A DNA stretch of 64,000 nt. Source: an uncultured Opitutia bacterium (GTDB lineage Bacteria; Verrucomicrobiota; Verrucomicrobiia; Opitutales; Opitutaceae). How positions within the stretch are numbered: the first letter of the stretch is position 1; every line of letters starts with the position of its first letter. The notes beneath the pieces are model-generated. The model had not been told where the DNA came from. It ran no database searches and was given only the letters and a program-made list of their open reading frames with translations. The position numbers and the translations under genes are program-made. Shown one piece after another: positions 1 through 64,000 of the stretch. The stretch covers positions 1 through 64,000 of the forward strand of contig CAIRTK010000040.1 in NCBI GenBank assembly GCA_903881475.1. The letters are read 5' to 3'.

Positions 1-72
1 CCCTTCGCCCCTTCGCCCCTTCGCCCCTTCGCCCCTTCGCCCCTTCGCCCCTTCGCCCCTTCGCCCCGTCGC
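1..72. repeat. 8-bp tandem repeat (CCCTTCGC)n
   Basis: Eight perfect head-to-tail copies of CCCTTCGC fill 1-64, followed by one copy with a single change (CCCGTCGC, 65-72). The array runs off the left edge, so its full length is unknown. It lies downstream of the 3' end of the minus-strand thiol oxidoreductase gene. Identical octamers are prone to length change by slippage. No coding role is visible. Confidence 0.95.
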
Positions 73-94
73 GTTCCAACTCCGCCTAGTTTGC

Positions 95-535
95 TCAGGG
101 GAGGAATCGCTCCGCCCATTCCGGCCGGGCCAGCGGACGGGGCCGCCATTGGCCGAAGATCCGGTAGCGCCAGCGCGCCACGAGGCGGTAGCCGGCATCG
201 CGCCAGCGCTCCGGCACGACTTCAAGCACGGCCGCCAATTCCGTCGCCACGCCGCCGCACACGCGCAGCGCGGCGATCACGCCGTCCGTGCGCAGCAAAA
301 ACTCGCGCTGTTCGCGCCGGGGCCAATCCGGCACGAACACCAGGCTGTCGAAGTCCGCCGCCGGCAGCCCGTGGGCGCGCAGATACGCCTGGCCGGCCTC
401 GCCCTGCAGGCGCGCGAACCGGAGCCGCTCCGCGCGGTCGAGCCGCAGCAGCAACCGCACGACACGGTTGCACAGCCCGCAGTCGCCATCGTAGAGCAGC
501 ACCGGGCCTGAGGCTGGGGAGGAAATCACGTTCAT
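95..535 (-). CDS. DCC-family thiol-disulfide oxidoreductase (DUF393)
   Basis: A 146-residue protein of the DCC/DUF393 family, thioredoxin-like proteins whose physiological substrates are mostly unknown. The diagnostic YDGDCGLCN motif is at residues 15-23, with the putative redox cysteines at 19 and 22. No signal peptide or membrane segment is visible, so it is probably cytoplasmic. Length fits the family. The ATG lies three bases after the stop of the upstream minus-strand gene (539-1201), so the two are probably co-transcribed and translationally coupled. The family assignment is firm; the substrate is unknown. Confidence 0.9.
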   Translation of the reverse strand: MNVISSPASGPVLLYDGDCGLCNRVVRLLLRLDRAERLRFARLQGEAGQAYLRAHGLPAADFDSLVFVPDWPRREQREFLLRTDGVIAALRVCGGVATELAAVLEVVPERWRDAGYRLVARWRYRIFGQWRPRPLARPEWAERFLP

Positions 536-538
536 TAC

Positions 539-1201
539 TCAATCCACCGGGCGCTGTTCCGCAAACACTTCGGCCACGTCGGCCAGGTCGCACACGATTT
601 CCGCCGCCCGTCCGCAACGTTGGCAACGGGCCGGATCGGAAAAGGTCCCGATCTCCGCATAGCGCACGGTGTTTCCATCAAGCTTGAACTCCATCCCCCG
701 GGCCGACGCACCGGACTCGCGCATCAACGCAGTGATTTTCTCCCGCAGCTCCGGCAGCAGCGCCTCACGCAAGAATGCCGGCTGGTTGGTCTGGATGAAC
801 CAAGCGCGGTCGAACTCCGCGTCGCCCACCTCGATTTCCTTCGCACCAAACAGCTCCATGACCTTGGTGCTGAATCCCTGTCGCCGCAGGTGAAACGTCA
901 GTCGACCGGGGACCGTCAATGTCGCGGACACCGCACACCACTGCACGCGTGATTTTCCCGACCCGGTCGAAAACGGGAAAAGCTCCACGCGTTTGCCACG
1001 CAACTGCCCCGCCGCCCGCGCTCCGGAGTAAAACACTCCCAGCACCGGCGGCTTGTCCTCAAACTGCAGCCCGAGCATACCTGCCGTTTGGCGGACGTTT
1101 TCTGCGGCGCGCTTGCCTTGCCGGACTGCCGCCGCGCCGATGAGCACGGCGATGACCACAAAAAAACCGATCATCAGGAGGGGAGCGATCGCCAGGCTCA
1201 T
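539..1201 (-). CDS. Membrane-anchored conserved hypothetical protein
   Basis: Not recognised. The ATG at 1201 gives 220 residues; a GTG nine bases upstream is possible. Residues 1-28 form one strongly hydrophobic N-terminal anchor (LAIAPLLMIGFFVVIAVLIG), followed by a soluble domain of about 190 residues. Near the C-terminus a CQRCG pair and a further cysteine could form a small metal or redox site, but no named family is apparent. It lies just upstream of the DCC oxidoreductase (three-base gap), and the pairing of a cysteine-containing anchored protein with a thiol oxidoreductase is suggestive but unproven. Confidence 0.75.
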   Translation of the reverse strand: MSLAIAPLLMIGFFVVIAVLIGAAAVRQGKRAAENVRQTAGMLGLQFEDKPPVLGVFYSGARAAGQLRGKRVELFPFSTGSGKSRVQWCAVSATLTVPGRLTFHLRRQGFSTKVMELFGAKEIEVGDAEFDRAWFIQTNQPAFLREALLPELREKITALMRESGASARGMEFKLDGNTVRYAEIGTFSDPARCQRCGRAAEIVCDLADVAEVFAEQRPVD

Positions 1202-1322
1202 TGCCTGCACGTTTTCACCCGCCGTGGCTCACCGCAAAAGCAAAAAGGCCGGATGTCTGATGAACATCCGGCCCGATTTGAGCCTTGAGGATTCTTTCCA
1301 AGCCGGTTGCGGCCGGGATCCT

Positions 1323-1739
1323 TTACGCCACCGCGATCTTGCGGGGCTTCACGGCCTCGTGCTTCGGCAGCGTGACCTGCAGGACACCGTCCCGCAGCTC
1401 GGCGCCGATCCGGTCGGCGTCGATGGCGTTGTCGTAGGTGAGCACAAGTTCATAGGCAGCGTCCGGCGTCTCGCGATGCAGGGCCGTCCAGCCGGCCGGC
1501 TGCGTCCACGACCGGCGGCCCGTGATGCGGAGCTCGTCGTTCTCGGCCGTCAGCTCGAGACCGTCCTTGGTCACGCCGGGCAGCTGGACCGTGAGGCGGT
1601 AGGCCTCGGCGGTTTCCTGCACGTCGTAGACGGGACGGATCGTTGCGATGGACTCGGACGCCGAGCACGCGGACCCATCGGCGCAGGAGGCGGCCGGAGC
1701 GCGGTTGAGCGAGGGAATGAGATCATTAAGCAGTGACAT
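1323..1739 (-). CDS. Hsp20/alpha-crystallin small heat shock protein
   Basis: A 138-residue ATP-independent holdase of the small heat shock family. The alpha-crystallin domain covers about residues 38-130, with the typical LPGV strand-turn near 53 and the GVLQVTLPK signature near 119. The C-terminal tail has a short I-x-V motif (KIAVA) of the type used for oligomer contacts. It is the second of two adjacent hsp20 genes; the other starts at 2222 and the gap is 36 bases. The N-terminal arm is unusual in holding two cysteines (CADGSAC). Its leader shares a nine-base motif with the neighbour at the same distance from the start. Confidence 0.93.
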   Translation of the reverse strand: MSLLNDLIPSLNRAPAASCADGSACSASESIATIRPVYDVQETAEAYRLTVQLPGVTKDGLELTAENDELRITGRRSWTQPAGWTALHRETPDAAYELVLTYDNAIDADRIGAELRDGVLQVTLPKHEAVKPRKIAVA

Positions 1740-1750
1740 GGTAATGTGAG

Positions 1751-1759
1751 TTAAGGGTT
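1751..1759 (-). promoter_or_regulatory. Shared leader motif of the two hsp20 genes (copy 1)
   Basis: Read on the minus strand, AACCCTTAA ends exactly 11 bases before the ATG at 1739. The same nonamer at the same distance precedes the second hsp20 gene (2234-2242). It does not resemble a Shine-Dalgarno sequence. It could be a relic of gene duplication or a translational or transcriptional control site; sequence alone does not decide. Confidence 0.4.
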
Positions 1760-1775
1760 GAGTGGCGCGGGGGAG

Positions 1776-2222
1776 TTACTTCACCGCGACGGTGATTTTC
1801 TTCGGCTTGGCTTCCTCACGCTTCGGGAGCGTGACCGTGAGGACGCCGTTTTCGTAAGCGGCGCTGACCTGGTCGGCCGAGACTTCGGCGGGGATGGACA
1901 GCGAACGACTGAACGAGGCGGACTGTTCGGGCTGGCCGTCCGTCGCGGGCGTCTTGCGCACGGCGGTGAGAGTCAGCGTGCCGTCCGTCATTTCGACTTG
2001 GATGTCATTGCGCGACATTCCCGGAAGCTCGGCGCGGACGTAGGCATTGGCCTCGTCTTCGTAGAGGTCGACCGGGAACTGGATGATCGCGGAAGGAGCA
2101 ACGGCGGAGGCAAACCGGCGGCCGATCTCGCTCTCGAGACCCAGCCACGGCGAACGGAAAAAGCCGCCCGGCGCGGTGACCAGGCTGCGATAGGAAGGAT
2201 AGCTGTAACGAACGATTCTCAT
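1776..2222 (-). CDS. Hsp20/alpha-crystallin small heat shock protein
   Basis: A 148-residue small heat shock protein, paralogue of the gene at 1323-1739. The alpha-crystallin domain spans about residues 48-140 and shows FPVDLYEDE, the AELPGM turn and the ENGVLTVTLPKRE signature. The C-terminus KKITVAVK supplies an I-x-V tail. The N-terminal arm is aromatic-rich (YSYPSYRS, GGFFRSPW), as is normal for client binding. It is the promoter-proximal gene of the pair and probably co-transcribed with the other. No CIRCE operator or clear heat-shock promoter was found upstream. Confidence 0.95.
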   Translation of the reverse strand: MRIVRYSYPSYRSLVTAPGGFFRSPWLGLESEIGRRFASAVAPSAIIQFPVDLYEDEANAYVRAELPGMSRNDIQVEMTDGTLTLTAVRKTPATDGQPEQSASFSRSLSIPAEVSADQVSAAYENGVLTVTLPKREEAKPKKITVAVK

Positions 2223-2512
2223 GGTGATTTCTTTTAAGGGTTAGATTCCGGGCATGATGCCCTTGATAATTCCCCAGCCATTGCAGGCAGAATGCCGTTT
2301 ATGAAAAAGTCGCAAGGCGCTATTGATTGGGCACTTAATAGATCTGATGGAGCCAAAGGTGAGACGAGTTGGCCGACTTGCGCCGTCACAACCGGGTAAA
2401 ATTTTCCCTGGGTCGCCACGGATTTCCCGATGATCTCCGAGTAGGGGGAACTACGTAATAAATACAGTCGTATAAATACCCAAATGACCTAAGGCTTTGA
2501 CCCTAGTTCAGT
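2223..2512. promoter_or_regulatory. Divergent intergenic region between hsp20 and the PEP-CTERM protein gene
   Basis: About 290 bases without a gene, more AT-rich than its surroundings. On the hsp20 side it holds the leader motif AACCCTTAA (2234-2242, minus strand) and a 13-base inverted repeat GGGCAT-G-ATGCCC (2250-2262). On the other side, 55-60 bases before the ATG at 2513, is a TACGTA palindrome (2452-2457) in an AT-rich stretch, of the type bound by LuxR/NarL/FixJ-class regulators. These are candidate regulatory sites only. No convincing -35/-10 pair could be assigned by eye. Confidence 0.4.
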
Positions 2513-5500
2513 ATGCCGTTACCCCGCGCCACCTCGATCCGCCTTCTTGGCATTTTCGCAGCTTACATGGCTGCGCTGGTCGTGGCGCGATCCCAGGTGA
2601 TCACCCAGACGTTTCAAAATTCGTCGGCCCCGGGATGGACATTCAGTGGTTCGGGTTACACGCCGACCCTCACCTCGGGAGTTTCAGATCCCACCGGTGC
2701 CGGCTGGCTGAACCTGACCAACAATGTCGGCAACGAAGCCACCAGTGCCGTTTACAACGGGAGTTTCAGTTCCGCGGGCGCCACAGTCTATGCCAACTTC
2801 AGCTACCAGATGTATGGCGGCTCCAATGGAACCACCCTCGGCGGCGACGGCCTTACCTTCTTTCTTTACGACGCCTCGCAAACTTTGAGCGTGGGCGCAT
2901 ATGGTGGCTCATTGGGTTATGCCCAGAAGACCTTGGCCGGAGGCGGTGGCGCCAACATCAATGGACTGAATGGCGGTTACCTTGCGGTGGGCTTGGACGC
3001 CTATGGAAATTTCTCCTCCGGCTCGGAAGGTCGCGTCGGCGGCTATAACGGCGCCACCTCACCCGTGACCGAGTCCGTCGGCGTGCGCGGCCCGGGCAGC
3101 GGGTTGACGGGTTATTCCTATCTCGGCGGCTCCGGCACCCTGGCGACCCCGCTCGACTCCGCCACGCGCCCGACCGTGACCAACACAGTCCAGATCCTCC
3201 TCAGCGCCACCAACCAGCTCACGGTGACGCTTTCCCAGGGCGGCTCGACCCCGCAGACGGTCATCCAGATGGACTTGTCCGGCTATACCCGGCCCGACCT
3301 GCTCGGCCTCGGTTTCACCGCCGGTACCGGGGCGGCGACCGACAACATCAACGTCAACAATCTCAACATCACGACGCTGGCGTCGAACCTCTGGTCGAAC
3401 ACGCTCGGCGACAGCCTGTGGGCGAGCAACAATGACTGGGACCCGACCGTTGTCCCGACGATCGGCGCGGACATTCTTTTCGACAACACCTACGTCAGCT
3501 CGAATCAGACGATCGACACCGGCATCAACCGCACGGTCCGCTCCATTTCGTTCGATGCGCCGTTCAACTACACGCTGAACAACAATACCATCACGTTCAA
3601 CAACGAGGGCGTGGCGGGGTTCTCGGGCATCGCGGTCTCCCAAACCCACGGCACCGGAATTGACACCGTCAATTCCAACCTCGCGATGAGCAACGCGATC
3701 AACATCCGCAACAATGCCACCGGCACACTCAACGTGACCGGCACGATTGCGACGGGCGGCAACACCCTCACGCTCGACGGCACCGGCACCACCACCAATC
3801 TCTCCGGCGTCATCTCCGGCACGGGCGCCATCGTCAAGAACGACGCCGGCACCGACACCCTTTCCGGCGCCAACACGTACAGCGGCGGCACAACGGTCAA
3901 CAGCGGCACGCTCAACGCCAACAACGCCACCGCGCTCGGCTCGGCCGCCGTCACCCTCGCCGGCGGCACGCTGGGATCGACCAACGGCTCGACGATTGGC
4001 AACGCGGTCGCGCTGACCGGCAATGCCGGCCTGTCCGGCCTCACGAGCTCCGGCACCCTCACCCAGACCGGCGGAAGCTACACGCTTAACCTGGCCAATG
4101 CAACCCAGTCAGGGGCCGTGAATATTTCCAACACGGCCACGGCGGGAACCCTCACCGTCGAGGTGGACAGCGGCACGAGCACGATCAGCGGCGCGATCGC
4201 CAACGGCAGCACGAGCACGGGCGACAATCTCACCAAGACCGGCAACGGCACGCTGACCCTCTCCGGCACCAACACCTACACCGGCACCACGGCCATCAAT
4301 GCGGGCACCATCCAGTTCGGCGCCAGTAACACCCTCGCGAGCAATAGCGGTGTCAACATCGGCGCCTCGGGTACGCTCAATCTCAACGGTTTCTCGCAGA
4401 AGATCGGCACGCTCACCGCGTCGGGCGGGGCCACGCTGAACTTCGGCGCGGCTGGTGGATCAAACACCTTCGTCTTCGGCACCTATGTCGCCCCGACCAG
4501 CGGGGTCCTGGTCGTCAACAATTGGTCGGCCACTAATACCTTCGCCACGACGGGCGCGGGCCAGACAGTCAGTACCATCTACATTTCGGGGTATGGCGTC
4601 GCCTCGGAGGCGGGGAGCAAGACCAACAATATCTACGGCACCGGGGCCAGCGGGGCCTACCTGCTCACCCCGGTCGCCGTGAGCACGGTCGAATGGGATG
4701 GCTCCAGCAACTCGAACTGGAACACCGGCTCCAACTGGAGCGGCAATGCCAAGCCCACCACCACCCAGGTCGCCGTCTTCAACACCCTCGGCACCGGCCG
4801 GCCCAACGTCACCCTGAACGGCGCCAATACCGTGGCCGGCATCCAGTTCGGCACTGGCGCCTCCGTCAGCTATAACATCACCGGCGCCAACACGCTGACG
4901 TTGTCCGGCACCGTGCCCTACATCCAGCAGCAGAGCGCCAACAACCAGACGCTCAGCCCCACCACGCTGGCCCTCGCGAACAACACCGTGGCCGACATCA
5001 CCGGCACCGGCAATCTCACCATCGGCGCCGCCATCACGGGCGCCGGCAAAAACCTCATCAAGGATGGCACCGGCGCGGGAAAACTCATTCTCACCGGCAA
5101 CAATTCCGGGCTCACCGGCGGGGTGTTCATCAACAATGGCATTGTCCAGGCCGGCAACACCAACGCCCTCGGGACCGGCGCCACCACCGTCTCGGATGGC
5201 GCCACGCTGGAACTCTCCGGCGGGATCAGCCCGACCAACGCCATCTCCGTCTCCGGCGTGGGCAACGGCGGCGCCGGGGCCATCCACAATGTCAGCGGCA
5301 CCAACACCGCGTCCGGCACCCTCAGCCTCGGCGGCGACACCCGGATTGCGGCCGATACCGGCACCACCCTGAACCTCACCGGCAACGTGACCGGCTCCGG
5401 GACAAATCTGGATCTCGCGGGCGCCGGCACCCTCAGCCTGAACCAGGTCACCACCGGCGCCGGCGGCGTGACGATCGACGCAACCGGCACCGTCAACTTC

Positions 5501-7015
5501 AACGGCGCCGCGACGGCCAACACCTACACCGGCCTCACCACGGTCAATTCCGGCACGCTGGTGCTCAACAAGACGGCCGGAACCAATGCCATCGGCACCG
5601 GCGGGCTCGACATCGCCGGCGGCACCGTGCAGCTCGGCGCCAGCAACCAGATCGCCGATGCCGCGGCGGTGAAAATCGACAACGCCGGCACGTTCAACCT
5701 GAACGGCAAGGCCGAGACCATCGCCCAGCTCAACAGCACCAGCGCCACCGCCACGACGGCGCTTGGCACCGGCGGCAGCCTCACCATCACGGGCGCGGGC
5801 AACCTTAATTCCAGTTACGCGGGCCTGCTGACCGGTTCCGCTTCCAGCAGCCTGAACGTCAATTCCACCGGCAAGGTCTACCTGTCCGGCAACAATTCCG
5901 GCTACGCAGGCTCCACCAACATCACTAACGGCACGCTCAACGCCAGCGGCTCCAACAATGTCCTCGGCACCGGCGCGGTGAATGTCAGCAGCACCGGCAA
6001 CCTGCAGCTGCAGGGCGGCATCAGCCTCGGCAACGCCCTCAGCATCAGCGGCACCGGCCCCTCCAGCAATGGGGCCATCGAGAATTTTGCCGGCAACAAC
6101 ACGCTCTCCGGCGCCGTGACGGTGGCGGGGGCCACGCGCATCCAGTCCGACGCCGGCACCCTGACCGTGGCCGGCAACGTCGGCCTCGGCGCCAACACCC
6201 TGAACGTCGGCGGCGCGAGCAACACCGTCATCAACGGCGCCATCAGCGGCACCGGCGGCCTGACCAAGGACGGCGCCGGCACCCTGACCCTGGGTGCGGC
6301 CAACAGTTTCACCGGCGCCACCGCCATCAACGCGGGCACCGTGGTCGCGAACGCCGCCAATGTCTTCAACAACTCGGCCGCCCTGACCGTCGCCTCCGGC
6401 GCCGCCCTCAACCTCAACAACCTGAGCCAGACCATCGGCTCGCTGGCCGGCGGGGGCGCGGTGAATTTCGGCTCCGGCGGCACGCTCAATCTCACGGGCG
6501 GCAGCGCCACCTTCTCCGGCACCCTCGCGGGCGCCGGCACGATCTACATCGGCGCGGGCGCCACCCTGACCCTCGGGGCGAACTTCAACAACTCGGGCAT
6601 CAACATCGTCCTCGCCGGCGGCACGCTCAACCTCAACGGCACGACCGACACGTTCGGCAACATCACGGTCAGCGGCAACTCGGTCCTCGATTTCGGCGCC
6701 TCCACGGCCTCGGTGCTGAACAGCAGTTCCCTGACGATGAGCAACTCCAGCGTCACCCTCACGGTCAACAACTGGGTGAACGCATCCGATTATTTCTACA
6801 CGCAGAATTTCACCGGCGCGACGACCGACGTCCGCGGCACGACGCCGGAGAACCAGATTACGTTCACCGGCAACTCGAACAACGCCACCGCCTGGCTGGG
6901 CTACGATCACGAGATCACGCCCGCGCCCGAGCCGGCGACTTACGGCCTCCTCTTCACGGGCCTTGCCCTCGGCGCCGTGGGTCTCCACCGCTACCGCCGC
7001 CGCCGGGCCGCCTGA
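2513..7015 (+). CDS. Lectin-domain, autotransporter-type beta-strand-repeat protein with PEP-CTERM anchor
   Basis: A 1500-residue secreted surface protein. Residues 1-27 are a signal peptide ending near ARS-Q. Residues 30-290 resemble an L-type (legume-lectin-like) carbohydrate-binding domain, with GGDGLTFFLYD and GGYLAVGLDAYGNF. About six beta-strand repeats of the autotransporter-associated type (SGxNTYxGxTxxNxGT) follow near residues 450, 580, 850, 1000, 1123 and 1253, rich in Gly, Asn and Thr. The C-terminus has PEPATYG near residue 1472, a hydrophobic segment and RYRRRR, a classical PEP-CTERM sorting signal. There is no C-terminal beta-barrel, so despite the repeat name it is not an autotransporter. 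By family knowledge it should be cleaved by an exosortase and exported to the envelope. The ligand is unknown. No exosortase gene lies in the window. Confidence 0.9.
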   Translation: MPLPRATSIRLLGIFAAYMAALVVARSQVITQTFQNSSAPGWTFSGSGYTPTLTSGVSDPTGAGWLNLTNNVGNEATSAVYNGSFSSAGATVYANFSYQMYGGSNGTTLGGDGLTFFLYDASQTLSVGAYGGSLGYAQKTLAGGGGANINGLNGGYLAVGLDAYGNFSSGSEGRVGGYNGATSPVTESVGVRGPGSGLTGYSYLGGSGTLATPLDSATRPTVTNTVQILLSATNQLTVTLSQGGSTPQTVIQMDLSGYTRPDLLGLGFTAGTGAATDNINVNNLNITTLASNLWSNTLGDSLWASNNDWDPTVVPTIGADILFDNTYVSSNQTIDTGINRTVRSISFDAPFNYTLNNNTITFNNEGVAGFSGIAVSQTHGTGIDTVNSNLAMSNAINIRNNATGTLNVTGTIATGGNTLTLDGTGTTTNLSGVISGTGAIVKNDAGTDTLSGANTYSGGTTVNSGTLNANNATALGSAAVTLAGGTLGSTNGSTIGNAVALTGNAGLSGLTSSGTLTQTGGSYTLNLANATQSGAVNISNTATAGTLTVEVDSGTSTISGAIANGSTSTGDNLTKTGNGTLTLSGTNTYTGTTAINAGTIQFGASNTLASNSGVNIGASGTLNLNGFSQKIGTLTASGGATLNFGAAGGSNTFVFGTYVAPTSGVLVVNNWSATNTFATTGAGQTVSTIYISGYGVASEAGSKTNNIYGTGASGAYLLTPVAVSTVEWDGSSNSNWNTGSNWSGNAKPTTTQVAVFNTLGTGRPNVTLNGANTVAGIQFGTGASVSYNITGANTLTLSGTVPYIQQQSANNQTLSPTTLALANNTVADITGTGNLTIGAAITGAGKNLIKDGTGAGKLILTGNNSGLTGGVFINNGIVQAGNTNALGTGATTVSDGATLELSGGISPTNAISVSGVGNGGAGAIHNVSGTNTASGTLSLGGDTRIAADTGTTLNLTGNVTGSGTNLDLAGAGTLSLNQVTTGAGGVTIDATGTVNFNGAATANTYTGLTTVNSGTLVLNKTAGTNAIGTGGLDIAGGTVQLGASNQIADAAAVKIDNAGTFNLNGKAETIAQLNSTSATATTALGTGGSLTITGAGNLNSSYAGLLTGSASSSLNVNSTGKVYLSGNNSGYAGSTNITNGTLNASGSNNVLGTGAVNVSSTGNLQLQGGISLGNALSISGTGPSSNGAIENFAGNNTLSGAVTVAGATRIQSDAGTLTVAGNVGLGANTLNVGGASNTVINGAISGTGGLTKDGAGTLTLGAANSFTGATAINAGTVVANAANVFNNSAALTVASGAALNLNNLSQTIGSLAGGGAVNFGSGGTLNLTGGSATFSGTLAGAGTIYIGAGATLTLGANFNNSGINIVLAGGTLNLNGTTDTFGNITVSGNSVLDFGASTASVLNSSSLTMSNSSVTLTVNNWVNASDYFYTQNFTGATTDVRGTTPENQITFTGNSNNATAWLGYDHEITPAPEPATYGLLFTGLALGAVGLHRYRRRRAA

Positions 7016-7019
7016 GCCC

Positions 7020-7045
7020 CCGGGAACCGCGGCGCGGTTTTCCGG
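7020..7045 (+). terminator. Hairpin after the PEP-CTERM protein gene
   Basis: An imperfect inverted repeat with arms CCGGGAACCGC and GCGGTTTTCCGG and a three-base loop, five bases after the stop codon. There is no T-run after the stem, so it is only a weak terminator candidate. Confidence 0.35.
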
Positions 7046-7108
7046 CCTATGCCGGAAAAAATCCGTGCCCACCGGGGCCATCCATGGTTCACTGCCTTTC
7101 CCTCCCGC

Positions 7109-8263
7109 ATGACCTTTGACTTCGATCACCCACCCGAGCGCCGCGGCACCGACTCGCAAAAATGGCAGAAGTACGCCGGCCGCGACGTGCTGCCCCTCTG
7201 GGTCGCCGACATGGATTTCACGTCGCCGCCCGCCATCACCGCGGCCCTGCAGGCGCGGGTCGCCCATGGCATTTACGGCTACGCCCGCCCGGTGCAGTCC
7301 ACGACCGACTCGATCGTCGCCGCACTCGCCTCCCGCTATGGCTGGAAGATTGACCCGGCCTGGATCGTCTGGCTGCCCGGCCTGGTCGTCGGCCTGAACG
7401 TCACCGCGCAGGCCTTTGCCGAGCCGGGCGACGAGGTGCTGACGCTCGCGCCCGTTTATCCGCCGTTCATGAGTGCGCCGAAGAACAGCGCGCGGATTTC
7501 CACGACCGTGCCATTCGAGCTGCGGGACGGGGCGTGGGCCATCAACTGGGAGGCGCTCGAGCGCGCCGTCACCCCGCGGACCCGGCTGTTCTATCTCTGC
7601 AACCCGCACAATCCCCTCGCGCGGGTCTGGCGCCGGGAGGAGCTCGCGCGGCTCGCGGAGTTCTGCCTGCGGCACAAGCTGGTCCTTTGCTCCGACGAGA
7701 TCCACTGCGACCTCATCCTTGATCCCGCTCTGCCGCATATCCCGACCGCCCTGCTCTCGCCCGAGATCGCCACTCGCACGGTCACCCTGATGGCCCCGAG
7801 CAAGACCTACAACATGCCGGGGTTGGGCACGTCGTTCGCGATCATTCCCGACGCGATGCGCCGCACGCGGTTTGTCCGCGCCACCGCGGGCATCGTGGCG
7901 GAGGTCAACACCCTCGGCTTCACCGCCTGCGAAGCCGCCTACCGCGACTGCGAGCCCTGGCGCCAGGCGTTGCTCGCCTACCTGCGCGGCAACCGCGATT
8001 ATCTGCTCGATTTCGTGGCGCGCGAACTGCCCGGCGTGAAGATCGAGGCGCCGATCGAGGCGACTTACCTCGCCTGGCTGAACGTCGCGGCCCTCGGCCT
8101 GCCCGATCCGACCGGGCACTTCGAGAAACACGGGGTCGGCCTCAGCGACGGCGCGTTTTTCGGCGCGCCCAAGGGCCGCTATGTCCGGATCAACTTCGGC
8201 TGCACCCGCGCCACCCTTGTCGAGGCCCTGCGCCGGATGAAATCCGCCCTGATCGCACTCTGA
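7109..8263 (+). CDS. PatB/MalY-type PLP-dependent C-S lyase/aminotransferase
   Basis: A 384-residue fold-type I PLP enzyme of the MalY/PatB branch, usually cystathionine beta-lyase or aminotransferase activity in methionine/cysteine metabolism. The N-terminus MTFDFDHPPERR and the KW...LPLWVADMDF block are typical. The PLP lysine is K232 in APSKTYNMPGLG. An upstream in-frame ATG at 7049 would add 20 residues without family similarity, so 7109 is preferred; the resulting length matches the family. The following genes are packed tightly (DUF1648 after six bases). Which C-S substrate it uses cannot be told from the sequence. Confidence 0.9.
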   Translation: MTFDFDHPPERRGTDSQKWQKYAGRDVLPLWVADMDFTSPPAITAALQARVAHGIYGYARPVQSTTDSIVAALASRYGWKIDPAWIVWLPGLVVGLNVTAQAFAEPGDEVLTLAPVYPPFMSAPKNSARISTTVPFELRDGAWAINWEALERAVTPRTRLFYLCNPHNPLARVWRREELARLAEFCLRHKLVLCSDEIHCDLILDPALPHIPTALLSPEIATRTVTLMAPSKTYNMPGLGTSFAIIPDAMRRTRFVRATAGIVAEVNTLGFTACEAAYRDCEPWRQALLAYLRGNRDYLLDFVARELPGVKIEAPIEATYLAWLNVAALGLPDPTGHFEKHGVGLSDGAFFGAPKGRYVRINFGCTRATLVEALRRMKSALIAL

Positions 8264-8269
8264 TCCGTC

Positions 8270-8770
8270 GTGAAACGCATTCTGCAGGTTGCCTTCCTGA
8301 TCCTGACCCTGGCCGCCATCGCACAGGGGCTGTGGCAGCATGCCCGGCTGCCGGAGCGCGTGATGTCCCACTTTGATTTCTCCGGCCGGGCCAACGGTTG
8401 GATGACACGCGACGCTTTTCTCGGCTGGCAGGTGGGGACCCTGATTTTTCTCACCGTCCTGTTTGAGGGCTTCGCCCTGCTGCAATCGCGGCTGCCGGCT
8501 GAGCTGATCAACCTTCCCCACCGTGATCACTGGCTCGCACCCGGGCGGCGCGCCGCCACCGATGCGTGGATTTCCAGTCTGGTGCTTTTGCCCGGCTGTT
8601 TGCTGGTGATTTTTTTCATGGCGCTTTTTCATCTGGTTTACCGCGTCAATGTTGAAGGCACTCGGATGCTGACGCCCAACCCCGGCTGGCTGGCGGCCGC
8701 CCTTGTCCTCGCAGTGAGCGCCCTCGCTGCTGTCACCATCGCCCGCTTCGCCCGGAAACCGGCGGACTGA
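8270..8770 (+). CDS. DUF1648-type membrane protein
   Basis: A 166-residue protein with a GTG start six bases after the aminotransferase stop. The segment LPERVMSHFDFSGRANGW (about residues 27-44) is the signature of the DUF1648 domain, often found in SdpI-like membrane proteins. Hydrophobic segments near residues 5-20, 55-70, 102-122 and 140-156 suggest four membrane passes. Function unknown. It is the middle gene of a compact plus-strand run between PatB and Dus. Confidence 0.8.
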   Translation: MKRILQVAFLILTLAAIAQGLWQHARLPERVMSHFDFSGRANGWMTRDAFLGWQVGTLIFLTVLFEGFALLQSRLPAELINLPHRDHWLAPGRRAATDAWISSLVLLPGCLLVIFFMALFHLVYRVNVEGTRMLTPNPGWLAAALVLAVSALAAVTIARFARKPAD

Positions 8771-8773
8771 GTC

Positions 8774-9883
8774 ATGCGCATCGGGCCGCACGAGCTGTCG
8801 TCGAACCTGTTCCTCTCGCCGCTCGCGGGCTACACGAACCTGCCCATGCGCGAAACGTTGCGCGAACTGGGCGGCCTCGGCTGGGCCACGACCGATCTCG
8901 TCAACGCCCGCTCGCTCCTCGAGCGCAATCCCACCGCGCTCAAGCTCGCCGCCACGTCGGCCGCCGACCGGCCCCTGGCCATCCAGCTGTTCGGCAGCGT
9001 GCCGGAGGAAATGCGCGACGCCGCCGTGATGTGCCAGGAACTCGGCGTGGAATCCGTCGACATCAACATGGGCTGTCCCGTGCGCAAGGTGGTCAGCATC
9101 GGCGGCGGTTCCGCCATGATGACCGAGCTCGGCAAGACCGCCGCCCTCGTGCGCGGGATGATCGGGGCCGTGAAAATCCCCGTCACCGCCAAGATGCGGC
9201 TCGGCTGGGATGACGACAACCTCACCGCGCCCGACCTCGCGCGCGTTCTCGAGGATGCCGGGGTCGCCGCGATCTTCGTGCACGGCCGCACTCGCGCTCA
9301 GGGCTTCAGCGGCACCGTCAATCTCGCGGGTATCCGGCGCGTCGTCGAAGCCGTCCGGAAAATCCCGGTCATCGGCAATGGCGACGTCACCACGCCCGGG
9401 GCGGCGAAGCACATGCTGGATGAAACGGGCTGTGCCGGCGTCAGCATCGGCCGCGGCGCGTTTTATGACCCGTGGATTTTCCGCCGGACCGACCACTACC
9501 TGCGCACCGGCGAGCTCACGCCCGAACCCGGTTTCCCGGAGCGGATGCGCGTCCTGCGGCTGCATTTCGAGCGTTACGTGGCGTTTTATGGCGAGGCGCA
9601 CGGCGCGAGGCTCTTTCGCAAGGTCGCGCCGTGGTATGCCAAGCGCTTCGGCCCGGCCAAGGGCTTCAATCGCCGCATCATCACCATCACTTCCTGCGCC
9701 GACTTTGAGGCCGCGGTCGCCGAATACCTCGCGTGGCGCGCGCCGTTTTGCGACGAACAGGGCGAGCTGCTGCCCAAATACCAGCCGGCCCCGATGGTCG
9801 CCTCCTTCATGGCCGGGGACGACGAAGGGGCGGCGGGGCGGGCGGCCATTCCCGTGCCCAAGGGCCCGGTGGAAGTCTGGTAG
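8774..9883 (+). CDS. dus: tRNA-dihydrouridine synthase
   Basis: A 369-residue flavoenzyme that reduces uridines in the D-loop of tRNA. The TIM-barrel start SPLAGYTNLPMR, the conserved NMGCPVRKV with catalytic Cys101, the TAKMRLGWDD block, HGRT and the FMN-phosphate segment IGNGDV with IGRGAFYDPWIF are all visible. It is a little longer than typical DusB because of a C-terminal extension rich in Pro and Gly. It begins three bases after the DUF1648 gene and is probably co-transcribed with it. The DusA/B/C subtype is not certain; DusB-like is most likely. Confidence 0.92.
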   Translation: MRIGPHELSSNLFLSPLAGYTNLPMRETLRELGGLGWATTDLVNARSLLERNPTALKLAATSAADRPLAIQLFGSVPEEMRDAAVMCQELGVESVDINMGCPVRKVVSIGGGSAMMTELGKTAALVRGMIGAVKIPVTAKMRLGWDDDNLTAPDLARVLEDAGVAAIFVHGRTRAQGFSGTVNLAGIRRVVEAVRKIPVIGNGDVTTPGAAKHMLDETGCAGVSIGRGAFYDPWIFRRTDHYLRTGELTPEPGFPERMRVLRLHFERYVAFYGEAHGARLFRKVAPWYAKRFGPAKGFNRRIITITSCADFEAAVAEYLAWRAPFCDEQGELLPKYQPAPMVASFMAGDDEGAAGRAAIPVPKGPVEVW

Positions 9884-9933
9884 CCCGATTGGCCCGTCTT
9901 GCGCCCCGGGCCCGCGTGCCCGAGTCTCCCGGC

Positions 9934-10611
9934 ATGTCCACCGTCAGTCATTTCTGGGAACTCATCCTCGGCACACTCGTCGCCCTGCTGCCGCTGATCA
10001 ACCCGCTCACGGCCGCCCCCACATTTCTCGCCATCACCGAGGGCGACAGCCGCGAACGCCGCCTGCAGCAGCTCCGCATGGCCTGCATCTACATGGTCGT
10101 CATCCTGGTCAGCTTCCTGATCGGGGGAACCTTCATCATGGGATTTTTCGGGCTTTCCATCCCCGGCCTGCGCATCGCGGGCGGGCTGCTCGTGGCCGGG
10201 ATCGGCTCCGGGATGCTGGTGGGGCCGGCGCGTGAGGCCGGCGACAGCCGGGCGCACCAGGAGGCCCGTGCCAAGCGCGACGTGTCGTTCTCGCCCCTCG
10301 CAATGCCCATGCTCAGCGGCCCCGGCTCCATCGCCGTGACGATCGGCTTCACCTCACTGGCCACCCAGTGGACCGACTACATCGCGATCATCATCGGCAT
10401 CGTGACCGTCGCGATCATCACCTATGTCACGTTGCGGCTGTCCGAACGCGTGGTGCGCATGATCGGGGTCAACGGCATGAACGCGCTCACCAAGGTCATG
10501 GGGTTTCTCATCCTCTGCATCGGCATCCAGTTTGTCGTGAATGGCATCCTCAACATCGCGACCGACCCCGTGCTCATCCGCGGGATCCGCGACGCCGTCC
10601 TGTCCCACTAG
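9934..10611 (+). CDS. MarC-family integral membrane protein
   Basis: A 225-residue protein with six predicted membrane segments and the MarC-family opening LLPLINPLTAAPTFLAIT. FMPML-like SGPGSIAVTIG and the C-terminal GIQFVVNGI also fit. MarC proteins were named for an antibiotic-resistance locus but their transport role is unresolved. The ATG at 9934 is preferred: upstream in-frame sequence is Arg/Gly-rich and has no family similarity. A T7 run follows the stop at about 10622 but no clear stem precedes it. Confidence 0.88.
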   Translation: MSTVSHFWELILGTLVALLPLINPLTAAPTFLAITEGDSRERRLQQLRMACIYMVVILVSFLIGGTFIMGFFGLSIPGLRIAGGLLVAGIGSGMLVGPAREAGDSRAHQEARAKRDVSFSPLAMPMLSGPGSIAVTIGFTSLATQWTDYIAIIIGIVTVAIITYVTLRLSERVVRMIGVNGMNALTKVMGFLILCIGIQFVVNGILNIATDPVLIRGIRDAVLSH

Positions 10612-10685
10612 GCTGCGCCGGATTTTTTTGCCTCGGGACTGGACCCCGCCGGGCGCGGCGTGCTCTAGTCCGTTGCATCCCGCCC

Positions 10686-13115
10686 ATGCCCCGCCCTGCC
10701 GCTGCCCGTCCTGCGCCCGCCCGCCGCGAAGACCGGATTTTTGCCCGTTCCCAATGGATCTGGCCCTACGACCACCGCTGGGATTTGCACAACGCCTATG
10801 TGCTCTTCCGGCGTGATTTCACGCTGGTACGCGTGCCACGCCGCGCCCCGCTTTTCATCACGGCCGACCAGTCCTATCATCTTTACGTCAACGGCGCCTT
10901 CGTCGGCCGCGGCCCGGCGCGAGGATTTCAATCCCACTGGCCGTATGACGAGCTCGACCTCGCCCGCTGGCTGGTGCCCGGCCGCAACGTGATCGCGGTG
11001 CGCGCGTACAATCCCGGCGAGAGCAATTTCCAATATCTCAGCCAGGGCTACGCCGGCCTGCTGGTCGCGGCGCAGTGGGGCGCCGTCCAGCTGCAATCCG
11101 ACCTGAGCTGGAAATGCCTCCCGCAGCCCGGGGTCCGGCGCGACACCATCCGCGCCAGCACGCAGCTGTTCGCGCAGGAACATTTCGACGCGCGGCCGGG
11201 CCCGCTCGATTGGATGAATTCGGATTTCGACGACCAGGCCTGGGCGGCCCCCCGCGGCCAGGCCATTGGCATCGGTCCGTGGCTGGCGCTCGAGCCTCGG
11301 GGCATTCCGCAAATGTTCGAGGAAGCCTCGCGGCCCGGCCGCGTCATCGGCACAGCGGAAGGCGTGTGCGGCGCGGGCTGGGAAGACGCACGCAATCTTT
11401 ATACCCTGCGCCAAGGCGAAGATCACACCCATGTGCCGGCGGCGTTTGACGCGGCTTCCTTCGATGTCCCGGCTACCGGACCGGGTCGCTTTCGCAGCTA
11501 CCTCATCGATCTCGGCAAGCCCGTCGTCGGCAGTTTTTCCCTGCAGGTAGGCGGGGCGCGGGGCGGTGAAATCATCGACCTGGTTTACACCGAGGTCATT
11601 GCCGCGGATAAATTGAAGCCTGAGCTGCGCTTCCCCGATGGCAGCAGCGTCTCGTTCAGCAGCCGCCTAATCTGCCGCGCCGGCCGTACGGAGCACATGT
11701 TCTATCATCCATATGGGTTCCGGTATGTGATGTTCGTCGTGCGCAACTCGGCCACGCCGCTCACCCTCTCGCCCTGCCTGCGGCGCACCGGTTACCCGGT
11801 GGAACGGCGCGGAAGTTTCCAAAGTTCCGATCATGTGCTCGAGCAGATTTGGGAAACCTGCGCGTGGTCACAGCAGAACTGCATGATGGATGCCTACGTT
11901 GACACGCCGTGGCGCGAGCAGGCCCAGTGGTGGGGCGACGCGCGGGTGCAGGCGTGGAACACCTTTCACCTAAGCGGGGATGCCCGGCTGTTCCGGCGCG
12001 GCATTTATCAGATCGGCGGGCAGACCACGCCGGACGGCCTTACCTTCGGTCACGCTCCGACCATGGCCTATAACTGCGTGATCCCGGATTTTACGCTCAT
12101 CTGGATCGTGACCCAGTGGGACTACTATTGGCAGACGGGCGATCTCCAGCCGTTCCGGGACCAACGCGCCGTGGTGGAAGGGGCGCTCGCTTATTTCGCG
12201 GCTCACACCGGCAAGGATGGCCTGGTCCACTACGATCCCCGCTACTGGCTGTTCCTCGATTGGACGGACCTGCCGCGCGGCGGTGCCTCGGCCATCTACA
12301 ATCTGTGGCTGGTAATCACGCTGGAAAAACTCGGCGCGCTGCACCGTCTCACGCGCGATGCGGTCGCAGCCGCCCGTTGCGAACGCTGGGCCCGGCGCCT
12401 GCGTGCCAGGCTGCGCGTGTTGGTCAATGCCCGCGGCCTGATGCGCGACGGCTACGACGCCAAGGGGAAATTGCTTTCCAGCACCTCCCCGCACGCCCAA
12501 ACGCTCGCCCTCATGGCCGGGCTCGCGCCGGACTCGGCCCCGGCGATGGAACGCTTTCTCCTCGCTTACCTGCGGGACGAATCGAAACACACGGCCAGGC
12601 CCAGCGCCTATTGGATCACCTATGTTTACTCGGTGCTCGCCAGCCGCGGCCATGGCTCCGAGGTCGTGGCCCACATCCGGACGCACTGGGAGCCCATGAT
12701 CGCCCAGGGCTCCACGTTCGAGTTGTTCCGGGATCACCCGGAGTTTCCGATCAGCCACTCCCACGCCTGGTCGGCCCATCCGCTGTTTCATTTCATGGAA
12801 ATCGTCGGCGGCATCCGGCAGGAGGCACCGGCGTGGAAGAAAATCGGCTTCGCCCCGACCTTCATCGGCGAGCACGGCGGCGCCACCGTGCCAACGCCGC
12901 AGGGTCCGGTCACCAGCGCCTGGCGGCGCGAGGGTTCGCGCGTGCGCGTTTCGCTCGCCCTGCCCCGCGGGGTCGCCGCCACCGTGCGGTTGCCCGGCCG
13001 TCCCGTCCTCCGGGTTGCCGGCCGGCACCAGTGGACCGTGGACGATATTTCCCCCCGGCTGACCCCGGGCCGTCTCAATAGAGGCGGCCCACGGTCGCGC
13101 CGCTCGCGTCCTTGA
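10686..13115 (+). CDS. Alpha-L-rhamnosidase-like glycoside hydrolase (GH78 type)
   Basis: About 809 residues. The N-terminal half has beta-sandwich domains, including a sugar-binding segment (ITADQSYHLYVNGAFVGRGP, residues ~58-77). The C-terminal (alpha/alpha)6 barrel contains DTPWREQAQWWGDARVQ (~residues 403-419), the block that carries catalytic acidic residues in alpha-L-rhamnosidases, and later SHSHAWSAHPL. It should release terminal rhamnose, or a related sugar, from plant or algal polysaccharides. No signal peptide is seen with this start. The start is the first ATG before recognisable homology. The 3' end overlaps the convergent gene at 13075 by 41 bases. Confidence 0.85.
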   Translation: MPRPAAARPAPARREDRIFARSQWIWPYDHRWDLHNAYVLFRRDFTLVRVPRRAPLFITADQSYHLYVNGAFVGRGPARGFQSHWPYDELDLARWLVPGRNVIAVRAYNPGESNFQYLSQGYAGLLVAAQWGAVQLQSDLSWKCLPQPGVRRDTIRASTQLFAQEHFDARPGPLDWMNSDFDDQAWAAPRGQAIGIGPWLALEPRGIPQMFEEASRPGRVIGTAEGVCGAGWEDARNLYTLRQGEDHTHVPAAFDAASFDVPATGPGRFRSYLIDLGKPVVGSFSLQVGGARGGEIIDLVYTEVIAADKLKPELRFPDGSSVSFSSRLICRAGRTEHMFYHPYGFRYVMFVVRNSATPLTLSPCLRRTGYPVERRGSFQSSDHVLEQIWETCAWSQQNCMMDAYVDTPWREQAQWWGDARVQAWNTFHLSGDARLFRRGIYQIGGQTTPDGLTFGHAPTMAYNCVIPDFTLIWIVTQWDYYWQTGDLQPFRDQRAVVEGALAYFAAHTGKDGLVHYDPRYWLFLDWTDLPRGGASAIYNLWLVITLEKLGALHRLTRDAVAAARCERWARRLRARLRVLVNARGLMRDGYDAKGKLLSSTSPHAQTLALMAGLAPDSAPAMERFLLAYLRDESKHTARPSAYWITYVYSVLASRGHGSEVVAHIRTHWEPMIAQGSTFELFRDHPEFPISHSHAWSAHPLFHFMEIVGGIRQEAPAWKKIGFAPTFIGEHGGATVPTPQGPVTSAWRREGSRVRVSLALPRGVAATVRLPGRPVLRVAGRHQWTVDDISPRLTPGRLNRGGPRSRRSRP

Positions 13116-13836
13116 ACACGATGTTCTTCGTCTTCGGGTCGATGCTGTCGAAGCGGATGCCAAGCGACGAATCGACCACCTCGCCCAGCCGGACCAGCCG
13201 GCCGTTGATGAACGCGCGGGGCGGTGTGCCCTGGAAGACGCCGCTGATCTTGGCATCGGCCACAAACGAACGGAACGCCGGGGTGGCCTCGGTCTCGGCC
13301 TCAACCGATTCCGTGGTGATGGTGACCCCGGGCGCGAGGTCGGTCGTCACCGCCGCCAGAGCGGGCTTGGAGTGGGGATGGACCGCGGGCGCCGGAGCCC
13401 GCTCGACCTGGTCATTCGCGGGGACGACAGCCTTGGGCGGGGGCGGCGGAGGCTCGATGAATTTGTAGTAGGCCAGGCTGATGATCGCCGCGGCCATGGC
13501 GATGCCGCCGGCCGCCACCATCAGGAGTTTCCAAATCCTTCTCTTGCGGGCCGACGCGGCAACCACGGAGGGCGGGAGCCGGCGCCCCGGTGCGCCGGCG
13601 GCGACGACCGGGAAAGGCGGGGGCGCCCCCGCGGGTTTTTCCGTTTCAACCGAAGGCGCCGCGGCCGCGGCCTCCACCGCCGCACCCGGCACCTTGATCT
13701 TGAGTTTGATTTTTCCTTCCTCGGCCGTGGGCGGTGCCGGCACCGGGGCTGTCGCCGGGGCAGCCGGCGGCGTCCCGGCATCGGGACGCTGGCGCGGCTT
13801 AAGGCGCAGGGACGGTGGCGGTGTTTCGTCACTCAT
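13075..13836 (-). CDS. Proline-rich single-pass membrane protein with a GspB-like C-terminus
   Basis: 253 residues. Residues 1-95 are a Pro/Ala-rich, probably disordered cytoplasmic region; residues ~100-125 form one membrane segment (LLMVAAGGIAMAAAIISLAY); a Pro-run linker follows. The C-terminal ~65 residues (ISGVFQGTPPRAFINGRLVR then LGEVVD) resemble the periplasmic domain of type II secretion GspB and similar pilus-assembly proteins, where an INGR...GE pattern recurs. This is a motif-level resemblance, not a firm assignment. It is convergent with the rhamnosidase gene, with 41 bases of overlap, and divergent from the lipoprotein gene at 13936. Confidence 0.7.
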   Translation of the reverse strand: MSDETPPPSLRLKPRQRPDAGTPPAAPATAPVPAPPTAEEGKIKLKIKVPGAAVEAAAAAPSVETEKPAGAPPPFPVVAAGAPGRRLPPSVVAASARKRRIWKLLMVAAGGIAMAAAIISLAYYKFIEPPPPPPKAVVPANDQVERAPAPAVHPHSKPALAAVTTDLAPGVTITTESVEAETEATPAFRSFVADAKISGVFQGTPPRAFINGRLVRLGEVVDSSLGIRFDSIDPKTKNIVFKDASGATVGRLY

Positions 13837-13935
13837 GTCAGGATGTTAAAAACGAAATTTACGTGCGGCGCGAAACCAAAAAATTCCCTCGCGGTCAATT
13901 CTCCCCGGCCTAACTTGTCACCCATCAGCCTCCTT

Positions 13936-14184
13936 ATGAAACGTTCGCTCCTCCTTTGCCTGGTTCTCTCCCCCCTGTTTTCGGCCGGCTGCTGGCACCG
14001 CAGCAAACAACCCAAGGAAAGTACCGCCGTGGCCACCGAAGTCGAGGAGGCCTTCAGGCAGCGCTGGGTCGAGAAGCGGGCGGGCGAACTGGTGGCGCGG
14101 GGGGTGGCGGCCGATCTCGCCCGCCAGCAGGCCATCGACGAATTTCGCGCCCGCTACAGCTACACCCGCGCCGCGGATAAATGA
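13936..14184 (+). CDS. Small lipoprotein
   Basis: 82 residues. A lipoprotein signal peptide ends in the lipobox LFSAGC with the acylated cysteine at position 19. The mature part is charged and helical (VEEAFRQRWVEKRAGELVA) and probably periplasmic. No family recognised. The start at 13936 has a purine-poor leader but is the only one giving a proper signal sequence. The stop overlaps the RarD start in an ATGA arrangement (14181-14184), indicating translational coupling with the transporter. Confidence 0.75.
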   Translation: MKRSLLLCLVLSPLFSAGCWHRSKQPKESTAVATEVEEAFRQRWVEKRAGELVARGVAADLARQQAIDEFRARYSYTRAADK

Positions 14185-15083
14185 GCGGTGAAGCCTCCCG
14201 GGTCGCCGGACGCGGGGCCTTGGCTGCGGCCGCCTGCTACCTGACGTGGGGGCTCTTCCCGATCTATTGGAAGCAGCTCGCCGACGTTGATGCCACGGAG
14301 CTGATTGCCCACCGGCATGTCTGGTCGCTGGGGTTTGTGCTGGTCCTGATGGCCGCGGGAGACGGGCTGGGCGGGCTGCGGTCCGCCCTGGGCTCCCGCC
14401 AGGCCCTGACCTGGCACGGTGCCAGCGGGATTTTGCTCACCCTCAACTGGCTGGCCTACGTCTGGGGAGTGAACCACGGGCGCGTGCTCGAGACGAGCCT
14501 CGGCTATTTCCTCGTCCCGCTGGTGAACGTCGCCCTGGGCCGGCTCGTGCTGCAGGAGCGGCTGAGGCCCGTCCAGTGGATCGCGATCGGCTGTGCGACC
14601 GCTGGCGTGGCCCTGCTGCTCCTGCGCGTCGGCCGGCTGCCATGGATCTCACTCACCCTGGCGGTCACCTTTGGCGTCTACGGGCTGTTGCGGAAAAAAT
14701 CGCCGCTTGGTCCGCTCACGGGTCTCAGCCTGGAAACCCTGCTGCTGTTTCCCTTCGCCCTCGGATTTCTGGTCTGGCGGCAGTCCACCGGGGCGGGAGC
14801 ACTCGGACGCGTGAGTTTCCTGGAGCATGGATTGCTCGTGAGTGCCGGCGTGGTCACGGCGGTGCCGTTGCTGCTCTTCGCCTATGGCGCCCGGCGCATC
14901 CGGCTCTCGACGCTCGGCCTGCTGCAATACATCGCGCCCACCGTGCAATTCATGCTCGGGCTCTGGCTCTACCACGAGCCGCTGTCCCGCGGGCAGGCGG
15001 CCGCGTTCGCCTTCATCTGGTGCGGGCTCGTGCTTTACACGGCCGACAACCTCTGGGCCCAGCCGCGGGTCACTCGCGCTTGA
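14181..15083 (+). CDS. rarD: RarD-type EamA-family transporter
   Basis: A 300-residue inner-membrane protein of the drug/metabolite transporter superfamily with about ten membrane segments in two EamA halves. The opening CYLTWGLFPIYWKQL, the SLGYFLVPLVNVALGR segment and the QYIAPTVQFMLG block are typical of the RarD subgroup. RarD substrates are not established. It is coupled to the upstream lipoprotein by an ATGA overlap and overlaps the convergent FKBP gene by 14 bases. Confidence 0.88.
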   Translation: MSGEASRVAGRGALAAAACYLTWGLFPIYWKQLADVDATELIAHRHVWSLGFVLVLMAAGDGLGGLRSALGSRQALTWHGASGILLTLNWLAYVWGVNHGRVLETSLGYFLVPLVNVALGRLVLQERLRPVQWIAIGCATAGVALLLLRVGRLPWISLTLAVTFGVYGLLRKKSPLGPLTGLSLETLLLFPFALGFLVWRQSTGAGALGRVSFLEHGLLVSAGVVTAVPLLLFAYGARRIRLSTLGLLQYIAPTVQFMLGLWLYHEPLSRGQAAAFAFIWCGLVLYTADNLWAQPRVTRA

Positions 15084-15540
15084 TCTCGACCAGCTCCATC
15101 TCGAACACGAGGGTCGCATCGCGCGGAATGCGCGGCGGCATGCCCCGCGTGCCATAGCCCATCTCCGGCGGAACAATGACCAGGCGGCGCTCCCCCTTTT
15201 TCATGCGTTCGAGAATGTCGTCCCAAGCCTGGATGACCACGTCCCGGCCCAGCCGGAACGTGAACGGCCGCGAAGGATTGGAGATTTTGTCGAAGATCCG
15301 GCCGTCGAGCAGGGTGCCCACGTACACCACCGACACCATGTCGCCCGGCTGGGCAACATCCCCCTGCCCTTCGCGCTCAACAATGTAGCGGATGCCGGTG
15401 TTCGTCTTCTTCGCGTTGGGCCAGGTCTTCTCGACAATTTCGAGGTCGTCCGATGGCAGTTTTTCCCGCTGGGCCCGCAGGGCGGGCGCAGCCAAAAGGA
15501 CGAGCAGGAGGAGGCTGGTGCGGCAAAGGGCGGAGACCAT
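15070..15540 (-). CDS. FKBP-type peptidyl-prolyl cis-trans isomerase, exported
   Basis: 156 residues. Residues 1-23 form a signal peptide ending near LRA-Q, so the enzyme is probably periplasmic. The FKBP domain (residues ~60-155) shows VSVVYVGTLLDGRIFD, the VIQAWDDILERMKKGE block and the IPPEMGYG-like IVPPEMGYGTRGMPPRIPRD segment. It should catalyse proline isomerisation during folding of exported proteins. It is the last gene of a minus-strand run after RhlE and the uracil-DNA glycosylase (25-base gap). Its stop lies inside the 3' end of rarD. Confidence 0.92.
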   Translation of the reverse strand: MVSALCRTSLLLLVLLAAPALRAQREKLPSDDLEIVEKTWPNAKKTNTGIRYIVEREGQGDVAQPGDMVSVVYVGTLLDGRIFDKISNPSRPFTFRLGRDVVIQAWDDILERMKKGERRLVIVPPEMGYGTRGMPPRIPRDATLVFEMELVEIKRE

Positions 15541-15564
15541 GGCGGGAGTTTTACTTAACGAAGA

Positions 15565-16185
15565 TCAGGCCGATGACACGGACTTTTTTATCGCCTCATG
15601 CGCCGCGACCCGCGCCAGGGCTTCGCGCAGCAGCGTCCGGCCCGGCTCCATCCGGTGCCAGGGCGACGCCCCCGAGGGATGCGGCAGTGGAATGCAGTCG
15701 GCCGCATGCCCGCGGTAATCGATGCGAAACGACCGCCCGATCGTCTCCACCAGCGGGCGCTCCCCAAGAAATTGCGAAATGGCCAGCTTGCCCACCGGCA
15801 GCACCAGCAGCGGGCGGAGCAGCGCAAACTCCCGCTCGAGCCAGGCGGAGCAGTTGGTGATTTCATCCGGGGCCGGCACGCGATCGCCACCCTCGGGACG
15901 CTTGCCGGGAAAGCAGCGGCAGACCGCGGCGAAGTAGATGCGGTCGCGCACCTCGTCCTCCGTCCAGCCGGGCGCCTCGGCGAACCACTTGAAGAGCGTC
16001 CGGCCCGCCGTCCACGCGAACGGCCGGCCGAGCTTGGGCTCTTTGTCGCCCGGGGCCTGTCCGACCAGCAGCACGCGGCTGGCCGTGGGCCGGCCGACCA
16101 CGGCGGGCCGGTGCATGCGCGGACAGCGCTCACAGGCGCGAAGCGCTGCGAGATGCTGTTCAACCGCGGCGACCGGAAGGATCAT
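15565..16185 (-). CDS. Uracil-DNA glycosylase superfamily protein (family-4-like)
   Basis: A 206-residue DNA-repair enzyme of the UDG superfamily. Motif 1 is VLLVGQAPGDKEPKLGRPF, followed by AGRTLFKWF, and the C-terminal motif LPHPSGASPWH supplies the leucine-loop histidine. Cysteines in RACERCPR, in AAVCRCFP and in TNCSAW are placed like the four iron-sulfur ligands of family 4 enzymes. The water-activating residue in motif 1 (QAPGDKEP) differs from the classical GEAPG-E pattern, so substrate range may differ. It lies 48 bases downstream of rhlE on the same strand. Confidence 0.87.
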   Translation of the reverse strand: MILPVAAVEQHLAALRACERCPRMHRPAVVGRPTASRVLLVGQAPGDKEPKLGRPFAWTAGRTLFKWFAEAPGWTEDEVRDRIYFAAVCRCFPGKRPEGGDRVPAPDEITNCSAWLEREFALLRPLLVLPVGKLAISQFLGERPLVETIGRSFRIDYRGHAADCIPLPHPSGASPWHRMEPGRTLLREALARVAAHEAIKKSVSSA

Positions 16186-16233
16186 TCGCGCCGATGCTGG
16201 TGGCCACCCGCACCGGCGCGCAAGCCGAAGCGG

Positions 16234-17469
<1,236 letters not shown>

Positions 17470-17509
17470 GGGACACAGGGCCGCATCAGGGCGGCGGAAG
17501 GATACTGCA

Positions 17510-17548
17510 AAAAAGAAAAGGGACGGAGCCCCAAAGGAGCTCCGTCCC
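17510..17548 (-). terminator. Intrinsic terminator of the RRM-protein gene
   Basis: On the minus strand a 12-base stem GGGACGGAGCTC...GGGGCTCCGTCCC with a short loop is followed by TTTTCTTTTTTG. It begins about 30 bases after the stop at 17578. This is a canonical rho-independent terminator separating the RRM gene from rhlE. Confidence 0.9.
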
Positions 17549-17577
17549 TCGAAAATCAGTTCGTTAGAACAGATCGA

Positions 17578-17967
17578 TTAGTAGCGGCGCTCGCCACGGT
17601 CGCGATCGCCACCACGGCCACCGCCACCGCCACCGCCGCCGAAACCGCCACGGCCGCCACCGCCGCCACCGCCGAAGCCACGGCCGCCACCGCCGAAGCC
17701 GCCACCCGGGCGCTCTTCCTTGGGACGGGCCTCATTGACGGTCAGCTGACGGCCGCCGAGATCGGTGCCGTTCATCTTTTCCGTCGCGGCCTTGGCCTCT
17801 TCAGCCGTGCCCATGGTGACGAACGCGAAACCGCGGGGGCGGCCGGTCATCTTGTCCATGGCGACGTAGAGGTCGGTCACGGAGCCGAACTGGCCGAAAG
17901 CGGCGCGGAGTTCGTCTTCGGTGGTCTTGAACGACAGGTTGCCGACGTATAGTTTGGAATTACTCAT
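17578..17967 (-). CDS. RRM-domain RNA-binding protein with Gly-rich tail
   Basis: 129 residues. An RNA-recognition motif fills residues 1-80 with RNP2 LYVGNL (6-11) and RNP1 RGFAFVTM (44-51). Residues 88-129 are a low-complexity tail of Gly runs with Arg and Phe. This is the layout of cyanobacterial and Bacteroidetes Rbp proteins, which act as cold-inducible or mRNA-localising RNA-binding proteins. A 200-base untranslated region lies upstream and a strong terminator downstream, so it is likely monocistronic. Its neighbour is the RhlE helicase. Confidence 0.93.
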
Positions 17968-18167
17968 GTGATGTCTCGAAGATCCTACCGTCTGCTGCCA
18001 GTTCCGTTCCCACCGTGGGTTTCGAAATCATCACTTAAGCCAAACGCTCAGCCAACGACTCACCAGATGCTGTCATCTAACGTTTTCTCTATCGATAAGC
18101 CGCTTAAAACACCCGGACCGGCGGAGAACGCAAGGCTAATCGCGGTGACTCGCACGGCACCAACCGG

Positions 18168-18581
18168 TTAGATGGAATACTTCGCGCGAACGTCCTCCGG
18201 CAGCAACGTGGCCCGGCCCGTTTGCAGCGTGACCAGCGTGTAATCACAGTGCCCGTCGCAGACCCGCTTGCCGGTCGGCAGCTTTTCGATCTGGAACGCC
18301 ACCCGGCAGCCGGTCTCGGTGAAATGCTCGATCCAAGTCCTCACCACCATGCGGTCGCCCCAGCCCAGCGGACGCTTGAAGTAAATCGTCGCCGAGGCCA
18401 TGAACCAGCCGAGTCCCCTGGCCGCAAAGGCCGGCATCGGCATCTGATAGCAGCGCTCCATCTGGTCAAAGCGCGCCGCCAACACATAGTCGAGATAGCG
18501 CGTGGAGTGAACGTGCTGATAAAGGTCGATGTCGTCCGGGCGGACCGCCAGCTCGGTCTCAAACTTGGAAAAAACGTTCAT
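18168..18581 (-). CDS. Hotdog-fold acyl-CoA thioesterase
   Basis: 137 residues with the 4-hydroxybenzoyl-CoA thioesterase-like motif DDIDLYQHVHSTRYLDYV at 16-33, where the aspartate and the following His/Asn-type block form the active site of this family. It should hydrolyse an acyl-CoA; the substrate is unknown. The ATG at 18581 is chosen because upstream in-frame residues are Arg/Ser-rich and overlap the S4 gene. It lies 19 bases downstream of the S4 gene on the same strand and probably belongs to that operon. Confidence 0.87.
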   Translation of the reverse strand: MNVFSKFETELAVRPDDIDLYQHVHSTRYLDYVLAARFDQMERCYQMPMPAFAARGLGWFMASATIYFKRPLGWGDRMVVRTWIEHFTETGCRVAFQIEKLPTGKRVCDGHCDYTLVTLQTGRATLLPEDVRAKYSI

Positions 18582-18600
18582 GACGGGGCGAGTCTGCCGC

Positions 18601-18990
18601 TTACTCAAACAGCCGGTCAACCTCCCGCCGTTCCCGCTTGGTCGGACGTCCGCTGCCCTTCTCCCGCGCCAGGACCTGCTGCATCCGCTGCTCGCGCACC
18701 TTCTCAAACTCCGCGGCCGGCGTCAGGTCGCTGCAGTACTGCGGCACCAGCTTCGCGCCGACCCGGGCCGGCGGTACCGCCACGACGCGCAGCGTGCGCA
18801 GGATCAGCCCCTGCCGCACGGTCACGGTTTCGCCCGCGTGCACTTCGCGCGCCGGCTTGGCCGGCAGCGTGTTGACCTCAACGCTGCCCGCCCGAATCGC
18901 CGCCGTCGACAAAGCCCGGGTCTTGAAGAGTCGCACGGCCCAGAGCCACTGGTCGAGCCGCGCGCAGCCGCGTGAGGGCTCAGTGTCCAA
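18601..18990 (-). CDS. S4-domain RNA-binding protein, Hsp15-like
   Basis: About 129 residues. An S4 domain near the N-terminus reads ARLDQWLWAVRLFKTRALS, matching the start of Hsp15/HslR, which rescues stalled 50S subunits carrying nascent chains. The basic C-terminus GSGRPTKRERREVDRLF also fits. No ATG or GTG precedes the domain closely. The nearest usable start is TTG at 18990, which overlaps the last 11 bases of the upstream DUF4412 gene, suggesting translational coupling. Farther in-frame ATGs (up to 19122) would add about 44 residues that lie opposite DUF4412 codons. The start is therefore uncertain. Confidence 0.78.
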   Translation of the reverse strand: MDTEPSRGCARLDQWLWAVRLFKTRALSTAAIRAGSVEVNTLPAKPAREVHAGETVTVRQGLILRTLRVVAVPPARVGAKLVPQYCSDLTPAAEFEKVREQRMQQVLAREKGSGRPTKRERREVDRLFE

Positions 18991-19714
18991 GCGGGTTGAA
19001 GCCGCCACCAAAGCTCGGAATCTTGAATTCGGTATAACCGTCCGTGGAGAAGAGCGAGTCCGGCAGCAGGGTCTTGTCGATCTTCGTGACTTCCATGCGT
19101 GACTTTTCAGTGCCACCGGCATCCCGCGTCACGACCCGCAGCGGGAAAAGGCCGCCTTCCCGGGCCGCTTGCTCCCATTCCGGCGAGGGGGCGCCCCGCC
19201 CGCCCATCGGGCCTTGCGCCGCCGGGAACATGAAGGTGCCGAGGCCCTTCGCGAGCCAGAGTTCGTGCAGATCGCCGTTCTGCCCCGTCAGCTTGTATTC
19301 GGTGGCGGGATAGCCGGCGATCATCTCCGTGCGGCCCGTGGCGACGGGCGCGGCAGCGGGGGAATGTTCGGCGTGCGTGTGGGCGGATGCCGCCGCGATC
19401 ATCTGGCCAAACGGGCGGCGCATGAAGTTCTTCTGTCCGCCGTGTTCCATGAGGATGATCATCTCCTGGTTCTGGAAATCGAAGATCATGCCGCCCATGC
19501 CCCCGCCTCCGCGGGAGGCATTCTTCGGGATGTCGCAGCGCATCTTGCCGTCCTTGATGGCGTAATCGATGGCCTGGGCGTCCTTCTTTCCCGAGGTGAT
19601 CTCCATATGGACGCGGCCTTCAAAGGTATCGGCGGCGGATACCGCCGTGAGAGTGCCAAGGACAAACACGGTCGCGAGCAGACCGCGGTGAAACGGGGAA
19701 GCGGACAATTTCAT
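18980..19714 (-). CDS. Exported DUF4412-type protein
   Basis: 244 residues with an N-terminal signal peptide ending near VSA-A (about residue 27), so the mature protein is probably periplasmic or outer-membrane associated. The body (FEGRVHMEITSGKK and then KMRCDIPK) resembles the DUF4412 domain, a lipoprotein-carrier-like beta fold of unknown function. A histidine-containing low-complexity insert (SAHTHAEHS) lies near residue 112. The stop overlaps the downstream S4-protein start. Neighbour functions give no clear hint of role. Confidence 0.78.
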   Translation of the reverse strand: MKLSASPFHRGLLATVFVLGTLTAVSAADTFEGRVHMEITSGKKDAQAIDYAIKDGKMRCDIPKNASRGGGGMGGMIFDFQNQEMIILMEHGGQKNFMRRPFGQMIAAASAHTHAEHSPAAAPVATGRTEMIAGYPATEYKLTGQNGDLHELWLAKGLGTFMFPAAQGPMGGRGAPSPEWEQAAREGGLFPLRVVTRDAGGTEKSRMEVTKIDKTLLPDSLFSTDGYTEFKIPSFGGGFNPLGH

Positions 19715-19809
19715 GGGAGGAGAAACCTAGGTTAGGGGAAATTCCAAGACCTGTCTGACCGCTCGGGTTTAGGGCTCCTGCGCGCAACCGCAAGACCGAC
19801 ATCAGGCGC

Positions 19810-19839
19810 AAAAAAAACGCGCGCCCGGTCGGGCGCGCG
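19810..19839 (-). terminator. Intrinsic terminator of the DUF3016 gene
   Basis: A perfect ten-base-pair GC stem (CGCGCGCCCG / CGGGCGCGCG, 19818-19839) followed on the minus strand by eight T (19810-19817). It starts 27 bases after the stop of the gene at 19866. Confidence 0.93.
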
Positions 19840-19865
19840 GTCTGACCGATGAACTGGCGGCGAGG

Positions 19866-20396
19866 TCAGCCGGATTTTGCGCGCGGAAAATCGGCCCGCA
19901 GCCAGTCGTCGAGCAGGGCCTTCTCAAACCGCAGGTTGTCGTTGGCCGCGGTATTGGCCTTCATCATGAAGGCGAGGTCGCGCAGCTGGCGCTTGCCCTC
20001 CTTCACCACCTTGCCGTCGGCGCCGGTCAGCCTGAACTCCAGGTCCACCTTGGGCGGGTAGATGTCCTTCACAATGCGGACATCCGTCATCTGGGGCCCG
20101 CGCCACGGCTCAAAATCCCCGGCCATGTCCACGTCGGTCACCGTGATGACGAGCTTCTGGCCTGCGGGGATGTAATCCTTGGAGCGCTGGACCAGGTAGT
20201 CCTTGAGCTGCCCGAGGATCGCATCGCGGTCCCGGTCGTTTTCCGCGTAGGTATTCCTGACATCGGCGAACTTTTCCGGATGGGAGAAGATCACTTCGGT
20301 TCGGTCGTCGGAGCTTGCGGCCGACCCGGCGGCAAAGCCCGCGTGCGCTGCAGCTAGCCCGGCAAGGGCCGTGAGAAACAGGCGGATGGTTTTCAT
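19866..20396 (-). CDS. DUF3016-family exported protein
   Basis: 176 residues with a signal peptide (IRLFLTALAGLAAAHAGFA). The segment TEVIFSHPEKFADVR is the recognisable start of the DUF3016 family, and the conserved W (EPWRGPQMTDVRIVKDIYPP) is present. The family is periplasmic and of unknown function. The ATG at 20396 is chosen because it gives a proper signal peptide; two in-frame ATGs upstream do not improve it. A strong intrinsic terminator follows. Confidence 0.82.
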   Translation of the reverse strand: MKTIRLFLTALAGLAAAHAGFAAGSAASSDDRTEVIFSHPEKFADVRNTYAENDRDRDAILGQLKDYLVQRSKDYIPAGQKLVITVTDVDMAGDFEPWRGPQMTDVRIVKDIYPPKVDLEFRLTGADGKVVKEGKRQLRDLAFMMKANTAANDNLRFEKALLDDWLRADFPRAKSG

Positions 20397-20459
20397 GGTA
20401 TCGATGGGACGCAGCATGGCATGGAATAGTTCCACGGCGAGCACACGAATCGCCCGCCG

Positions 20460-22832
20460 TCAGGCCTGCGTCTCAGCCCGGCGGGCGGCCAGCGCCTGCG
20501 CGGCATCCGGCGACGGCGCGATCGTGACGATGACGAACTTGCTCGTCGGGGTGTTGCTCTTCGCCGCCACGCTGCCGACCGGCACGAGCACGTTGGCCTC
20601 GGGAAAATAAGTCGCCACGCAGCCGCGCGGGATGCGGTACGGTGCGACCATGAAGTGCTTCGCCCGGCGTTCCGCCCCGCCGTGACGGTTGGTGAGATCG
20701 ACCATCTGGCCCTGCTGCAGGCCCGCGGCCCGGAGATCGTCCTCGTTCATGAACACCACGCGGCGCCCGCCGAACACGCCGCGATAGCGGTCGTCCAGTC
20801 CGTACACCGTCGTGTTGAACTGGTCGTGCGTGCGGATCGTCATCATCACGAACTCGCCCGGCGCAAAGGCCCGGCGCGGGATGGGCGCGACCACAAAAGC
20901 GGCCCGGCCCGTTGCGGTCTTCCATTCGCGGCGGTCGCGCGGACCGTTGGGCAGGTAAAAGATGCCTTCGGCAATGCGGCGGTTGTAGTCCTCGAAGCCG
21001 GGGACCACCCGGGCGATGTGATCGCGGATCAGGGCATAATTCCCCTCCAGACTCTCCCAATCCACGCCCGTCTCGCCTCCGAGCACCGCCCGCGCCAGCC
21101 GCGCCACCACGGCCGGCTCGCTCAGCAGGTGCGGCGATGCCGGCTCGAGCCGGCCGCGCGACGAGTTGATGATCCCCATCGAATCCTCGACCGTGACAAA
21201 CTGCTCCCCGGTTTTTTGCACGTCGCGCTCGCTGCGACCCAGGCAGGGCAGAATCAGCGCGGTGCGGCCCGTGACGAGGTGCGAGCGGTTGAGCTTGGTC
21301 GAGACATGCGCGGTCAGCGTGCAGCGCCGCAGCGCCGCGGCGGTGAATTCCGTGTCCGGCGTCGCCGAGAGAAAATTCCCCCCCATCGCAACGAACACCC
21401 GCACCGCGCCCGCCTGCATCGCCTTGATCGTGTCGACGGTATCGTGCCCGTGCCGGCGCGGTGACTTGAAGCCGAACTCCGCGTCGAGCCGGTCGAGCCA
21501 CTCGTCGGGCATCTTTTCGAAGATGCCCATCGTGCGGTCGCCCTGCACATTGGAGTGGCCGCGCACCGGGCAGACGCCCGCGCCCGGCCGGCCGATGCTG
21601 CCGCGCAGCAGCAGGAAATTCACGACCGTCTGGATGGTCTCCACGGAATTCGGCTGCTGCGTGAGCCCCATCGCCCAGCAGCAGATCGTCGCGCGCGAGC
21701 GGATCGCAATCTGCGCCGCCGCGGCGATCTGCTCCCGCGGCACGCCGCTGTCCTCGACGATCGCGTCCCAGCCGGTGGCCCGGAGATCGGCGACCAGCGC
21801 CTCGAAGCCGTGGGTGTGCTCGCGGATGAAGGCATGGTCAAACACGGTGCCCGGCGCGGCGTCCTCCGCGGCCAGCATCTCCTTCATCAGGCCCTTGAAG
21901 AGCGCGAGGTCGCCGTTGATGCGCGGCTGGAGCCAGAGGTCGGCAAGGCGCGCGCCTTCGCCGAGCAGCGTGGGCAGCGCCTTCAGCGGGTTCATGAAGT
22001 GCTGCGGATTCTTGAAATGCTCGGTGCCGACCTCCGGCAGCGGGTTGACCGCGACGATCACGGCCCCCCGGGCCTTGGCTTCTTCAAGGGTGGAAAGCAT
22101 CCGCGGATGATTCGTGCCGGGATTCTGCCCGATGATGAAGATCGCCCCGGCCTTTTCAAAATCGTCCATCCGCACCGTGCCCTTGCCGATGCCGATGCTC
22201 TCCCCCAGCGCCGCCCCGCTCGATTCGTGGCACATGTTGGAGCAGTCGGGCAGGTTGTTGGTGCCGAATTGCCGGACAAACAGCTGGTAGAGAAAGGCCG
22301 CCTCATTGCTCGTCCGGCCCGAGGTGTAGAAGGCCGCCGCGTCCGGCGTCGGCAGCGCGCGCAACTCCGCCGCGAGCAGCGCAAAGGCCTCCTCCCATGA
22401 AATCGGCGCGTAGTGCGTCGCCCCCGGCCGCAGCACCATCGGCTCCGTCAGCCGGCCCTGCCGGTTGAGCCAGTAATCGCCCTGCGCCAGCAACCCGGCG
22501 ACGGAATGCCGGGCGAAAAACTCCCGGTCGATGCGCTTCGGCGTCGCCTCGTCGGCCACCGCCTTCGCCCCGTTCTCGCAGAACTCAAAGGTGTGCCGCT
22601 TGCCATCGGGGCTCGGCCACGCGCAGGATTGGCAGTCAAAGCCGTCCTTCTGGTTCACCTCCAGCAGCAGCTTCGCGCCGCGCCAAAGTCCGGCGCCCAT
22701 CAGCCCGTAGCTCGCCGTCTTTCCGACCGCAGCCAGTCCCGCGGCCGAGGAACTCGGCTGGCCGAGGTGCGGCGGAACGGATTCGGGCGGCGGCTGCGCG
22801 GACGGCGGGGTGGACGGGGCGGAAGTGGACAC
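20460..22832 (-). CDS. FdhF/YdeP-type molybdopterin oxidoreductase
   Basis: A 790-residue molybdoenzyme of the YdeP branch, distantly related to formate dehydrogenase H. The N-terminal CQSCAWPSPDG and FEFCENGAKA replace the full four-cysteine iron-sulfur motif with the reduced form typical of this branch. DCSNMCHESSG carries the candidate Mo ligand cysteine. The C-terminal molybdopterin-binding domain is present (TIRTHDQFNTTVYGLDDRYRG). E. coli YdeP is linked to acid resistance; the reaction is not established. No FdhD or electron-transfer subunit lies next to it. The N-terminus (residues 1-25) is Pro/Ser-rich. Confidence 0.88.
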   Translation of the reverse strand: MSTSAPSTPPSAQPPPESVPPHLGQPSSSAAGLAAVGKTASYGLMGAGLWRGAKLLLEVNQKDGFDCQSCAWPSPDGKRHTFEFCENGAKAVADEATPKRIDREFFARHSVAGLLAQGDYWLNRQGRLTEPMVLRPGATHYAPISWEEAFALLAAELRALPTPDAAAFYTSGRTSNEAAFLYQLFVRQFGTNNLPDCSNMCHESSGAALGESIGIGKGTVRMDDFEKAGAIFIIGQNPGTNHPRMLSTLEEAKARGAVIVAVNPLPEVGTEHFKNPQHFMNPLKALPTLLGEGARLADLWLQPRINGDLALFKGLMKEMLAAEDAAPGTVFDHAFIREHTHGFEALVADLRATGWDAIVEDSGVPREQIAAAAQIAIRSRATICCWAMGLTQQPNSVETIQTVVNFLLLRGSIGRPGAGVCPVRGHSNVQGDRTMGIFEKMPDEWLDRLDAEFGFKSPRRHGHDTVDTIKAMQAGAVRVFVAMGGNFLSATPDTEFTAAALRRCTLTAHVSTKLNRSHLVTGRTALILPCLGRSERDVQKTGEQFVTVEDSMGIINSSRGRLEPASPHLLSEPAVVARLARAVLGGETGVDWESLEGNYALIRDHIARVVPGFEDYNRRIAEGIFYLPNGPRDRREWKTATGRAAFVVAPIPRRAFAPGEFVMMTIRTHDQFNTTVYGLDDRYRGVFGGRRVVFMNEDDLRAAGLQQGQMVDLTNRHGGAERRAKHFMVAPYRIPRGCVATYFPEANVLVPVGSVAAKSNTPTSKFVIVTIAPSPDAAQALAARRAETQA

Positions 22833-22882
22833 GGCACTTTCATTTCACGCGGTTTGCGCTAGGTTTCAAGCCCTGCACCGCA

Positions 22883-23155
22883 ATGTTTGCCAATCTCCTC
22901 CAGCTCATCACCCGCCGCCCGCCGCCCGACTTCGAGCAACGCTTCGTGCGGGAGGTGCACGTCACGCAGCGGAGCCAGCGCAACCGCCAGACCGAGCGGA
23001 TCATCCTCGCCGGCTGGCTGCTGATCCTCGGGAAGAGCTTCCTGATGATCTGGCTGGTCGACAAGTACCACCTCCCGTTCAACGCGAACTGGGTCATTGT
23101 GCCGACCGTGATCTCCGCCCTGCTGTGCACGGCGGTGTACTTCATGCGGGACTGA
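22883..23155 (+). CDS. Small two-pass membrane protein, hypothetical
   Basis: 90 residues. Two hydrophobic segments (about 40-58, IILAGWLLILGKSFLMIWL; and 71-87) are preceded by a basic, Arg/Gln-rich cytoplasmic region. No family recognised. The gene is divergent from the YdeP-type oxidoreductase (50-base gap), and its length and composition fit a real small membrane protein. Confidence is moderate because no similarity could be assigned. Confidence 0.6.
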   Translation: MFANLLQLITRRPPPDFEQRFVREVHVTQRSQRNRQTERIILAGWLLILGKSFLMIWLVDKYHLPFNANWVIVPTVISALLCTAVYFMRD

Positions 23156-23167
23156 GGACGGAATTTT

Positions 23168-23262
23168 GGAGGGACGGTTTGCGCGGAATTTGTCAGCGCC
23201 CGTGGGTTAGCCTCGTTCGTTCGCCAGAAAATCGTCCCCTGTCTCCCGCAAATCGTCCCTCC
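23168..23262. repeat. Intergenic imperfect inverted repeat
   Basis: Arms GGAGGGACGGTTTGCG (23168-23183) and CGCAAATCGTCCCTCC (23247-23262) match at 15 of 16 positions, separated by 63 bases. The right part also carries a GGGACGATTT direct repeat on the minus strand. It occupies most of the gap between the small membrane protein and the DUF5069 gene. Probably an interspersed repeat. Confidence 0.65.
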
Positions 23263-23310
23263 GGCTCAGTTTGGGATTTTCTCCCCGTGATTTTTCAGTT
23301 TCCTGCAGGG

Positions 23311-23763
23311 ATGCCCATCGTACCCGGACTCCGCAGCCCCTACGCCAAGGTCGGCCGTCTCGTTTACTTCGGCCGGATGCTCGACAAGATCCGCCTGCAC
23401 GCCGCGCAGACCCTGCCGGCCGGCGACTACGCCGCGAACCTCGGCAAGGGCTTTGACGGCCGCTGCTGCAATTTCCTCCGCATTAAGTACGACGACCTCA
23501 AGGCCCGCACCCTCGCGGGCGGCCTGAACGACGAACAGCTGCTGGCCTGGGCCCATGAGCAGGGCGGCGCCCGCACCGACGAGGAATGCGAGGTCTGGAG
23601 CGGGTTCATGATGAAGCGCGGCTGGCGCGACGCAGGGGCCGAGACCCTCGCCCAGCGCATCCGGGAGAGCCAGCTCGAGGCCAAGCCCATCCTCACGATG
23701 TTTGACTACATCGACTTCGACGAGGGGCGGGATCCGGTCGCGGCGAAATCCTGGCAGGGCTGA
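23311..23763 (+). CDS. DUF5069-family protein
   Basis: 150 residues. LRSPYAKVGRLVYFGRMLDKIRLHAA at the N-terminus, the KGFDGRCCNFLRI block and the C-terminal FDYIDFDEGR are the hallmarks of DUF5069, a small soluble family frequent in Verrucomicrobia and Planctomycetes, function unknown. A second member lies at 45707-46177. The ATG at 23311 is preceded by TGCAGGG, a fair ribosome binding site. It is followed after 12 bases by gluconokinase. Confidence 0.85.
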   Translation: MPIVPGLRSPYAKVGRLVYFGRMLDKIRLHAAQTLPAGDYAANLGKGFDGRCCNFLRIKYDDLKARTLAGGLNDEQLLAWAHEQGGARTDEECEVWSGFMMKRGWRDAGAETLAQRIRESQLEAKPILTMFDYIDFDEGRDPVAAKSWQG

Positions 23764-23775
23764 ACGCGGCGGCCC

Positions 23776-24261
23776 ATGGTCATCCTTCTCATGGGCGTCG
23801 CCGGCAGCGGCAAAACCACCCTGGGCCGGAAACTCGCCGATGAGCTCGGCTGGGGGTTTGTCGATGCCGATGCGTTTCATCCCCCGGCCAATGTCGCAAA
23901 GATGAGCGCCGGCCAGCCCCTCGAAGACCACGACCGCGCGCCCTGGCTCGCCGCCATCCGCGCGTACATCGACGCGCGGCTGGCCGCCGCCCAAAATGCC
24001 GTCGTCACCTGTTCCGCCCTCAAGCAGCGCTACCGCTCCGCGCTGATCGGCGATCCCGCACAGGTGAAGCTCGTCTATCTCAAGGGAACGCGCGAACTGC
24101 TCTGGGCGCGCATCAGCGGCCGGCAGGGCCATTTCATGAAGCCGGCCATGCTCGACAGCCAGCTCGCCACGCTGGAGGAGCCGGCCGATGCCCTCGTGGT
24201 GGACATCGCCGGGACGCCGGAGCAAATCATCTCCGGCATCCGCCGCGGACTTTCCCTATGA
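23776..24261 (+). CDS. gntK: Gluconokinase
   Basis: A 161-residue P-loop kinase converting gluconate and ATP to 6-phosphogluconate, feeding the pentose phosphate or Entner-Doudoroff routes. Walker A GVAGSGKTT, the substrate segment VDADAFHPPANVAKM, the CSALKQRYR block and RQGHFMKPAMLDSQ are all diagnostic. Length is normal for GntK. The stop overlaps the penicillin acylase ATG by four bases (ATGA). Confidence 0.93.
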   Translation: MVILLMGVAGSGKTTLGRKLADELGWGFVDADAFHPPANVAKMSAGQPLEDHDRAPWLAAIRAYIDARLAAAQNAVVTCSALKQRYRSALIGDPAQVKLVYLKGTRELLWARISGRQGHFMKPAMLDSQLATLEEPADALVVDIAGTPEQIISGIRRGLSL

Positions 24262-26681
24262 GCACCCCGGCCGGGAAACGCTTCCGCCTGCTGGCCAGCA
24301 TGCTCAGCGTGTTGGTGCTGCTCGCGGCCGTGGCCGCCGGGTGGTTTTACCGGGAAATGCGCGCGAGCCTGCCGCGCCTGGACGGGACCGCGGCCCTGCC
24401 CGGACTGAGCGCGAACGTGACGGTGGCGCGCGATGCGCTCGGGGTTCCCTGGGTGCGCGGGGCGTCGCGCGCGGATGTCGCCCGGGCGCTGGGTTATCTC
24501 CATGCCCAGGACCGGTTTTTCCAGATGGACCTGCTGCGCCGCCGCGGGGCCGGCGAACTCGCCGAGCTGTTCGGCAAGGCCGCGCTGCCGCTCGATCAAA
24601 GCACGCGGGTGCACGGCTTCCGGCAGCTCGCGGAAAAGGTTTACGCCGGGGCCGCGCCGGCCGAGCGGACCCTGCTGGAAAGTTACACCGCCGGCGTCAA
24701 CGCCGGCCTCGCCGCCCTCGGCCGGAAACCCTTCGAGTACCTCGTGCTCCGCACCACGCCGCGGCCGTGGCGGCCGGAGGACAGCGTCCTCGTGATCTAT
24801 GCGATGACGCTCGACCTGCAGGACTCGACCGGGGCCTATGAACTCTCCCTCGCCACCCTGCGCGACCAGCTGGGTTTTGCCGGCGTGGCTTTTTTCGCCC
24901 CGGTCAGCACGCCCGATGACGCCGCCCTGGACGGCACCACCGCAGCGCTGGCCCCCCTGCCGTCGGAGAAGATCCTCGACCTCCGGACCCCGTCCGCCGC
25001 CGGCTCCACCGCCCTTCGCCTGATCCCGCGCGCAGGCTACGCGGCCAGCCTGGCGGGCGATCCGGAATGCCTTCCCGGCAGCAACAGCTTCGCCCTCTCC
25101 GGCGCCCACACCGCCAATGGCTCCGCCCTGCTCGCCAACGACCCCCATCTCGACCTCAGCGTGCCGAACATCTGGTACCGCGCCTCGCTCGAGTGGAACA
25201 GGCCCGCCCCCTGCCGCATTTCCGGGGTCACCCTGCCCGGGCTGCCCGTCGTGGTCATCGGGAGCAACGGCCACATCGCCTGGGGATTCACCGATGCCTA
25301 CGCCGACACCGGCGACCTCGTCGCCGTGGAGGTCAACCCCATCGACCATTCGCTCTACAAGGTGCCCGGCCGGGACGAGCTCATCCCCGTTGAAAAGCGC
25401 CGCGAGACCATCGCGGTGAAGGGTTCCGACCCGGTCACCCTGGAGACTCCGTGGACTTATTGGGGGCCGATCGTCGCCACCGATTCGAAGGCCCGCCCGC
25501 TCGTTTACCACTGGCTCGCGCACGATCCCGCGGCGACCGACATCTCCATGATGCAGCTCGCGGAAGCGCAGACCGTGCCGGAGGCGGTCGCCATCGCCCA
25601 TCGTTCCGGCATGCCCGCGCATAATTTCATCGTGGCCGATTCCGCCGGACAGATTGCCTGGACCATCATCGGGCGCCTCCCGAAGCGCGTGGGTTTCGAC
25701 GGCCGGCTGCCCACCTCATGGAGTTATGGCGACCGTCGCTGGGATGGGCTGCTTCCGCCCGACGAGGTTCCCGCCATCATCGCCCCGGAGAGCGGGCGGC
25801 TCTGGACGGCCAACAACCGCGTGGTCGGCGGCTCCGCCCTCAAGCTGATCGGCGATGGCGGCTATGCCTCGCCACCGCGTGCCGCGCAAATCCGCGACGG
25901 GCTCGCCGGGCTCGAAAAAGCCTCACCCGCCGACCTGCGCGCGATCCAGCTCGATGACCGCGCCCTGTTTCTTGGCCGCTGGCAGAAACTCCTGCTGACG
26001 GTGCTCACGCCGGAGGCCCTCGCCGGGAAACCATCCCGCGCCGAACTCCGGCGTCTCGCCGAGCACTGGGAAGGCCGCGCCACCCCCGAGTCCGTGAGCT
26101 ACCGCCTCGTGCGCGCCTTCCGCACCCACACCGCGGACCTCGCGCTTTCGCCGATCTTCGCCGGCTGTGTCGATGAGACGCCCGGGTTTGACTGGCACCG
26201 GTTTCACTATGAGGCGGCCCTGCAGGCCCTGCTCCGGGAAAAGCCGCCCCATCTGCTCGACCCGAAATATGCCAGCTGGGACGACCTGCTGCTCGCGGCC
26301 GCCGACGCCGTCACGGCCGATCTCGAAAAGCAGGGGCTGTCGCCCGAGGAAGCCACCTGGGGCCGGCGCAACACCGCGAAAATCAACCATCCCTTCGGCC
26401 GCCTGCTGCCCGCCTGGCTGGCCGGCTGGCTGAACATGCCCGCCGACCCGCTGCCCGGCGATATCGACATGCCGCGCGTGCAGACCCCGACCTTCGGGGC
26501 GAGCATGCGGCTTGTCGTTTCTCCAGGGCACGAGGCGGAGGGCCTGCTGCACATGCCGGGCGGGCAGAGCGGCCATCCGCTTTCGCCATTCTACCGCGCC
26601 GGTCATGAAGCCTGGGTAAAAGGTGAACCGACCCCGCTGCTGCCGGGTCCGGCCGAGCACACGCTCACGCTGACGCCCTGA
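24258..26681 (+). CDS. Penicillin acylase-family Ntn hydrolase
   Basis: An 807-residue member of peptidase family S45, enzymes that cleave amide bonds of beta-lactams, acyl-homoserine lactones or related compounds. Residues ~10-33 are a signal anchor. The alpha chain block RDALGVPWVRGASRADVARALGYLHAQDR is typical. The autocatalytic site is GSNSFALSG with the new N-terminal nucleophile Ser275. NDPHLDLSVPNIWY and the C-terminal MPGGQSGHP segment also fit. It is coupled to gluconokinase by ATGA. The substrate cannot be predicted; quorum-signal or peptide hydrolysis are options. Confidence 0.9.
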   Translation: MSTPAGKRFRLLASMLSVLVLLAAVAAGWFYREMRASLPRLDGTAALPGLSANVTVARDALGVPWVRGASRADVARALGYLHAQDRFFQMDLLRRRGAGELAELFGKAALPLDQSTRVHGFRQLAEKVYAGAAPAERTLLESYTAGVNAGLAALGRKPFEYLVLRTTPRPWRPEDSVLVIYAMTLDLQDSTGAYELSLATLRDQLGFAGVAFFAPVSTPDDAALDGTTAALAPLPSEKILDLRTPSAAGSTALRLIPRAGYAASLAGDPECLPGSNSFALSGAHTANGSALLANDPHLDLSVPNIWYRASLEWNRPAPCRISGVTLPGLPVVVIGSNGHIAWGFTDAYADTGDLVAVEVNPIDHSLYKVPGRDELIPVEKRRETIAVKGSDPVTLETPWTYWGPIVATDSKARPLVYHWLAHDPAATDISMMQLAEAQTVPEAVAIAHRSGMPAHNFIVADSAGQIAWTIIGRLPKRVGFDGRLPTSWSYGDRRWDGLLPPDEVPAIIAPESGRLWTANNRVVGGSALKLIGDGGYASPPRAAQIRDGLAGLEKASPADLRAIQLDDRALFLGRWQKLLLTVLTPEALAGKPSRAELRRLAEHWEGRATPESVSYRLVRAFRTHTADLALSPIFAGCVDETPGFDWHRFHYEAALQALLREKPPHLLDPKYASWDDLLLAAADAVTADLEKQGLSPEEATWGRRNTAKINHPFGRLLPAWLAGWLNMPADPLPGDIDMPRVQTPTFGASMRLVVSPGHEAEGLLHMPGGQSGHPLSPFYRAGHEAWVKGEPTPLLPGPAEHTLTLTP

Positions 26682-26735
26682 TCCCCGCTGCCGCGGAGTT
26701 TGCCAAATCCCGCGCGTCCCGTTCAACCTCCGCCC

Positions 26736-27353
26736 ATGCTCCACGTCCTCGACCATCCGCTCGCCGCGCACGTCATCACCCACCTGCGCGACAAGACGAC
26801 CAAGCCCGCCACGTTCCGGACGCTCTGCTACCAGATCAGCCTGCTGCTCGCCGTCGAGGCGACGCGCAGCCTTGCCACCGAGGCGAAGGCGATCGAGACC
26901 CCGCTCGAGGCCGTCACCGGCCGCGTGCTGACGCATCAGCCGCTGGTGGTGGTCCCGATTCTCCGCGCGGGGCTCGGCATGGTGCAGCCGTTTCTCGACA
27001 TCTTTCCCGATGTGAGCGTCGGCTACATCGGGCTCGAGCGCGACCACACCACGGCCATTGCCCGCAGCTATTACTGCAAGCTGCCCGTCGTCACCGGCCG
27101 CCGCGTGCTGCTGGTCGACCCGATGCTCGCCACCGGTGGCTCGGCGGTGAAGGCGATCGATGTCGTGCGCGACCAGGGCGGCACCGACATCACCCTGATC
27201 AGCATCGTGAGTTCGCCGGAAGGTGTGGCCGAGGTGGAAAGGCATCATCCCCAGGTCCCCATTTTCACCGCCGCACTGGACCGCGGGTTGAATGCGAAGA
27301 AATACATCCTGCCCGGCCTCGGCGATTTCGGCGACCGGCTTTACGGAACCTGA
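26736..27353 (+). CDS. upp: Uracil phosphoribosyltransferase
   Basis: A 205-residue salvage enzyme making UMP from uracil and PRPP. VVVPILRAGLGMV, GYIGLERD and the PRPP-binding loop VLLVDPMLATGGSAV are characteristic, and the C-terminal LPGLGDFGDRLYGT matches the uracil-binding end of Upp. The ATG at 26736 was chosen over an in-frame TTG at 26700. The methyltransferase-like gene follows after six bases. Confidence 0.96.
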   Translation: MLHVLDHPLAAHVITHLRDKTTKPATFRTLCYQISLLLAVEATRSLATEAKAIETPLEAVTGRVLTHQPLVVVPILRAGLGMVQPFLDIFPDVSVGYIGLERDHTTAIARSYYCKLPVVTGRRVLLVDPMLATGGSAVKAIDVVRDQGGTDITLISIVSSPEGVAEVERHHPQVPIFTAALDRGLNAKKYILPGLGDFGDRLYGT

Positions 27354-27359
27354 AGCCTG

Positions 27360-27917
27360 ATGAATCTCCCTGCCCAACTCGGCCTGACCTATCTCGCTTC
27401 CGAGCTCGTCCTGCGGTTTTCCCGGCGCTCGGGCGGCAACGCCAGGCAGTCTGACGGCGGCTCCCTCGCCTTCCTGTGGGTGTCCATCGGGGCCGGGATC
27501 GGCCTTGGCATCTGGCTGGCTTTCGCCGTCCCGGTTGCCGGCTTTCCCCTGAGCCCTGCCGCTTCCCGGCTTGTCGTGGCGCTCTTCCTGGGCGGTCTGG
27601 TCCTGCGCTGGTGGGCGATCCTCGCGCTGGGGCGATTTTTCACGGTCGATGTCGCCATCGCCACCGACCACCAGCTCGTGGTGCGCGGACCCTACCGCCG
27701 GATGCGTCACCCTTCCTACACGGGCATGATGCTGGCGTTCGCGGCGCTGGCCGTCTCCCTGCAAAACTGGCTCTCCCTCGCCTGCATGCTGATTCCCATC
27801 ACCCTGGCCCTCGCCTACCGGATCAAGGTCGAGGAAACCGTCCTTCTGGCAGCCTTCGGCGACGATTACCGACGCTATTCCCGCACAACCAAACGGCTGG
27901 TTCCGGGTTTGTATTAG
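27360..27917 (+). CDS. Isoprenylcysteine carboxyl methyltransferase-like membrane protein
   Basis: 185 residues with about four membrane segments and the ICMT/PEMT C-terminal signature GPYRRMRHPSYTGMM followed by RIKVEETVLLAAFGDDYRRY. Such bacterial proteins are likely small-molecule or lipid methyltransferases; the substrate is unknown. It directly follows upp on the same strand. Confidence 0.85.
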   Translation: MNLPAQLGLTYLASELVLRFSRRSGGNARQSDGGSLAFLWVSIGAGIGLGIWLAFAVPVAGFPLSPAASRLVVALFLGGLVLRWWAILALGRFFTVDVAIATDHQLVVRGPYRRMRHPSYTGMMLAFAALAVSLQNWLSLACMLIPITLALAYRIKVEETVLLAAFGDDYRRYSRTTKRLVPGLY

Positions 27918-28019
27918 ACTGTCCGTGTTTGGTTTGTATCCGACCGCGTGGAGCCAAGTGCCTAGGGTTCGGCCTTTCCGTTAAACCTTGGGCATCCGCC
28001 TTGGGTCGGAAAAATTCAG

Positions 28020-28042
28020 GTAGCGGGACGCTGCTCCCGCAC
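28020..28042 (+). repeat. GTAG-headed hairpin (REP-like)
   Basis: GTAG at 28020-28023 leads directly into a hairpin with arms GCGGGA (28023-28028) and TCCCGC (28035-28040). It lies in the 209-base gap before the two-repeat protein gene. It fits the GTAG-plus-palindrome architecture of REP elements, but it is short. Confidence 0.5.
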
Positions 28043-28126
28043 TAAACCCGGGTTGCACCCGCCCGATGACCCACTTTGGCGATGCTTTTGGTCGCACTCC
28101 ACATTCTCTCCTCCGCCCAACCAACC

Positions 28127-28588
28127 ATGAACATCACCAGCAGTTCGTCGACCGGCTCCGCTTATGCCGCCGGTGCCAGTTCCCAGTCGCAGCAGACCAG
28201 CGCCGACTTTCAGGCCATTGCTTCCGCCCTTCAGTCCGGCAATATCACTCAAGCCCAGCAGGCCTTCGCCCAGCTTCAAAAGGACAATCCCAAACTGGCC
28301 CAGGCCATGAACTCGGCCCCCAGCAGTTCCGATAGTCCCGCGCTCACCGACCTGAAGACCCTGGCCTCGGCCCTGAAATCCGGCGACCTGTCGGGCGCCC
28401 AGCAAGCTTTCACGCAATTGCAGCAGGACGTGCAGGCCACGGCCGGAAAGCACCACCGTCATCACCACGCCGAGGGCGCACCGACTGCCACTTCCACCGG
28501 TGGGACCGACAGTGACGGGGACAACGACGGCTCGAGCCCCGCCGCCAGCAGCCCGACGGCTGGCTCCACATTCAGCGCGGTCGCCTGA
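28127..28588 (+). CDS. Two-repeat helical protein of unknown function
   Basis: 153 residues, not assigned to a named family. Two homologous helical repeats are visible: DFQAIASALQSGNITQAQQA (about residues 24-43) and DLKTLASALKSGDLSGAQQA (about 75-94), each continuing into FxQLQxD. A His cluster (KHHRHHHAEG) and a low-complexity Ser/Thr/Asp/Gly tail follow. The N-terminus is Ser/Ala/Gln-rich without a signal peptide. The ATG at 28127 is preferred over an in-frame TTG at 28076. Confidence 0.7.
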   Translation: MNITSSSSTGSAYAAGASSQSQQTSADFQAIASALQSGNITQAQQAFAQLQKDNPKLAQAMNSAPSSSDSPALTDLKTLASALKSGDLSGAQQAFTQLQQDVQATAGKHHRHHHAEGAPTATSTGGTDSDGDNDGSSPAASSPTAGSTFSAVA

Positions 28589-28654
28589 CCCATCACGGGG
28601 AAATTTGTCCCGGTCTGGTTTTGCCGGGCCATTTGGTGCGCGGCCCGCAGACGG

Positions 28655-31594
28655 CTAAACGAGCGCAAGATGGAGTATTTCGGCCGGGTGCAGCGCGCGG
28701 CGGCCGGTCGCGTCCTTGATCTGGTGGCGGCAGCTCGTGCCCGGCGCGGCCAGCAGCGTATCGGCCGGCGCCGCGCGCACCGCCGGGAACAGCACCAGCT
28801 CGCCGATCTGCTGCGAGAGCGCAAAATGCTCCGCCTCGTACCCGAATGATCCCGCCATGCCGCAGCAGCCGCTGGGAATCAGCTGCACGGAATAATTGGC
28901 CGGCAGCTCGAGCGCCTTCACCGTCGGCGTGAGCGAGGACAGCGCCTTCTGGTGACAATGGCCGTGCAGCTTGATCTTGCGCGGCGCCGTGGTGAACGAC
29001 TCCCGCCGGATCCGCCCGCGGTCACGCTCCCGCGCCATGAACTCGTCGAACAGCAGCGCATTTTTCCCGAGCGCCTTGGCCGCCGCGATCCGGGGCGCGG
29101 GCACCAGGTCCGGCACTTCGTCGCGAAACCCGAGGATCGCCGAAGGCTCGAGGCCGATCAGCGGCGCGTCCGCGGTGATCACGTCCTTGAGCAGCTCGAC
29201 GTTCCGGATCGCCAGGCGCCGGGCATCGCGCAGCAGGCCCTTGGATAACTGGGCGCGGCCGCTGTCCACGTGCGCCGGGATCACCACCTCATAGCCCAGC
29301 CGGTTGAGCAGCTGCACCGCCTTGATGCCGACATCGGCGTCGTGGTAGTTAGTGAACTCATCGCAGAACAGGAAAACCCGGCCGTTCGGGAACGCACCCG
29401 CCCGGTTGGCGTGCCGGGCGTGCCAGTGCCGCAACGTCGCGGGCGGGAGCTTCGGAATGCTGCGCGCCTCCGCGAAGCCGGACAGGCGTTTCACCCAGCG
29501 CGACGTCACCGGATTGGTCACGATCCAGTTGTGCACCGCCGGTGCCAGCGAGGCCGCCGCCATGGAGTGCGAGAAGCCGGCGATGAGCCGCGAGCGGAAC
29601 GGCACGCCGTGCGCATCGTGGTAGTGCTGCTGCCACTCGGCCTTGAGCCGCGCGATGTCCACGTTGGAGGGACACTCCGACTTGCAGCCCTTGCATGACA
29701 GGCAGAGTTCCATGACCTCCGCGATTTCGCCGCTGTCGAACGGCCGGGCCGCATCGCGCGGGTGCGTGAGCATGTGGCGGAGCATGTTGGCGCGGGCGCG
29801 GGTCGTGTCCCGCTCGTTGCGCGTGGCCATGTAGCTCGGGCACATCGTGCCGCCGGTCAGCTGGGTCTTGCGGCAGTCGCCCGAGCCGTTGCATTTCTCC
29901 GCGGCGCGGAGCACGCCCTGCGTGGCACTGAAATTGAAGATCGTCGCATAATCCGGCGTCACCTCGCCGGGTGCATGCCGCAGCGAGGTGTCCATCGGCG
30001 GCGTGTCGATGATCTTGCCGGGGTTCAGCCGCCCGTCGGGATCGAAGGTGGCCTTCACGCGCCGCATCATCGCGTAGCAGGCCTCGCCCACCATGAACCG
30101 GATGAATTCGCCGCGCAGGCGGCCGTCGCCATGCTCGCCGCTGAGCGAGCCGCGGTACTTTTTGACGAGCGCCGCGACGTCCGTCGCAATGGCCCGAAAC
30201 ATCCTCAGCCCCTCCGCCGTCTTCAGGTTGAAAAGCGGCCGGGTGTGCAGCTCGCCGGAACCGGCATGGGCATAATAGACGCAGTTGATGCCGTATTTTT
30301 CCCGCATCAGCGCATCGAACTCGCCGATGTAGGCGGGCAAATCCTCGACCGCGACCGCGGTGTCCTCGACCACCTCGCGCGGCTTGGCGTCGCCGACGAC
30401 ATTGGATAGCAGTCCCTGGCCGGCGCGCCGCAGCTCCCAGACCTTGTTGCCGTCCTCGCCCCACAGCACGGGGTAAGCGTGCCCGAGCCCGGCCGCCCGC
30501 AGTTCCGCCTCGAGCGCGCCGAGTTCCCGCTCAATGTCCTCCCGCCGCTCGCGGCGGACCTCGATGACCAGGATCGCGCCGGGGTCCCCCTGGACGAAGA
30601 ACCGGTTTTTCGCCTGCTCGAGGTTCTGCTTCGTGCATTCGAGGATGTGATGGTCGATGAGCTCGACGGCACTGGGCCGGTGACGCAGCGCGAGCAGCGT
30701 CGCGTGCAGCGATTCCTGGACCGAGTTGAAATGGGCGCAGAGCAGCGCGCCCGGCGGGGGCAGCGGCTCGCAATTGAGCTCGAATTCCAGGCCGAGGAAC
30801 AGGGTGCCCTCGGAGCCGGCGAGCAGCCGGCAGAGGTTGAACGGCTTCTCCGACGCCGGATCGAACACCGCGCAATCCATGAGCTGGTCAAGCGCGTAGC
30901 CGGTGTTGCGGCGCGTGACGGCGGGCTTCGGATAATTCTCCCGGATCAGCCGGCGGTTTTCCGGATCCGAGAGCAGCTCGCGGACGGTGCGGTAAATCCG
31001 GGTCTCCAGCGTATCGGCTCCCGCGCACTTGGCGGTGAATTCGTCCCGGGTCAGCGGGCCGAAGGTCACCTCCGAGCCGTCACTCAGCAATCCGCGCACC
31101 GCCACGAGGTGGTCGCGGGTCGAGCCATAGACCACGGAGTTGGAGCCGCAGGAATTGTTGCCGACCATCCCGCCGAGCATGGCACGGTTGGCGGTCGAGG
31201 TCTCGGGGCCGAAGAGCAGGCCGTGCGGCTGGAGGGCGAGATTGAGCTCGTTGCGCACCACCCCCGGTTGCACCCGCACGCGGCGGCCGGGCGCATCAAT
31301 GGACACGATGCGGTTGAGGTGCCGGCCGAGATCCACCACCAGGCCGGAGCCCACCACTTGCCCGGCCAGCGAGGTTCCGGCGGTGCGGGGAATGATCCCA
31401 AGCTGGTGTTCCCGGGCAAAAGCCAGCAGGGCCCGCACATCCGCCTCGGTGCGCGGCAGGGCAACCGCGGCCGGCAACTCCTGATATTCCGAGGCGTCCG
31501 TCGCGTAAAGCAGCCGGGCCGTGCGGCCGGTCTGCAGTTCGCCCTCAAGCTTACCGGCAAGTCGGCTGAAATCGGCTGGGGTCGGCACAGGCAT
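28655..31594 (-). CDS. FAD-linked oxidase/Fe-S oxidoreductase fusion (D-2-hydroxyacid dehydrogenase, YdiJ type)
   Basis: A 979-residue fusion of a GlcD-like flavoprotein and a GlcF-like iron-sulfur protein. The FAD-binding PCMH region includes PRTAGTSLAGQVVG and GGMVGNNSCGSNS. The C-terminal oxidase domain has GEHGDGRLRGEF. Two ferredoxin-type clusters follow (CNGSGDCRK...MCPSY and CLSCKGCKSECP), then cysteine-rich segments including GHCHQKAL and SGCCGMAGSFG. The architecture matches YdiJ-type D-2-hydroxyglutarate or D-lactate dehydrogenases. It probably feeds electrons to the quinone pool. The exact acid cannot be told. Confidence 0.9.
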   Translation of the reverse strand: MPVPTPADFSRLAGKLEGELQTGRTARLLYATDASEYQELPAAVALPRTEADVRALLAFAREHQLGIIPRTAGTSLAGQVVGSGLVVDLGRHLNRIVSIDAPGRRVRVQPGVVRNELNLALQPHGLLFGPETSTANRAMLGGMVGNNSCGSNSVVYGSTRDHLVAVRGLLSDGSEVTFGPLTRDEFTAKCAGADTLETRIYRTVRELLSDPENRRLIRENYPKPAVTRRNTGYALDQLMDCAVFDPASEKPFNLCRLLAGSEGTLFLGLEFELNCEPLPPPGALLCAHFNSVQESLHATLLALRHRPSAVELIDHHILECTKQNLEQAKNRFFVQGDPGAILVIEVRRERREDIERELGALEAELRAAGLGHAYPVLWGEDGNKVWELRRAGQGLLSNVVGDAKPREVVEDTAVAVEDLPAYIGEFDALMREKYGINCVYYAHAGSGELHTRPLFNLKTAEGLRMFRAIATDVAALVKKYRGSLSGEHGDGRLRGEFIRFMVGEACYAMMRRVKATFDPDGRLNPGKIIDTPPMDTSLRHAPGEVTPDYATIFNFSATQGVLRAAEKCNGSGDCRKTQLTGGTMCPSYMATRNERDTTRARANMLRHMLTHPRDAARPFDSGEIAEVMELCLSCKGCKSECPSNVDIARLKAEWQQHYHDAHGVPFRSRLIAGFSHSMAAASLAPAVHNWIVTNPVTSRWVKRLSGFAEARSIPKLPPATLRHWHARHANRAGAFPNGRVFLFCDEFTNYHDADVGIKAVQLLNRLGYEVVIPAHVDSGRAQLSKGLLRDARRLAIRNVELLKDVITADAPLIGLEPSAILGFRDEVPDLVPAPRIAAAKALGKNALLFDEFMARERDRGRIRRESFTTAPRKIKLHGHCHQKALSSLTPTVKALELPANYSVQLIPSGCCGMAGSFGYEAEHFALSQQIGELVLFPAVRAAPADTLLAAPGTSCRHQIKDATGRRALHPAEILHLALV

Positions 31595-31648
31595 CAGGCC
31601 GCAACCTAAAAGTCCGCCCCGCTGCGTGGCGAGCTTCGTGCAGCCGCC

Positions 31649-31681
31649 CTACCCTGGATGCAGGCAGGATGCCTGCGCTAC
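31649..31681 (-). repeat. GTAG-headed hairpin overlapping a stop codon (REP-like)
   Basis: On the minus strand GTAG (31681-31678) is followed by a hairpin with arms GCAGGCA and TGCCTGC (31660-31676, three-base loop), then a second GTAG at 31652-31649. The TAG of the first GTAG is the stop codon of the DUF1223 gene. Confidence 0.6.
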
Positions 31682-32388
31682 TCCAGCCAGCCTCCGGTCG
31701 CCTGCAGCGGGGTCAGGCTGCCACGCTGGGTCACCCAGACCGCCAGTGCCTGCCGGGAAACACCGGCGGCTTTGGGCCGCTTCAGGGCGATTTCGGCTCC
31801 GGGTGCGCCGTGCACCAGAACGAGCGCCACGAACTCCTGATGCAGCGTCTCGCCGGAATTCTCTCCGGCGGTCACGCGCGACACGATGCCTCCTCCCAAA
31901 ATTGCCGCGTGAATTTCATAGGCTTGGGTGCTTGGCGGAATCAACGGCAAAAACTCCGCCCGCAGGGCCGCGCCGTCATACGTGGCCGTGAGCCGGCCGG
32001 CCGGTTTGCCCGGGGACAGCAACTCGGGCCCGCCCTTTGATTCGATCCCGTTGCGCACCACACACGGCGTATAGACGCTGTCGCTGTGCCAGGCCGCGGC
32101 ATAGTCATATTCGCGGGCGGTGAATTCCCGCGTGGAAAACCGGTCGGGCCAGCCGAGCCGGTTCCAGTAGTCGACATGGAAGGCGACCGGCACAAAGCCG
32201 CGCCACAGGCCGGGCTCGGTGCGGAGCGAACCCAGCCAGCGTTCCGCCGGGGGACAGCTGCTGCAGCCCTCGCTGGAGAACAGTTCGATCAGCGCGGTCT
32301 GCGCCGGACCGCTGGTGAAACGCGCCGGCTCGGCGCGCAGCCCGGCGAACGCCGCCAGCCCGATGCCCAGGAATAAAAACGGCCTCAT
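31678..32388 (-). CDS. DUF1223-family exported thioredoxin-like protein
   Basis: About 236 residues from the ATG at 32388; another in-frame ATG lies nine bases upstream at 32397. The N-terminus (RPFLFLGIGLAAFAGLRA) is a signal peptide. ALIELFSSEGCSSCPPAERWL is the DUF1223 hallmark, with a CxxC redox-like motif in a thioredoxin-like fold. Later segments (VDYWNRLGWPDRFS, YTPCVVRNG) also fit. The function is unknown. Both possible starts sit inside a terminator-like hairpin (32381-32403). The stop codon TAG is part of a GTAG repeat. Confidence 0.85.
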   Translation of the reverse strand: MRPFLFLGIGLAAFAGLRAEPARFTSGPAQTALIELFSSEGCSSCPPAERWLGSLRTEPGLWRGFVPVAFHVDYWNRLGWPDRFSTREFTAREYDYAAAWHSDSVYTPCVVRNGIESKGGPELLSPGKPAGRLTATYDGAALRAEFLPLIPPSTQAYEIHAAILGGGIVSRVTAGENSGETLHQEFVALVLVHGAPGAEIALKRPKAAGVSRQALAVWVTQRGSLTPLQATGGWLE

Positions 32389-32403
32389 GCAGGACATGAG
32401 GCC
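32372..32403 (-). terminator. Terminator-like hairpin covering the DUF1223 start codons
   Basis: A perfect nine-base inverted repeat GGCCTCATG / CATGAGGCC with a five-base loop (32381-32403) followed on the minus strand by GTTTTTATT. It is positioned as the intrinsic terminator of the DUF481 gene (stop at 32439), yet each arm contains an in-frame ATG of the DUF1223 gene. Confidence 0.65.
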
Positions 32404-32438
32404 GTCGGGGTAAAACTTATTCCGCGCCGGGCGGAGGA

Positions 32439-33500
32439 TTATTTCCAGTTCAGCAGGAGCCGGGTGAAGTAGCCGGTATCGAGGCGCTCGATCCCGGGAC
32501 CGGGCTTGCTGTTGTAGTCGTTGTTCACGCCCATGCGCAGCTTCCAGGCCGGATTGGCCAGCGGGATCTCGTAGAACGATTCGTGGGTGAAGTGGAAATT
32601 GCTGAAATCGTTGAACGAGGGCACATACGTGAGACGGTTCACGATCTTCGACGTGGTGAACGTCCACTCGTGGTTGATGCCGAAGTCCAGACCCATGGTC
32701 TTCAGCGCCGGCTGCGTAACGTCGCCGTAGCCTTCGTAGCGGAACGAGAGACCGGAACGGAACGTCAGCAGGTGCATCGGCTCCTTGATGACATCGTAGC
32801 CCAGACCCGCGGCCGCGGTGTTGTAGAGGTTGATGTCCTTGGGCCGGTCAAAGCCGGCTTCGTCGCGGGCGTACCAGGAGAGGCTGCCCGAGAAGTTGTC
32901 GGCGTAGTCCACCCCGGCCTTGAACTGGTCGGCGGACGTGACGCCGTCGGAAACCTGCCGGTTGTAGGCGGTGTAGAACTGGAGGGTGTCCTCCGGGGTC
33001 TTAAGCGTGGCCCGGAAGCTGGCGGCGGTGCCGAGCTGCTCCTGGTTGCCCGTCTTGCCCGAGACGTCCACCCCCGCCTCATAGGCCCAGTGGCGCTCCC
33101 GGGCGGCGAGGGCCTGTTTCATGGCGGTAACCTGCGGGTCCTCGCCGGTCGGCGTCCAGCTGGCCGCCACCTTTTCCACCTTGGTGGAAAGCTCGCCGTC
33201 GGCCCCGGTGATCTTCATCACGCCGGCCTCATTGGTCACGATGCCCTGCAGCGTGGTGCCGGTCGCGAGCCGCACCACCACCGGCGCATCCGTCACGATC
33301 CCGGTGACCTCGGATTGCTTGATGGTCAGGTCGCCCGCGTAATCGGTGGAGACGTAAACCTTGCCATCATCGATCTTGGTGACCTTGCCCACGATGCGGG
33401 CGCCGTTCTTGGTCTCAACGACATCGGCCAAAGCCTGCGTCGTGAGAAAAGCGGCGCTGGCGAGAACTAGGACTGTCCGGAGGTGCTTGAGGAGATGCAT
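32439..33500 (-). CDS. DUF481-family outer-membrane-type protein
   Basis: 353 residues with a signal peptide ending near ALA-D (residue ~26). Residues 27-100 form a small beta domain (VVETKNGARIVGKVTKIDDG). The rest (from about residue 130) is the DUF481 region, with alternating beta strands predicted to make an outer-membrane barrel ending in LLLNWK, a polar/aromatic terminal strand. The ligand is unknown. The ATG at 33500 is preferred over one seven codons upstream because it gives a cleaner signal peptide. Confidence 0.85.
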   Translation of the reverse strand: MHLLKHLRTVLVLASAAFLTTQALADVVETKNGARIVGKVTKIDDGKVYVSTDYAGDLTIKQSEVTGIVTDAPVVVRLATGTTLQGIVTNEAGVMKITGADGELSTKVEKVAASWTPTGEDPQVTAMKQALAARERHWAYEAGVDVSGKTGNQEQLGTAASFRATLKTPEDTLQFYTAYNRQVSDGVTSADQFKAGVDYADNFSGSLSWYARDEAGFDRPKDINLYNTAAAGLGYDVIKEPMHLLTFRSGLSFRYEGYGDVTQPALKTMGLDFGINHEWTFTTSKIVNRLTYVPSFNDFSNFHFTHESFYEIPLANPAWKLRMGVNNDYNSKPGPGIERLDTGYFTRLLLNWK

Positions 33501-33644
33501 GGCGTGTGGAAAAGCCTCCAAAAAACCTTATCTGAAACGGGATTGTCAACCAAACTGCCGGTTTGGACGGGGTTTTTGACGATTCGTCGACAGGCCGGCT
33601 CGACAACCTCCGCCGCCGGGCCTTGTTTCGACCGACCGCCGCCC

Positions 33645-34556
33645 ATGTCCGCGCCCACCCAACGTCCCGCCCTCATCGTCGCCGACCGCTGGCGCGACTA
33701 CCAGCTGCTCGACTGCGGCGACGGCCTGAAACAGGAGCGCTGGGGGCCCTACACTCTGGTCCGGCCCGACCCCCAGATCATCTGGCCGCGGCACGGCTCG
33801 GCCGGGAAGGCGCCGGCCGGCCCGTGGGAAAACTGGGACGGCTTCTACCACCGCAGCGAACAGGGCGGCGGCAAATGGGAATTCCGCCGCGACCTGCCGG
33901 ACCACTGGAAGATCAGCTACGGGGCCCTCACCTTCAAGATCCACCCAACGTCGTTCAAGCACACCGGCCTCTTCCCCGAGCAGGCGGTGAACTGGGACTG
34001 GTTCGGGGCGAAGATCAAGGCCGCCCGCGCCGGCGGCCGCGAGGTCTCGGTGCTCAATCTCTTCGGCTACACCGGCGCGGCGACCGTGGCCGCGGCCGCC
34101 GCCGGCGCCAGCGTCTGCCATGTGGACGCCGCCGAAGGCATGGTGAAATGGTGCCGGGAAAATGCCGCGCTCAGCGGCCTCGCCGCGGCACCCATCCGGT
34201 ACATCACCGACGACTGCCTCAAGTTTGCCCGCCGCGAGCTGAAACGCGGCCGCCGCTACGACGCGATCATCATGGATCCGCCAACCTATGGCCGCGGCAG
34301 CACGGGCGAGATGTGGCGGCTCGAGGATCACCTCTGGGAATTGCTGGCCGAATGCCGCGCCCTGCTGAGCGAACAGCCGCTGTTTTTCCTGATCAACGCC
34401 TACACCGCGCGCCTCTCCCCCACGGTCGTGGCGAACCTGCTGGCCGAGCTTCTCGACGGCCGCGGCGGCACGATCACCGCCGGCGAGGTCGGCCTGCCGG
34501 TCCAGCACGACGGCAAGGTCCTCCCCTGCGGCATCTACGGCCGCTGGGAGACGTAA
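33645..34556 (+). CDS. Class I SAM-dependent methyltransferase (RlmI-like)
   Basis: 303 residues. The SAM motif VLNLFGYTGAATVAAAAAGA, the acidic HVDAAEGMVKWCREN motif and the catalytic segment DAIIMDPPTYGRG (DPP-type) match the RlmI/RlmK class of methyltransferases, which methylate cytosine or guanine in 23S rRNA. The N-terminal PUA domain of full-length RlmI is absent, so target and base are uncertain. The ATG at 33645 is preferred over an upstream in-frame ATG at 33483 because the intervening residues lack similarity. It is convergent with the S9 peptidase gene. Confidence 0.85.
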   Translation: MSAPTQRPALIVADRWRDYQLLDCGDGLKQERWGPYTLVRPDPQIIWPRHGSAGKAPAGPWENWDGFYHRSEQGGGKWEFRRDLPDHWKISYGALTFKIHPTSFKHTGLFPEQAVNWDWFGAKIKAARAGGREVSVLNLFGYTGAATVAAAAAGASVCHVDAAEGMVKWCRENAALSGLAAAPIRYITDDCLKFARRELKRGRRYDAIIMDPPTYGRGSTGEMWRLEDHLWELLAECRALLSEQPLFFLINAYTARLSPTVVANLLAELLDGRGGTITAGEVGLPVQHDGKVLPCGIYGRWET

Positions 34557-34574
34557 ACGGAACCAAGACCCGGC

Positions 34575-36602
34575 CTAATGGGTGCCGGCCACCGCCACGG
34601 CCGGGCGGGCGTCCGCCGGCATGTTCGTCGCCAGGAACTGCTCGATGCGCGTGAACAGCAGGACGACATCCTTGTAGCCGTGGAAACCGTGCAGCTCGTT
34701 CTGCTTGGCCAGCACCTCGTAGGGTTTGTGCGCCCGGTCCAGGGCCGCCATGAGTGCGGTCGCCTGCTCATACGGCACGGTCGGATCGTCCTTGCCATGC
34801 ACGATCAGGAGCGGAGCCCGGATCTTGTCGACCAGTTCCACGGGTGAAACGGCGTGCAGCTCGGCCGCATCCTTCTCGGGATCGCCGATGTTGGTCCGGA
34901 TGAAATGGGACCCGAGCGGGATGTTTTCCTGGTCGTATTTGATGAGGCTGACCCAGTCGGTCACGCCCGCGATATCAATGCCGCAGCGGTATAATTCCGG
35001 CGTCTGCATCAGGCCCATCAGCGTCGAGTAGCCGCCGTAGCTCCCCCCCATGATGGCGATCCGGGCCGGGTCGGCGATGCCCTGGTCGATCGCCCAGCGC
35101 GTGCCATCGGCAATGTCATCCTGGATCTTGCGCCCGATCTGGCGCTTTCCCTTCTGGAAGAAATCATCCCCGTAGCCATTCGATCCCCGGTAGTTCACCT
35201 GCAGCACGGCATACCCGCGATTCGCCAGGAACTGCGTCATCATGTCGAATTCGAGGGAATCCCTCACCCACGGGCCGCCGTGCGGGTACACGATCAGCGG
35301 CAGGTGCTTGGGCTCGTGGCCGACCGGCACCGTCAGGTAGCCCTCGATGACGAGGCCGTCCCGCGCCTTGTAGCTGATCGGGTAGACTTCCGCCATCTGC
35401 GCCGGCTTGAACCACGGGGCGCGCGTGAACAGCTCCTTGAGGGTTTTCTTGGTGGAATCAAAAATGTAGTAGGTGCCGGGATCCCGCGCCGTCCAGGACA
35501 GGATGACCATCTTGCCGAGGTCGTCGCTAAAGCTCGTGATGGTGTTGATGCGCTTCGGCAGCGCCTGATCCACGGCGTCCTGGACGGCGCGCAGGGTCGG
35601 ATCCAGCCAGAAGGTCCGGGGCTGGTTGGTGACAAACCGGACTCCGAGCAGGTCGCGCCGTACCCGGGAAAAGACCAGCGACTGCATGCTGATTCCATCA
35701 TGGGAAACATGATAATCCGGTGGGATGATATCGTAGTGGTTGTGGGCCAGAATGAGGTCGCCCAGCCGCTGCTTCACCAAGTCGTACGCGTAGACTCCCC
35801 ATTTTCTTTCCGGAGTGATGCGGCCGACGTAGAGGGTCTTGGCATCCCCCGACAACCCCAGCACCAGGGTGCGGGGACCGCTGTAGTCGAGCCCCAGCGG
35901 TACGTGCCAGCCGTCCGAATCGCTCTCGCGGTAAATCACGCGATTCAGGCCCTTCTCCGTCTGCACCCCGACGCGCACGACCCCGGCGCTGTCCGCGATC
36001 CAGGTGGTGACGTTGCCCGGATTTTCCAGCTCCCGGCCATAGCCGCCGATCCGGGTGTTGACGCGGACCACATTCGGGTAGGGCAGCCAGACGAATTGAC
36101 CGGAGTAGGCGTTGACCGGAAAGTCGTATTGATTAAGCAGGACCTCGTCCTCCATGGCGGAATGGATGACCGTGGGTGCATAGAAGCTGTGGCGGTCAGT
36201 GTTCAGGTTCTGCTGCCGAGCCTCGCCCGACAGGCCCACGTAGTTGCTCCCATCGTAATCGATGGCGGCCAGCGAGCCATTGTAGGGACTGAAAGCCGCC
36301 CGCTTCGGCCCCAGCCACAAGAAGTAATTTCCCAGTCCCACTTGTAAGGGGGAATTTGCATAGGGAATCTCCACCGCGTTGGTCTTGCGTGCATCAAGGT
36401 CCATGAACACCACCGTCGCGTCCTTCTCAAACATCGCCTCGTAGGCGACCGCCTTACCGTCGGGGGACATGATCGCGTGCGCGACCGCCAGCCCGTGGCA
36501 GAAGTCCTCCAGGGGGATTTTTGGGGCCTTGGCCGGATCGGCGAAGGCCGTTGCGACGCACCCGGCTCCCAGCGCCAGACTCAACAGCCATTTGGAATTC
36601 AT
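34575..36602 (-). CDS. S9-family prolyl oligopeptidase, exported
   Basis: A 675-residue serine peptidase. A signal peptide ends near AFA-D (residue 22). The N-terminal beta-propeller (residues ~30-400) precedes the alpha/beta hydrolase domain, which carries GGSYGGYS with the catalytic Ser near residue 520, the acid in HGKDDPTVPYEQ and the histidine in ELHGFHGY. HGGPWVRD and the oxyanion region are typical of acylaminoacyl peptidases. It probably degrades peptides in the periplasm. The ATG at 36602 gives the signal peptide. It is divergent from the SIS gene. Confidence 0.92.
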   Translation of the reverse strand: MNSKWLLSLALGAGCVATAFADPAKAPKIPLEDFCHGLAVAHAIMSPDGKAVAYEAMFEKDATVVFMDLDARKTNAVEIPYANSPLQVGLGNYFLWLGPKRAAFSPYNGSLAAIDYDGSNYVGLSGEARQQNLNTDRHSFYAPTVIHSAMEDEVLLNQYDFPVNAYSGQFVWLPYPNVVRVNTRIGGYGRELENPGNVTTWIADSAGVVRVGVQTEKGLNRVIYRESDSDGWHVPLGLDYSGPRTLVLGLSGDAKTLYVGRITPERKWGVYAYDLVKQRLGDLILAHNHYDIIPPDYHVSHDGISMQSLVFSRVRRDLLGVRFVTNQPRTFWLDPTLRAVQDAVDQALPKRINTITSFSDDLGKMVILSWTARDPGTYYIFDSTKKTLKELFTRAPWFKPAQMAEVYPISYKARDGLVIEGYLTVPVGHEPKHLPLIVYPHGGPWVRDSLEFDMMTQFLANRGYAVLQVNYRGSNGYGDDFFQKGKRQIGRKIQDDIADGTRWAIDQGIADPARIAIMGGSYGGYSTLMGLMQTPELYRCGIDIAGVTDWVSLIKYDQENIPLGSHFIRTNIGDPEKDAAELHAVSPVELVDKIRAPLLIVHGKDDPTVPYEQATALMAALDRAHKPYEVLAKQNELHGFHGYKDVVLLFTRIEQFLATNMPADARPAVAVAGTH

Positions 36603-36729
36603 CGGGGTATGAGCAGGACTTGAATCCAAGGAATCATCCCGCCGTGGGCAAAGGTATTCGGCTGCCGCGCAAGGCCCGCCCGCGACTTTCAGCTTTGCCC
36701 GCCGCGTCCCGCGCATAACACTCCCCGCC

Positions 36730-37458
36730 ATGCCGCCGCTCTCCACCGCCTATTACGCCCGCGCCAATGACCTTCTCGCCCAGGCGTGGGAGAAAAACGC
36801 CCCGGTCATCGCCCGGCTCGCGCCCCTCCTCGGGGCCAGCGTGGTGCGCGGCGGCGTCATCCACACCTTCGGCAGCGGCCATAGCGAGGTCATCGCGCGG
36901 GAAATCATCGGCCGCGCCGGCGGTCTGGTCTGCGTGACCGGCGTCATCGATCCCACCGGCGGGTTCATCGAGAATCTCGTCGGCTATGGCACGCGGCTCA
37001 TCGAGCGCTACGACCGCCAGTACCAGCTGCTCGCCGGCGAGGTCATCATTGTCATTTCCAACTCCGGAAAAAATTCCTCGCCCATCGAGGTCGCGCTGCA
37101 CGCGAAGAAAAAGGGCCTGACCGTCGTCGGCCTCACCGCCCTCGCCATGTCCGCGACGACCCCGACCGTGCATCCCGGCGGCCAGCGGCTCCACGAAGTG
37201 GCCGACTACGTCCTCGACAACTGCGGCGTGCCCGGTGACGCCATCGTCGAGGTGACCCCCGGCCTCATGGCTGGGCCGACCTCCACCTTCATTGGCAGCT
37301 CCCTGCTCAACTGGCTCATGCTCGCGACCATGGAGTGGTTGCAGCAAAACCACCATCCCCTGCCCGTCCTCCGCAGCCAGAACCTGCCCAATGCCATCGA
37401 GCACAACCGCGAGGTCGGCCTGAGGTACAAGCACCGCCTCAGCCGCCAGCTGGCCTGA
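36730..37458 (+). CDS. SIS-domain sugar phosphate-binding protein (UPF0309-like)
   Basis: A 242-residue SIS (sugar isomerase) domain protein. The phosphosugar-binding signature appears as IHTFGSGHSEVIARE and VIIVISNSGKNSSPIEVA. The overall sequence fits the UPF0309 group, which binds amino-sugar phosphates. The next gene (16-base gap) is a BadF-type N-acetylglucosamine kinase, so the pair probably acts in salvage of amino sugars, for example from peptidoglycan or chitin. Whether it is an isomerase or a lyase (etherase) is not settled. Confidence 0.85.
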   Translation: MPPLSTAYYARANDLLAQAWEKNAPVIARLAPLLGASVVRGGVIHTFGSGHSEVIAREIIGRAGGLVCVTGVIDPTGGFIENLVGYGTRLIERYDRQYQLLAGEVIIVISNSGKNSSPIEVALHAKKKGLTVVGLTALAMSATTPTVHPGGQRLHEVADYVLDNCGVPGDAIVEVTPGLMAGPTSTFIGSSLLNWLMLATMEWLQQNHHPLPVLRSQNLPNAIEHNREVGLRYKHRLSRQLA

Positions 37459-37474
37459 GTCCTCCCCTCTTTTC

Positions 37475-38404
37475 ATGAGCTACAAAATCGGGGTCGATGG
37501 CGGCGGGACCAAGACGGAATGCATGCTCGTCGACGACGCCGGCCGGATGGTCGCCGCCCATGTCGGCACGGGTTGCAATCCCAGCGTCGCCGGCCCGGAC
37601 CAGGCCGCCTCCATCGTTATCGCCGCGCTTGATTCCCTCCGCGCGCAGGCGGCGACGCATTTTGCCGAGAACCACGGCCGCGCGGCCGATCCCAGGACCC
37701 TCATCACCGCCACCCTGCTCTGCATGGCCGGTCACCGCAGTTTCTGGCAGGAACTCGCGCAAACGCTCACGGGGTTCGGCCGCGTTACGACCACTGACGA
37801 CTCCCGCCCTGTGCTCGAACTCGCCACGGCCGGCCGGCCCGGTCTCGTCCTCCACTCCGGCACGGGATCCTTCGTCGCCGCGCAGGCGCCGGACGGCTCG
37901 GTGCACTACGCCGGCGGACTAGGCTGGCGGTTTGGCGACGCCGGCAGCGGCTACGATCTCGGGCGGCGCGCCCTTGCGCGCGGCCTCCTCGAACTGCAGG
38001 GCTGGGCGCCCGCCTCGCGGCTCGGTCCGCTCGTGCGCCGCCATGCTCAACTCGACGACTCGGCCGATTCAGGCACGGTCACGCGCTTTTATTATCAGCA
38101 AACCGAACCCAACCGCATCATTGCCGGACTCGCTCCCGCCGTACTCCGGCTCGCCGCAGAGCGCGACGCCGCCGCGCACCAGCTGGTCCTCGATTCCACG
38201 GGCGAACTCCTGGACTTCGCCATCGAGGTCGCGACAACGCTTTTTTCCGCTTCGCTGCTGCCCAACGTGACCGCAGGCCTGAGCGGTCCGATCCTGACCC
38301 ATCTCCTGGTCCATGAGGCGCTGGCCGCGCGGGCCCCGTTTGCACTCAACCCCATCAGGGAAACCCCCATCGAGGGTGTGCGCCGCCTGCTTATCCGTTC
38401 CTGA
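37475..38404 (+). CDS. N-acetylglucosamine kinase-like protein (BadF/BadG ATPase family)
   Basis: A 309-residue ASKHA-fold kinase. Phosphate-1 motif GVDGGGTKTECMLVDDAG at the N-terminus, GNPS-type CNPSVAG, phosphate-2 LVLHSGTGSFV and the GGLGWRFGDAGSGYDLGRRA block mark the eukaryote-type GlcNAc kinase branch of the BadF/BadG family. It follows the SIS gene by 16 bases and is probably co-transcribed with it. Substrate is inferred to be an amino sugar, not shown. Confidence 0.87.
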   Translation: MSYKIGVDGGGTKTECMLVDDAGRMVAAHVGTGCNPSVAGPDQAASIVIAALDSLRAQAATHFAENHGRAADPRTLITATLLCMAGHRSFWQELAQTLTGFGRVTTTDDSRPVLELATAGRPGLVLHSGTGSFVAAQAPDGSVHYAGGLGWRFGDAGSGYDLGRRALARGLLELQGWAPASRLGPLVRRHAQLDDSADSGTVTRFYYQQTEPNRIIAGLAPAVLRLAAERDAAAHQLVLDSTGELLDFAIEVATTLFSASLLPNVTAGLSGPILTHLLVHEALAARAPFALNPIRETPIEGVRRLLIRS

Positions 38405-38590
38405 CCGCCACGCGCTCCGCAAACCAGCCATGTTGCCTCATCACTGGCGCCGCGGCGCCGGCCGCGTTCCGGGCGAGGCCGCAACGTTCGCGTGACCATT
38501 ATTCGAGCCCGCCCCCGGCGAACAGCAGGACAGGCCGGTGGAATTTGGCCGGCCGGGCACGAAAGCCGTTATGGTCAAGGTGCTGGGCCA
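38405..38590. other. Intergenic spacer, convergent genes
   Basis: 186 bases between the convergent amino-sugar kinase and P-loop kinase genes. A GGCCGGCC palindrome in a longer GC-rich stretch near 38548 is the only visible structure. No gene or clear terminator seen. Confidence 0.5.
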
Positions 38591-39118
38591 TCAGTCACTC
38601 GTTGACCCCTTTAGCTGAGCCAGGACCGCCGCGACCCGGGCCTCGACGGTCAGGTCGCCCTCGAGGCGAAACACGCGCGCTGTCCGTTCGCCGAGCCATT
38701 TATCGATGCGCCGGCGGCTGCGGATGGTGATGTCACCCTCATCGAACGCCGCCGCCCAGGCGATGAACTCCTCGTTCACGGCACCGTGGCGCGCCAGCTC
38801 ACGCCGACGCAGGCGTTCCAGGCGGATGGCCGCGGGCAGTCCGAGGTAGACAATCAGGTCAAACGCATCCTCCGCGTCCGGACCCCAGCCAATGATCGAA
38901 CCGGAAGCCACGGTCTCGGCGCTCGCGCGCAGCGCTTCCGCGTATGATCGATTCCGTTCGATCCCATTCCGCTTCTGCTGGAAACGCGGGGTGGTCGGCA
39001 GCCAATAATAGTCATCGGCATCGACCCAGCCCCAGCCGAGCCGGCGCGCCAGGGCTTCGCCCAAGGTCGAGGTGCCCGCGCCAGATGCCCCCGTGATGTG
39101 GATCCGGCGCACTTTCAT
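38591..39118 (-). CDS. Small P-loop kinase, adenylate/shikimate-kinase-like
   Basis: 175 residues. Walker A is GASGAGTSTLGEALA, an unusual P-loop with T in place of the usual lysine (GAGTST), followed by WGWVDADDYYWLPTTPRF and an LID-like RRRELARHGAV segment. The family includes adenylate-kinase-like proteins of unknown substrate. The replaced P-loop lysine could mean loss or change of ATP chemistry; the GxSGAGTST form does recur in this group. It is convergent with the kinase at 37475 and divergent from the gene at 39206. Confidence 0.78.
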   Translation of the reverse strand: MKVRRIHITGASGAGTSTLGEALARRLGWGWVDADDYYWLPTTPRFQQKRNGIERNRSYAEALRASAETVASGSIIGWGPDAEDAFDLIVYLGLPAAIRLERLRRRELARHGAVNEEFIAWAAAFDEGDITIRSRRRIDKWLGERTARVFRLEGDLTVEARVAAVLAQLKGSTSD

Positions 39119-39205
39119 GCCTTGGTGTTGCAGCGATATCCGGGTCCGGTAAATTCAATTTCGCCCGGGCTTTGACGCGGGCGGCGGTTTGGTTTTCAAG
39201 GACGC

Positions 39206-40096
39206 ATGCTCGCGCCGTCGCCGCCCATGCTTGACGAAGCGGCCTGGCGCACCCGCCAGGCCGCGCATGTGCGCCGCGTCCGTTGCTGGACCGAGCCGCA
39301 TCAGGCTCGCGCCGCGCGGGGGGGGGGGAAAAAGCATCCGGTCTACGACTTCCTGTTCACTTACTATGGGTTCCGGCCGGCCTGGCTGCGCCGCTGGCAT
39401 CCCGGGCCGGACGTGGTGCTCACGGGCGAATCCAGCCGGGAATTTCTGCGCTGGCGGGAATATCGCGAAATCCAGGGTGGCATCATGGTCGATCCTTCCG
39501 CCCTGCCCGGTCACCGCCGGGCATTTGTTTCGTGGCTGAATAACCTGCTCAATATCACCCGGACGCGCCCGGCCTTCTTCGGCTGCTACGGGCTGCACGA
39601 GTGGGCGATGGTTTACCGGCAGACCCCGGAGGAAATCCGCCACAATGCCTGGCCGCTGCGCTTCACGCCCGCCGAGCTGGCCAGCTTTGTCGAGTCGCAG
39701 CCCGTGTGCTGCACGCATTTCAATGCCTTCCGCTTTTTCACGCCGCCCGCGCGGCCACTCAACCGCGTGCAGCCCGAACGTGGTACCATGACGCAGCACG
39801 AGCAGCGCGGCTGCCTGCACGCCAACATGGATCTCTACAAGTGGGCCTTCAAACTCGCGCCCTTCACGCCCGGCGAGCTGCTGGCCGATTGTTTCGAGCT
39901 GGCCCGCGACATCCGGGAAACCGACATGCGCGCCAGTCCCTATGACCTGCGGGCGCTCGGATTCGAGCCCATCCGGATCGAAACCGCCGCGGGCCGGGCC
40001 GAGTACGAGCGCAGCCATCGCGCCTTCGCCACCCGGGGCGAGCCCTTGCGCGAGCGGCTGATCGCGCTCTGCGCACGGCTCCTGGTTCAAGGGTAG
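39206..40096 (+). CDS. Conserved hypothetical protein (family annotated '3-methyladenine DNA glycosylase' in actinobacteria)
   Basis: 296 residues. HPVYDFLFTYYGFRPAWLRR, WHPG and THFNAFRFFTPPARPLN resemble a soluble family found in actinobacteria and Verrucomicrobia and often labelled 3-methyladenine DNA glycosylase; experimental support for that label is not known to me. Two starts are possible, 39206 (AAGGA three bases upstream) and 39227; family similarity begins at the second. A run of 11 G followed by five A (39318-39333) lies in codons 38-43 and encodes RGGGKK. The stop TAG is part of the GTAG of the downstream inverted repeat. Confidence 0.72.
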   Translation: MLAPSPPMLDEAAWRTRQAAHVRRVRCWTEPHQARAARGGGKKHPVYDFLFTYYGFRPAWLRRWHPGPDVVLTGESSREFLRWREYREIQGGIMVDPSALPGHRRAFVSWLNNLLNITRTRPAFFGCYGLHEWAMVYRQTPEEIRHNAWPLRFTPAELASFVESQPVCCTHFNAFRFFTPPARPLNRVQPERGTMTQHEQRGCLHANMDLYKWAFKLAPFTPGELLADCFELARDIRETDMRASPYDLRALGFEPIRIETAAGRAEYERSHRAFATRGEPLRERLIALCARLLVQG

Positions 40097-40158
40097 GACG
40101 AATTCTCCGGATGAGCCGTTCGCGGACAGACGCGGCTTATCCGGAGGATTCGCCCTAC
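40093..40158. repeat. Large GTAG-flanked inverted repeat (REP-like) between convergent genes
   Basis: GTAG at 40093-40096 (+) and again at 40158-40155 (-) bound two arms. The left arm (to 40118) and right arm (from 40133) pair over about 27 positions with four mismatches; the core is CTCCGGATGAGCCG against CGGCTTATCCGGAG. The loop is 14 bases. The first TAG is the stop codon of the upstream gene. It could also act as a bidirectional terminator, though no T-run is present. Confidence 0.8.
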
Positions 40159-40195
40159 CTTCCAGACCGGCGGGATCGGCAGTACCGCTTTGCGT

Positions 40196-41110
40196 TCACC
40201 ATCGCGTCGGCGTGCCGGGCGGGCGAACGTACTCCTGTGGGTGGATGAGCTTGCGCGCGAAGGGATTGGCCCGCGCCAGCAGCTCCGGCGAGGCGTGATA
40301 GCCCCAGCGGGTGCGGTTCCACGCGGAGCCGTAGCGGTACACGGCGATGCGGCGCTCGCCGGGATTGATCCGCTTGGCCGAGCCGTGGCAGGTGGCGTCA
40401 ACGAACACGATCGCATCGCCCGCCTTCATGTGCACCTCGACCGCGCCGGGCACCCCGTCCACGGAGCCGCCCTTGCCTTCCTGCCATTCCTCGCCGCGCT
40501 TCGGGTTCAGGAATTCGGGATGCACCATGTTGGACTTGTGCGAGCCGGGAATGACCATCGTCGCGCCGTCACCGGGGCCGATGTCGGTGAAGGCAAACAG
40601 CACGTTGATCTGGGCGCACTGGAAACGGCCGTTGTGGTACCGGAAGCTCATGCGCTTGCAGATGTCGTGGCCGCCCGCATGCAGCGTGATCGCCTCGCCG
40701 GGGCCGCGGATGGTGAAGAAGTTCTCGTCAATGAACAGCGGGCCGTGGTGGTAATCGAACGTGTCCTGGCCGCCGACAAAGCGCAGCACGTAGTTGATGT
40801 AATTCGGGTGGTCGATCATCCGCTCGAACGCCCCGCCCAGCTCATACACCTGCTGGTAGCTGATGCCACGGTGCTCGGGATGATCCTCGCGCTGCACCCA
40901 GCCGTGCCAGCCGAGCCGGGGCAGCGCGCGCGGGATCGTGTTGATGCGGGCGTTGGCGTCGGCCACCTCCTCCGGGGACAGCACGCCGCGGAGCACGACA
41001 AAGCCGTTCAAGTCGAACAGGTACTCGTCGAGCTGGCTGGGGATGCGGGCATCCGGCAGCTCAATTTTCGGGGGGATCGTGGTGTGGCCGTGAAAGCGCA
41101 GGGGTTCCAT
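40196..41110 (-). CDS. Phytanoyl-CoA dioxygenase-family protein
   Basis: A 304-residue member of the Fe(II)/2-oxoglutarate-dependent PhyH family. DIGPGDGATMVIPGSHKS and the distal FVDATCHGSAKR, with a following Arg (ERRIAVYRYG), are typical. The proximal iron ligands are not in the usual HxD spacing; the LHAGGHD stretch is the best candidate. The substrate is unknown. It is divergent from an AraC regulator, with PhyH ATG and a non-used AraC ATG overlapping at 41108-41111. It is likely controlled by that regulator. Confidence 0.87.
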   Translation of the reverse strand: MEPLRFHGHTTIPPKIELPDARIPSQLDEYLFDLNGFVVLRGVLSPEEVADANARINTIPRALPRLGWHGWVQREDHPEHRGISYQQVYELGGAFERMIDHPNYINYVLRFVGGQDTFDYHHGPLFIDENFFTIRGPGEAITLHAGGHDICKRMSFRYHNGRFQCAQINVLFAFTDIGPGDGATMVIPGSHKSNMVHPEFLNPKRGEEWQEGKGGSVDGVPGAVEVHMKAGDAIVFVDATCHGSAKRINPGERRIAVYRYGSAWNRTRWGYHASPELLARANPFARKLIHPQEYVRPPGTPTRW

Positions 41111-41183
41111 GGGTCAGACTGTAGGCGAACTATTCAAAAATATCTTTCCGTTTAGGCCGGATTATTTCTTTAATGGTAACCTT
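41111..41183. promoter_or_regulatory. Divergent promoter region, PhyH / AraC
   Basis: A 73-base, AT-rich gap between divergent genes with stretches such as AAAAATATCTTTCCG and GATTATTTCTTTAA. This is the natural place for overlapping promoters and the AraC operator. No defined operator could be identified by eye. Confidence 0.45.
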
Positions 41184-42035
41184 ATGGCGCGTTCCCGCTC
41201 CCTTTCGTCCGCCGACCGGCATGAGCAGGCGCTCGGTTTCCGCATCTGGCGACAGGACCACTCCGGGACCATGGAGGTGCCGCACACGCACCCCGACATC
41301 GAGGTGAACTTCCTGTTCAGCGGCGCGTTCTCCTACCTGCACGGCGGCTCCGTCGCGCCCATCGCTGCCGGGCGTTTCACGGTGCTGTGGGGCGGCGTGC
41401 CCCACCAGACCCTCGGCCCAGGGATTGTCAGCGACGGCATCTGGATCACCCTGCCGCTCGCCTGGTTTCTGCAATGGCGGCTTCCCAACGGGCTGCCCGA
41501 CCGGCTGCTGGCCGGCGAAATTGTCTCCGCCCTGCCCGACGATGCCGACCGTCCCACCCTGGAACGCTGGCTGGCCGACGCCGAGAGCGGCGATCCCGAC
41601 AGGCGGCGCGTGCTGCAACTGGAGATGGAGGCGCGGTTTCACCGGCTCGCCCTCGGCATGCCGCGGCGGCGCGGTCAGGGCGACTTCCGGTCCGGTGGCA
41701 CCGGCCAGATCGCCCGCATCACCCGCTTCATCGCCCAGCATTACCGCGAGCCCCTCAGCGTGGACGCCATCGCCTCCCATGCGAAGCTCCACCCGAAGTA
41801 CCTGATGCGCATGTTCAAGAAACTCTGCGGCGTGAGCGTCTGGGAATATCTGACGCGCCTGCGGGTTTCCCACGCGCAGCGCCTACTCATCACGAGCGAC
41901 ATGAAGGTGCTGGACGTGGCGATGGAGAGCGGCTTCTCGTCCGTGGCGCCCTTCTATGCCGCATTCGCCGCCCATACCCGCGGCATCCGCCCGCTCAACT
42001 ACCGGCGCCAGCACCGGCTGGCCGATTCCACCTGA
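41184..42035 (+). CDS. AraC-family transcriptional regulator
   Basis: 283 residues. The N-terminal half is a cupin-like sensing domain (EVPHTHPDIEVNFLFSG, AAGRFTVLWGGVPHQ); the C-terminal ~100 residues form two helix-turn-helices, with SVDAIASHAKLHPKYLMRMFKKLCG and the second HTH ending GFSSVAPFYAAFAAHT. It probably binds a small carbohydrate effector and controls the divergent PhyH gene and the downstream esterase and Gfo/Idh genes. The ATG at 41184 is preferred because the upstream in-frame ATG at 41109 overlaps the PhyH start codon. Confidence 0.9.
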   Translation: MARSRSLSSADRHEQALGFRIWRQDHSGTMEVPHTHPDIEVNFLFSGAFSYLHGGSVAPIAAGRFTVLWGGVPHQTLGPGIVSDGIWITLPLAWFLQWRLPNGLPDRLLAGEIVSALPDDADRPTLERWLADAESGDPDRRRVLQLEMEARFHRLALGMPRRRGQGDFRSGGTGQIARITRFIAQHYREPLSVDAIASHAKLHPKYLMRMFKKLCGVSVWEYLTRLRVSHAQRLLITSDMKVLDVAMESGFSSVAPFYAAFAAHTRGIRPLNYRRQHRLADST

Positions 42036-42044
42036 TCCGTCTCC

Positions 42045-42941
42045 ATGCCCCGTCCCAAGTCCACCCTGCTCGGCCGGATGTCGCGTCTCTTCCGGCGGGA
42101 CCACGCGCCGGACCACCCCGGCGCCACGGTCACCGTCGAGCGGACCGTCCAGGTGGCGGCCGCTCAGCTCGGCGGCCAGCGGGCGCTGACCGTTTATCTT
42201 CCGCCGGACTACGAGGACACCCCGGCCCGGGCCTGGCCGTTGCTGCTGGTGCACGACGGGCAGGAGATGGACGCCTGGAAGCTCACCGATGCGCTCGCCC
42301 GGCATCACGCGGCCGGCGGCGACACCCCGGTGGTCGCGGCGCTCGCGGCGGGTCCCGAACGCCTGGATGATTATGGCACCGCCGGCATCCCCAATGTCCA
42401 TGGCCAGGGCGCGCGCGCGGCCCAATTCCAGTCGTTCGTGACCGACATCGTGCTGCCGCGCCTGCACCACCGCTACCGGTTGCGGCGCGGTCCCGCCCAC
42501 ACGGCGGTAATCGGGGCATCGCTCGGCGGCCTGTCGGCCTTCGACCTCGCCTGGCGCCGGCCCCAGGTGTTCGGAATCATCGGCGCTTTTTCCGGTTCCT
42601 TCTGGTGGCGCACCGACAATGCCGGGGTGGCGGCGCAGCAAGCCACCCGCATCCCGCACCGGCGGGTCCGCACCACGGAGGCTGCCCCGACCCTCCGCCT
42701 TTGGTTCCAGGCCGGCACAAACGATGAAACCGCCGATCGCGACGGCAATGGCGTGATTGATGCCATCCAGGACACCACGGAGCTGATCGACGAGCTCGTG
42801 GCGAAGGGCCTGCGGCGCGGACGCGAGGTCGTGTACCTCGAGATTCCCGGCGGCGAGCACCAGCCCGCCACGTGGGCCCGCGCCCTGCCGGAATTTCTTG
42901 CCTGGGCCTTCCCGCCCAAAACTTCCCATGAAAAAACCTGA
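42045..42941 (+). CDS. Alpha/beta-hydrolase esterase (enterochelin-esterase-like)
   Basis: 298 residues. The nucleophile elbow is GASLGG, near residue 163; GGEHQPATWARALP near the C-terminus supplies the histidine, and DRDGNGVIDA the acid region. It resembles Fes/esterase D type hydrolases and many acetyl- or feruloyl-esterases of polysaccharide-utilising bacteria. No signal peptide is seen. It is nine bases after the AraC gene and overlaps the start of the Gfo/Idh gene by 14 bases, so it belongs to that operon. It may remove acyl groups from sugars. Confidence 0.85.
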   Translation: MPRPKSTLLGRMSRLFRRDHAPDHPGATVTVERTVQVAAAQLGGQRALTVYLPPDYEDTPARAWPLLLVHDGQEMDAWKLTDALARHHAAGGDTPVVAALAAGPERLDDYGTAGIPNVHGQGARAAQFQSFVTDIVLPRLHHRYRLRRGPAHTAVIGASLGGLSAFDLAWRRPQVFGIIGAFSGSFWWRTDNAGVAAQQATRIPHRRVRTTEAAPTLRLWFQAGTNDETADRDGNGVIDAIQDTTELIDELVAKGLRRGREVVYLEIPGGEHQPATWARALPEFLAWAFPPKTSHEKT

Positions 42942-44109
42942 CCTGCAGATCGGCCTCATCGGTTCGGGCGGCCGCGGCGCGCATCTCGGCCGGCTCGCCC
43001 ACCAGCCCGGCCGCGGCGCCCGCGTTGTGGCCTGCTGCGACCTCAGCCCGGTCACCCTCGCGAAAAACCGCGCCGACTACGGCCCGGGGATTTTCACCAC
43101 CACCGACTGCCGCGCACTGCTGGCGTGCGACCTGGACGCGGTGATCATCGCCACGCCGGATTTCCTCCACGAGCAGCAGGCCCTCGCAACCCTGGAACGG
43201 GGCTTTGCGCTCTACCTGGAAAAGCCGATGGCCCTGACCATCGCCGGCTGCGACCGCATCCTGCGCGCCGCCGCCCGGACCCGCGCCCGGCTCTATGTCG
43301 GCCACAACATGCGGCACATGCCGTTTGTGCGGAAGATGAAGTCGCTGATCGACGGCGGCGCAATCGGCGAGGTGAAGGCCTGCTGGGTGCGGCACTTCGT
43401 CGGCCATGGCGGGGATTTCTATTTCCGCGACTGGCATGCCGAGCGCCGGTACACGACCGGCCTGCTCCTGCAGAAGGCCGCGCATGACATCGACATCCTG
43501 CACTGGCTCTGCGGCGGTTACACCCGGCTCGTTAACGCACTTGGCGGTCTCACGCTCTATGGCGATCTTCCCGGGCGCCTGCCCCCGACCAAGGGCCCGC
43601 GCCGCATCCGGCCCGGCGACATGCAGCCCGACCTGTTTCCGCCGACCCGCGCCCGCCGCCTGAACCATCGCATCGACGTCGAGGATCTCAGCACGATGCA
43701 GATGCGGCTGGATAACGGGGTGTTCGCGACGTACGCACAGTGCCACTTCACGCCCGACTACTGGCGCAACTACACCGTCATCGGCACGGCGGGCCGGATT
43801 GAGAATTTCGGCAACGGCGAGCCCGGCACGCACCTGCGCCTCTGGAACCGGCGGGCCGGTTACCACCCAAAGGGCGACGTCACCTATAAAATCCCCGTCA
43901 CCCGCGGCACGCATGGGGGCGCGGATCCGATGATCATGGCGGAATTCCTGCGGTTCGCGCGGGACGGCGGGAAAACCGAGACCTCGGCCCTCGCCGCCCG
44001 CGAAAGCGTGGCCGCGGGCTGCCAGGCCACGGCCTCCCTTCGCCGGCACGGCGTGCCGCTGAAGGTGCCGCCGGTCTCCGCAGCGCTCCGGGACTATTTC
44101 ACGGCTTAG
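42928..44109 (+). CDS. Gfo/Idh/MocA-family oxidoreductase
   Basis: 393 residues. N-terminal Rossmann fold with GLIGSGGRGAHLGRL, and the dinucleotide-domain segment LEKPMALTIAGCDRIL with the conserved EKP. The C-terminal substrate domain follows. These enzymes oxidise or reduce sugars such as inositol or glucose derivatives with NAD(P). It starts inside the 3' end of the esterase gene (14-base overlap) and ends the AraC-esterase-oxidoreductase operon. The substrate is unknown. Confidence 0.92.
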   Translation: MKKPDLQIGLIGSGGRGAHLGRLAHQPGRGARVVACCDLSPVTLAKNRADYGPGIFTTTDCRALLACDLDAVIIATPDFLHEQQALATLERGFALYLEKPMALTIAGCDRILRAAARTRARLYVGHNMRHMPFVRKMKSLIDGGAIGEVKACWVRHFVGHGGDFYFRDWHAERRYTTGLLLQKAAHDIDILHWLCGGYTRLVNALGGLTLYGDLPGRLPPTKGPRRIRPGDMQPDLFPPTRARRLNHRIDVEDLSTMQMRLDNGVFATYAQCHFTPDYWRNYTVIGTAGRIENFGNGEPGTHLRLWNRRAGYHPKGDVTYKIPVTRGTHGGADPMIMAEFLRFARDGGKTETSALAARESVAAGCQATASLRRHGVPLKVPPVSAALRDYFTA

Positions 44110-44172
44110 ACCGCGGTTCTCGGGAAACGGCGGGTGCCGTGGAACGAGGCATGCTTAGGTTTTGATTTCACG

Positions 44173-44267
44173 TTTGTCATTCTGAGCGCAGCGAAGAATC
44201 CAGTAAGAGCCCGCTGCGAACTTCGATTATATCCAACTGGATTCTTCGCTGCGCTCAGAATGACAAA
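44173..44267. repeat. Perfect 32-bp inverted repeat (GTCATTCTGAGCGCAGCGAA type)
   Basis: Arms 44173-44204 and 44236-44267 are exact reverse complements over 32 bases, separated by 31 bases. The core GTCATTCTGAGCGCAGCG is the kind of interspersed repeat seen in many unrelated bacterial genomes. Translated, it yields the artefactual peptides SAAKNP and FFAALRMT on both strands. It lies in the 236-base gap after the Gfo/Idh gene and is more AT-rich than the flanks. Confidence 0.95.
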
Positions 44268-44345
44268 CCCGGGTCGACTGACAGCCAAGGGCTCCCTTCA
44301 AAAAGCCCGGCTCGCCAACCTGCCAAGGGCGCCTAGCGTGGCACC

Positions 44346-45431
44346 ATGTCCGCGGCCGAGACTTCCACTCCTCCCACGACCAAGAAGCCGCCCTTCCCGA
44401 TCAACGCCGGCCTGCGCGGCTACCTCGGCCGCTACAAGCGCGAGCGCGAGCTACCGGTCACCTACGAACGGCTGCGGGATTTCCAGGAGGCCATTCCGCT
44501 GACCGATGAGCGGGGCAAGCCGACGCTCTGGGACAGCGTGATCTACCGGGCGGACGAGATGGCCGACCTCTACGAGGGCCTGAAGCGGATCTACGCGCTG
44601 CTGAAGGTGGATGGTGATTTCTCCGTCGTGGAGCACCTGTATGTGGACCGCGTGGATTTCTGCAGCTTCGGGAACTCGACCCCCTTCCGCATCCGCGTCG
44701 TCAACGCCTATAACGACAACCAGGACTATTTCTACCTCAAGCAGGCCGACGCCTCGCGCGCCTACGGCCTCGAGCTCGAGCACCTACTTTCCCCCAACCG
44801 GCTGAATTTCATCACCCACGGCAGCACGCTCGTGGAGGAACACATCGCCGGGATCCCGGGCGATGTGTTCATCGAGCGCTGGCTGCACGACCGCGAACTC
44901 AGCCCCGTGCGCGTGGCGAAGGAAATGGTGAAATTCAACGAGCGTTCCTTCGTGCGCCTGCTCGGCGACATGCGTTCCTACAACTATGTCGTGGTGGTCA
45001 CGCCCGACTTCGAGGGCGCGCAGGTGCGCATCCGGGCGATGGACTTTGACCAGCAGTCCTACAACGGCCGGAAAAACTTCTACCTGCCGCAGTTCTTCAA
45101 GGAAAACGCCGGGATCGTGCTCTATTGCATGAAGCACCTGCACTCGAAGACCGCGCTCCAGTACCAGCGCGAGGAACAGACGCTGATGCTGCAGCGCGCC
45201 GAGCTCGCCAGCCAGCGGCTCGGCCTGCTGCTCGGAGAAATGGCGCGCGATCCCATCGCCCCGCTGGAGAAGGTGCACGAGCTGCGCGCGGGCCTCGCCG
45301 AGCATTACCAGCGCGACGATTACCTGCGCTGTGAATCCATGGGCGAGCTTGTCCGGGAGAACCTCGAATCAATCCGCCGCGCGATCGGACATCCGGTCCG
45401 GCCGGCAACCATGGGCGAATTTATTTTCTGA
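44346..45431 (+). CDS. Unknown protein with aminoglycoside-phosphotransferase/kinase-like motifs
   Basis: 361 residues, no family name recognised. Visible hallmarks suggest a protein-kinase-like fold: FYLKQAD with Lys132, a helix with Glu143/145 (GLELEHLL), a hinge-like TLVEEHIAGIPGD, a catalytic-loop-like GDMRSYNYVV (Asp208, Asn213: the D to N spacing of five seen in APH enzymes), and MDFDQQ (Asp233/235), like the metal-binding DFD. This is an inference from spacing, not from similarity. The C-terminal ~100 residues are helical. The small lysine-rich gene at 45586 follows. Confidence 0.75.
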   Translation: MSAAETSTPPTTKKPPFPINAGLRGYLGRYKRERELPVTYERLRDFQEAIPLTDERGKPTLWDSVIYRADEMADLYEGLKRIYALLKVDGDFSVVEHLYVDRVDFCSFGNSTPFRIRVVNAYNDNQDYFYLKQADASRAYGLELEHLLSPNRLNFITHGSTLVEEHIAGIPGDVFIERWLHDRELSPVRVAKEMVKFNERSFVRLLGDMRSYNYVVVVTPDFEGAQVRIRAMDFDQQSYNGRKNFYLPQFFKENAGIVLYCMKHLHSKTALQYQREEQTLMLQRAELASQRLGLLLGEMARDPIAPLEKVHELRAGLAEHYQRDDYLRCESMGELVRENLESIRRAIGHPVRPATMGEFIF

Positions 45432-45585
45432 TCCGCGCCCGCCTCGCGGTTCGCCGGAATTTTTTCGCCGCGCATTTGTATTGCGCCACTGCGCTGCGGA
45501 CGTGAACTTCACACTAGCCCGTGCGCGCATCACCGATCCTGTGATGATGCGGCCGGGCACTAACCCACAAAAGGAAACCAAGATC

Positions 45586-45636
45586 ATGGCTAAAAAAGCT
45601 CCCAAGAAGAAAGTGGCGAAGAAAAAGAAGAAGTAA
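45586..45636 (+). CDS. 16-residue lysine-rich micro-protein
   Basis: A 17-codon reading frame encoding MAKKAPKKKVAKKKKK (10 of 16 residues are Lys). It is preceded at good distance by a strong ribosome binding site, AAAGGAAACC, and followed 24 bases after its stop by an intrinsic terminator. A histone-H1-tail-like basic peptide could bind nucleic acids or ribosomes; the function is unknown. Longer in-frame starts around 45541-45547 lack a ribosome binding site. Its bracketing by RBS and terminator supports expression. Confidence 0.6.
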   Translation: MAKKAPKKKVAKKKKK

Positions 45637-45649
45637 GCTTCTTCCCGCC

Positions 45650-45690
45650 AAAAAAACATGAGCCGCTCCTTTTGGGGCGGCTCTTTTTTT
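45650..45690. terminator. Bidirectional intrinsic terminator
   Basis: Stem GAGCCGC...GCGGCTC (45660-45683) followed by TTTTTTT on the plus strand and preceded by AAAAAAA (45650-45656), which is a T-run on the minus strand. It can terminate both the lysine-rich micro-gene (plus) and the DUF5069 gene (minus, stop at 45707). Confidence 0.88.
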
Positions 45691-45706
45691 GGGGGGTCCT
45701 CCCGCC

Positions 45707-46177
45707 TCACTCGATTCGGCCCTCGTCGAAATCGATCAGGTCCGGCACGGTGCGGATCTGGTCCACGCGATCCGCGCAGCCCATGGCGGTAAGCGCCTCC
45801 TTCAGGAATTCCTGGCCGGCCGCGGTGAGCCCTTTCTGCACCAGGTCGCGGTTCCATTTGGCCGCGCGCACGTCCGGCGGAAGCAGGCCGCGCAACCCCT
45901 CCTCCACTTGCGCGTCGTCCGCCGACTCGAAGACGATTTTTTCCACGGCCGCCGGATCAATCCCGAGATGCAGGCAGAGAAAGCGGTCGAGCCCGCGCTT
46001 GTAGTTCTTGGCGTAGCTCGCCGGCAGCGCACCGTGCGCCTTGACGTAGCGGCACTTCGCCAGGAACCGCGGCAGGTAGAGCAAGCCCGTCGCCGCATGC
46101 GGCACGTAGGGCGACGGCAGGCAGGTCAGAATTTCACCCGTCGAGCCGGGAATGGGCTTGGAAAGCATCGCCGTCAT
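45707..46177 (-). CDS. DUF5069-family protein
   Basis: About 156 residues, second DUF5069 protein of the window (other copy 23311-23763). The N-terminal LPSPYVPHAATGLLYLPRFLAKCRY and the C-terminal DLIDFDEGRIE match the family; it lacks the KGFDGRCC block of the other copy and has KRGLDRFLCLHLGI in its place. Starts at 46177 or 46168 are both possible. It is downstream of methylglyoxal synthase with a GTAG-repeat between, and ends before a shared bidirectional terminator. Function unknown. Confidence 0.82.
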   Translation of the reverse strand: MTAMLSKPIPGSTGEILTCLPSPYVPHAATGLLYLPRFLAKCRYVKAHGALPASYAKNYKRGLDRFLCLHLGIDPAAVEKIVFESADDAQVEEGLRGLLPPDVRAAKWNRDLVQKGLTAAGQEFLKEALTAMGCADRVDQIRTVPDLIDFDEGRIE

Positions 46178-46233
46178 GCAACGCAACGGACCCGGCAAGG
46201 CAACTCCGGGCCGCGGGGTCATGGGCCCCAATG

Positions 46234-46259
46234 TGGGGCGGGTGCCCTCACCCGCCTAC
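46234..46259 (-). repeat. GTAG-headed hairpin (REP-like)
   Basis: On the minus strand GTAG (46259-46256) leads into a hairpin with arms GGCGGGTG and CACCCGCC (46237-46256) and a four-base loop. It lies between methylglyoxal synthase and the DUF5069 gene. Consistent with the GTAG-plus-palindrome pattern of other repeats in the window. Confidence 0.6.
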
Positions 46260-46307
46260 ATCCGACCAAAGCCACGGTAAAACCGAGTCCCTGGCCATCA
46301 CCTCCGG

Positions 46308-46826
46308 CTACGCCGCGGTTTTCTTGGTCTCCGGCAGATCCGCGACCTCTGGCTTCGCCGGTTCGCTCGGCGGGATCACCCGCGACCGGTACACGTCGTA
46401 GTCCGGCACCAGCCGCTGGTAGCGCTTGTCCATCAGCGGCGAGGAAATCATGAAGTCGGCCGAGGCCCGGTCGCAGGCGATCGGGATGTTCCAGACCACG
46501 GCCATGCGCAGCAGCGCCTTCACGTCGGGGTCATGCGGCTGCGGCTCCAGCGGATCCCAGAAGAAGATCAGGAAATCGATGTCCCCATCCACGATCTTCG
46601 CGCCAATCTGCTGGTCGCCGCCGAGCGGACCGCTCTGCAGTTTGGTAATGGGGAAGCCCAGTTCCTCCTCCAGCATCAGGCCGGTAGTGCCGGTGGCGTA
46701 CACCTTGTGGTGGGCGAGCAGGTCGCGGTTGAACTTCGCCCATTCGATCAGGTCCCGCTTCTTGTTGTCGTGCGCCACGAGCGCGATCTTCTTGTCCGGC
46801 TCCATCACGATTTTCTTGTAGTGCAT
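46308..46826 (-). CDS. mgsA: Methylglyoxal synthase
   Basis: A 172-residue enzyme converting dihydroxyacetone phosphate to methylglyoxal, a bypass of lower glycolysis under phosphate limitation. [20 protein letters not shown], the phosphate-binding [24 protein letters not shown] and [19 protein letters not shown] with the catalytic Asp region are all present. The C-terminal ~20 residues are a low-complexity tail beyond the normal length. Start could be 46826 or the Met eight codons later. Confidence 0.95.
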
Positions 46827-46936
46827 GGTTCGGATCGTAGCAGATCGCGTTCCGGATAAGCGATCCGTTTACCGTGACAACCGCGTGCCGGGCCGGCACC
46901 AAGCCAAACTCATGCTGATGAAGTACCTCCCGGTGT

Positions 46937-47036
46937 GTAGCAGCGCAGCCCATGACGGCCAGGCCTGTGGCAGCCGACGTGAGGAGGCCGGGTTCGCGGC
47001 CAATATCCAAATCAGCCTCGTGACCTCGGCCGCTAC
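46937..47036. repeat. GTAG-class inverted repeat, family shared with 58046-58115
   Basis: On the minus strand the element opens with GTAGCGGCCGAGGTCACGAG (47036 down), homologous to GTAGCAGCCGACGTGAGGAG at 58046. Its other arm (46967-46990, GTGGCAGCCGACGTGAGGAG on plus) closes the imperfect inverted repeat. A further GTAGCAGCGCAGCCC at 46937 may be a degenerate extra copy. It fills the gap between mgsA and gltD. Confidence 0.85.
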
Positions 47037-47052
47037 CAATCCGCGTCCTGGC

Positions 47053-48534
47053 TTACGGCAGATCGGTTGAGCCCATCAGGTAGCGGTCGCACTCGCGCGC
47101 GGCGGCGCGACCCTCGTTGATCGCCCAGACGACCAAACTTTGCCCGCGGCGGCAGTCGCCGGCCGCGAACACGCCCGGGATGCTGGTGCCAAACTTGCCG
47201 TAGTCCGCCTTGATATTGCTGCGTGGATCGGTCTCGACGCCGATCTCCTTGAGCAGCGCCTGTTCGGGCCCGAGGAAACCCATCGCGAGGAGCACGAGTT
47301 GCGCGGGTCGGGTCTTTTCCGTGCCAGGCTGCTCCTTCGGGACGAACTGGCCCTTGTCGTTCTTCTCCCACTTGATCTCGACGGTCACGAGTTCCTTCAC
47401 GTGGCCCTGCTCGTCCCCGATGAACTTCTTCACCGTCGTGACGTAGATGCGCGGGTCCGCGCCGAACTTTGCCGCGGCCTCCTCTTGGCCGTAATCCATC
47501 TTATAGACCTTCGGCCACTCGGGCCAGGGGTTGTCCGGCGTGCGCTCCAGCGGGGGCTTCGGCAGAATCTCGATCTGGAGCAGGCTCTTGCAGCCATGCC
47601 GCATCGACGTGCCGACGCAGTCCGTGCCGGTGTCGCCGCCGCCGATGACGACCACATCCTTGCCGCCGCCATGGATCGGGCTCGCGCCGTTGTTGCCCAG
47701 GACGGCCTTGGTGTTGGCGGTGAGAAACTCCATCGCGAAGTGCACGCCCTTCAGCGCGCGGCCCTCGATCGGCAGGTCGCGCGGCTGCGTGGCGCCGGTG
47801 CAGATGACCGTGGCGTCGTACTCCTTCAGGAAGATCTGGGGCTCGACGTTGTCCCCGACGTTGGCGTTGCAGATGAACTTGATGCCTTCCTGCTCCATGA
47901 GCTTGATGCGGCGCAGGACGACCTCCTGCTTGTCGAGCTTCATGTTCGGGATGCCGTACATCAGCAGGCCGCCCGGGCGGTCGGCGCGCTCGAAGACGGT
48001 GACGGTGTGGCCGGCGAGGTTGAGCTGCGCCGCGGCGGACAGGCCGGAGGGGCCGGAGCCGATGATGGCGACCTTCTTGCCGGTGCGGACCTTGGGCGCG
48101 GCAGGCAGCACCCAGCCTTCGTCCCAGCCGCGGTCGGTGATCGCCGCCTCGATGTTCTTGATCGTGACGGGCGGATTATTGATGCCGAGGACGCACGAGC
48201 CCTCGCACGGCGCGGGACAAACGCGGCCGGTGAACTCCGGGAAGTTGTTCGTCTTGTGCAGGCGGGCGAGCGCCTCCTTCCACAGGCCGCGGTAAACCAG
48301 GTCGTTCCACTCGGGGATGAGGTTGTTGATCGGACAACCCGAGGCCATGCCGCTAATCAGCTTGCCCGTGTGGCAGAACGGCACGCCGCAATCCATGCAG
48401 CGCGCGCCCTGGTTGCGGAGCTTCTTCGTCTCCATGTGGTGATGGAATTCCTTCCAGTCACGCACGCGCTCCGCCGGCGGACGGTCGACCGGCAGTTCGC
48501 GCAGATATTCAATGAATCCAGTTGGCTTGCCCAT
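47053..48534 (-). CDS. gltD: Glutamate synthase (NADPH), small subunit
   Basis: A 493-residue flavoprotein that passes NADPH electrons to the large subunit for glutamate synthesis. N-terminal cysteines for two 4Fe-4S clusters ([30 protein letters not shown]), the FAD motif [10 protein letters not shown] and the NADPH motif GGGDTGTDC are present. The length is normal. gltB lies upstream on the same strand; the 122-base gap between them holds an inverted repeat. Confidence 0.96.
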
Positions 48535-48540
48535 GGGGAA

Positions 48541-48644
48541 GGAGCTGTAGGCTGTAAGCGGTAAGCTTGAAGCTTTTCTCTAGCAGTGGAGGTGGTGGTT
48601 TGGTTTGTGTCCGAAGCTTGCAGCTTATCGCTTAAAGCCTGGAG
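48541..48644. repeat. Inverted repeat between gltB and gltD
   Basis: Arms GCTGTAGGCTGTAAGCGG (from 48544, continuing TAAGCTTGAAGCTT) and AAGCTTGCAGCTTATCGC (from 48614, continuing TTAAAGCCTGGAGC) pair over about 32 positions with six mismatches. A GTAG is inside the left arm (48547-48550). The element is AT-richer than the genes around it. It separates the two glutamate synthase subunit genes. Confidence 0.85.
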
Positions 48645-48656
48645 CAATTGGCGGCA

Positions 48657-53306
<4,650 letters not shown>

Positions 53307-53403
53307 CGAGGGGGATGAGGGGAAAACGGGTTTCAGGAGCTGGACTTGTGCCACCGGGCGGGCGACGGCGGGACGGTTTTACTGGGGGTGCTGGCGTGGG
53401 GAC

Positions 53404-53439
53404 AAAAAAAGGGCCGGTCGCATTTGCGAGAGCCGGCCC
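53404..53439 (-). terminator. Intrinsic terminator of the glutaredoxin gene
   Basis: GGGCCGG...CCGGCCC stem (53411-53439) with an inner TCGCA/TGCGA pairing, followed on the minus strand by TTTTTTT (53404-53410). It lies 32 bases after the glutaredoxin stop and separates that gene from gltB. Confidence 0.92.
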
Positions 53440-53470
53440 GGAGCGTGGTTAGTGCGGAGAGCTCTCAGCG

Positions 53471-53806
53471 TTAGAAGAAACGGATCGTTTTAGTGGCCAT
53501 TTTGGCGTGTTCCTCGTCCGAGCAGCCCGCATTGGTCGGGGCCTCGGCCGCGGCGTCGGTGGATTTCACCAGATCGTTGCTGAGCAGGTAATTTTCCACT
53601 TCTTCCCCGGACACGTCAGCCAGCATCACGCCATCAATCTCGACGCAGGGCGAGAGGGGCTGGCCGGATTTCTGCACCATCTCGGCGTAATTCGCGCGGT
53701 TGTTGATGATATCGATATCCTCGAACGCGAGGTGGTGCTTGCGCATGATCGCACGCACGCCATTGGACCACCCGCAGGAGGGCTTGAGGTAGGCTTTGAT
53801 GTTCAT
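53471..53806 (-). CDS. Monothiol-type glutaredoxin
   Basis: 111 residues with a thioredoxin fold. The active site is SCGWS (YLKPSCGWSNGVRA), replacing the usual CPYC with CGWS, and the cis-proline is in LSPCVEIDG. It has a C-terminal extension with a lone cysteine (NAGCSDEEHA). Likely a glutathione- or mycothiol-like redox or Fe-S carrier protein. The ATG at 53806 gives the family-normal start. The gene has its own terminator and lies upstream of gltB on the same strand. Confidence 0.82.
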   Translation of the reverse strand: MNIKAYLKPSCGWSNGVRAIMRKHHLAFEDIDIINNRANYAEMVQKSGQPLSPCVEIDGVMLADVSGEEVENYLLSNDLVKSTDAAAEAPTNAGCSDEEHAKMATKTIRFF

Positions 53807-53890
53807 GCGATAGGATGGACGAGACGCAAAGTGGCGCAAGGTATAGGGCGCGTTTTCCCGCGAGCAAGCGGAAGTTTTGCGAATCTTCCG

Positions 53891-54718
53891 TCATATGCGC
53901 CGCAGGCCGCGCCGGAATTCCGTCGGCGTCTGCCCGGTTTTCTGCCGGAACTGCCGCGAGAAAAAAAAGATGTCCCGGAACCCGAGCGCCTCGGCGACCA
54001 TGCCAACCGTCAGGTCGGACTCGGAGAGCAGCTGGCGCGCCCGCTCGATCCGGGCGTTGATGATGTAGTCCTGCGGACGCGCGCCGATGACCTTGAGGAA
54101 GACGCGCGAGAAATGATCCACGCTGTAGCCGGCCTTGCGCGCCAGCGCGGCGATGGGCGGCACCCGGCCCGGACTTTCCCGGATCTGCGCGGCCGCCTGT
54201 AATATGATGTCACGATGGTGGTGGTCCAGACCGGGCGCATCCATGCCGGGTGCGGCGGCGTGCTCCCGCGCCAGTTCCATCAGCAGCGCCCCCATGAGTC
54301 CGGCGGCCACTTCCGCCGCCGCCGGCTCCAGGCGCAGCTCGATCACCCGCCGCATCATGGCGTCCACCAGGTCAAGCTGGCGGGTGCGCATGATTTCAAA
54401 CGGCGGCGTGATGTCGGATAAAGGCAAATTCCGCTTGGAGGCCTTCAGGGTGAAGTGGATATAATTCACCCCGAGGGGCGCCGCCGCGTCCTGTTCCGCC
54501 TCATAGGCCTGGCCGGGTCTCATCCACACGCAGGTGCCGGGTACCAGCGCCCGCCCGGCCGGGCCGATTTTCATCCGGCCGCGCCCGGCCCAGACAAACC
54601 ACAGGTCATAGTCATGCAGGCCGCGCACCCAGTCCGACCCAAGATGCCAGCCGGGCTCGCAACGCACCCGGCCCACCTCGCCCAGCCTCACGGAACAGGA
54701 TTGACCGGAGATTTTCAT
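53891..54718 (-). CDS. AraC-family transcriptional regulator
   Basis: 275 residues. N-terminal sensing domain (DLWFVWAGRGRMKIGPAGRALVPG) and a C-terminal AraC DNA-binding domain with IAALARKAGYSVDHFSRVFLKVIG and GFRDIFFFSRQFRQKTGQTPTEFRR. It is divergent from the PhyH gene at 54811, matching the arrangement at 40196-42035. It probably regulates that gene in response to a sugar or related effector. Confidence 0.92.
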   Translation of the reverse strand: MKISGQSCSVRLGEVGRVRCEPGWHLGSDWVRGLHDYDLWFVWAGRGRMKIGPAGRALVPGTCVWMRPGQAYEAEQDAAAPLGVNYIHFTLKASKRNLPLSDITPPFEIMRTRQLDLVDAMMRRVIELRLEPAAAEVAAGLMGALLMELAREHAAAPGMDAPGLDHHHRDIILQAAAQIRESPGRVPPIAALARKAGYSVDHFSRVFLKVIGARPQDYIINARIERARQLLSESDLTVGMVAEALGFRDIFFFSRQFRQKTGQTPTEFRRGLRRI

Positions 54719-54810
54719 TGGAGCGGATAACTACAAATAAATAGCGGGGCGGTGCATGGCCCGGCAATGACAATTCGGCTAGGGTTGGGTCCAATCCCCT
54801 GTTTTTCCCC
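54719..54810. promoter_or_regulatory. Divergent promoter region, AraC / PhyH
   Basis: A 92-base gap between divergent genes, AT-rich on the AraC side (ACAAATAAATA). It should hold both promoters and the AraC operator. No operator repeat could be assigned by eye. Confidence 0.4.
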
Positions 54811-55677
54811 ATGAGCACCCCTGCCACGCCCGAGGTTTTGTTCGATGTCGTCGCCGATATGCACGCGCCGGAGCTTTACCAGCCCAAGGCCATCGCGGAA
54901 GGCGTCGAACACTTTGAGGACATCGGCCCCGAACAGATCGCCTTTTATCGCGAGCAGGGCTATCTTGTGGTCCGCCAGGCCTTCAATCCCGCCGAGGTGC
55001 AGGACGCCATCGACGGTCTCGTGGACCTGATCATGGGCAAGCGCCCGGATTTCAAGCACGTCTATTTCGAGGGCAAGGCCAAGGAGATCCTCCCCACGCT
55101 CGGGCCCGAGCAGCGCCAGGACGCCGTGCGCAAGCTCGGCATGTTCGTCGAATTCGACGCCCGGCTCAAGGCCCTCTCGCACCACGCCGGGATGCTGGCC
55201 GCGCTAAAACCGCTCCTGCAGGGCCATGACGCCGAGATGTTCCAGGACATGGCGCTGATCAAGCCGCCGCGCCTCGGCCGGGAAAAACCCTGGCACCAGG
55301 ACAAGGCCTATTTCGAATACGCCCTCGGCACGCCCGTGGTCGGGGTGTGGATCGCGCTCGACGAGGCGACGATCGCCAACGGCTGCATGCAGCTCCTCCC
55401 CGGCCGGCACAAGGAGGGCCCGATCCTCCATTTCCAGCGCCGCGACTGGCAGATCTGCGACAACACCATCCTCGGCGCCCAGTCTGTCGCCGTGCCGCTG
55501 AAGCCGGGCGGGCTGCTGTTCTTCGATGGCATGCTGCCCCACGGCACCCCGCACAATTCCTCGCCGAACCGCCGCCGCGCCCTGCAGTTCCACTATGCCC
55601 CCGTCGGCACGACCAAGGATGCGCCGGAGGAACGCCTGAAGCATTTCGGCAGCGAGGGCAAAAACGTGACGTGCTGA
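54811..55677 (+). CDS. Phytanoyl-CoA dioxygenase-family protein
   Basis: A 288-residue Fe(II)/2-oxoglutarate dioxygenase of the PhyH family. The iron ligands are clear: HQD in KPWHQDKAYFEYALG and the distal histidine in MLPHGTPHNSS, with the 2-oxoglutarate Arg region in NRRRALQFHY. GVWIALDEATIANGCMQLLPGRHK is the family signature. The substrate is unknown. It is divergent from an AraC regulator, like the PhyH gene at 40196, but unlike that one it has canonical HxD spacing. Confidence 0.92.
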   Translation: MSTPATPEVLFDVVADMHAPELYQPKAIAEGVEHFEDIGPEQIAFYREQGYLVVRQAFNPAEVQDAIDGLVDLIMGKRPDFKHVYFEGKAKEILPTLGPEQRQDAVRKLGMFVEFDARLKALSHHAGMLAALKPLLQGHDAEMFQDMALIKPPRLGREKPWHQDKAYFEYALGTPVVGVWIALDEATIANGCMQLLPGRHKEGPILHFQRRDWQICDNTILGAQSVAVPLKPGGLLFFDGMLPHGTPHNSSPNRRRALQFHYAPVGTTKDAPEERLKHFGSEGKNVTC

Positions 55678-55823
55678 TTGCGCGCCGCTCAGAGGTAAGG
55701 CTGGTTCGCCGAACGCGCGGGTGGGTTGCTAGCTTGCGCGCAACTTACGCCATCCGCCGTGCTCAGCGCCCCCGCCCTACAATTTCCTAGCCGCCCCGCG
55801 CGCGCTCGCCTATCACGCACGGG

Positions 55824-56801
55824 ATGAAAGTCCTCGTGACCGGCGCGGCCGGCTTTATCGGCTACCACGTCGCCCGCCGGCTCGCGGAAACGAAGCGCTG
55901 CGAGGTCCTCGGCCTCGACAACCTGAACGACTACTATTCGGTCGACCTCAAGCGCGCGCGGCTGGCCGAGCTCGGCACGTTGGAGGATTTCCGCTTCGTG
56001 CAGGCGGATTTCGCGGACGCGACGGCCTTTCAGGGAATCTACGGGCACTTCAAGCCCGACTATGTGATCCACCTCGGCGCGCAGGCCGGCGTGCGCTACA
56101 GCATGGAGAACCCCGCGGCCTACGTGCACAGCAACCTGGCCGGGTTCCTCAACGTACTCGAGGCCTGCCGCCGGCTGCCGCCGAAGCACCTCGTGTTCGC
56201 CTCGTCGAGCAGCGTCTACGGCGCCGGCGCGAAGGTGCCGTTCCATGAGGACGCCAACACGGACCAGCCGATCTCGTTCTACGGCGCGACGAAGAAAAGT
56301 AACGAGCTCATGGCCCACAGCTACGCGCACCTGCACGGGCTGATGATCACCGGCCTGCGGTTTTTCACCGTCTACGGGCCCTGGAGCCGGCCGGACATGG
56401 CGCCGACGATTTTCTCCAAGGCCATCTGCGAGGGCACGCCGATCCGGCTCTTCAACCACGGCAAGTGCCGGCGCGACTTCACCTATGTGGACGACATCGT
56501 GGACGGCGTGGTGAAGGTCCTCCTCTACCCGCCCGCCTCGCACCCCACCCCACCCTTCCGGATTTTCAACATCGGGCACAACCGCCCTGTCGAGGTACTG
56601 CTGTTCGTACGCATGCTGGAGCAGCTGCTCGGCCGCACCGCGCAGGTCGAGCTGCTACCCGCGCAGCCCGGCGACATGCTGGAAACCTGCGCCAGCATCG
56701 AGCGCCTCCATGCCGCCATCGGCTTCACCCCGCGCGTGTCACTCGAGGACGGCCTCCGGCACTTCGTTGACTGGTTCAAGCGCTACCACCGGCACGAATA
56801 A
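55824..56801 (+). CDS. NAD-dependent sugar-nucleotide epimerase (UDP-glucuronate 4-epimerase-like)
   Basis: A 325-residue extended short-chain dehydrogenase. GAAGFIGYHVARRL binds NAD, LGAQAGVRYSMENP and SSSVYGAG are the catalytic Ser region, and FYGATKKSNELMAHSY has the YxxxK pair (Tyr and Lys). FTVYGPWSRPDMA and RDFTYVDDIVDGVVK follow. It resembles UDP-glucuronate 4-epimerases that make UDP-galacturonate for surface polysaccharides. It lies downstream of PhyH and upstream of recA. Confidence 0.88.
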   Translation: MKVLVTGAAGFIGYHVARRLAETKRCEVLGLDNLNDYYSVDLKRARLAELGTLEDFRFVQADFADATAFQGIYGHFKPDYVIHLGAQAGVRYSMENPAAYVHSNLAGFLNVLEACRRLPPKHLVFASSSSVYGAGAKVPFHEDANTDQPISFYGATKKSNELMAHSYAHLHGLMITGLRFFTVYGPWSRPDMAPTIFSKAICEGTPIRLFNHGKCRRDFTYVDDIVDGVVKVLLYPPASHPTPPFRIFNIGHNRPVEVLLFVRMLEQLLGRTAQVELLPAQPGDMLETCASIERLHAAIGFTPRVSLEDGLRHFVDWFKRYHRHE

Positions 56802-56967
56802 AGCCGTCTCGCTCCGCAGCGTGGCCGGCTGGTTTGCCCCGGTGCCCAGATCTGCCGGCGCACCTGCTTCGCATTAAGATTTCCGCTCCGCGCTTGCCTC
56901 GGCCCGCGCGCGCGGCTCACCCTGATTTTCACTTTTTCAAAACCAACCCTCAGCCCACCTACCCTCC

Positions 56968-58035
56968 ATGTCCAAAGCCGCCCCCGCCAAACCCGCCCCT
57001 GCCGTTTCCTCCACTCCCGGTCGCGAGAAAAACATCGAGCTCGCGCTCTCCTCCATCAGCAAGCAGTTCGGCGAAGGCTCCATCATGCGTCTCGGCAGCA
57101 ATGCCAAGATGAAAGTCGAGACGCTTTCCACCGGCTCGCTTGCCATCGACCTCGCGCTCGGCGTCGGCGGCCTGCCCAAGGGCCGCATCATCGAAATCTA
57201 CGGCCCGGAATCCTCCGGCAAGACCACCTTCTGTCTCAGCGTCATCGCCGAGGCGCAGAAAAAGGGCGGCCTCGCCGCCTTCATTGACGTCGAGCACGCG
57301 CTCGACCCGAAGTACGCCCGCGTCGTCGGCGTGAACCTCGATGATCTCCTCGTCTCCCAGCCCGACTCCGGCGAGGACGCGCTCAACATCATGGAGACGC
57401 TGATCCGCTCCAACAGCATCGACGTCATCGTGCTGGATTCCGTCGCCGCCCTCATCACCAAGGCGGAGCTCGACGGCCAGATGGGCGACATGACCATGGG
57501 CAGCCAGGCCCGCCTGATGTCGCAGGCCATGCGCCGGCTCACCGCCGTCGTCAGCAAGACCAACTGCGTCTGCATTTTCACCAACCAGATTCGCGAGAAG
57601 ATCGGCGTCATGTTCGGCAGCCCCGAGACCACGTCGGGCGGCCGCGCCCTGAAGTTCTTCTCGTCGGTCCGCATCGACATCCGCCGCAAGGACCAGATCA
57701 AGACGCCCGAGGGCAAGGTCATCGGCAACCGCACCAAGATCAAGGTCGTGAAGAACAAGGTAGCCCCGCCGTTCACCGAGGTGGAATTCGACATCATGTA
57801 CGACGAGGGCATCTCGAAGATCGGCTCGCTCCTCGACCTCGGCCTCGAGCACAAGATTCTGGAAAAGAAGGGCGCGTGGATCGCCTACGAGGGCAGCCTC
57901 GTCGGCCAGGGCCGCGACGCCGCCAAGGCCGCGCTCAAGGAAAAGCCCGAGCTCGCCGAGAAAATCGGCAAGGCCATCATGGAGAAGGTCACCGTGACCG
58001 GCGGGGCGGTGATCACCGGCGGCGAGGAAGCCTGA
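56968..58035 (+). CDS. recA: RecA recombinase
   Basis: A 355-residue ATP-dependent strand-exchange protein. Walker [10 protein letters not shown], the MAW-type region, [26 protein letters not shown] and the C-terminal domain are all present. The N-terminal extension of about 15 residues is Ala/Pro-rich. The ATG at 56968 follows an AT-rich leader. No LexA-box-like operator was visible upstream, though the Verrucomicrobia consensus is not certain. An inverted repeat starts 11 bases after its stop. Confidence 0.98.
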
Positions 58036-58045
58036 TTCCCGCCAG

Positions 58046-58115
58046 GTAGCAGCCGACGTGAGGAGGCTGGTTTGACCCGTGCGGGTGCGCCCAGCCTCCT
58101 GACGTCGGCTGCTGC
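58046..58115 (+). repeat. GTAG-class inverted repeat downstream of recA
   Basis: Starts GTAGCAGCCGACGTGAGGAG (58046) and continues GCTGG to 58070; the right arm 58091-58115 is its reverse complement at 23 of 25 positions. The loop is 20 bases. It is homologous to the element at 46967-47036. It is probably a REP-like mobile repeat; a T-run is lacking, so a terminator role is not supported. Confidence 0.88.
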
Positions 58116-58176
58116 TCGGTCCGGCGACCGTTTGCACGTTGCCGCGTGGCGGTCTCGCGCGTATGATGACTGAATC

Positions 58177-58932
58177 ATGCCGTCCCCCGCGACCACTCCG
58201 CCCGTTTCCACCGGGAATCCCGCCACGCGCGAGCCGGTGTTTCAGGTCCGCGGGCTCACCCGCGTCTACGGCGGGGGCGAGGCGGCGGTCACCGCCCTGC
58301 ACGGGGTCGACTTCGACCTGTTCCGCGGCGAACTGATCGTGCTGCTCGGCGCCTCCGGCAGCGGAAAATCCACCCTGCTCAACCAGCTGGGCGGCCTCGA
58401 CTCGCCCACGTCGGGCACCCTGCGCTACCGCGGCCGGGATCTCGGTGCGGCCGGCGAACACGAGCTGACCCAGTTCCGCCGCGATGCGGTCGGCTTCGTC
58501 TTCCAAGCGTACAACCTCATTCCGAGCCTGACCGCGCGCGAAAACGTCGCCCTCATCACGGAAATCTGCCGCGACCCGATGACGCCCGAAACCGCGCTCG
58601 GGCTGGTCGGGCTGGCCTCGCGCCTGGATCATTTCCCCGCCCAGCTCTCGGGGGGCGAACAGCAGCGCGTCGCCATTGCCCGCGCCATCGCCAAGCGGCC
58701 CGAGCTCCTCCTCTGCGACGAGCCGACCGGCGCGCTGGACGTGCACACCGGCATCACGGTGCTCGAGGCCGTCGAGCGCATCAACCGCGAGCTTGGCACC
58801 CTCGCCGTCATCATCACGCACAACGCCATCCTCGCCGATATGGCCGACCGCGTCTTCACCCTGTCCGACGGCCGCATCGTCAGCGAGCGCACCAACACCC
58901 GGCGCGGTTTGGTATGTGATCTGGCGTGGTGA
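58177..58932 (+). CDS. ABC transporter ATP-binding protein (MacB/LolD type)
   Basis: 251 residues. Walker [20 protein letters not shown]-loop [17 protein letters not shown], the ABC signature [16 protein letters not shown], Walker [13 protein letters not shown] and the H-loop ITHN are all present. The sequence groups with LolD/MacB-like ATPases that work with FtsX-type permeases. The permease gene follows after 118 bases that hold an inverted repeat, then a HlyD-type adaptor: a three-part export system. Confidence 0.94.
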
Positions 58933-58961
58933 GGAGAAAACCAGAAGTCCGAGGTCAGAAA

Positions 58962-59037
58962 TCAGATGTCAGCCAAACCCAAGCCAACCACCACAGTCCC
59001 GCGATGCGATGGCTCAGCTCTGGCCTCTGACATCTGA
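58962..59037. repeat. Inverted repeat between ABC ATPase and permease
   Basis: Exact 11-base arms TCAGATGTCAG (58962-58972) and CTGACATCTGA (59027-59037), inside a longer imperfect pairing that includes GAGGTCAG / CTGACCTC flanks. The spacing is 54 bases. It separates the ATPase gene from the permease gene. Confidence 0.75.
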
Positions 59038-59050
59038 CCTCTTTCACGAA

Positions 59051-61417
59051 ATGAACCTCCTCGACCGCAAGCTCCTGCGCGACCTCCGCGCGCTCTTGTC
59101 GCAGGCGCTCGCGGTGGCGCTCGTGATGGCCTGCGGCCTGACGATGATGATCATGACGCGCTCGCTGATCCTGTCGCTCAATACGACGCGCGACACCTAT
59201 TACAGCCAGAGCCGGTTTGCCGATGTCTTCGTGCGGCTGAAACGCGCGCCAAATGCCGTGCGCGCCCAGCTCTCGGCGATCTCGGGCGTGGCGACGGTGG
59301 AGACCGGCATCGCCATGCAGGTCACGCTGGATGTGCCCGGGCTGGATCTGCCCGCCGTGGGGTTGCTCAACTCCATCCCGGAGCGCGGCGAACCCGTCCT
59401 GAACCGGGTTTACCTACGCGCCGGCCGGCTCCCGTTCAGCGGCACCACCCGGCGTGAACTCGCGGTCGGCGAAGCTTTCGCGGAGGCCCACCACCTCCGG
59501 CCCGGCGACACGATCTCGGCCGTGCTCAACGGCACGAAACAAACGTTTCACCTCTCGGGCATCGCGCTTTCCCCCGAATTCATCTTCGAGGCGCCACCGG
59601 GCTCCGCCCTGCCCGACAACAAGACGTACGGGGTTTTCTGGATGCCATACAAGGAGCTGGCCACGGCATTCCAGCTCTACGGCGCGTTCAACAGCGTGGC
59701 GCTCACGCTTGCGCCCGGTGCCTCCGAGGGCGCCGTCATCGCCGCGGTCGACCGCCTGCTCGCGCCTTACGGCGGGCGCGGGGCCTACGGCCGCTCGAAT
59801 CACCCGTCGCACCGCCGGCTCGACGATGAGATCCGCGTGCTGCAGGGCCTGTCGATCGCCTTCCCGCTCGTGTTCCTGAGCGTCGCCGCGTTCATGACGA
59901 ATTCGGTGATGAGCCGCCAGATCGCGCTGCAGCGCGAGCAGATCGCGATGCTCAAGGCCTGCGGTTTCAGCAACGCGCAGGTCGGCGCGCACTACTTCAA
60001 GTTCTCGCTCGCCATTGTCCTCGTGGGCACCGGGCTGGGCGGGATCGGCGGCATCCTGCTCGGCCACCGGCTGGTCGGCCTTTACCATTTGTTTTTCCGT
60101 TTCCCGCGGCTCGATTTCCTCCTCGATACCCGGGTGCTTGTCGCCGCGACCCTTGTGAGCGCGCTGGCGGCGTTCCTCGGCGTCGCCGGCGCCGTGTATC
60201 GCGCGGTGCGGCTGCCGCCTGCCGAGGCGATGCGCCCGGAGGCGCCCGCCAGTTTCCGCCCCGCCCTGCTGGAGCGGCTGGGGGCCGCGCGCTGGTTCAG
60301 CGCGTCGTTCCGGATGTCGCTGCGCAACATCGAGCGCCGGCCCGTGCGCAGCGGGCTCACCTGCCTCGCCCTCGCCCTCGCGACCGCGATCCTGATCGTG
60401 CCCAATTCCTTCCGCGACGGCATCAGCCATGTCATCGATTTCCAGTGGGACATCGTGCAGCGGCAGACCGTCACGCTGTCCCTCGTCGAGCCCGGCTCCG
60501 TGCGCGCCCTGGCTGATTTCCGCCACCTGCCCGGCGTGGTGCTCGCCGAACCCTTCCGCTACGTGCCGGTGGAACTGCGCGCGGGACCGGTCACCCGCCG
60601 GCTTTTGCTCCAGGGCCTGGCCGATCACGGCATCCTGAGCCGCGTCATCGACGCCCATCCCCGGCAGCTCACCCTGCCCGCCCGCGGCATCGTCATCTCC
60701 GCCAAGCTCGCCGACATCCTCCGGGTGCGGCCGGGCGACGAGGTGGTCGCAAAAGTGCTGGAGGGCGAGGAACGCGAACTCGCGGTGCCGGTGGCCGGGC
60801 TGGCGGAGGATTTCGCCGGCACCGCCGCGTACATGGAATTGTCGGCGCTCAACCGCCTCCTGCTCGAGGGCGACCGCATCAGCGGCGCGCACGCGGTGGT
60901 GGCCGCGGACCGGTGGGAGGAATTCCTGCTGGCGGTGAAGAACACCCCGCGCCTAGCCGGGTGCGTCGTGAAGGCTTCCGTCCGGGAAGGCTTCCGCCAG
61001 ACCACCGCCGCCAGCATCGGCCTGCTGCAGAAAATCTACCTGCTCTTCGCCACCATCGTGGCGTTCGGCATCATCTACAACAGCGCGCGGATTTCACTGT
61101 CGGAGCGCGCCCGCGAACTCGCGACCCTGCGCGTGCTCGGCTTCACCCGCGGCGAGGTCAGCGCGGTGCTCGTCGGGGAACTCGTGCTGCTGACCGTCGT
61201 CGCCCTGCCGCTCGGCCTGCTGCTGGGTTCCGGTTTGGCGGCGGGCATCATCACCACGGTCAACACCGAGACGGTCCGGCTGCCGCTCGTGCTCACGCCG
61301 TCGAACTATGCGTTCGCCGTGCTGGTGGTGGCGCTGGCTTCGGCATTGTCGGCGTTGTTTGCCGCGCGCAAGCTGGCGGACATCGACCTGGTCAGCGCGC
61401 TCAAGGCGCTCGATTGA
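59051..61417 (+). CDS. FtsX-type ABC transporter permease
   Basis: 788 residues. One N-terminal membrane segment (LAVALVMACGLTMMIMTRSLIL, near 18-39), a periplasmic MacB-like domain, and two FtsX domains of three to four membrane segments each (near residues 270-400 and 660-788). It should act as the membrane subunit for the ATPase at 58177, exporting or extracting a lipid or peptide. The ATG at 59051 is preferred; upstream in-frame residues overlap the inverted repeat. Confidence 0.9.
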   Translation: MNLLDRKLLRDLRALLSQALAVALVMACGLTMMIMTRSLILSLNTTRDTYYSQSRFADVFVRLKRAPNAVRAQLSAISGVATVETGIAMQVTLDVPGLDLPAVGLLNSIPERGEPVLNRVYLRAGRLPFSGTTRRELAVGEAFAEAHHLRPGDTISAVLNGTKQTFHLSGIALSPEFIFEAPPGSALPDNKTYGVFWMPYKELATAFQLYGAFNSVALTLAPGASEGAVIAAVDRLLAPYGGRGAYGRSNHPSHRRLDDEIRVLQGLSIAFPLVFLSVAAFMTNSVMSRQIALQREQIAMLKACGFSNAQVGAHYFKFSLAIVLVGTGLGGIGGILLGHRLVGLYHLFFRFPRLDFLLDTRVLVAATLVSALAAFLGVAGAVYRAVRLPPAEAMRPEAPASFRPALLERLGAARWFSASFRMSLRNIERRPVRSGLTCLALALATAILIVPNSFRDGISHVIDFQWDIVQRQTVTLSLVEPGSVRALADFRHLPGVVLAEPFRYVPVELRAGPVTRRLLLQGLADHGILSRVIDAHPRQLTLPARGIVISAKLADILRVRPGDEVVAKVLEGEERELAVPVAGLAEDFAGTAAYMELSALNRLLLEGDRISGAHAVVAADRWEEFLLAVKNTPRLAGCVVKASVREGFRQTTAASIGLLQKIYLLFATIVAFGIIYNSARISLSERARELATLRVLGFTRGEVSAVLVGELVLLTVVALPLGLLLGSGLAAGIITTVNTETVRLPLVLTPSNYAFAVLVVALASALSALFAARKLADIDLVSALKALD

Positions 61418-61430
61418 AATCATTTTCCTC

Positions 61431-62678
61431 ATGAACGAAGTCCCCCCGTCCGCCGCCGCGGCCAAGAAATCCGGTGCCTCCACCTGGCGCCGGCGCCTGC
61501 CGCTGGCGGGCGCCGCCCTGCTTGTGGTCCTCATCGCCCTCGGGCTCTGGCCGCGCGCCCTGCCCGTCGAGGTGGGCACGGCCGTCCGCGGCCCGCTGGT
61601 CGTGACCGTGGACGAGGAAGGCATGACCCGCGTGAAAAACCGCTATGTGGTTTCCGCCCCCGTCGCCGGCCAGCTGCGCCGGATCGACTGGAAGGCCGGC
61701 GCCGTGGTCGAGGCCGGCAAGACGGTGCTGGCCACGCTCGAGACGAGCGGCGCGGATTTCCTGGACGCCCGCAGCCAGGCGCAGGCGCAGGCGCGCGTGA
61801 AGGCGGCCGAGGCCAGCCGCGAGGCCGGCCTCGCGCAGCGGGAGCGCGCCAGCGCCACCGCCCGCATGTACGGCGCGGATTTCGAGCGGTTGAAACGGCT
61901 CTATGCGCAGAAGGTTTTGTCGGTCCAGGAATTCGAGTCCGCCCAGATGCGCGCCACGGTCGCGCAGCAGGAGGAGCGCGCGGCGGAGTTCGGCCTCAAG
62001 GTCGCGGAGTTCGAGCTTCTGCAGGCGCGCGCCCTGCTCTCCCGCGAGCAGCCTGGCGGCAACGCGGAGCCGCTGGTGATCACGTCGCCGGTGAGCGGCC
62101 GGATCCTGCGGGTGTTTCAGGAAAGCTCCCGCGTGGTGCCGGGCGGTTTCCCGCTGCTGGAAGTCGGCGATCCCACGGACCTCGAGGCGCGCATCGAGGT
62201 GCTGTCGCGCGACGGCGTGGCCATCCGCCCGGGGGCGCGCGTCCGGCTCGAGCAGTGGGGCGGCCCGGAGCCCCTCGCGGCGCGCGTCCGGCTGGTGGAG
62301 CCGTCGGCGTTCACCAAGGTCTCCGCGCTCGGCGTCGAGGAGCAGCGCGTCTATGTCGTCGCAGATTTTACCGATCCGCTGGAAAAGCGCCCCACCCTCG
62401 GCGACAGCTACCGCGTCGAGGCGCGGATTGTCACCTGGGAAAATCCGCGGGCGCTGCACGTGCCGAGCGGCGCGCTGTTTCAGCGCGGTGGTGCGACGCA
62501 GACCTTCGTGCTTGAGGGAGGTCGGGCGCGATTGCGCACCGTGCAGGCAGGCCATAGCAACGGCGTCGACACTGAAATCCTCGACGGCCTGCACGAAGGT
62601 GAACGCGTGGTGGTTTATCCCGGCGACAAGGTGATCGACGGCACGCGGATCGAGCCGATCGAGGTCGACGGGCGGTAG
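61431..62678 (+). CDS. HlyD-family periplasmic adaptor subunit
   Basis: 415 residues. A short cytoplasmic start, a membrane anchor (LAGAALLVVLIALGLWPRA, near 25-43), a lipoyl half (VVSAPVAGQLRRIDWKAGAVV), a long alpha-helical hairpin with coiled coil (Ala/Gln/Glu-rich, residues ~100-210) and the second lipoyl/beta-barrel part (TSPVSGRILRVFQESSRVVPGG). It links the permease to an outer-membrane channel or lipid target. It follows the permease after 13 bases. No TolC-like gene lies in the window. Confidence 0.92.
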   Translation: MNEVPPSAAAAKKSGASTWRRRLPLAGAALLVVLIALGLWPRALPVEVGTAVRGPLVVTVDEEGMTRVKNRYVVSAPVAGQLRRIDWKAGAVVEAGKTVLATLETSGADFLDARSQAQAQARVKAAEASREAGLAQRERASATARMYGADFERLKRLYAQKVLSVQEFESAQMRATVAQQEERAAEFGLKVAEFELLQARALLSREQPGGNAEPLVITSPVSGRILRVFQESSRVVPGGFPLLEVGDPTDLEARIEVLSRDGVAIRPGARVRLEQWGGPEPLAARVRLVEPSAFTKVSALGVEEQRVYVVADFTDPLEKRPTLGDSYRVEARIVTWENPRALHVPSGALFQRGGATQTFVLEGGRARLRTVQAGHSNGVDTEILDGLHEGERVVVYPGDKVIDGTRIEPIEVDGR

Positions 62679-62771
62679 CGTGCGGGGGGAAGCAGACCGC
62701 CCGGGGCGAGGATCCGGGCGCGGCCGGCTTTTGTCTTGGCGTTGGTGGACGTGGAGCGTTGCTTCACCGTC

Positions 62772-64000
62772 ATGCCGCGTTTCACCGACACCATTGCCGC
62801 GCTCGCAACGCCGGCGGGCACCTCGGCCATCGCCCTCGTGCGCGTGAGCGGCCCTGACGCGGGCCGCTTTGCCCGCGAGATTCTCGGTGAAATTCCCCCG
62901 CCCCGTCTGGCGCGCCACGGCGATTACCAGGACCGCGCGGGAGCATTGATCGACGACGCGTTGTTCACTTTTTTTCCGGAGGCGGGTTCTTACACCGGCG
63001 AGGATGCACTGGAGATTTCGTGCCATGGCAATCCCTTCATCGCGCAAAAAATCCTCGAGGACCTTTTCGCCCGGGGTGCACGTTCCGCGGAGCCGGGCGA
63101 GTTTACCCAGCGTGCGTTTCTCAACGGCCGCCTCGACCTGAGCCAGGCGGAAGCCGTGATGGACCTGATCCATGCCCGCAGTGAACGCGCCCTGGCCGCC
63201 GCCAACCAGCAACTGCGCGGTGCCCTCGGGCGGCGGATGAATGAATTGACCGACCGGTTGCTCGGCGCGCTCGCCCGCGTGGAAGCTTACATCGATTTTC
63301 CCGAGGAAGATTTGCCGGCCGAGGATCGCGCGGGCATCCGGCGCGTGCTCGAATCACTCGCGACCGACACGGCCCGGCTGCTCGCGACCAGCCATTACGG
63401 GGAATTGCTGCGCGATGGGATCAAGACGGTGATCGTCGGCGCACCGAACGCCGGCAAGAGCAGCCTGTTGAATCGCTTGGTTGGCCATGAGCGCGCGATT
63501 GTGAGTCCCGAACCGGGCACCACCCGCGATTTTATCGAGGAACGCATCATTGTCGGACCGCATTGCCTGCGGCTGATTGATACCGCCGGGCTGAACCCAG
63601 ATCCGGGCGCCATTGAAAAACTCGGCATGGAAAAATCACTGGAGCGCGTGGCAGAAGCGGACCTAATCCTGCTCGTGCTTGAAGCGGGGCAGCCCCTGCC
63701 CACCCTGCCCGGGACCGTCACGGATCGGGTTTCGACGGGCCGCGCCGTCATTGTGGTCAATAAAATCGATCTCGGGCCTACCTCGGTTGAACTGCCCTTT
63801 CCCAACGCCATCCCGGCTCTAAAGGTTTCTGCGCTGACCGGCGCAGGCATGGAAGCTTTGATCGCCGCGATAGTTCAGCTGGCCGATTCGTTTCAAGCTG
63901 TTGATAAAGAATATTTTATAGCTGTAAATGCCCGGCATTCCGACGCCTTGACCAGGGCGAAGGTGGGCCTGGAGGATGCCATGGCAAAGCTTGCCATGGC
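62772..64000 (+). CDS. mnmE: tRNA modification GTPase MnmE, 3' end outside window
   Basis: At least 409 residues, incomplete at the right edge. The N-terminal folate-binding domain starts MPRFTDTIAALATPAGTSAI, followed by SCHGNPFIAQKILEDLF and GEFTQRAFLNGRLDLSQAEAV. The GTPase domain has G1 GAPNAGKSSLLN, G2/G3 GTTRDF and DTAGLN, and G4 NKID. With MnmG it makes the 5-carboxymethylaminomethyl modification on tRNA wobble uridines. The C-terminal helical domain and the CIGK end are cut off. Confidence 0.95.
   Translation, partial: MPRFTDTIAALATPAGTSAIALVRVSGPDAGRFAREILGEIPPPRLARHGDYQDRAGALIDDALFTFFPEAGSYTGEDALEISCHGNPFIAQKILEDLFARGARSAEPGEFTQRAFLNGRLDLSQAEAVMDLIHARSERALAAANQQLRGALGRRMNELTDRLLGALARVEAYIDFPEEDLPAEDRAGIRRVLESLATDTARLLATSHYGELLRDGIKTVIVGAPNAGKSSLLNRLVGHERAIVSPEPGTTRDFIEERIIVGPHCLRLIDTAGLNPDPGAIEKLGMEKSLERVAEADLILLVLEAGQPLPTLPGTVTDRVSTGRAVIVVNKIDLGPTSVELPFPNAIPALKVSALTGAGMEALIAAIVQLADSFQAVDKEYFIAVNARHSDALTRAKVGLEDAMAKLAM

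Follow-up and report, generated by a model that had tools for sequence, protein, structure and literature searches.

The bacterium studied here shares the PVC superphylum with the Chlamydiae. According to PMC2848022, Hc2 measures 165-237 aa in C. trachomatis and combines larger repeat elements with conserved flanking regions, BpH1 of B. pertussis is 182-206 aa long, and bpH1 knock-outs show wild-type growth. PMC9239181 describes in vitro DNA binding by KPAA-repeat peptides and an association of AlgP with polyphosphate granules and of PhaF with PHA granules. The locus examined here lies within a 64,000-nucleotide stretch of Opitutaceae (Verrucomicrobiota) DNA (the window) and carries a lysine-rich ORF of 16 codons that, judged by sequence evidence, is a real conserved gene.

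A single lysine-rich ORF between two syntenic neighbours

Throughout the window (64 kb, 66% G+C), only one ATG-initiated ORF of at least 12 residues consists of at least 50% lysine, namely the 16-codon ORF of Table 1, in which 10 of the 16 residues are lysine. No ORF of this kind appeared in any of 60 dinucleotide-shuffled windows. Its occurrence is far above chance and a chance reading of the ORF is disfavoured, which confirms the 16-residue lysine-rich ORF with ribosome binding site, ATG and TAA reported in a preliminary description of this DNA. The same frame is open upstream of the ATG in the window, as a GTG-initiated ORF of 101 aa from 45331; in several relatives an upstream stop lies shortly before the ATG (7-12 codons away in L033, L034, L039 and L040), so the ATG with its Shine-Dalgarno site is the conserved start. 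The gene is probably unannotated because of its small size.

Table 1. Features of the lysine-rich locus in window coordinates, followed by similar ORFs of genus g58 in the coordinates of their own loci
Feature	Position	Strand	Remarks
Uncharacterised conserved 361-aa gene	44346..45431	+	directly upstream; synteny anchor; matches in family genomes
Conserved upstream box CATTTGTATTGCGC	45473..45486	+	alike in all orthologs shown; putative -35 in its final six bases (45481-45486)
Putative -10, GAACTT	45504..45509	+	exactly 17 nt after TTGCGC; tentative assignment
Leader hairpin	45517..45558	+	near 5' end of presumed transcript; leader fold -25.8 kcal/mol, z -2.9
Shine-Dalgarno AAAGGAAA	45570..45577	+	read in the sequence; GGA common to orthologs
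Lysine-rich 16-codon gene	45586..45636	+	MAKKAPKKKVAKKKKK; ATG 45586, stop TAA 45634-45636
Intrinsic terminator	45660..45690	+	stem GAGCCGCTCC-TTTT-GGGGCGGCTC 45660-45683; T7 45684-45690
DUF5069 gene	45707..46180	-	convergent neighbour, synteny marker; Pfam PF16798, 52 bits vs cut-off 27
g58 Lys-rich ORF, locus L240	1277	-	strong SD; beside methylglyoxal synthase
g58 Lys-rich ORF, locus L244	2124	+	strong SD; beside methylglyoxal synthase
g58 Lys-rich ORF, locus L238	80	-	strong SD; beside methylglyoxal synthase

The protein encoded by the upstream neighbour has counterparts at E<=1e-20 in 136 out of 150 genomes of the family and no match in NCBIfam (E<=0.01), Pfam (E<=0.1) or the PDB (E<=0.1); at these thresholds it is a conserved family without a name in the three resources, and its gene is not considered to contribute to the function of the lysine-rich gene. 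Two overlapping opposite-strand ORFs at 44106-44502 both contain FVILSAAKNP and TGFFAALRMTN, and these shared stretches suggest an inverted-repeat element that would lie upstream of the 361-aa gene and reach into its start.

Orthologs and their distribution

In a DNA search of 57 related genomes, seven of the 11 other genus members showed clear matches spanning most of the query, and an eighth same-genus carrier (G007) has a 20-aa version at the same position. Across the 12 genomes of the genus, the gene is present in nine and absent between its neighbours in two (G009 and G010), and in G005 the contig ends inside the neighbouring gene. A search anchored on the 361-aa gene matched 131 named loci, of which the best 80 were analysed. 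The best 80 carry Verrucomicrobia titles, mostly Opitutaceae or Opitutae/Opitutia and including Cephaloticoccus, Lacunisphaera and Opitutus, and 21 of them have a lysine-rich ORF directly after the 361-aa gene. A script recognised DUF5069 through a short opposite-strand motif in 39 of the best 80 loci; with both neighbours thus recognised, the ORF was present 20 times and absent 19 times, the neighbours of the ORF-less loci nearly abutting in 5 cases (gaps 2-16 bp) and standing 336-2500 bp apart in 14. The other 41 loci, with DUF5069 unrecognised or a contig end, contributed one further ORF, L183, which is cut by the contig end. Since both neighbours occur without the ORF in those 19 loci the gene is dispensable, and it marks particular clades of the family without being universal there.

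The ortholog set analysed below (n=24) comprises the 21 anchor-locus ORFs, the window, G011 and G162. The 361-aa gene lies 5' of the ORF in 23 of the 24, the exception being G011, in whose fetched flank it was not seen; a search of the G011 genome gave no match to the 361-aa gene, and DUF5069 is kept in its flank. A convergent DUF5069 lies 3' of the ORF in 23 of the 24, the exception being L183, where the contig ends. Every ortholog begins with MAKK, and all end in two basic residues apart from the one cut by a contig end (23/24). Their lengths are 15 aa (n=5), 16 (n=3), 17, 19, 20 (n=4), 21 (n=2), 26, 31, 32 (n=2), 34, 89, >101 and 113 aa, the value for L183 (>101 aa) being a lower bound owing to the contig end, so that 21 of 24 orthologs measure 15-34 aa. 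A protein search of the 57 relatives with the 89-aa ortholog matched 2 of the 57, missed known short orthologs and was set aside as uninformative.

Similar ORFs were also seen elsewhere. In genus g58 an ORF of 19-24 aa adjoins methylglyoxal synthase in three of the five genomes for which that locus was fetched (Table 1), by either relocation or independent origin, and two of these genes have, read by eye, TTTACA-N17-GATGAT and TTTACA-N17-GACAAT upstream. Short lysine-rich ORFs occur at other places in other genera of the family as well (L013, 16 aa; L017, 35 aa; L021, 25 aa; L011, 30 aa), some with a terminator-like hairpin soon 3'.

Purifying selection on the reading frame

The preliminary description had named the synonymous-to-nonsynonymous pattern as a check of the gene, and the pattern is that of a coding sequence. 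Over codons 2-9 of 21 distinct blocks, pS was 0.754 versus a pN of 0.0995 in the ORF frame, whereas pN exceeded pS in frames +1, +2 and antisense over the same blocks. Mean entropy at the first, second and third codon positions of this stretch was 0.22, 0.31 and 1.08 bits. Third positions held 808 of 1161 pairwise differences, a share equalled in none of 20000 column permutations; the pairwise comparisons are non-independent because the sequences are related, and the contrast between frames is unaffected by kinship. Length differences among the orthologs also stay in frame. Taken together, the alignments indicate that purifying selection acts in the ORF frame only, and the locus thus has what identifies a small-protein gene: a conserved frame under purifying selection with a Shine-Dalgarno site and a stop.

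A promoter-like pair and a leader hairpin

Boxes like CATTTGTRTTGCGC stand upstream of the orthologs as part of a pair, TTGC(G/T)C-N17-G(A/C), whose 17-nt spacing is the same in 24 of 24 orthologs, with GA everywhere except for GC in one; TTGC(G/T)C itself lies between 103 and 120 nt ahead of the ATG, depending on the ortholog. The TTGCGC-N17-GA pair was recognised only through ortholog comparison, and a generic sigma-70 scan of 43000-48000 reported no promoter. We infer that the conserved pair is a dedicated promoter with unusual hexamers. The sequence TTGCGC-N17-GANNTT at 45473-45509 (+) carries a conserved CATTTGTR extension, and the pair extended in this way may hint at lineage promoter preferences or at an operator.

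Among 150 family genomes there are 11 exact box-N17-GA matches, all of them 5' of the lysine-rich gene. When one mismatch was allowed, the pair was found in 23 of the 150 genomes, in 16 before the lysine-rich gene and in 7 elsewhere, with 8 genomes for the backward control. The matches elsewhere are thus at about the level of the control, and they lend no support to the box as a promoter of general use or a regulon; a scan for K-rich ORFs at the 7 off-locus matches listed none. Within the genome of the window, allowing up to two mismatches gave 4 occurrences of the box versus 11 for the backward control.

From this putative promoter, transcription would start near 45515, and the presumed unit of ∼175 nt would both open and close with a hairpin. 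The preliminary description had the unit running from 45586 to 45690; it placed the ORF and the terminator correctly, but the unit begins further upstream, with the box from 45473 and the leader hairpin at 45517-45558. The leaders of the other orthologs likewise form a stem in single-sequence folds, with z from -1.0 to -5.2 versus mononucleotide shuffles, the folded stretch being too long in two rows. In a group of 12 relative sequences, the 5' helix is paired in 97.9% of cells, with two cells of double change. Its covariation is modest, since one of 12 pairs is changed on both sides and 235 of 500 shuffles reach that; for paired cells and the covariation score, though, as few as 5 of 500 shuffles do as well. 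A consensus fold for the genus of the window did not recover the 5' helix and gave a different, weak structure, and in that genus the hairpin is therefore supported by single-sequence folds.

A conserved terminator

The terminator stem has 10 bp and a fold of -21.9 kcal/mol (z -4.1 vs shuffles), and an A7 tract stands 3 nt 5' of it at 45650-45656, so that the strong hairpin with T7 and A7 described earlier is indeed present. In an alignment of 22 of the 24 orthologs, without L183 and G011, the stem is paired in 99.5% of cells, and three pairs are changed on both sides, which none of 500 shuffles reaches. With this stem and with a GGA within the last 20 nt 5' of the ATG in 24 of 24 orthologs, the ORF, its ribosome binding site and its terminator are conserved in relatives, as the preliminary description had proposed to check. 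Its further claim that the terminator is bidirectional is reasonable because the stem lies between the gene's stop and the convergent DUF5069 stop (45707) with the A7 before it, and the terminator could also serve the DUF5069 gene; the A7, however, is not kept in most relatives, in which the T-rich tract of the + side is mostly kept.

A presumed unit of this size with a hairpin at both ends, whose 5' helix is kept in the 12 relatives, is what might be expected if the transcript were a regulatory sRNA with an incidental ORF, an alternative raised at the outset. A 5' hairpin is indeed part of the presumed transcript. Yet variation at third positions and in-frame length changes disfavour this reading, as does the pN/pS contrast, and the ORF reaches 113 codons with similar composition. 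Rfam gave no match in the window at gathering score, and the 9 sRNA or leader matches of a relaxed scan of 301 bases were all below gathering score and all over the terminator stem. We therefore hold an sRNA with an incidental ORF to be very improbable.

A terminator that comes after consecutive Lys codons also recalls an attenuator, in which the ORF would be a lysine-sensing leader peptide and ribosome stalling on its Lys codons would decide whether the terminator forms. An attenuator would act on a downstream gene of the same strand, but what follows the lysine-rich gene on the 3' side (DUF5069, methylglyoxal synthase and two long ORFs, up to 53354) lies on the - strand. DUF5069 is moreover convergent in all orthologs but L183, which is cut by its contig end, and the peptide can be as long as 113 aa. 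Because the downstream genes lie on the opposite strand attenuation is very unlikely, and we give it next to no credence.

Composition, histone H1-like families and length evolution

Over the 24 orthologs the composition is K 50%, A 31%, P 7%, V 5% and T 3%, which by its proportions resembles that of a histone H1 C-terminal tail. The 113-aa ortholog of Cephaloticoccus primus scores 53.1 bits against Pfam HC2 (PF07382; gathering cut-off 40), a match of low-complexity sequence. It is the only one of five orthologs scored that lies above the cut-off, three others giving 21.3, 14.9 and 14.0 bits and one no match, and this long syntenic ortholog lends support to the earlier suggestion of a histone-tail mimic. 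The window's own 16-mer is below the tool's 20-residue minimum for HC2 scoring and likewise too short for NCBIfam, in which the best scores among the five orthologs were 37.3 bits for NF038052 and 36.4 bits for NF038053, below the cut-offs of 135 and 80. The orthologs fall short of the HC2-like length of ∼150-240 aa with conserved flanks (range from PMC2848022): 21 of 24 measure 15-34 aa, and the other three 89 aa, 113 aa and, where the contig end cuts the ORF, >101 aa. The genome of the window itself gave neither an HC2 nor an Hc1 match at E<=0.01. At the same threshold 12 of 57 relatives match HC2, and 4 are above the cut-off; two of 14 control genomes also match, below the cut-off, which indicates that such composition scores easily.

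A 35-row tree of the 361-aa neighbour, with several weakly supported forks, nests the 89- and 113-aa forms among forms of 19-34 aa and has L183 (>101 aa) as a long basal branch of the same eight-member clade. The remaining clades with the gene have 15-21 aa, and the window's clade shows two separate absences. Since the long forms are nested among short ones and the other clades are short, the short form looks ancestral and the long form derived, which suggests, without proving it, that the short forms came first. The opposite course, in which the ORF would be the decayed remnant of a full-size Hc2-like gene, could draw on the existence of long syntenic orthologs (89, 113 and >101 aa) and on the basal position of L183. 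Against it, the nesting makes a gain in length likelier, the weak forks notwithstanding, and the short forms retain start, stop, Shine-Dalgarno site, promoter box and terminator under selection. A remnant is accordingly improbable in our judgement.

A proposed role in binding polyanions

The locus is probably best explained as a genuine small-protein gene whose product would be a stand-alone H1-tail-like polycation, most likely DNA-binding. We infer that the gene would be expressed from its own promoter, with a good Shine-Dalgarno site and its own terminator, and that the 5' stem-loop may protect or stabilise the mRNA. The product would be a disordered 16-residue polycation with 10 lysines and a charge of about +10, predicted to bind polyanions without sequence specificity and to neutralise and bridge nucleic acid. 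Its most likely partner would be chromosomal DNA, which it would neutralise in charge and compact locally, and polyphosphate or RNA may be further partners. A 16-mer is expected to bind DNA more weakly than a 100-mer.

The same small protein could instead act on RNA, the ribosome or polyphosphate and not on the chromosome, as a basic peptide associated with ribosomes or a factor of polyphosphate granules. These polyanions are indistinguishable from composition alone, the H1-like AlgP associates with polyphosphate granules (PMC9239181), and with a structured leader the peptide might conceivably regulate itself through its own RNA. On the other side, a variation from 15 to 113 aa among relatives would be unusual for a ribosomal protein, and only Lys and Ala are conserved, with nothing that points to a defined pocket. 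We regard such a target as possible but unlikely.

Returning to the DNA-binding polycation, we propose more tentatively, and with some doubt, that the free-standing H1-tail peptide of 15-16 residues is a protamine-like nucleoid factor in Opitutaceae, and that the locus forms a length series in which each lineage tunes its tail, with a several-fold expansion in that of Cephaloticoccus. The locus illustrates that a gene far under the usual length cut-offs of gene finders can be conserved and selected and come with control elements of its own. The locus amounts to a natural experiment as well, with tails of 15 to 113 residues at one syntenic locus behind one type of promoter-like box, and through this series the length that an H1-like tail needs for organising a bacterial chromosome (or polyphosphate) becomes directly testable.

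Comparison with known systems

A search of the open-licence literature found nothing like a stand-alone H1-tail-like gene of 15-34 residues, no paper pairing Opitutaceae with 'histone H1-like' or Cephaloticoccus with histone, and none with any of four peptide strings. To our knowledge, no smaller stand-alone H1-tail-like gene has been described. The Chlamydia histone H1-like nucleoprotein Hc2/HctB (PF07382) is also Lys/Ala-rich, of low complexity and variable in length, but the gene in the window encodes 16 aa. BpH1 of Bordetella and the H1-like proteins of Burkholderia (NF038053) are likewise stand-alone, Lys-rich and variable in size, although the five orthologs scored against this family stay at or below 36.4 bits (cut-off 80); the dispensability of BpH1 (PMC2848022) fits the natural absences of the lysine-rich gene. 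The KPAA-repeat tails of AlgP and PhaF of Pseudomonas are K/P/A-rich too and are thought to bind DNA (PMC9239181), but there the tail sits on a larger protein with an N-terminal domain, whereas in the lysine-rich gene the tail is the whole protein. The kind of protein is thus already known from Hc2, BpH1 and AlgP, and what is new is its stand-alone form of 15-34 residues.
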